This document shows positions 1-26,684 of a DNA stretch of 26,684 nt, piece by piece (the first letter of the stretch is position 1; each line of letters starts with the position of its first letter). The translations under genes were made by a program, and so were the position numbers. This DNA comes from a virus. The notes below the pieces were generated by a model, which was not told the DNA's origin, searched no databases, and saw nothing but the letters and a program-made list of their open reading frames with translations. The stretch spans positions 1 through 26,684 of the IMG/VR virus record IMGVR_UViG_3300032322_001897. The stretch is one strand, 5' to 3'.

Positions 1-501
1 GTGTATGATGAATACTATGGACGCAGCCAAACACCTGTGGAATACGCGCCACACATCTTGAGCCGTGGTAAAGATGTGCCCGTGGCTTGGCCACCAGACG
101 GACAGCGCAAGGGCTATACAGAAACCACCTCAGCCATACACGAACTCACCAACAGATACGGTATCCGCACACTCAACGAACCTTTTACCAATCCTGACGG
201 ATCACGCGGCATTGACTATGGCCTGCAGTATATGATACAGCAGATGCGTATGGGCAGGTTCTTTGTGAGCCCGCACTGTAGGCAACTGATAGATGAAATG
301 CGCCAATATCACACTGAACGCACAGCAGCAGGCAGGATCAACTTCCGTGGCTCAGATCACGGCATTGATGCACTACGCTATGGCGCACTCAGCATAGAAC
401 GCTACGGGCAAAGTTCAATGGAAGCAGAAGGTATAATGAGCCTGCAGGAATATCAGCAGATAGAACGCCAATTGAACACCTGGCAAGTAAATACGTATTA
501 A
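1..501 (+). CDS. terL: Terminase large subunit, C-terminal nuclease part (5' partial)
   Basis: The gene enters from upstream, so only the last 166 residues are seen; the GTG at base 1 is probably an internal Val codon. The motif DHGIDALRYGAL at about residues 119-130 of the fragment matches the conserved Asp-containing end of the RNase-H-like nuclease domain of phage terminases (D..DALRYA), where the acidic residues bind metal to cut concatemeric DNA. A PPDGQ segment and a polar C-terminal tail fit the family. The ATPase half lies outside the window. Position just upstream of the portal gene is the usual packaging order. The identification rests on this motif and on context; the exact terminase type (headful or cos) cannot be judged from the fragment. 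Confidence 0.85.
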   Translation: MYDEYYGRSQTPVEYAPHILSRGKDVPVAWPPDGQRKGYTETTSAIHELTNRYGIRTLNEPFTNPDGSRGIDYGLQYMIQQMRMGRFFVSPHCRQLIDEMRQYHTERTAAGRINFRGSDHGIDALRYGALSIERYGQSSMEAEGIMSLQEYQQIERQLNTWQVNTY

Positions 502-510
502 AGGATTCGT

Positions 511-675
511 ATGACACAAGAAACTCAACAAGAAGGTCAAGACATCAACACCAACACGCCCCGGTTAGAGGCCAAAGCGCCACCCGAGCGTGTGAATCAC
601 ATCAAACCCAGGCCCCAGGCTGACCTAGTGCCGCAGCGAGCCAGACCACACAGCCTAGTGCTAAATAAACAATAA
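511..675 (+). CDS. Small Pro/Arg/Gln-rich hypothetical protein (54 aa)
   Basis: A 54-residue reading frame begins 9 bases after the terminase stop. It has a strong ribosome binding site (AAGGA, 5 bases before the ATG) and fills almost the whole gap between terminase and portal, which is why I accept it as a gene. The product starts MTQETQQEGQD, is rich in Pro, Arg and Gln, and looks disordered and basic towards its C-terminus. I do not recognise a family. Position suggests a small packaging or head-assembly accessory, but that is only inference. A late-promoter-like sequence (GTGCTAAATA) overlaps its last codons. Confidence 0.6.
   Translation: MTQETQQEGQDINTNTPRLEAKAPPERVNHIKPRPQADLVPQRARPHSLVLNKQ
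658..667 (+). promoter_or_regulatory. Candidate late promoter before the portal gene
   Basis: GTGCTAAATA is identical to the sequence at 6075-6084 and lies 26 bases before the portal ATG. It overlaps the final codons of the 54-aa gene, so it may be coding sequence by chance. Support comes only from the repeated 10-mer and its placement. Confidence 0.25.
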
Positions 676-693
676 TCAAAGGTCATTGACTCT

Positions 694-2985
694 ATGGCAA
701 TCCAAAAAACACCACCACAGCCCTTGGGCCCTGTGATACAGAATCGTAACTACGTTGACAACAAAGACTTTCGTGACTCAACATTCCTAAATCAGATCAA
801 ACAGTGGATCGGTGTGGCCATCAACGTGTATGCTGACACAGTATCAGTGGTGCGTAGAGAAAATGACACCTTTTATGATGGCGTGCCCGCAGATAGATTA
901 CGTCCCAATACCAACGGACCCAAGGTCATATTGAACGATGTGCAGCCTGCTGTGGATCGTGTGGTGAGTCAAGTGGCTGCTGCTTTCTTTGATGAAAAGA
1001 GTGTGGAAGCCTGTGCCATCAATGATGAAGACATTGAAGCTGCCGAGCAGGCCACCAAGATGGTGCGCAATCAGTTGTTCAATGCCAATGAAGGCAAAAT
1101 CATATTACGTGATTCCATCAAGAGTGCAGCCAAGTATCCCTTTGGTGGGGTGTTGCGTGTGTATCGTGATGCACGCAAGAAGGTGTTTGAGCACAGGATG
1201 GATATACCTGCTTATGATGAGCAGGGCAATCCGCTAATATCTGGCCTGGAAGGTGCTGAAGCAGCGGCCCGAGTGATAGCAAGAGAAAACACACAGGAAG
1301 ATTTCGTTGAATGGCGCTTGATCAAGGTGCGAGAAGAGATTTTTGCAGAAGAAATAGAAACAGAATCTGTTGGTCAAGAACAACTCCAGACTGACACAGC
1401 AGCCGAGGTGCGTATGGAAACACGCAGACAATACACTGCCACCTACGAAGTCACACGCCATTCAATACATTATCCCATCCTGGTAGTGCCACCTGAAGAG
1501 TTCTTGATGGACAAAGAAGCCACCAATGTGCATACTGCCAAATTCATATGCCAGCGACGCTTTATGCCCAGGACCGACATCCTTGAGATGTGGCCTGATG
1601 CTAGAGCCTTTCCCGAAGATTTAGGTTCAGTGGCCACAAGTTACAACACCAACTTCTCCAATGAAAAGCAGTATCGCCGCCGTGTTCACAATACTCTGAA
1701 CATCACATCAAGACCAGCCACCTTTGATTCAACTATGAAGGTTTGTATGGTAATAGAAGGGTATATCCGATATGACTATGACGGTGACGGCATTGCTGAG
1801 TGGCGCCATTTTGCTATTGTTGATAACACAATCCTGGAAAATACTTACTGGGACGGACCAATCCCTATCATACTTCCTAACCTTAATCGTGATCCTCATC
1901 GTCCTGACGAAATCACTATCGCAGAGCGTGCCAAAGATTCTACCTTGATCAAGACTGCTATGATCCGCGGTGATGTCAAAGCACAGCAGGATCGCACCAA
2001 TCTGCAGATCATTGCCAAGTCAGGCGCTTTCCCACTCACAGGACAGCGCAAGCTGATGGAAGGTGCACCTGGCATCATACCTTATGGTCAGAATGAACAA
2101 GGCCAGGCCTTGGCCATATCCGGACCGCTAGCAGATTCCATCCACGTGATCCAGAAACCCGAACCCAGCCAGGCCACACAGAGCCTGCTGAGTATGGTTG
2201 ACACACAGCGTGCCAATCAAGTGGGTGTGAACGCACTGAATGATCAAGTGGCCAGGCAGATGCAAAGCACCAACCCTGCTACCAATGCTATGATACAGCA
2301 GCGCAGCCAAGACATACAGGTAGAAGACTACATTATGTGTTACGGTGAAACAGCTGTGAAACCCTTGTTCCGTATCATCTACTGGTATGTGATGCAGGAT
2401 GCTGACCATCCTTATATGCAACAGCGATTCCTACAGATCACTGGCAAACCCTCAATTGATGCTGAGCGTATGCGTGTGGGCGAATGGTGGGAGCGTGATG
2501 AGTTCAGGGTCAACGTTGGTCTAGGTGTTGACTCACCAGACTACAAAAACGCCAGAGCCACACAACTGCTGCAGGTGTTTGCTGCATTCAATCAAGCAAT
2601 GTCAGGTCAGACTCTGCCCAATCTCTTGCCCAAGATGTATGAAGGTTTCCGTGACCAAGTGGCAAGCCTAGGCTATGACCCAGATCAAATGCTGATGGAT
2701 CGTGACGAGTTTGCTGCTTATCAACAGGAACTGTTGGCACAACAACAGCAACCGCCCCAACCAGATCCCATTGCAGAACAGACCACGCAACTGCAACTGC
2801 AGATGTTGGCAGCACAGGTGGCACAACTGCAGGCCTTGGCACAAGAAAGCCAAGCCAAAGCAGACAAAGCACGTGCCGATGCTGATCGCAGCATAGCCGA
2901 AGCTGGCAAGGCCACAGTTGAAACTGATATTGCCAGCCTACAACTGCGCCAGGGCCGCATAATGCCAGCCAAAATAAACATATGA
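694..2985 (+). CDS. Portal protein, P22-like
   Basis: This 763-residue protein should form the dodecameric ring at one capsid vertex through which DNA is packaged and ejected. The length fits the large P22-type portals (about 700 aa or more). Residues 360-366 read YDYDGDG, followed by IAEWRHFAIVDN, a pattern typical of P22-like portals, and the helical stretch AERAKDSTLIKTAMIRG after it fits the region leading to the stem and clip. From about residue 681 the protein becomes Gln-rich (LLAQQQQPP) and then a long Ala/Gln/Lys helix to the end, comparable to the extended C-terminal helices (barrel) of P22 portals. It lies between terminase and scaffold as expected. The stop overlaps the next start (ATGA), implying coupled translation. 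Confidence is high for portal, somewhat lower for the P22 subtype. Confidence 0.88.
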   Translation: MAIQKTPPQPLGPVIQNRNYVDNKDFRDSTFLNQIKQWIGVAINVYADTVSVVRRENDTFYDGVPADRLRPNTNGPKVILNDVQPAVDRVVSQVAAAFFDEKSVEACAINDEDIEAAEQATKMVRNQLFNANEGKIILRDSIKSAAKYPFGGVLRVYRDARKKVFEHRMDIPAYDEQGNPLISGLEGAEAAARVIARENTQEDFVEWRLIKVREEIFAEEIETESVGQEQLQTDTAAEVRMETRRQYTATYEVTRHSIHYPILVVPPEEFLMDKEATNVHTAKFICQRRFMPRTDILEMWPDARAFPEDLGSVATSYNTNFSNEKQYRRRVHNTLNITSRPATFDSTMKVCMVIEGYIRYDYDGDGIAEWRHFAIVDNTILENTYWDGPIPIILPNLNRDPHRPDEITIAERAKDSTLIKTAMIRGDVKAQQDRTNLQIIAKSGAFPLTGQRKLMEGAPGIIPYGQNEQGQALAISGPLADSIHVIQKPEPSQATQSLLSMVDTQRANQVGVNALNDQVARQMQSTNPATNAMIQQRSQDIQVEDYIMCYGETAVKPLFRIIYWYVMQDADHPYMQQRFLQITGKPSIDAERMRVGEWWERDEFRVNVGLGVDSPDYKNARATQLLQVFAAFNQAMSGQTLPNLLPKMYEGFRDQVASLGYDPDQMLMDRDEFAAYQQELLAQQQQPPQPDPIAEQTTQLQLQMLAAQVAQLQALAQESQAKADKARADADRSIAEAGKATVETDIASLQLRQGRIMPAKINI

Positions 2986-3335
2986 TAACCTATAGAGAAA
3001 AGATAAAACGCATATTCTTTACTGCTCGCGATCTAGGCGAGCGAATGCTGAAACCCGAGCGTGAAGAACGCAGGCAACAGCAGTTTGTGATAGCTCAGGG
3101 CGCTGAAAGCCGTGAGTTGATGTCTAAACCCATATTCCAAGATGCAGTGTCAGACATATATCTGCATCTAGAAGCCGAACTTGATTCATTGGAGCCCACA
3201 CAGGGTGACTATGATTCTCGTGTGCAGTGGATCCTCGCCCAGCGGAGGGCCCTGCGCCAGGTCTGTGCCTTGCTAGACAACAAGATAGCAGCACAGGAAC
3301 AGCTGGAGACTACTCTCAAGGAGACACAGGAATGA
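2982..3335 (+). CDS. Helical hypothetical protein between portal and scaffold (117 aa)
   Basis: The ATG overlaps the portal TGA by four bases, and the gene's own TGA overlaps the next ATG in the same way, so it is part of a tightly coupled trio. The product is charged and predicted almost wholly helical: a basic N-terminal half (EREERRQQQF) and a C-terminal helical segment ending with a heptad-like run of Leu and Ile. The DAVSDIYLHLEAEL stretch followed by an Arg-rich helix resembles small proteins found beside portal genes in many phages, but I cannot name the family. A head-assembly accessory role is inferred only from position. Confidence 0.7.
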   Translation: MITYREKIKRIFFTARDLGERMLKPEREERRQQQFVIAQGAESRELMSKPIFQDAVSDIYLHLEAELDSLEPTQGDYDSRVQWILAQRRALRQVCALLDNKIAAQEQLETTLKETQE

Positions 3336-3613
3336 AAATTAATCCTGGTATGACGGCCGGTAAGGGCGCTCCTGGAGCCAGTAACCCCCGCAAGGGTCGC
3401 GAAATGGAAACTAAAATGATGGGTTCCAATCCGGCCGAGAAGCACGCGGAAGGGAAACCTGGTGCCAGCAACCCCCGAAAAGGCACGGTAGTAATGCCTT
3501 CAACCATTGGTCCTGGCGGTATCGCCGGCAAGATCGGTGGACGTGGCAATCCCGGATCTGACAACCCCCGCAAAGGGTCTATGCAGAAAACGGAAATTTA
3601 CACTGGAAAGTAA
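3332..3613 (+). CDS. Basic protein with three NPRKG repeats (93 aa)
   Basis: I chose the ATG at 3332, which overlaps the previous stop (ATGA) and follows an AAGGAG site at 3319-3324; a longer in-frame version starting at 3227 would overlap the upstream gene by 109 bases and is less likely. The 93-residue product is rich in Gly, Lys, Pro and Arg. A motif of the form G-x-P-G-(A/S)-(S/D)-N-P-R-K-G occurs at residues 12-22, 41-51 and, with one extra residue shift, 71-82; a weaker relative (GSNPAEK) sits at 31-37. No membrane segment or catalytic motif is seen. I do not recognise the family. The position between portal and scaffold and the repeated basic turn suggest a small capsid-associated or DNA-binding protein, unproven. 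Confidence 0.7.
   Translation: MKINPGMTAGKGAPGASNPRKGREMETKMMGSNPAEKHAEGKPGASNPRKGTVVMPSTIGPGGIAGKIGGRGNPGSDNPRKGSMQKTEIYTGK
3362..3577 (+). repeat. Three diverged coding repeats (NPRKG motif)
   Basis: The DNA coding for the NPRKG motif recurs at about 3362-3397, 3449-3484 and 3542-3577, spaced 87 and 93 bases apart. The core AACCCCCG is kept in all three while neighbouring codons vary (Lys AAG or AAA, Gly GGT, GGC or GGG), so the repeat is conserved chiefly at the protein level. Confidence 0.7.
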
Positions 3614-3647
3614 ACCCTGAATGTTCCACAACGAGAACAGTCGCCTA

Positions 3648-3665
3648 TCCTGGATCACACCAGGA
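3648..3665. other. Short perfect inverted repeat before the scaffold gene
   Basis: TCCTGG and CCAGGA pair perfectly around a 6-base loop (ATCACA) in the 78-base gap between the NPRKG gene and the scaffold gene. There is no T-run after it, so it is not a classical terminator; it may be an mRNA structure or chance. The rest of the gap holds a possible 16-codon minigene (3621-3671) and the scaffold ribosome binding site. Confidence 0.35.
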
Positions 3666-3691
3666 CGCTGACATAACTAGAGGAGACATCA

Positions 3692-4792
3692 ATGTCAACA
3701 GTAATAGAACAACCAAGAGATGATGTGCCTATCGTCACAGACGCCACATTATTGGCTGTGCCTAATATGCAAGACCCAGAAGCACGCACGGAATACTTGA
3801 AAAAGGTCCGCGCACTGCGCAACTCCGAACCGGCTGTAGCCCCAGTGAGTGAACCAGCACCTGTGATACAGGCCACTGATTCAGATCAACAGCCCGCAGA
3901 AGGAACAGTTGCCACAGATGAGGATGATTCAGAAGACGCTATCTATGATCCAGACCCCAGCACCGGGGATACCCCCGATCAGCGCATCCGCTTGTCGGCC
4001 GAAGATCTCAAGAACTACGAGATCCCCGTGCAACGTGAAGATGGAACCATAGAATACCTATCCTATGATGAATTCAACAAAACTGTAGGCACTTATTCCA
4101 AACAAAACAAAAAGTCTAGGGACCTCGCTGAACGGGAACGCGAAGTAGAAGCATTACGCACTCAATTGGTAGAGCGCTCACAGAATGTTGTGACTGCAAC
4201 CATTGATGAAGAAGCCAAACTACAACAGAGATACACTTGGGTGACCAGCAGCATAGCGCACGCTGCCCGAAGCAATCAAGATGTTGTGAAGTTTGAAGAT
4301 GGCAGCTCACGCAGCCTACAGCAGTTGTTGGCAGAGAAAACAGCCTTGGAATCTAGATACACAGTGCTGCAGACTCAACGAGCCACTGCTGAACAAGAAC
4401 TGGCAGATGCCAGGGAACGTTTCTTGGCCGAACAGAATGAAGTGTTGGAGCGCAAAGCGCCCAAACTCAAAACCGGTCGCACAGACGTAAGCAAATACTT
4501 AGAACGTCAGGGTTTTACCAGTGAGCAGGCTAATGCACTCACACACGGCAAAGCCGAACTGTTGGTGTTATTAGACAAAGCGATGAGGTATGACAATGCC
4601 ACGAAATCGCAAAACAAAGAGAAGCGTGTGGGCCAAAACACCCGTATATTGGGACAGCGCTCGCGTCTGGAAGGACGTGGCGTCACAGTTGGCAGCCCAC
4701 AGGTCACGAGAATTCAAGAGTTAGAGCGATTAGGCACCCGAGCCAATCGCGAACAACTCAAAGAATTGTATCGTTTGAAACAAGGTAGATAA
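3692..4792 (+). CDS. Capsid scaffolding protein
   Basis: The 366-residue protein lies directly before the major capsid gene and has scaffold architecture: an acidic, probably disordered N-terminal third (residues about 1-100, many Asp, Glu and Pro), a long coiled coil (about 145-260, Glu/Gln/Arg/Leu-rich), and a strongly basic C-terminus. The segment YLERQGFTSEQANAL followed by KAMRYDNA resembles a C-terminal motif seen in phage scaffolds and capsid assembly proteins. Scaffold subunits direct coat assembly around the portal and leave before or during DNA packaging. The start is supported by AGAGGAGA a few bases upstream of the ATG. No protease motif is visible. The assignment rests on position and composition more than on a signature. 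Confidence 0.78.
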   Translation: MSTVIEQPRDDVPIVTDATLLAVPNMQDPEARTEYLKKVRALRNSEPAVAPVSEPAPVIQATDSDQQPAEGTVATDEDDSEDAIYDPDPSTGDTPDQRIRLSAEDLKNYEIPVQREDGTIEYLSYDEFNKTVGTYSKQNKKSRDLAEREREVEALRTQLVERSQNVVTATIDEEAKLQQRYTWVTSSIAHAARSNQDVVKFEDGSSRSLQQLLAEKTALESRYTVLQTQRATAEQELADARERFLAEQNEVLERKAPKLKTGRTDVSKYLERQGFTSEQANALTHGKAELLVLLDKAMRYDNATKSQNKEKRVGQNTRILGQRSRLEGRGVTVGSPQVTRIQELERLGTRANREQLKELYRLKQGR

Positions 4793-4812
4793 TTTACAAG
4801 GAGTATTCTACT

Positions 4813-6024
4813 ATGGCCGCAGTAACCGCACTAAACCTAAACCCAGGTATCACCAGTGATACCCAAGTTGGTGGTCGTGGAAGTTCTGAACAGCGTGGCT
4901 TTGACACCACGTTGACATTGATCTCTCGTTTAGAAGCAACCACACTGTCAATGATTGACCCCATCCAAATCCACGCACGTATTTGGGAATGGGAAACTGA
5001 CAGCCTACGTAACCCCAAGGTTAACGTAAACAATGGCTTCCAGTATTTCACAAATGGACAAAGTCCTACACAGCGTATCGTCCGTAACAACTACACACAG
5101 GTCTTTATTGGACCAGTTGAAACTGAAGGCACGCTGCGTCGTGAAGAAACCAATACTGGTGACGAACACGAGTATCAGGTAGAAGAAAAAGAAGCAGTGG
5201 CACTGGGTCGTGATATGAACCAGAGCTTGCTGTATTCTGCAGGTGCCAAAGGCATCACCTCAGGCGGCTCCACAAACCGCGTGATGGGTGGCGTTGCATC
5301 ATTTGGTCAAACCAACCTGAAGTTTGGTGACCTAACCACAGCCGCAGCCAATGCTTATCAGCAGTATACAGTTGCATTCAACCAGGCCAGCAATGGCAGC
5401 ACAGTCACACCCGCACTCACAGCATCAGGTGGTGTAGGCAACGTGGCCAATGCTGTTAATGATGGCACTACTGTTTGGATGGTGCAGGGCAAGTCAGGTA
5501 ACGTTGACGTTACCGCAGCCAACGTTGTTGTGCCTACCACAACCTACGAATTCACACGCAAGGCCTTGAACAAAGTGCTGAGCGATGCATTTGATGGCGG
5601 TGGTGCACCCACAAACATCGTGGTTGGTCCTGGACTGCGTTCAGTGCTGACAGAAGTGATTGCACGTGGTGGCGCCAATAACGACATCTATCGTGTGAAT
5701 ATGACTGATCCGTCTGAGATTATGAACACCACCAGTGTTTATATCACTGACTTTGGTTTCCGTCTCAGGATTGACACAGAGCAGCAGAACAAGCTGAGCT
5801 ATGGTGGTGATCCTTCAATGTTGCTGGCATTCAATCCACGCAACATCAAGATGGGTTATATCACGCCTGTGACACGTAACGATGACATTCCGCAGCCAAT
5901 CTACGGTGCAGCATCTGCTCTAGTAGCAGAAGCAACTGCTGTGTTCTACAACCCAGGAGACATCGTGATGTGGAAAGGTCTAAACTTTGACATCACCAGT
6001 AGTGCATACGCCAACATCGCCTAA
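4813..6024 (+). CDS. Major capsid protein, probably SU10-like (HK97 fold)
   Basis: The 403-residue protein follows the scaffold gene after a 20-base gap with an AAGGAG site, and is followed by a strong terminator, the usual setting for the most expressed head gene. The N-terminal arm with early RLEATTLSMIDPI, the YTQVFIGPVETEGTL segment, the Glu-rich helix with ALGRDMNQSLLYSA, and a C-terminal domain with IVVGPGLRSVL and ITDFGFRLRI fit the SU10-type major capsid family (formerly DUF5309) with an HK97-like fold. About residues 185-235 form a Gly/Asn/Ala-rich loop region that may be an exposed insertion. Capsid protein is nearly certain from context; the SU10 label is from sequence feel and should be checked by profile search. 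Confidence 0.87.
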   Translation: MAAVTALNLNPGITSDTQVGGRGSSEQRGFDTTLTLISRLEATTLSMIDPIQIHARIWEWETDSLRNPKVNVNNGFQYFTNGQSPTQRIVRNNYTQVFIGPVETEGTLRREETNTGDEHEYQVEEKEAVALGRDMNQSLLYSAGAKGITSGGSTNRVMGGVASFGQTNLKFGDLTTAAANAYQQYTVAFNQASNGSTVTPALTASGGVGNVANAVNDGTTVWMVQGKSGNVDVTAANVVVPTTTYEFTRKALNKVLSDAFDGGGAPTNIVVGPGLRSVLTEVIARGGANNDIYRVNMTDPSEIMNTTSVYITDFGFRLRIDTEQQNKLSYGGDPSMLLAFNPRNIKMGYITPVTRNDDIPQPIYGAASALVAEATAVFYNPGDIVMWKGLNFDITSSAYANIA

Positions 6025-6043
6025 TCAGCGATATAGTGTAAAT

Positions 6044-6075
6044 CAACAAGGCCCCTCCGGGGGCTTTGTTGTTTG
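6044..6075 (+). terminator. Rho-independent terminator after the capsid gene
   Basis: CAACAAGGCCCC (6044-6055) pairs with GGGGCTTTGTTG (6060-6071) around a TCCG loop, giving a 12-pair stem with one G-U pair, and the descending arm runs into a T-rich TTTGTTGTTTG. It is the only convincing terminator in the window and separates the head genes from the connector and tail genes. It could cap capsid mRNA while allowing partial read-through. Confidence 0.88.
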
Positions 6076-6090
6076 TGCTAAATATACTAT
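6075..6090 (+). promoter_or_regulatory. Candidate late promoter upstream of the 203-aa gene
   Basis: GTGCTAAATA (6075-6084) lies directly after the terminator; the first ten bases occur identically at 658-667 before the portal gene, and TAAATATAC recurs at 21433-21441 before another gene. The core resembles the TATAAATA element of T4-type late promoters. TATACT (6083-6088) could instead be a sigma-70 -10 box, but no good -35 box is placed in front of it. Position after a terminator makes a promoter sensible; the type is uncertain. Confidence 0.4.
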
Positions 6091-6105
6091 ATTCCGAGGC
6101 CCCGA

Positions 6106-6717
6106 ATGACCAAAACCTACAAAGAATCCAACGCCAGATCAGTGTTAAAAGACGGCAACAAAGCCTGGATGTGGCAACATACGATGAACAGTTTCACAGG
6201 TCTGCGCAAGCGATTGGCAGATATGCAGGCCGGTAAACTCAACCACTTCACATACAGCCTGCCCAATCCACAAAATCCCCGTGCACCTTTATACATCACT
6301 TATCAATATGCTGATGGTCACCTTTATACCACTTACAAGATGGATGATTCAGCTGTATGGGCCTGGTGTGAGCGACTGCGTGAAGAAGACGCTGAGATAC
6401 GCCGCAGCCACAAGCAAAATGCCGAACTGCCCATCAGAGAATACTACAAATCAACTTGGTTGTTGGAGGCCTACATCCTGCTGAAGTATGGCATTGATGT
6501 GTATGGCGAAAGTTGGAATGATCCTACCACTGCTGACTTCAAGAAGTTTGCTTGGATAATGGACCACGATGAGTTTGCCAGCCGATACAAGGTCACACCC
6601 TTGATGGAAACACGCGGTATGCCCAATCCTTTTGAGCGCATCACAGTGGCAATGGGTGATGTGGCAGCAGAACTGCGTGACAACCAACTGGTTATCAACA
6701 TAGGAACCACACAATAA
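6106..6717 (+). CDS. Hypothetical connector-region protein (203 aa)
   Basis: First gene after the capsid terminator, with GAGG six bases before the ATG and a one-base stop/start overlap (TAATG) with the adaptor gene. The product is a compact, aromatic-rich soluble protein (many Trp, Tyr and His; segments KAWMWQHTMNSF and STWLLEAYILLKYGIDVYG) with no signal peptide or membrane helix. I do not recognise the family. Coupling to the head-tail adaptor suggests a role in connector assembly or head completion. The conserved-looking start and dense aromatic content argue that this is a folded, real protein. Confidence 0.78.
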   Translation: MTKTYKESNARSVLKDGNKAWMWQHTMNSFTGLRKRLADMQAGKLNHFTYSLPNPQNPRAPLYITYQYADGHLYTTYKMDDSAVWAWCERLREEDAEIRRSHKQNAELPIREYYKSTWLLEAYILLKYGIDVYGESWNDPTTADFKKFAWIMDHDEFASRYKVTPLMETRGMPNPFERITVAMGDVAAELRDNQLVINIGTTQ

Positions 6718-7799
6718 TGGCCAATCGCGTCCCACTTCCTAATAGACGAGAACTTCAGACTCTCACAGGTCTCATCCAGGCCATCAAGTATCACCTGAAT
6801 GTCAGCAGCAATCAAATCATCACAGAAGATTCAGCCTTGGGTTACATCAATGCCGCAGAAGACATTGACCTAACACCACTCAAAACATTCTTTATGAAAC
6901 GTGCCGAAGTCATCACACTGGACACAGATGGCCGTTATCGCATACGTGATCTACAGTTTCCTATGACAGAACTCATAGGCTTATACTACAGTTATACAGA
7001 TATGTTCAACCAGCGTGTGTATCTGCAGTATGTGGATCCAGTGACCTTTGGTCAGGGTTATGCTGCATCATTTGCACAGGCCACCTACACCATTATGACC
7101 GACGATGATGGGTCCAATGATCAGATCATACAGGTATATCCAGCACCGCCCGAAGCCGAAATCGGCATTGAATACTACTGTGACTGGGCCAAACTAGGTG
7201 ATTTGACCACCAATTCAAGACTGCAACAGATTTCAATCACTACCACAGGTTCAGCCAATGCCAATGCCACAGTGGCATTCCAAACAGGCATCACAAATGG
7301 CAACCTGATGCAGGCCATAAGCACACTGAACATCACCACAGGCGCCACTGCCAATGGTATCAACAATGTGATAGCCAACGCAAATGTTTTTAACTTGATG
7401 TATGAAGGCAACTTGGCAGGCAACAACATAACCTATTGGCAGAACGTGCCTTATGGCAACGGTAACATAGCCATATTCACCAGCCCAACCTTTACATCAA
7501 ACATAGCCAACATCACTGTCACACCCAATGCCAACGTAGGCTTGACGTTTACCTTGGCCAATGTCACAACACCATTCATACAAACAGTGCAGACCAACTG
7601 GTTGTTATACAACTTCCCATACCTCTACTACTATGCAGCACTCAAACACGCATACAATGGTCTCAGTGACCAAGAACGCTATCAGTTTGTGGAGAAAGAA
7701 TTTATCAAAGCAGTGCAGGTATTCCAGCAGTTCACTGACCGTGCTGAATTTGCAGGTGCCAACCAGCAGAGTGACTATAATATGAACGTCAACTGGTAA
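6717..7799 (+). CDS. Head-tail adaptor, P22 gp4-like, with an Asn-rich insertion
   Basis: The N-terminal 165 residues (helical start, then IIQVYPAPPEAEIGIEYYC) and the C-terminal segment TNWLLYNFPYLYYYAALKHA with a following helix (about residues 293-340) have the pattern of gp4-type adaptors, which bind below the portal ring and connect it to the tail. In related proteins these two parts are normally adjacent (a Tyr-Tyr strand, then a (T/N)NWLL..YP..Y.YAAL helix). Here about 125 residues (roughly 167-290) rich in Asn, Thr, Ala and Gly lie between them and look like the fibre repeats downstream. Total length 360 aa is therefore well above the roughly 170-240 aa usual for adaptors. The start overlaps the preceding stop (TAATG). 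Confidence 0.75.
   Translation: MANRVPLPNRRELQTLTGLIQAIKYHLNVSSNQIITEDSALGYINAAEDIDLTPLKTFFMKRAEVITLDTDGRYRIRDLQFPMTELIGLYYSYTDMFNQRVYLQYVDPVTFGQGYAASFAQATYTIMTDDDGSNDQIIQVYPAPPEAEIGIEYYCDWAKLGDLTTNSRLQQISITTTGSANANATVAFQTGITNGNLMQAISTLNITTGATANGINNVIANANVFNLMYEGNLAGNNITYWQNVPYGNGNIAIFTSPTFTSNIANITVTPNANVGLTFTLANVTTPFIQTVQTNWLLYNFPYLYYYAALKHAYNGLSDQERYQFVEKEFIKAVQVFQQFTDRAEFAGANQQSDYNMNVNW
7215..7586 (+). other. Fibre-like insertion inside the adaptor gene
   Basis: This in-frame stretch codes for residues about 167-290 of the adaptor. It is rich in Asn, Thr, Ala, Gly and Ile (for example ANANVFNLMYEGNLAGNN) and lacks the aromatic/charged make-up of the flanks. Boundaries are judged from where the typical adaptor pattern stops and restarts, so they are approximate. 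Confidence 0.55.
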
Positions 7800-7811
7800 T
7801 CAGGAGGTCAA

Positions 7812-7982
7812 ATGCCATTACTATACACAGGATTACCAACACTAGTGCTACGCAGCCAGGATTATATTGTGCCCGATGCCACCTATGAATATGATTTTGG
7901 CGGCAACCTAATTTCATCCGCAGAAAACCAAGGCAACGTCACCATAGTGAATAGCCAATCCATCATAGATGAAGGTTCCTAA
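7812..7982 (+). CDS. Small hypothetical protein (56 aa)
   Basis: A 56-residue frame with an excellent ribosome binding site (GGAGG, 5 bases before the ATG) lies exactly between the adaptor and the giant fibre gene. The product begins MPLLYTGLPTLVLRSQDYIV and ends acidic; it looks like a small beta-rich protein, for it alternates hydrophobic and polar residues. Homologous small proteins before fibre genes are plausible, but I cannot name a family. The fibre gene begins 2 bases after its stop, so the two are probably translated together. Confidence 0.68.
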   Translation: MPLLYTGLPTLVLRSQDYIVPDATYEYDFGGNLISSAENQGNVTIVNSQSIIDEGS

Positions 7983-7984
7983 CA

Positions 7985-10900
7985 GTGCCCCAGTTATACA
8001 ATGACAACGTAGGCGAAGTCCTTAGAAAATATTCAGCAGACTCAAGTGTTACTGTGGGTCCTGGTGAATCCAATGTGTCTGCCACAGGCGTGCAGCAGAT
8101 CGTGGCAGGCAATAACATCACGATTAATCCTGCAGGTGGGCAGGGCGTGGTCACTATCCAGGCCAATCTCAGTGGCGCAATTGGTAGTTATTCAAATGCC
8201 AATGTGGCCAACTACCTGCCTGTGTATGGTGGCAACATTTTGTTTGGCAATCTTCTGGCGCCTGTTAGCAATAACTGGGGGGCAGGCATTCAAACCAACA
8301 GCAATATCATATTCTCGGGTGCCAATGTCGTAAATGCCAACAACTTATCAAATTTAACAACGTCGTTTAGCCTTAATGGCCTAAATCAAAAATACTACGA
8401 ATTATTTCAAGCAACCAATGTATATCAAAATGAAATAGAAATGGCCGGAGCAGGCCTTATATTTCTCAGCGGTTATGGTAACACAGCAAACAATCAAGCC
8501 AATAACGCTCTAACTGCAGCAGTGACAAGCACAGGTATTAGTGTAGAGTTCAATCGTGCCAATGGTTATTATAGGTTAATAAACCTGGATGCTGAGTCCG
8601 GCGGCATTGTGGCCTCAGATGAAAACGGATTGCTGACCAACATCAGCAATGGCAATATCATTACCACCGGTAATGTCACGGGCGATTATTATTTTGGTAA
8701 TGGTGCTTTCCTGTCAGGAATCTCAGCAGGAAATATCACGGGTGCATATTCAAACGCAAATGTGGCCAATTACCTGCAGGTTTTGACTTCAAATGTCACT
8801 ACCACCGCCAATGTGCAGGCCGCATATTTCATAGGCAATGGATCACAGCTCACTGGATTGCCTGCCAGTTACTCAAACGCCAACGTGGCTGCTTTCTTGC
8901 CCACTTACACTGGCAATCTGCAGAGTGGCAACTTGTTGGTAGTGAATTCAGCAGTGATACAAGGCAATCTCACAGTGCTGGGCAACACCACCACCATCAA
9001 TGCCAACACATTAAACATCACGGACAAAGATATCACAGTGGCCAACGGTGCTGTGACTCTGGCAGAAGCCAATGGCGCAGGCCTCATAGTGGGCCAAGGC
9101 AATCTGGCCAATATCATATTCAACAATCCGGCCAATGCCTGGACGCTGTATCCAGGCGTGTCAACACCAGGCAATGTGTCAGGCACCTACATCCTGGGCA
9201 ATGGCGCTTTCTTGACCGGCTTGGCTGCTACCTACAGCAATGCCAATGTGGCCAACTACTTGCCCATCTATGGAGGCAACATCTCAGCCAACAATGTTGC
9301 TGTGATCAGCAATGTGTCAGCTGCTTATTATGTGGGCAATGGTGCTTTCTTGACTGGCATTGCGACCAGCAGTTACTCTAATGCCAACGTGGCTGCATAC
9401 TTGGCCAGCAACAGTAATGTCATAATAACCACCACAGGCAATATTTGGTCAGACAGCACCATTCGTGGCCGATATGTCAATGCTCTCAGCGCACTCACAG
9501 TTGGAGATACAACTGGTGCAAGTTACAGTCAATTATTTAATGATGTATTATATGTTGGTAGAGGCACTAACGCAGTATCTCGTGTGGGAGTTGGCATTGT
9601 TTCTACCACTGGCAATGTGGTTGGCAACAATATCATAGCCAACAATTATGTGTATGGTAATGGCGCTTTCTTGACAGGCTTGGCTGCTACCTACAGCAAT
9701 GCCAATGTGGCCAATTTTCTACAGGTCCTGACGTCAAATGTCACTACTACCGCCAATGTGCAGGCCGCATACTTGATAGGCAACATTCGCAACACCACTG
9801 GTGGTTACGATGATGCCAATGTTGCTGCTTACTTGCCAACATATACCGGCAACCTAGCCGCCAGTTCAGACATCATAGCATTGTATGCCAATGCTGCCAC
9901 ACAAAGCAACGCAATAGCCAATTTACAGAGCAATGTCACAACATTGCAAGGCAATATTATTACCATAGACAGCAACATAGCCAATCTATATGCCAATGCT
10001 GCTACCCAATCAAATGCAATTATCGCTATTAACAGTGACATTGCCAATCTCACAGGCAATGCTGGTGAACAGGCCAATGCCATAGCCAATCTGCAAAGCA
10101 ATGTCACAACATTGCAAGGCAATATTGTCAGCATCAACAGCAACATAGCCAATCTATATGCCAATGCAGCTGATCAGTCCAATGCCATTGCAAACCTACA
10201 ACTGTCACAATATTCCAATGCCAATGTGGCCAACTATTTGCCTGTGTATGGCGGCAATATATCGTTTAGCAACATCACTGGCGTTACAAATGCCAATGCT
10301 TTTATAACCACTACAGCTACCACCGGTGTTACCAAGATATGGGCGGGTGCTGTGAACGTGGGCACAGAGGCAATGATCACTAACACTTTCCCAGTTGTAA
10401 GTGCGGCTACCAATGGCACCACTACTATTGTTCCTGGACAAATTGTGCTAACTCGGTTGGCAAATGTTGGATATGAGATTGGAAGTTGGACTGTTAATAG
10501 TCTGAGTTTAAGAGATAACAATTCAAATACCATTCCTGAGTTGATATTAATTTCTAGCAACGCGGAATATGGCGGAACCATAAGATCATTGTTAACTAAA
10601 CCAAATGGCATTAGAATAGTTGAAGGTTCAGGCACCGGGATCCAATTTGCCAATGTCAGCGCCAACTGTTACTTTGGCAATGGCTATTATCTAACAGGCA
10701 TACAAGCCAGCAACATCACGGGTGCTTATGGCAATGCCGATGTGGCCAACTATTTGCCCATTTATACTGGTAATCTTGCTTCCAGTTCGGATATCATAGC
10801 ATTGTATGCCAACGCAGCTGATCAATCAAATGCCATTACGATATTACAAGGCAACGTTGTCAATATCAACAGCAACATAGCCAACCTATATGCCAACGCA

Positions 10901-13738
10901 GCTGATCAGTCCAATGCAATTGGTTTATTGCAAAGCAACGTTGTCAATATCAACAGCAACATAGCCAACCTATATGCCAACGCAGGTGATCAATCAAATG
11001 CCATTACGATATTACAAGGCAATGTTGTCAATATCAACAGCAACATAGCCAACCTATATGCCAATGCACTTGATCAATCAAATGCCATTACGATATTACA
11101 AGGTAATGTTGTCAATATCAACAGCAACATAGCCAACCTATATGCCAACGCAGCTGATCAATCAAATGCCATTGCCAATCTACAGGCCAGTGCCTACAGC
11201 GATGCCAACGTGGCCAATTATTTGCCAACATATACAGGTAATCTTCAGTCAGGTAACCTCCTAATTGTAAACTCTGCTGTTATTCAAGGCAATCTCACAG
11301 TGTTGGGCAATACCACTACTATAAATGCCAATACTTTAAATATCGCAGATAAAGATATCACAGTGGCCAATGGCGTTGCAACTGCTGCAGAAGCCAACGG
11401 AGCAGGCCTCATAGTTGGACAAAGCAATCTGGCCAATATCATATTCAATAATCCGGCCAATGCCTGGACATTGTATCCCGGCGTAGCAACACCTGGTAAC
11501 ATCACTGGTAGCCACATCATAGGAAATGGTTATTTTCTCTCAGATATTCAATACACTAACATTACAGGTGCCTATGGCAATGCGCAGGTCTCTAACTTTC
11601 TACAGGTCCTAACATCAAACGTCACCACTTCGGCCAATGTTCAAGCTGCATATTTTATTGGCAATGGATCACAACTCACAGGCATACAAGCCAGCAATAT
11701 CACGGGTGCATATGGCAACGCCAACGTGGCAAATTACTTGCCAACTTACACAGGCAATTTGGCAGCCAGTTCAGACATCATTGCACTATATGCCAATGCA
11801 GCCACACAAAGTAACGCAATCGCCAATTTACAGGCGGCACAATACTCAAACGCCAATGTGGCCAACTACCTGCCCACCTACACCGGTGATATTAGTGCTG
11901 GCAACTTGTCGGTGACTGAAAGCATCTACGGTAATTATATCACTGCCAACATCAATATGGTCACCGAAGATCTTTCAGCCAACACAATTAATGTTGGCTC
12001 TAATCTCTTGGGTGCTGATGCAGACTTTGCCGGCAATGTCATCGTTGGCGCCGATGTCGTAGTGACTGGTAATGTAACAGCAGCCTATCACCTGGGCAAT
12101 GGTTATTTCTTGACCGGAATACAAGCCAGCAACATCACGGGTGCATATGGCAATGCCAATGTGGCCGCCTATCTCCCCACATACACAGGCAACTTGGCTC
12201 TCAGCAGTGATATCATTGCACTGTATGCCAATGCTGCTCAACAATCCAATGCCATAGCCAATTTACAGGCAGCTCAATACTCAAACGCCAATGTGGCCAA
12301 CTACTTGCCCACTTACACAGGCGATATCTCGGCTGGCAACATCACTGTGACCAATGACATTTTTGCCAACTACATCACAGCCACGCTAGATCTTTACACA
12401 GGTAATGTGGTAGCCAGCGAAGATATTAGTGCCAATAACTTCTCGGGCGGCAATATCAATGTTAATCAAACGGTGTCAGGCAACAACGGCACATTTACCA
12501 GCAATGTCACTGCAGCATTATATTTGGGCAATGGTTATTTCCTTACTGGCATACAGGCCAGCAACATCACGGGCGCATACAGCAATGCCAATGTAGCCAA
12601 TTATTTGCCTACATATACAGGCAACTTGGCTCTCAGCAGTGATATCATAGCACTTTATGCCAATGCTATTCAACAGTCAAATGCCATAGCCAATTTACAA
12701 GCATTACAATACGCAAACGCCAATGTCAGCAATTTCCTTGCAAACGGATTTGGCAGCAACACCATAACTACCACAGGCAACATACAGGCCGGCACAGTCA
12801 AAGGCACCAACTTCCAGGCTGTGAGCAGCGCTGGTGGCACACTGAAAAATGCCACAGGAGTCACACAAGCTTCGTGGGGCGCAGGCGGCGGTGATAACTT
12901 CTCCGTATCCGTTAGCACCAATCTAGATGGAGCCAATGCACAGATAGACATCAGCCCCACAGGCACTGGTCACGTGCATATCAAACCCACAGGCACAGGT
13001 GCCGTAGAAATTGCACCTGTCAACACCGGCAGTATCAACAATATGGTGATTGGCAATGTCACACCGGCTGCTGCCAATGTCACAACATTGGGTGCCACTG
13101 GTAATGTCACAGCGGCATACTATTTTGGTAATGGTAGTCAACTCACAGGCATAGCCAGTGCTTATGGCAATGCCAATGTTGCAGCATATTTGGCCAGCAA
13201 CAGCAATGTTGTTATAACCACCACCGGCAATATTACCACATTTGCCAATCTCAATACTAATAATGTTGTAGGAACACCTAACACCAACACAATTATCACC
13301 ACCAATGGTTATAACTGGACATTTGATATATTTGGAAATATAACATTGCCAGCCAATGTGTTTGGTTTCAAATATGCCAATGGCCAACAGGTAAGTCTAG
13401 GCGGATCATACAGCAACGCAGATGTGGCCAACTACCTGCCCACTTTTACAGGCAATGTGGGTGCCGGCAACTTGAACCTAACTGGCAATATCATTGACAC
13501 AGGTGCTATTGCTATCATCACTGGTGGCGCTGGCAATATCGCACTGGCTCCAAATGGCAGCAACATCATCATAGCAACTACCACTGGAGCCAATATCACA
13601 GGCACAGTCACTGCCACTGGTAATATAACAACATCGGCCAATGTGCAGGCTAATTATTTTATAGGCAATGGTAGCCAACTAACAGGTATCACCACCACAG
13701 TTGAGATATTCAATCCTTTCTTACTCGCAGGAATGTAA
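7985..13738 (+). CDS. Giant repetitive tail fibre protein (1917 aa)
   Basis: The start is GTG at 7985, the first start after an in-frame TGA at 7970, with AAGG about 9 bases upstream. The N-terminus (about 1-65, PQLYNDNVGEVLRKYSAD) is unique and may anchor to the virion. The rest is modular: about nineteen copies of a Y(S/G)NANVANYLPTYTGN-type element, about a dozen copies of a YFIGNGSQLTGI-type element, two arrays of heptad coiled coil (about residues 634-735 and 941-1053), and a 100-residue domain present twice. Such elements are known from fibre and structural proteins of marine tailed phages. The protein ends TVEIFNPFLLAGM with no recognisable cleaved chaperone. It probably forms a long trimeric host-binding fibre. 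Non-repeated, A+T-richer islands interrupt the repeats. Confidence 0.83.
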   Translation: MPQLYNDNVGEVLRKYSADSSVTVGPGESNVSATGVQQIVAGNNITINPAGGQGVVTIQANLSGAIGSYSNANVANYLPVYGGNILFGNLLAPVSNNWGAGIQTNSNIIFSGANVVNANNLSNLTTSFSLNGLNQKYYELFQATNVYQNEIEMAGAGLIFLSGYGNTANNQANNALTAAVTSTGISVEFNRANGYYRLINLDAESGGIVASDENGLLTNISNGNIITTGNVTGDYYFGNGAFLSGISAGNITGAYSNANVANYLQVLTSNVTTTANVQAAYFIGNGSQLTGLPASYSNANVAAFLPTYTGNLQSGNLLVVNSAVIQGNLTVLGNTTTINANTLNITDKDITVANGAVTLAEANGAGLIVGQGNLANIIFNNPANAWTLYPGVSTPGNVSGTYILGNGAFLTGLAATYSNANVANYLPIYGGNISANNVAVISNVSAAYYVGNGAFLTGIATSSYSNANVAAYLASNSNVIITTTGNIWSDSTIRGRYVNALSALTVGDTTGASYSQLFNDVLYVGRGTNAVSRVGVGIVSTTGNVVGNNIIANNYVYGNGAFLTGLAATYSNANVANFLQVLTSNVTTTANVQAAYLIGNIRNTTGGYDDANVAAYLPTYTGNLAASSDIIALYANAATQSNAIANLQSNVTTLQGNIITIDSNIANLYANAATQSNAIIAINSDIANLTGNAGEQANAIANLQSNVTTLQGNIVSINSNIANLYANAADQSNAIANLQLSQYSNANVANYLPVYGGNISFSNITGVTNANAFITTTATTGVTKIWAGAVNVGTEAMITNTFPVVSAATNGTTTIVPGQIVLTRLANVGYEIGSWTVNSLSLRDNNSNTIPELILISSNAEYGGTIRSLLTKPNGIRIVEGSGTGIQFANVSANCYFGNGYYLTGIQASNITGAYGNADVANYLPIYTGNLASSSDIIALYANAADQSNAITILQGNVVNINSNIANLYANAADQSNAIGLLQSNVVNINSNIANLYANAGDQSNAITILQGNVVNINSNIANLYANALDQSNAITILQGNVVNINSNIANLYANAADQSNAIANLQASAYSDANVANYLPTYTGNLQSGNLLIVNSAVIQGNLTVLGNTTTINANTLNIADKDITVANGVATAAEANGAGLIVGQSNLANIIFNNPANAWTLYPGVATPGNITGSHIIGNGYFLSDIQYTNITGAYGNAQVSNFLQVLTSNVTTSANVQAAYFIGNGSQLTGIQASNITGAYGNANVANYLPTYTGNLAASSDIIALYANAATQSNAIANLQAAQYSNANVANYLPTYTGDISAGNLSVTESIYGNYITANINMVTEDLSANTINVGSNLLGADADFAGNVIVGADVVVTGNVTAAYHLGNGYFLTGIQASNITGAYGNANVAAYLPTYTGNLALSSDIIALYANAAQQSNAIANLQAAQYSNANVANYLPTYTGDISAGNITVTNDIFANYITATLDLYTGNVVASEDISANNFSGGNINVNQTVSGNNGTFTSNVTAALYLGNGYFLTGIQASNITGAYSNANVANYLPTYTGNLALSSDIIALYANAIQQSNAIANLQALQYANANVSNFLANGFGSNTITTTGNIQAGTVKGTNFQAVSSAGGTLKNATGVTQASWGAGGGDNFSVSVSTNLDGANAQIDISPTGTGHVHIKPTGTGAVEIAPVNTGSINNMVIGNVTPAAANVTTLGATGNVTAAYYFGNGSQLTGIASAYGNANVAAYLASNSNVVITTTGNITTFANLNTNNVVGTPNTNTIITTNGYNWTFDIFGNITLPANVFGFKYANGQQVSLGGSYSNADVANYLPTFTGNVGAGNLNLTGNIIDTGAIAIITGGAGNIALAPNGSNIIIATTTGANITGTVTATGNITTSANVQANYFIGNGSQLTGITTTVEIFNPFLLAGM
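8912..9230 (+). repeat. Fibre module, copy 1 of a 100-residue duplicated domain
   Basis: Codes for residues about 310-415 of the fibre, including LNITDKDITVANGAV and NPANAWTLYPGV. A second copy with the same layout begins at 11237, exactly 2325 bases (775 codons) later. The domain type (KDITVANG...AGLIVG) recurs in fibres of marine phages. Confidence 0.75.
9884..10190 (+). repeat. Heptad coiled-coil array 1 in the giant fibre
   Basis: Units beginning YANA recur at 9884, 9989 and 10157, that is 105 and 168 bases apart (35 and 56 residues, both whole numbers of heptads). The residues (NAIANLQSNVTTLQGNI) place Ile, Leu and Val in a and d positions, as in a trimeric coiled-coil stalk. Confidence 0.7.
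10805..11168 (+). repeat. 84-base tandem array coding for 28-residue coiled-coil repeats
   Basis: The unit starts at 10805, 10889, 10973, 11057 and 11141, exactly 84 bases each: four full copies and a partial fifth. Each codes for 28 residues, YANAADQSNAITILQGNV then VNINSNIANL, which is four heptads. Copies are nearly identical in DNA apart from scattered changes and one variant (GLLQSNV in unit 2). Confidence 0.88.
11237..11550 (+). repeat. Fibre module, copy 2 of the duplicated domain
   Basis: Codes for residues about 1085-1190. The protein sequence closely follows copy 1 (INANTLNIADKDITVANG), but many third codon bases differ, for example Asn AAC to AAT and Thr ACC to ACT. That means an old duplication held by protein-level selection, or a copy taken from a related phage. 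Confidence 0.75.
11681..12720 (+). repeat. About 145-residue super-repeat in the giant fibre
   Basis: The block IQASNITGAYGNANVA...YLPTYTGN, SSDIIALYANA, QSNAIANLQ, then a second NANVANYLPTYTG, begins at 11681, 12116 and 12548 (spacing 435 and 432 bases, 145 and 144 codons). The first two copies each end in a different, less similar 60-residue stretch; the third runs only to about 12720. Confidence 0.75.
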
Positions 13739-13741
13739 ACA

Positions 13742-14071
13742 ATGACAATAGCATACAAAGTTTTGGGACAACTAAATCCCGCAGCCAACACACTCACTAC
13801 CATATACACTGTGCCCAGTGCCACTGAGTCGGTGTTGAGCACAGTGACCATATGCAATCTCAACAGTGTCAACGCCAATGTGCGATTGGCAGTGTGTCCA
13901 GGCAATGCTGCCATTGACAACAAACATTATGTTGTGTATGACAATCTGCTGCGCAACAATGACACATTGACCTTGACCTTGGGTATAACATTGGCCACAA
14001 CAGACACCATACGAGGCTATGGCAACTTGGCCAACATAGCATTCAACGTGTTTGGCAGCGAGATAGTGTAA
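13742..14071 (+). CDS. Conserved small virion protein (109 aa)
   Basis: The start lies 3 bases after the fibre stop, with AGGA about 9 bases upstream. The sequence MTIAYKVLGQLNPAANTLTT, then YTVP, VSTVTICNLN-type strand, NKHYVVYDN, then LTLTLGITLATTDTI and a final FNVFGSEI, matches a small all-beta protein that is common beside fibre genes in marine and T4-like phages, where it is usually labelled structural protein. I recognise the family pattern but not a proven function; it may be a tail or baseplate-associated coat domain. The stop overlaps the next start by one base (TAATG). Confidence 0.75.
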   Translation: MTIAYKVLGQLNPAANTLTTIYTVPSATESVLSTVTICNLNSVNANVRLAVCPGNAAIDNKHYVVYDNLLRNNDTLTLTLGITLATTDTIRGYGNLANIAFNVFGSEIV

Positions 14072-15096
14072 TGAGCATAAAATTAGTCAGCTCAAGTGAA
14101 TTAGAGCAGGGCCAAAAGAAACTCAGCAGCCTTACGCAATTTGGCGCCCCAGCATTCCTTAATTTTATTGTTGCCACAGGTGGCAACATCAGCAACGTCA
14201 CAATTGGCGGCAACAATTTCCGTGTGCATACCTTTACCACCAGTTCTAACTTGGTTGTGACTAGTGGAACAACCACGGATGCCAGTGTGCTGGTGGTAGC
14301 CGGTGGAGGCGGTGGGGCTGACCGAGATGGTGGAGGCGGTGGCGCAGGTGGTTTATTGCACTGGGACAGCAATGTGTCGCTTTCCACAGGCAACTATGTG
14401 TGCACCATTGGCTCTGGTGGCGCAGGATCACCTTACACAACAACAAACAATGCCCAGGCGGGCAACGTTGGCACCACGAGTTCATTCATAGGTGGCAATA
14501 TCACGATTACCACATCAGGGGGAGGCGGTGGTGGTGCTGGTGGTGCCAATGGATATAAACTTGCTACATCAGGTGGATCAGGTGGTGGAGCAGCAGCCAA
14601 TGCACCTACGGGCGCAGTCACCACAGGCGGCAATGGCACAGCAGGTCAAGGCAACAGAGGTGGTAATGTCACATCGCAAAATGCTGGTAGTGCTGCTGGA
14701 TATGCAGGTGCAGGTGGCGGTGGTGCAGGCGCCGTAGGAGCCAATGTAACATATACGCCTGCTTCGGGTCCGTCGGCCCAGGCCTTTGGTGGTCCAGGCG
14801 GCGTAGGTGCCAACATTGCTATCACAGGCACTGGTATTTTTTATGCTGGTGGCGGTGGTGGTGGAGTGCATAACTCCAGCAGCGGCACAGCGGGCACTGG
14901 TGGATCAGGTGGTGGTGGCAAAGGCGGCAAGCTTGTGGGTCCTGCCAATGCATTTGGTAATACTACCACTGTCGCCACCAACGCCAATGTGAATTCAGGT
15001 GGTGGTGGTGGTGGAGGCGGTGCTATTGATGGTGCCGGTGGCGCTGGCGGCACCGGCGGCTCAGGCATCATTATCATTAGATATCAGGTGGCATAA
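14071..15096 (+). CDS. Glycine-rich adhesin-like tail protein 1 (341 aa)
   Basis: The N-terminal 80 residues are ordinary sequence ending in FRVHTFTTSSNLVVTSGTTT and ASVLVVAGGGGG; most of the rest is runs of Gly with Ala, Ser and Asn, and the end is GSGIIIIRYQVA. This layout matches phage glycine-rich receptor-binding or tail-tip proteins. In the Salmonella phage S16 adhesin gp38, similar Gly runs fold as a polyglycine-II sandwich that presents variable loops; a similar fold here is inferred. The Gly runs are separated by short unlike segments (for example HWDSNVSLSTGNYV, THE likely surface loops). A related protein lies at 15481-16275. Confidence 0.72.
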   Translation: MSIKLVSSSELEQGQKKLSSLTQFGAPAFLNFIVATGGNISNVTIGGNNFRVHTFTTSSNLVVTSGTTTDASVLVVAGGGGGADRDGGGGGAGGLLHWDSNVSLSTGNYVCTIGSGGAGSPYTTTNNAQAGNVGTTSSFIGGNITITTSGGGGGGAGGANGYKLATSGGSGGGAAANAPTGAVTTGGNGTAGQGNRGGNVTSQNAGSAAGYAGAGGGGAGAVGANVTYTPASGPSAQAFGGPGGVGANIAITGTGIFYAGGGGGGVHNSSSGTAGTGGSGGGGKGGKLVGPANAFGNTTTVATNANVNSGGGGGGGGAIDGAGGAGGTGGSGIIIIRYQVA

Positions 15097-15097
15097 T

Positions 15098-15484
15098 ATG
15101 GCACATTACGCATTTGTTAGAGATGGAATGGTAGTAGATATCATAGTAGCCGAACAAGAATTTGTAGATTGGCTGTCAACATCTGGCTATCGCCAACCCG
15201 TGGGCGTGGGCAAATGGATACAAACCAGTTATAACACTCACGGCAATGTGCATAGCCAGGGACACACACCGTTGCGAAAAAACTTTGCAGCGGTAGGTTA
15301 TCTATATGACGCCGAAGCAGATGCCTTTTATCCACCCCGGCCCTATGATACCTGGGTGTTAAACACAGAAACTTATCTTTGGGAACCGCCATTCGCCGCA
15401 CCAGATGATGGGCAAATGTATGTGTGGGATCCACACACCAACAACTGGGCAGTGTTCAACTATCCTGGAGATCAACAAGCGTGA
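15098..15484 (+). CDS. Conserved phage protein near fibre genes (128 aa)
   Basis: I place the start at ATG 15098, one base after the previous stop (TAA at 15094-15096); a longer in-frame version from 14999 would overlap the Gly-rich gene. The product begins MAHYAFVRDGMVVDIIVAEQ and contains LRKNFAAVGYLYDAEADAFY, RPYDTWVLN, then LWEPP and WDPHTNNW. This is a known small phage family seen near fibre genes of cyanophages and other marine phages; typical members have FAxIGYxYDxxxDAFxxPxPxxSW. Function is not established, and roles as a fibre-associated or assembly protein are guesses. It lies between two glycine-rich proteins, which suggests that it belongs to the same adhesin unit. Confidence 0.78.
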   Translation: MAHYAFVRDGMVVDIIVAEQEFVDWLSTSGYRQPVGVGKWIQTSYNTHGNVHSQGHTPLRKNFAAVGYLYDAEADAFYPPRPYDTWVLNTETYLWEPPFAAPDDGQMYVWDPHTNNWAVFNYPGDQQA

Positions 15485-16275
15485 ATATCTCTCACACCAC
15501 TATTCAAGGCGGTGTAACTTTAACCAGTGCCGCAAGTTCTAAGATTATCACCGGTGGCAATGTATCTTACACTGGTGTTTATACTCTACGCACATTTACC
15601 TCAAATTCAAATTTAACAATTACTACAACTTCTAACGGCAATGGCATCAATCCGCAACTGGATCTAGAATATCTATTGATAGCTGGTGGAGGGGGTCACG
15701 ATTTTGCTGGTGGCGGTGCTGGAGGCGTTTTATCCGGAAACACAACATTATCAGCAGGCACTTACCCAGTTATAGTAGGACAAGGGGGCAATCGTGGCTT
15801 TGGTGGTGGCAATTCTACGTTTAATGGATTGACATCTGTTGGTGGAGGCAGTGTTATTACCAATGCAACTTCGGGTGCTGGTGGATCTGGTGGCGGCGCA
15901 GCTTCAATGAGGGGCCTTCCTCCTGCACCTGCGCCTGGACAATTAGGTGGCGCAGGCACCCCAGGACAAGGTTATAAAGGTGGAAATTCATTACCTACAT
16001 CAGGTGGCAGTTTTGGTGGTGGCGGTGGTGCTGGTCAGGCTGGACAGGATGCTGCACCAAATGATCGGTCAGGCGGTGGAGGCAATGGCATACAATCCAA
16101 CATCACAGGAGTTTTGACTTATTATGCCGGTGGTGGTGCTGCGTTTGAATCTGCCAATGCCTCCGGTTTGGGCCAGGACAATTATGGTGGTGGTAGTAAA
16201 TTTGTCTCTCCCAGCGCTGTAGATTCAAAACCAGGAGTTTTAATAATAAAATATCTCACAGAAGGCACAGCATAA
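15481..16275 (+). CDS. Glycine-rich adhesin-like tail protein 2 (264 aa)
   Basis: I choose GTG at 15481, which overlaps the preceding TGA (GTGA) and gives a product starting (M)NISHTTIQGGVTLTSAA; an upstream in-frame ATG at 15424 would overlap the neighbour by 61 bases. Like the 341-aa protein it has a short N-terminal strand region (YTLRTFTSNSNLTITTTS), then LEYLLIAGGGGHD, a long Gly-rich middle and a final KPGVLIIKYLTEG. The two therefore share a plan: entry strand, Gly-rich body, hydrophobic closing strand. It is less Gly-dense than the first and its DNA is visibly more A+T-rich, with codons unlike the neighbours (for example TTA and AAA), hinting at a separate origin. Adhesin function is inferred. 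Confidence 0.7.
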   Translation: MNISHTTIQGGVTLTSAASSKIITGGNVSYTGVYTLRTFTSNSNLTITTTSNGNGINPQLDLEYLLIAGGGGHDFAGGGAGGVLSGNTTLSAGTYPVIVGQGGNRGFGGGNSTFNGLTSVGGGSVITNATSGAGGSGGGAASMRGLPPAPAPGQLGGAGTPGQGYKGGNSLPTSGGSFGGGGGAGQAGQDAAPNDRSGGGGNGIQSNITGVLTYYAGGGAAFESANASGLGQDNYGGGSKFVSPSAVDSKPGVLIIKYLTEGTA

Positions 16276-16478
16276 TGTTAGAATCCATAGCAACATTTGT
16301 CAAAACACTGCCCAGTTGGTTGGCCATCACAGTAGAAGTTTTATTTGTGATAATTATTTTTATGACCGCACTTACCTTTTTGGCAGGTGTATGGTGTGGT
16401 ATGCGTATCATTGGTCGCCGTGCCAATGAAATAGAGGCCATTGAACTATGGCCACCCCGAATCAAATTCAAGGAGTAA
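16275..16478 (+). CDS. Small single-pass membrane protein (67 aa)
   Basis: The start overlaps the preceding stop (TAATG). Residues about 16-42 form one strongly hydrophobic helix (LAITVEVLFVIIIFMTALTF), followed by GRRANE, so the C-terminus is probably cytoplasmic. No signal-peptidase or lipobox site is seen. It could be a small holin, a membrane anchor or an inhibitor of re-infection. No endolysin gene lies in this window to support the holin idea, and 67 aa with one helix is short for a classical holin but fits pinholin-like or accessory proteins. Confidence 0.72.
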   Translation: MLESIATFVKTLPSWLAITVEVLFVIIIFMTALTFLAGVWCGMRIIGRRANEIEAIELWPPRIKFKE

Positions 16479-16481
16479 TCA

Positions 16482-16652
16482 ATGCCATTCAAATCCCGAG
16501 CACAGGCACGCTATATGTTTGCCCGAGAACCCAAACTTGCCAAAGAGTTTGCTGCCGAAACCAAGAGTTTTGAGCGGCTACCTGAAGCAATCAAACCACA
16601 AGGCACCACTGACAAACATCGTGGTCCAGATCGCAACAAGAGAAAAAGTTAA
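16482..16652 (+). CDS. Conserved small basic phage protein (56 aa)
   Basis: AAGGAG overlaps the preceding stop codon and lies 6 bases before the ATG. The product starts MPFKSRAQARYMFAREPKLA and continues KEFAAETKSFERLPE, matching a very common small phage protein family (typically MPFKSKAQQRWMFA..P..A..WA..T..LP). Its function is not established. The C-terminus is Lys/Arg-rich. Its presence here is conserved-gene evidence rather than a clue to tail function. Confidence 0.75.
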   Translation: MPFKSRAQARYMFAREPKLAKEFAAETKSFERLPEAIKPQGTTDKHRGPDRNKRKS

Positions 16653-16655
16653 ACT

Positions 16656-18374
16656 ATGCCTGTTTTTAAATTCAAAGATTTCACTGGTGGTATGGTGCCT
16701 GATGTTTCACCACATCAGCAGCAGGAGCGTGAATTCAGTTTGGCAGAAAACTATCGCGTGCAACACCGTGCAATGGAAAAGATCGGTGGTCAGGTCACTG
16801 AGATCACAGGTATGCCATTGAGTGATCCTAACTTTATCACATACTGGGATCCACCTGGTGCGTTGAGTTATTTTGCCACTGCGTTGGGTGGCAACACATA
16901 TATCACACGTGGCAACACCAACGGCACAGCCATCAACACTGATTTGACAGATTCACGAGTGATAGCCAATATCTTTACCATTGGCAGCCAATACAAAACA
17001 CAGTTTGAAGCCAACGTGCCATCAGTGGCCAATACCAGCATCTATGTCAGCAACGCTGCTGGCACTGCTATCAGCAACACCACAGACTGGACCATAACCA
17101 CAACAGGTGGTGGATTCAATATGGTGTTGAACTGCCGTGAAACCGGACCACTGTATGTGGTGCCCACAGGCACGCAGGCTTTCAACCTACAGCAGTTGCC
17201 AGGTTGGCACAAAACATCAGCAGATGGAAACACGCTCACACAGCTGGTCACTGCTGACGTTATCTGCAGTTTTAAAGGTTATCTCGTGGCTGGCAATCTC
17301 AACATAGCCAGTTACCAAGCCAACAGTAATGTGTTGGGTGCTATAGAAAACTATCCCAGCACCATACGTGTGAGTGCCACAGCAGCACCAGGTTCGGTGC
17401 CACAGACCTGGGTGCCAGGAACCACAAACACAGCAGATGAATTTGAGTTGGCCACAACTGATCCCATACAGGATCTCATACCCAGTCGTGATGCTGTTTT
17501 GGCATTTACCAAAAACCAATGTTATACCATAGGCACCAGCACTTCTAGTGGCACACCTGTGTCAGCATTGAGCCAGGTGCGTGGTTTGCTGAACAAACGC
17601 TGTGCTGTCACAGTGGATGGATTGATATACTTTATCACCACAGATGACATAATGGTCACATCAGGTTCAGCACTGGATTTCAAATCATTGGTGCAACAGA
17701 CATTCCGTGATTATTTCTTCCAAGAGCGACTCAGCACTGTTTATTATGACAATGCCTTTGGTGAATACAACCGATACTACAACGAAGTCACTTTCTTCTA
17801 TCCCAACAAGAGCAGCACAGGTCTTTGCAATGAAGCCATTATATACAACATTACTGAACAGAGTTGGACACAGCGCACCATACCACCTTGCGTGGATGCT
17901 GTGTATGCTCCAACGTCAGGCAATCAATCAGGAGCCAACACACTGCCTTGGACAGGATTTAACACCGCTTATAACAGGCTGCACAGCCAGGTAGGAAACA
18001 CACTTTATGTTCACGATACGGAATACAGTTACCTTGGCAACGCAACAATCAGCACACAGTTCGTCAAGATCTTTGACCTTGAACAGCAAGGCCTTGATGC
18101 GACAAAGATCAAGAAGATCACGGCCATATATCCGTTCTTCTACGGCAATACCACTGCCCACATTGACTTTGTGTTCTCAAATACGCCGTTTGTTGAACCA
18201 GTTAATTTTGCAAATGCTGACTACTCCGGATCATTCGCTACATTGAGCGACTACAAGATTGATCCACAGCGTGGCGGCCGATACATTGCTATGCGTGTGA
18301 CCACAGATGACACCAACTATCACAACTTCAACAATCTTGATCTTGACATTGAATTCTTGGGAAGTCGTGGATAA
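16656..18374 (+). CDS. Tail nozzle protein (T7 gp12 / P22 gp10-like)
   Basis: The ATG follows the previous stop after 3 bases; the ribosome binding site is weak (GAGA). The N-terminus has FKDFTGGMVPDVSPHQ then REFSLAENYRVQHRAMEKIGG, the pattern GG(M/L)..D..P......A.N.....G...K..G found at the start of tail-tubular B/hub proteins. The middle (DPIQDLIPSRDAVLAFTKNQ, SGSALDFKSL) and the late segment NITEQSWTQRTIPP fit the beta-propeller core of nozzle proteins. At 572 residues it is near the size of P22 gp10 (about 470) and shorter than T7 gp12 (about 790). It should bind the adaptor and form the distal tube of the short tail. It lies between the two fibre genes. Confidence 0.82.
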   Translation: MPVFKFKDFTGGMVPDVSPHQQQEREFSLAENYRVQHRAMEKIGGQVTEITGMPLSDPNFITYWDPPGALSYFATALGGNTYITRGNTNGTAINTDLTDSRVIANIFTIGSQYKTQFEANVPSVANTSIYVSNAAGTAISNTTDWTITTTGGGFNMVLNCRETGPLYVVPTGTQAFNLQQLPGWHKTSADGNTLTQLVTADVICSFKGYLVAGNLNIASYQANSNVLGAIENYPSTIRVSATAAPGSVPQTWVPGTTNTADEFELATTDPIQDLIPSRDAVLAFTKNQCYTIGTSTSSGTPVSALSQVRGLLNKRCAVTVDGLIYFITTDDIMVTSGSALDFKSLVQQTFRDYFFQERLSTVYYDNAFGEYNRYYNEVTFFYPNKSSTGLCNEAIIYNITEQSWTQRTIPPCVDAVYAPTSGNQSGANTLPWTGFNTAYNRLHSQVGNTLYVHDTEYSYLGNATISTQFVKIFDLEQQGLDATKIKKITAIYPFFYGNTTAHIDFVFSNTPFVEPVNFANADYSGSFATLSDYKIDPQRGGRYIAMRVTTDDTNYHNFNNLDLDIEFLGSRG

Positions 18375-21300
18375 TGAGTGATCCAGTGTTTATTACCAAA
18401 GCACTGACACAGCAGCCCAGTCTTGAAAGTCTGCAGGTGCCTGACACTGGCAGCATTGAACTCAATGCTTATCTTGCAGCACAACGAGATCTTTTGGTGC
18501 AGACCATCAGCAATTCAGCCAGTGCCAGTAATGTGTCGCCCACCACACCAGAAGAAACCAAAGATGAATCATTTGGCGCCAAGTGGTTGCAGATACGATT
18601 CTCAGATGACTTGTTTGGCACAAACTTTGGCAATGTGATCCAACAAACCAGCAATTATTACTGCCTATACAACGATTCAGGAAACAGTGAATTTCAGGCG
18701 GTAATCAATGAAAATTTTGGTGATTATACCCCAATTCCCACCCTAAATGGATGGAGAACACTGCCTGTTGGTAATACGGCCAGTTTATTCAATCTCACAC
18801 TTTATTATCAGATCAATCCTGGTCGCGTGGTCAAGTTTGTGATTGATGACGCCAATGTCTCCAACACATTCCTGTCAACACAACCTGGATGGTATACATT
18901 TGATCTGTTTAATGGTGTATATCCCAATGGTGTCAGCAACATCACACGCCAGGCCTATACACCTTTGGACCTTGACATCAGCACTGTTAGCCAAACAGGT
19001 AATCAGCAGGCACAAGACACTGCCAGTATCTTGAATTTACAAACTGGCCAATACACCAGTAATGTGGTGTTTGTTGAAATGCTGGATGGACAAGGTCGTT
19101 ACGTTGATACCTATGCGCACGGATTCGTTGCGCAGGAAAGCAATGCATTTAGTTTTACCAAAGGTTATCTTGAAGGCGACAGCACCTATGTTCGCTCCAC
19201 ACCTGCCAATACCAGTTACTCAGTTGTGACCACTGGCGATGGTGTATATGTAGGCCAAGATGTGTTGGAATTGGTAGTGTCAGGCAACTATGTGGTAGAC
19301 ACCGACACAGTGTATGGTGCTTTTGAAAACAATGGTCGTGTGACCACCAGCACTGTGCGCATACAAGATACCACAGAATTTTGGGCCACTGCCACAGATG
19401 TGATCCACGGCAATCGCAGCACTGATTTCAATCAGATGCACGCCAACAGCGTGTATACCAACAGTTTATTGCAGGCCAATGGTGTGCCTTGGACATTTGG
19501 CGGCACTTACAGCAACGCCAACGTGGCAGCATATTTGCCCACATATGGTGGCAACGTAGGCAACGGTGCAGGATATATTTTTGGTAATGGCAGATTCTTG
19601 ACAGGCGGCACTTACAGCAACGCCAACGTGGCAGCATATTTGCCCACATATGGTGGCAACGTAGGCAATGGTGCAGGATATATTTTTGGCAATGGCAGAT
19701 TCTTGACAGGCATCACATCAAGCAGCAATGGTGTGCCTGCTGGCAGCCTTTACACAGTGCAATTCAACAATGGCAACAGTTTTGGCAGCAGCGAAAACTT
19801 CTACTATGATCCCACTGCCAATGAAGCCGGCATCAACCAAACAGTTATACACAGCAATGGACGTGTGGATTTCAATGCCAATGCATATATCACTGCCACA
19901 CCAAGTTTACGGTTAAATCAAACCACCTATACTAGTCAGATGACCGCAGACGCATTTGATGCCTTAAACTTAAATACCTTTGAATTTATCACAGTGTCAG
20001 CCAATGCCAATACGGGTATACAAACTGACTTTTACACGCTGAATCAAGCCAATGGTTTGAGCCTTGGCACACCATTTTTTGGCAGCACTAATGCCAACTT
20101 GTTTATTCGCACAGATGGCAACATCTACGGTGCCAGTGAAAATCGCGGTGTGTTTTACTGGGGCAACTACTACAGTTCAGCCAACAATCAATACACAGTG
20201 ACCTATGCCAATGGTGTCAGCAACTGGGGCGAAGGCAACACCATAATACGGCCTTTGAGTGCTGCTGCATTCAATCTTGGATTGAATGTCAGCAACCGCA
20301 TAGAATTACAAAGTGATGGTGATCTGTTTGGTGGATATACCGGCACAGGTAATCTCTATTGGGGCAACACTTCAGTGGCAGCGCAACGTCTCACTGTGTT
20401 GAGCAATGGTGCAGTGAGAACAGACACATATCAATACAGCAATGGCACACCAGTTACCTTCGGTGGAGGTGGTGGCAATGGCACACCAGGTGGTGTGAAT
20501 TTAAGTGTGCAGTTTAATCTAGCAGGCACGTTTGCAGGCGAATCCACATTCACATATGATTTCACACAGAATCTATTGAACATCAGCAATGGTGCCGTGG
20601 CAGTTGACTATGCCAATAGCAATCCAATGTTTGAAGCAAATGCACGCGGTGGTTATATTGGGTCATATTATGGCACAGGTGCCGCACAGTTTGAAATTGA
20701 TAGTGCTACCGGTAGATTGGCATTGCTATATCGTGATGGAGTATCCAGCAGCTTGATACACAATCCCAGCACAGGTTTCACCGGCGTTTACAATCGCGCA
20801 ACCGATCCTGTATTTGCTGTCAGTGCCAACAGTAACACTATGAGTCTCAATGCTGTGGCTGTATTTGGTGCTGATTTTTACGTGGAATCATTGGATGGCA
20901 GCACTGACTTGTTCAATGTTAATCCTGGTTCCAATTCCATAACAATAAGCACAGTCACAGGATATACTGCGGCCAGTATTGGTGCCAAAGGTGATGGAAC
21001 ACAAACAAGGATGAGCCTTTTTGCTGATGATGGACATAGGTTTTTTGATTTTGAAGCAGATGGTGAAATAGAATTCAAAAACATTAGTGAAAATAAAGTA
21101 GTAAGAGTCACCGATCAAGGCAACATATCGTTCAGTGATGGTTTTTCAACGGGTGGCAACACAGCCAACACACTGTATTCAATGACACCCGGCGGCAGCA
21201 TTACCACACATATTTTTAGACCCAGTCCTTTTGTTGCAGATAGCACCTTTGTGCTGTCAGTTACGGAGAAAACAAACACACGAATTTTTGGTATAGCAGC

Positions 21301-21421
21301 CAATGGTGCCTTACAGGCTTCATATTTCTCTTCAGGACCTAGTGATACTTCTACCGCGGTAAGATGGGTGCGGTTTAGTCACGTATCGCTGGGCAACCTA
21401 TGGATGCCATTATACCAATAA
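18374..21421 (+). CDS. Second tail fibre or tail spike protein (1015 aa)
   Basis: The start overlaps the nozzle stop (TAATG). The first 375 residues are non-repetitive (KWLQIRFSDDLFGTNFGN, then long beta-rich stretches) and probably fold as a distinct virion-binding or adhesin domain. The next part has two tandem copies of a YSNANVAAYLPTYGGN / GYIFGNGRFLTG module shared in type with the giant fibre. After about residue 450 come beta-solenoid-like stretches (TNANLFIRTDGNIYGASENR, RIELQSDGDLFGGY). The C-terminus (VRWVRFSHVSLGNLWMPLYQ) ends with Trp and Tyr. The shared modules show that it is a fibre relative; which of the two contacts the receptor is unknown. DNA at about 20870-21110 is A+T-richer than its surroundings. 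Confidence 0.78.
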   Translation: MSDPVFITKALTQQPSLESLQVPDTGSIELNAYLAAQRDLLVQTISNSASASNVSPTTPEETKDESFGAKWLQIRFSDDLFGTNFGNVIQQTSNYYCLYNDSGNSEFQAVINENFGDYTPIPTLNGWRTLPVGNTASLFNLTLYYQINPGRVVKFVIDDANVSNTFLSTQPGWYTFDLFNGVYPNGVSNITRQAYTPLDLDISTVSQTGNQQAQDTASILNLQTGQYTSNVVFVEMLDGQGRYVDTYAHGFVAQESNAFSFTKGYLEGDSTYVRSTPANTSYSVVTTGDGVYVGQDVLELVVSGNYVVDTDTVYGAFENNGRVTTSTVRIQDTTEFWATATDVIHGNRSTDFNQMHANSVYTNSLLQANGVPWTFGGTYSNANVAAYLPTYGGNVGNGAGYIFGNGRFLTGGTYSNANVAAYLPTYGGNVGNGAGYIFGNGRFLTGITSSSNGVPAGSLYTVQFNNGNSFGSSENFYYDPTANEAGINQTVIHSNGRVDFNANAYITATPSLRLNQTTYTSQMTADAFDALNLNTFEFITVSANANTGIQTDFYTLNQANGLSLGTPFFGSTNANLFIRTDGNIYGASENRGVFYWGNYYSSANNQYTVTYANGVSNWGEGNTIIRPLSAAAFNLGLNVSNRIELQSDGDLFGGYTGTGNLYWGNTSVAAQRLTVLSNGAVRTDTYQYSNGTPVTFGGGGGNGTPGGVNLSVQFNLAGTFAGESTFTYDFTQNLLNISNGAVAVDYANSNPMFEANARGGYIGSYYGTGAAQFEIDSATGRLALLYRDGVSSSLIHNPSTGFTGVYNRATDPVFAVSANSNTMSLNAVAVFGADFYVESLDGSTDLFNVNPGSNSITISTVTGYTAASIGAKGDGTQTRMSLFADDGHRFFDFEADGEIEFKNISENKVVRVTDQGNISFSDGFSTGGNTANTLYSMTPGGSITTHIFRPSPFVADSTFVLSVTEKTNTRIFGIAANGALQASYFSSGPSDTSTAVRWVRFSHVSLGNLWMPLYQ
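19499..19711 (+). repeat. 105-base tandem duplication in the second fibre gene
   Basis: Copy 1 is 19499-19603 and copy 2 is 19604-19708 (similarity runs to 19711). They differ at only two places that I find (19564/19669 and 19585/19690), both silent. Each codes for 35 residues: GGTYSNANVAAYLPTYGGN then VGNGAGYIFGNGRFLT. Confidence 0.88.
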
Positions 21422-21430
21422 TGGAAATGC

Positions 21431-21441
21431 AATAAATATAC
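21431..21441 (+). promoter_or_regulatory. Candidate late promoter before the ejection-protein genes
   Basis: AATAAATATAC lies in the only gap (34 bases) between the second fibre gene and the last gene block. It shares TAAATATAC with the site after the capsid terminator and contains ATAAATA, like a T4-type late promoter. AAGGA of the next gene's ribosome binding site follows two bases later, so any leader would be very short. Suggestive only. Confidence 0.3.
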
Positions 21442-21455
21442 AAAGGAATCAATAG

Positions 21456-22760
21456 ATGGCATCATTAAACGATATATTATTTGGCGGAGGGTTAGCAGGA
21501 GCATTTGATGCAAATAAAGCTGCTAGGCAACGCTACGGCACCCTGGGGCAAGACGCAGCACAGCGTTTGGCTGCCATTGGTCGTGGTGAGGTGCAGCAGG
21601 GCATCAATCAAAACATCCTAGGCAGTTATCAAAACCCAGCGTTGGATGAAGCCATCCGGACCAGCCAATTGGCTGCACAGCGTAGATTCGCTGAACAGGT
21701 AGCGCCAGGCATACAACAACAGTTTGCTGGTTTAGGCACCTTGGGGTCGGGTCGCTCGGCAGTGGCCACTGGCATCGCACAGCGTGGTCTAGAAGAAAAC
21801 TTATCTGATATAGAAAGCAAGGCCCGACTCAATGCCTATGACAAAGCCTACTCGGCTGCTGTTAACGCAGGCGCAAATGAATTTCAAGCACGCCAATCTG
21901 CCAATCAATATCTAGCAGGCCTTGGCAGTCAAAACATACAAGAAGATACGCCCAGCAATTTGGCTGCCTTGATGGGCCTTATTGGTCCCGACAACATACG
22001 CAAAGCCTTGGGTGGCATCATAGGCGGCATTGGTGGCATACCACCCACAGGCAATCAAACAGGTGGCACTGGAGGCATTGGTGGCGCCATTGGCAACATT
22101 GGTGGAGCCATTGGCAAGGGTATTGGCAATCTCATAGGTGGTCCTACAGTTCCGCCAGGATTTGGCCAAGGCAAGTCAGGAGATGCTGATCGTGACATAG
22201 GTCCCATTGTGCCGCCACCAGGATTTGGCCAAGGCAAGTCAGGAGATGTTGATCGTGACATAGGTCCCATAATTGGAGAACCCGCGCCAGGATTTGGTCA
22301 AGGCAAGTCAGGAGATGCTGATCGTGACATAGGTCCCATAATTGGAGAACCCGCACCAGGTGTTCCTGAACTGCCCAGTTATGGTGGGGGATCAGAGGAT
22401 GGCGGTTACTACGGTGGCACAGGCGATTTGGGAGAGCCGATTATAATTGGAGGGCCCACACCTTTTCCTGAACTGCCCAGTTATGGTGGCGGATCAGAAG
22501 ACTATGGTTACTACGGTGGCACAGGCGATTTCAATATTCCGATAGAACCAAGTTTGCCTGTTGAACCACTTGACAATTTTGATCTGTTTGGACAAGAAAA
22601 CTGGTGGAATCAACCCACGCTACCCACACCGCCAGACAGCACAGAATTTTGGCCTGTAGATTCCAACAACAACTGGAACTTTGACATTGATTGGTCACTG
22701 CCAGATTTCAATTGGGACTTTGACGGTTGGTTTGATTTTGACTTTGGGAATTGGTTCTGA
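21456..22760 (+). CDS. Internal virion / ejection protein with repeats and an aromatic-acidic tail (434 aa)
   Basis: AAGGA precedes the ATG at 21456. Residues 62-145 (LDEAIRTSQLAAQRRFAEQV, then QQQFAGLGTLGSGRSA) form a helical domain similar in style to phage internal virion proteins. Residues 186-229 are a Gly/Ile run (GGIIGGIGG, GGAIGNIGGAIGKGIGNLIG) of glycine-zipper type that could insert in a membrane. Residues 234-300 hold three 21-23-residue repeats (PGFGQGKSGDADRDIGPI), followed by two 34-residue repeats (PELPSYGGGSEDGGYYGGTG). The last 63 residues (372-434) are a tail of Trp, Phe and Asp with little else. No catalytic motif is seen. An ejection role is inferred from the helical and glycine parts and from gene position. 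Confidence 0.7.
   Translation: MASLNDILFGGGLAGAFDANKAARQRYGTLGQDAAQRLAAIGRGEVQQGINQNILGSYQNPALDEAIRTSQLAAQRRFAEQVAPGIQQQFAGLGTLGSGRSAVATGIAQRGLEENLSDIESKARLNAYDKAYSAAVNAGANEFQARQSANQYLAGLGSQNIQEDTPSNLAALMGLIGPDNIRKALGGIIGGIGGIPPTGNQTGGTGGIGGAIGNIGGAIGKGIGNLIGGPTVPPGFGQGKSGDADRDIGPIVPPPGFGQGKSGDVDRDIGPIIGEPAPGFGQGKSGDADRDIGPIIGEPAPGVPELPSYGGGSEDGGYYGGTGDLGEPIIIGGPTPFPELPSYGGGSEDYGYYGGTGDFNIPIEPSLPVEPLDNFDLFGQENWWNQPTLPTPPDSTEFWPVDSNNNWNFDIDWSLPDFNWDFDGWFDFDFGNWF
22155..22355 (+). repeat. Three tandem 63-69-base repeats (PGFGQGKSGDADRD)
   Basis: Copies start at 22155, 22218 and 22287, of 63, 69 and 69 bases. They are almost identical in DNA in the PGFGQGKSGDADRDIGP part; the spacer is VPP in the first copy and IIGEPA in the others. 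Confidence 0.85.
22365..22568 (+). repeat. Two 102-base repeats (PELPSYGGGSED)
   Basis: Copies start at 22365 and 22467, 102 bases (34 codons) apart. Both code for PELPSYGGGSED(G/Y)GYYGGTGD and diverge in the last third of the unit. Confidence 0.8.
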
Positions 22761-23758
22761 TGGCACAACAACTTACACAACAACAACTGCAAGGTTTGAC
22801 ACCTTATTTGCGTAATCTCTATGCGAGAGATCCTGTGACGTTCAATCAGCGTTTTGCTTATATGGTTCCGCAGGCTGCTGCAGCACCACAGGTGCCACAA
22901 CCAGCAGCACCAGTGGCACCTGTTTCGCAACCAATGGCTATGCCAGCACCAGCAGTGATGCCACAGCAACCTGCTGTTTCACAACCGCAGATGCCTGCAC
23001 CCACACCGACTGGACCTGCCAACCTACTGGCACCAGAAGTAACACCTCAAATACAAAATCAAATTATGGGACAGCAGATCACTGGTGCACCAATGGGTAT
23101 GCCTGGCTTGGAAACAGGTGCACCACAATTTGGACAAGCTCCTGTGAGAGCGCCAATCAACGCGCCAATGCCAAATATGTTGGATAAAACTATGCCTCAA
23201 CTGCCCGCTGTCAGCAGCAGCCAACAGACAGCACAAATGGCAGCCACTGGCAGTGCTCCTGCTATGGCACAGGCACAGGTTCCGGCCACAGCTGCATTGA
23301 CAGCACAACAATACAACGCACAACGCAACCAGCAATTGCAACAACAGCGTGCTCAAGAACTACAGGCAGCACAACAACGTTTCCAAAAACAACAACAAGA
23401 TTATGCTGCCAAGATGCAGCAACAGCGTGCCGCTCAAGAAGAAGCAATGAAAAAGGCACAAAAGACCGCACTGACCAGCAGTCTAGCAGGAGCAGCTGGT
23501 TCAGCATTGGGCAGGAACCTAGGCTCACAGTTTGGACAGAATCTAGGCCTAAGCAAGGGCTTGGGCGGAGCATTAGGCGGTGCACTGGGTGGTCTAGCAG
23601 GATCAGCCCTGGGCGGTGGCAAGGTCACTAGCAAGTCAGCATTGGGTTCTATTGGTGGCAGTTTGTTGGGTTATGGTATCAACAGTTTGTTTAGCCAACC
23701 ACAACAACAGGCCAGCAGTAATAGAAGTTGGAGTAACTTATTTGGATTATTTGGATAA
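22760..23758 (+). CDS. Gln/Pro-rich internal virion protein with glycine zipper (332 aa)
   Basis: I choose ATG 22760 (TGATG overlap with the previous stop) over an in-frame TTG at 22751. Residues 1-35 form a short amphipathic helical region (LTPYLRNLYARDPVTFNQRF); 36-180 are Pro, Ala, Gln and Met-rich and probably disordered; 184-236 are a Gln/Arg/Ala coiled coil; 242-312 are a long Gly/Ala/Leu stretch (GGALGGALGGLAGSALGGG) of glycine-zipper type, then a short polar end with WSNLFGLFG. Architecture of a helical part followed by a glycine-zipper domain is known in proteins that insert into membranes, and several short-tailed phages eject internal proteins to build a trans-envelope channel. Exact homology is not recognised. 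Confidence 0.7.
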   Translation: MAQQLTQQQLQGLTPYLRNLYARDPVTFNQRFAYMVPQAAAAPQVPQPAAPVAPVSQPMAMPAPAVMPQQPAVSQPQMPAPTPTGPANLLAPEVTPQIQNQIMGQQITGAPMGMPGLETGAPQFGQAPVRAPINAPMPNMLDKTMPQLPAVSSSQQTAQMAATGSAPAMAQAQVPATAALTAQQYNAQRNQQLQQQRAQELQAAQQRFQKQQQDYAAKMQQQRAAQEEAMKKAQKTALTSSLAGAAGSALGRNLGSQFGQNLGLSKGLGGALGGALGGLAGSALGGGKVTSKSALGSIGGSLLGYGINSLFSQPQQQASSNRSWSNLFGLFG

Positions 23759-24207
23759 TGGCACAAAACACTAACAATTGGTATCTCAGTTTGTTGCAGG
23801 ATCGTTATCCTGACTACACTGATGGTGCTTTCAACCAACCACAGCAGCAACAAAATCTGGGGCGCTTGCCCGTCAAGACATTTGCACCGCCCAATCCAGT
23901 GGCACGTCGGCAACAGCAACAGCCCAACATATTGAATGAATTGATGAAACAACAAGGCCAAGGTATGCCGCCAGGAACCAATGCTGCCAGCCTTGGCGCA
24001 ATATTGGGTGGAATGTTCCCCCAACCCGTGCAGCCAGGTGTGCCCACAGGTGGTGACGCAGATGCACAACAAGGTGGCTTCTATGGCCAGATGCCCAGCC
24101 AAGACGCAGATGCACAACAGGGTGGCTTCTATGGCCAGATGCCTGCACCTACAGAAATGCCGGTGCCGCCCGAATATCAGTATTTTGACCAAGACCTTTA
24201 CGGATGA
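23758..24207 (+). CDS. Small Gln/Pro-rich protein with duplicated 16-residue repeat (149 aa)
   Basis: The start overlaps the previous stop (TAATG). After an N-terminal start NNWYLSLLQDRYPDY the product is rich in Gln, Pro and Asn, has a short helix (NILNELMKQQ), and then carries two copies of DADAQQGGFYGQMP. It ends EYQYFDQDLYG. No membrane segment or enzyme motif is seen. It lies in the ejection-protein block and is probably a virion or assembly protein; family unknown. Confidence 0.65.
   Translation: MAQNTNNWYLSLLQDRYPDYTDGAFNQPQQQQNLGRLPVKTFAPPNPVARRQQQQPNILNELMKQQGQGMPPGTNAASLGAILGGMFPQPVQPGVPTGGDADAQQGGFYGQMPSQDADAQQGGFYGQMPAPTEMPVPPEYQYFDQDLYG
24055..24150 (+). repeat. Two 48-base tandem repeats (DADAQQGGFYGQMP)
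   Basis: Copies at 24055-24102 and 24103-24150 are nearly identical in DNA (one silent change, CAA/CAG, apart from the last codons). They code for DADAQQGGFYGQMP followed by SQ or AP. Confidence 0.85.
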
Positions 24208-26039
24208 TGAATATGGATGAAACTAATTTAGCAGCACCACAAACACTGGTTCCCGGTGAAGTAGCAGGCGTGCCCGAACCAGTTGATCAAGGCCAACCAT
24301 CATTGGGCACAGGCATACGGCCACAGGGCCTTAACCTTAATCCCATTAAGTTCTGGAAAGATATAGGCAAGAACGTGGCAGATGCCGGCAGTTATAGCCA
24401 GGGTGTTGAAAACTTTGTGCGTGATCCTTTGAATGCACAGGCCTTGACCAGTATGCCACCTGAGTTGGTTGAAAAGGTAGCAACCAAGACCCAAGACATC
24501 GCTGACATCAATGCCAATCCTGCCAAGGCCATAACTTATGGTGCTGTGCATACCACAAGACTACAACAGGCCTATGATGACGCACTGCGCAATCGCGAAC
24601 CTGGCATTGATCAAGATAAATTCCTCAATGACTTCTTTGAAAAGAATATGCAACTCAAACGCAACTTTGCAGAACGTGCTGCCACAGATGCTTATCGTTT
24701 TGCTTTTCTCAGTGGTCGTGGGCCCAAGGCTGCAGCAGATGCAGCACAAAGCACTTATGTAGAAGCCAGTAAAAACATACAGGGCATACAAGACGAAATA
24801 TTCAAAACCGAATACGAAAACAACAAGACCATCAACAACTTTGTGAGTGGTCTGGAAACAGTGATGCGTAATGAATCACGTGAAGGCCGTAAAGCTGCAG
24901 ATGGTGGCCGTGTGCCACTGGGGGAACAAGACAGGATCACTCTGGCCACAAGACTGCAACGCATAGTCAAAGCCAAAGATGTGGCAGGTGGTCGCGCACT
25001 GTTGGCTGAAGTAGAACAATTGTATGGACCCAAGGTAGCACAATATGTGCGCCAGGCTGTGCCCAAACCACCACTCAGTGAAGGTGAACAGAAAACTGTA
25101 GCAGCATTGAAAGAATTTGGTCTAGGCCGGTATGCTCGTGAATTTGAAGACACTGGTAGCCTCAGTGAAGAAGGTGCTGCTGCGCTAGAAAAGAAACGTG
25201 TGCAGAAACTGATGGGCGAAAAAGGTGTTGATCAACTGACCAAGGAACTGGGAGATGTCACAAAATACTTTGGCAGTGAGCCTGGAGTGTTTGAAGCAGT
25301 CAGCAGGATACGTGCTGGCACTGGCAACGAAGCAGATGCACGTTTGGTGTCACAGAAACTGGGCCAAGTAGAAGATCGCAAGATTGAACTCAAAGGTAAA
25401 GAAACCAAGACCGAAGCACAGGCTCGTGCTGATGTTGATCTCACAATGAAACCCCAGATTGAAACAGCAGTGGCCACGGCCACATTACCTGTAAAAGTTC
25501 AGGAAGCACAGGCCAAATCCAATATTGAATTGGCTGCTGCTGGTCCCAGAGCCGCTGCCACAGAGCGTGCCAAAGCATCAGTTGAAGCAGAGGCATTCCT
25601 GCCACAACAGGTGGCACAAGGCAAGCAAGCAGTAGACAGCATCAATAGTCTCTTGGCCAATCCTGCATTCAAACAAGGTGCTGTGGGTCTCACTGGACCG
25701 GTGGCCCGAGTGATCAGCAGTGTGATAGGTGGCAATAGGTATGCTGACTTTACAGGGCAATTGGAAGTGATCAAATCACAGCAATTCTTGGCTGGTGTGG
25801 CACAGATGAAAGGCTCTGGGGCGCTGTCTGATGCTGAAGGTAAAAAGATTGAAGCAGCCACTGCGGCATTGAATGTGAATATGTCGCCTGCAGAGTTTGA
25901 ACGCCAACTCAAGATCATCCGCGATACCATACAATCAGGCATTGATCGCACAGCAGCCAAGGCCAACAAACCAACTACAGAATTGCCACGTGTGGCAGCA
26001 CCTGGCTCACGTCCACCTTTAAGTTCATTTGTAAGATAA
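24204..26039 (+). CDS. Large helical internal virion / DNA ejection protein (611 aa)
   Basis: ATG 24204 overlaps the preceding TGA (ATGA), with alternative in-frame ATGs at 24207 and 24213 and no strong ribosome binding site. Most of the protein is predicted helical and charged (residues 100-420 rich in Glu, Lys, Ala). The C-terminal part (about 484-585) has LANPAFKQGAVGLTGP, then GNRYADFTGQLEVIKSQQF, and MKGSGALSDAEGKKIEAATA; this arrangement (a fixed-length helix, QQFL, GxGxLSDxEGKK) is common in phage internal or ejection proteins. That C-terminal pattern and the location are the basis for the call. No lytic motif is seen. Confidence 0.72.
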   Translation: MMNMDETNLAAPQTLVPGEVAGVPEPVDQGQPSLGTGIRPQGLNLNPIKFWKDIGKNVADAGSYSQGVENFVRDPLNAQALTSMPPELVEKVATKTQDIADINANPAKAITYGAVHTTRLQQAYDDALRNREPGIDQDKFLNDFFEKNMQLKRNFAERAATDAYRFAFLSGRGPKAAADAAQSTYVEASKNIQGIQDEIFKTEYENNKTINNFVSGLETVMRNESREGRKAADGGRVPLGEQDRITLATRLQRIVKAKDVAGGRALLAEVEQLYGPKVAQYVRQAVPKPPLSEGEQKTVAALKEFGLGRYAREFEDTGSLSEEGAAALEKKRVQKLMGEKGVDQLTKELGDVTKYFGSEPGVFEAVSRIRAGTGNEADARLVSQKLGQVEDRKIELKGKETKTEAQARADVDLTMKPQIETAVATATLPVKVQEAQAKSNIELAAAGPRAAATERAKASVEAEAFLPQQVAQGKQAVDSINSLLANPAFKQGAVGLTGPVARVISSVIGGNRYADFTGQLEVIKSQQFLAGVAQMKGSGALSDAEGKKIEAATAALNVNMSPAEFERQLKIIRDTIQSGIDRTAAKANKPTTELPRVAAPGSRPPLSSFVR

Positions 26040-26042
26040 TCT

Positions 26043-26684
26043 ATGGCATTTGATCGCGAAGCTGCCAAAGCAGCAGGATACACAGACGCTGAAATACAAG
26101 CGTATCTGCAACAACAGGCACAGCCAGCGCCCGCAGGTGCTGCACCTGCTGCATCAGGTTTTGATCGCGAGGCTGCTCGTGCTGCTGGTTACACTGATGC
26201 GGAAATTGAACAATTTCTCAAATCCGGCACTGAATCTGTTGCAGGCACATATGACGCCAGCGAACCCACACTGCTGGGCACAGTGGCACAGGCCACATTG
26301 CCAGCAGCGATGCGTGGATCCACAGGCATCAAACCAGAAACTGTGAAAGCAGTCACAGCACCCATAAAAGGTGTGGCATTGGATTATCTTGCCAAACCCC
26401 GAAGAATGGCATTGGATGTGGGTCTAATGGCCTTTGGTGCTCCACCAGTGGGCGCAGTGCTCACCGGAGGCGAGCGCATCAAACAAAGTGTTGATGCAGC
26501 CAAGGCCACCAAAGACGCAGCCAGCAAAGCATTGAGTGCCACTCCCAGAGACATAGATGCTATAACAGGCAAGCAAGTGGCGCCCGCTGTGCAACGTGCC
26601 TACGATGGGTTGTATCAGAAGATCAAAGTCATAGCACCTGGCAAAGAAGCAGAAATGACACAGGCATATGCACGCGAAGGCAAC
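26043..26684 (+). CDS. Large virion protein, N-terminal part (3' partial)
   Basis: The frame starts at ATG 26043, three bases after the previous stop region, and stays open to the window end (214 codons seen). There is no clear ribosome binding site. Two copies of FDREAA(K/R)AAGYTDAEI, at residues about 3-18 and 40-55, are followed by a Ala/Pro linker and a helical part. AGY(S/T)DxEI repeats are seen at the N-termini of large internal virion proteins of short-tailed phages. A Gly/Ala/Met-rich hydrophobic stretch (residues about 124-146) could be membrane-interacting. The full protein is likely much larger, and no enzyme domain is visible yet. Confidence 0.65.
   Translation, partial: MAFDREAAKAAGYTDAEIQAYLQQQAQPAPAGAAPAASGFDREAARAAGYTDAEIEQFLKSGTESVAGTYDASEPTLLGTVAQATLPAAMRGSTGIKPETVKAVTAPIKGVALDYLAKPRRMALDVGLMAFGAPPVGAVLTGGERIKQSVDAAKATKDAASKALSATPRDIDAITGKQVAPAVQRAYDGLYQKIKVIAPGKEAEMTQAYAREGN

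Follow-up and report, generated by a model that had tools for sequence, protein, structure and literature searches.

A putative sheath-type beta domain inserted in the SU10-type head-tail adaptor of an uncultivated podovirus

The head-tail adaptor encoded in the window, the 26,684-nucleotide stretch of viral DNA that was analysed here, appears to carry a beta domain of some 127 residues that folds independently and is inserted between the last strand of the fibre dock and the next helix of the helix bundle. Adaptors are commonly regarded as a conserved minimal ring, and an adaptor with such an insert extends a known part in an unusual way and is not a new kind of system. The adaptor gene is a single stop-free frame of 360 residues, which we divided as follows:

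6717..7799, + strand: head-tail adaptor of SU10 type with inserted domain, 360 aa (PF24175, E 7e-11; PHROG 2941, E 7e-11)
6717..6893, + strand: N-terminal helices, adaptor residues 1-59 (helices of the AF2 model; 81-85% identity to all three relatives that carry the insert)
6894..7205, + strand: ordinary fibre-dock beta region, residues 60-163 (aligned to the beta region in adaptors that lack the insert)
7206..7586, + strand: inserted beta domain, residues 164-290 (profile alignment, tblastn survey and the orthologues L001, L002 and L003)
7587..7796, + strand: C-terminal helices and tail, residues 291-360 (PHROG 2941 and 9nwi; AF2 helices 287-313 and 318-346)

The assignment to a family comes from both ends of the protein. 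Residues 15-160 matched positions 2-128 of the 194 in the Pfam profile SU10_adaptor (PF24175) with a score of 43.4 bits, above the curated cut-off of 27, and residues 265-353 matched positions 113-204 of the 208 in PHROG 2941. A weak match was also found between residues 290-348 and residues 141-199 of a head-to-tail adapter of solved structure (9nwi, E 0.008). The AF2 model of the full-length adaptor, built on an alignment of four sequences only, was of low confidence (pLDDT 50), and its top match with Foldseek was the SU10 tail chain 7z47_A (E 1.8e-3). The gp11 adaptor of SU10 (Kuravirus; PF24175; PDB 7z47) was thus recovered both as the family match and as the top structural match. A helix bundle plus a beta dock is indicated by the HH-alignment and by the secondary structure of this low-confidence model alike. 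The same two parts are known from SU10 gp11, with its helix bundle and fibre dock (PMC9509320), and from T7 gp11, with its four-helix bundle and beta fibre-dock domain (PMC6702177). On the strength of these sequence comparisons, the window protein is classified as an SU10/T7-type head-tail adaptor with a predicted helix bundle and fibre-dock domain. An earlier note on this DNA had called it a gp4-type adaptor; it was right about the adaptor (PF24175, PHROG 2941) and wrong about the type.

The position of the insertion was defined by an HH-alignment against ten insert-less adaptors from cultured or complete relatives (196-234 aa), in which residues 11-163 of the query correspond to template positions 2-141 and residues 291-353 to template positions 142-204. 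Template positions 141 and 142 are contiguous in the relatives and, therefore, about 127 residues (164-290, nt 7206-7586) are inserted at this point. The N-terminal half gave a weaker HH match when taken alone; the Pfam match spans the same stretch. The insertion point lies after the last beta strand of the fibre dock (IEYYCDWAKLGDL) and before the helix NWLLYNFPYLYYYAALKHAY, where the relatives have a short loop of about 10 residues, a join that is usual in this family without defining it. A plain MAFFT alignment misplaced the dock and was rejected, and the profile alignment was used to locate the insertion point. The earlier note had proposed that two normally adjacent halves of an adaptor are split by about 125 residues at 7215-7586, close to the limits found here, and had suggested an alignment to gp4-type adaptors as a check: the HH-alignment supports this proposal, since the halves are contiguous in the templates and the insert is left unmatched.

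Other adaptors point to the same conclusion. Searches by tblastn with three insert-less adaptors revealed no insertion of this size among the matches listed (up to 60 of 268, 56 and 179), which are single pieces with lengths within about 25 residues of the query, many of the records being near-duplicates. Adaptors of the LUZ24/PaP3 type (PHROG 2941; PDB 9nwi), whose C-terminal helices align in sequence with those of the window adaptor, have 196-234 aa in the ten that were aligned and a short loop where the window has the insert. SU10 gp11 has about 220 aa, in contrast to the 360 aa of the window adaptor, and its dock leads to the next helix with no domain in between, and a second inserted beta domain is not described for T7 gp11, which was compared by description. 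Our literature search found no adaptor into which a further beta domain is inserted and no description of such a recruited-domain architecture, which does not in itself prove that there is none.

Scans of viral contigs identified the insert in four uncultivated viruses: the window virus, L001 (94% identity to the window) and L002 and L003 (best segment 52% identical). Scans of genome contigs yielded no insert-bearing homologue, scans based on the portal added two contigs that were too short to hold a complete adaptor, and an HMM of the insert run over the fetched loci retrieved no further copies, reversed decoys scoring equally high. Between the window and L001, dN/dS was 0.065 for the insert and 0.056 and 0.026 for its flanks (dS ~0.8). 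The value of the insert is near those of the flanks, and we conclude that it is translated and under constraint. When the clades are compared, the insert keeps 34% identity, whereas its flanks keep 61% and 66-69%, a quicker divergence of the kind that an exposed domain would show. The dock (residues 60-163) is 99% identical to that of L001 and 48-50% identical to those of L002 and L003; the dock and the insert thus differ between clades while the N-terminal helices remain more than 80% identical.

A sheath-type domain was suspected from the sequence pattern ahead of the fold search. The insert of L003, modelled alone with three relatives, gave a compact model (pLDDT 75.6, pTM 0.72) with the strand order b1-b2-b3-a-b4-b5-b6-b7. 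When this model was compared to the PDB with Foldseek, ranks 1-4 were taken by tail-sheath chains of Milano, ranks 5 and 7 by the Mu sheath and rank 6 by a flagellin of P. aeruginosa. The five best matches are all sheath proteins (prob 1.00, TM 0.50-0.60, E 2.5e-3 and above), led by the Milano sheath 8foy (E 2.5e-3, prob 1.00, TM 0.60, 24% identity). The accessory domain of the tail sheath (Milano 8foy and Mu gp39 9khy) and the flagellin FliC (4nx9) cover nearly the whole insert model with a prob of 0.99-1.00. Matches in BFVD were tail-sheath proteins, together with a fibre hinge connector and several phage proteins that are uncharacterised. At the sequence level, the tail-sheath family PHROG 165 matched insert residues 9-111 (E 0.007), the insert of L003 ranked first of 196 against residues 119-217 of the IPK sheath (z 7.5), and the insert of L002 took ranks 1 and 2 against two sheaths (z 4.3-5.5), the first of these alignments being out of register. 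The window's own insert had no sequence match to sheaths, sheath domains aligned weakly with the insert in HH-alignments, the Pfam search of the insert returned nothing convincing and the search of PDB sequences returned chance-level matches only. One further locus (L030) was a chance match of a DNA pattern and served solely as a source of sheath sequence. No single one of these values is decisive but, because the fold matches and the sequence matches add up together, it is probable that the insert has a fold of the tail-sheath/flagellin type.

Domain III of the Mu sheath projects outward (PMC11915804), and the usual position of accessory sheath domains is away from the tube (PMC9230969). By analogy, the sheath region matched by the insert would be such an outward accessory domain. 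Known sheath/flagellin domains sit in a contractile sheath or a flagellar filament, whereas the domain in the window sits in an adaptor, and no sheath gene was seen there.

The genes around the adaptor provide the setting for a possible role. The features needed here are:

7812-7982: ORF of 56 codons between the adaptor and fibre genes of the window
7985..13738, + strand: long Asn-rich repeat fibre, 1917 aa (ORF and repeats; second ORF 3' of the adaptor)
16656..18374, + strand: nozzle-type protein, 572 aa (PHROG 3287, E 4.7e-44)

Pfam identified an SU10-type portal (E 1.5e-68) and an SU10-type major capsid protein (E 1e-25) as neighbours of the adaptor, and tblastn matches to the nozzle-type protein were found in 238 phage records, including Salmonella phage 7-11 and its relatives. 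The adaptor gene lies in the order portal, scaffold, capsid, adaptor, fibre and nozzle, with SU10_portal, SU10_MCP and PHROG 3287 around it. The SU10-type portal, the SU10-type capsid and the nozzle-type neighbour indicate that the window is the structural module of an uncultivated podovirus. This virus is distantly related to kuraviruses, LUZ24-like phages and Pelagibacter phage HTVC106P. SU10 shares the order portal, capsid, adaptor, long fibre and nozzle, and its gp11 adaptor is followed by the long fibre gp12, similar to the order of adaptor and fibre in the window (PMC9509320). A long fibre gene is located 3' of the adaptor in all four genomes, and this order was seen in L005, L006 and L007 as in the window. 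The 1917-aa Asn-rich fibre is a candidate docking partner of the adaptor.

Several other features of these loci were observed. A 203-aa protein without significant family match in Pfam or PHROG is encoded between the capsid and adaptor genes (6106-6717) and is kept in L005 and L007. The SU10-type major capsid protein (4813-6024) presents about 40-80 extra residues rich in N/T/A/V at positions ~165-245, where relatives have a short loop, and this extra stretch is longer in the window than in L007. L007 also encodes, immediately 5' of its adaptor gene (7405-8001), a 198-aa ORF absent from the window that, judged by eye, resembles a GIY-YIG homing endonuclease; Pfam gave no match for it. In the window, two Gly-rich proteins (Pfam Gly_rich_2; 14071-15096 and 15424-16275) are encoded after the long fibre and before the nozzle-type gene, and a 434-aa protein with repeats of PGFGQGKSGDADRDIGPI type is encoded at 21456-22760.

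The adaptors of T7 and SU10 form twelve-subunit rings with a helix bundle that lines the channel and an outer beta fibre dock (PMC6702177, PMC9509320), and each long fibre of SU10 is held through its N-terminus by a pair of adjacent docks (PMC9509320). The insert of the window adaptor is an addition, since the ordinary fibre dock is still predicted there (residues 60-163). Because the chain leaves where the dock returns to the bundle, the insert would be expected next to the dock on the outer side. By analogy, a ring of twelve subunits on the portal clip would then bear twelve extra copies of the domain outside the neck, around the roots of the fibres, so that the crown proposed in the earlier note, for docking fibres or binding hosts, is plausible. 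We infer the outward position, the twelve-fold ring and the function of the insert, the full-length model having a pLDDT of 50. The inserted domain may widen the site at which the long Asn-rich fibre, encoded downstream, attaches, and we see an even chance that it does so. This role is favoured by a parallel between fibre, dock and insert: the fibre N-termini resemble one another inside each clade and diverge from one clade to the other along with the dock and the insert, a covariation that amounts to one clade contrast. It counts against this role that SU10 and T7 hold long fibres without any such domain.

Alternatively, it is possible, if somewhat doubtful, that the domain is a neck decoration or a weak adhesion module that stabilises the neck or binds glycans of the host surface without contacting the fibre. 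Its type of fold is that of accessory sheath domains, which have been proposed to stabilise virions or to aid adhesion (PMC9230969), and its quick divergence and low charge suit an exposed surface. However, the Pfam search of the insert gave no match to a carbohydrate-binding family, and the location beside the dock and the divergence in step with it favour a role with the fibre. We consider it improbable that the insert is an enlarged dock within the normal adaptor fold and not a separate domain. The final strand of the dock runs straight into the insert, whose own first strand might pair with the dock sheet, but the relatives align contiguously without it and the insert of L003 folds alone with a complete strand order. 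The earlier view of a separate domain outside the usual adaptor fold therefore holds, based on the profile alignment, the tblastn survey and the folding of the L003 insert alone.

The composition of the insert raises the possibility that it is a copied piece of the phage's own repetitive fibre. The insert is indeed rich in Asn, Thr, Gly and Ala, as noted earlier: Asn makes up 18.1% of it and N/T/G/A together 55%, whereas the remainder of the adaptor has 6.0% and 25.8%; only 1.6% of its residues are charged and it has no Cys. The long downstream fibre has 15.6% Asn, and local alignments of the window insert to this fibre scored higher than shuffled sequences (z 4.5-5.2), with one pair at E 0.005 in BLASTP. 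However, the BLASTP alignments consist of gapped Asn motifs of low complexity, and Asn-richness is limited to the window genome and its nearest relative, as the orthologous inserts of L002 and L003 have only 3-4% Asn. The insert of L003 has no match to the fibre of its own genome, the insert HMM found no copy in any fibre, the HH-alignment of the insert to the C-terminus of the L005 fibre was weak and the predicted fold is sheath-like. Because the L002 and L003 inserts are Asn-poor and that of L003 lacks a fibre match, we prefer shared composition to descent from a fibre, a descent that is very improbable and largely refuted. The earlier description of the insert as fibre-like thus applies to its composition in the window and extends neither to the L002 and L003 inserts nor to the fold, which is sheath/flagellin-like. 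Asn-rich composition by itself is insufficient to call a fibre domain. Finally, a conserved protein interrupted at a single point could reflect a spliced element (an intron excised before translation or an intein excised after it), but this can hardly be maintained given no Rfam intron match in the window, no intein family among the Pfam matches, no Cys in the window copy, purifying selection at the protein level and a sheath-like fold.

Taken as a whole, the reading that a surface domain of sheath/flagellin type was recruited into a podovirus adaptor, where twelve copies would serve fibre docking or host binding, is put forward tentatively. If the domain moved from the repertoire of sheaths or fibres, the neck too would be open to domain shuffling. 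The insert constitutes a defined and separable domain beside the dock with which ideas about fibre attachment may be tested in uncultivated phages.
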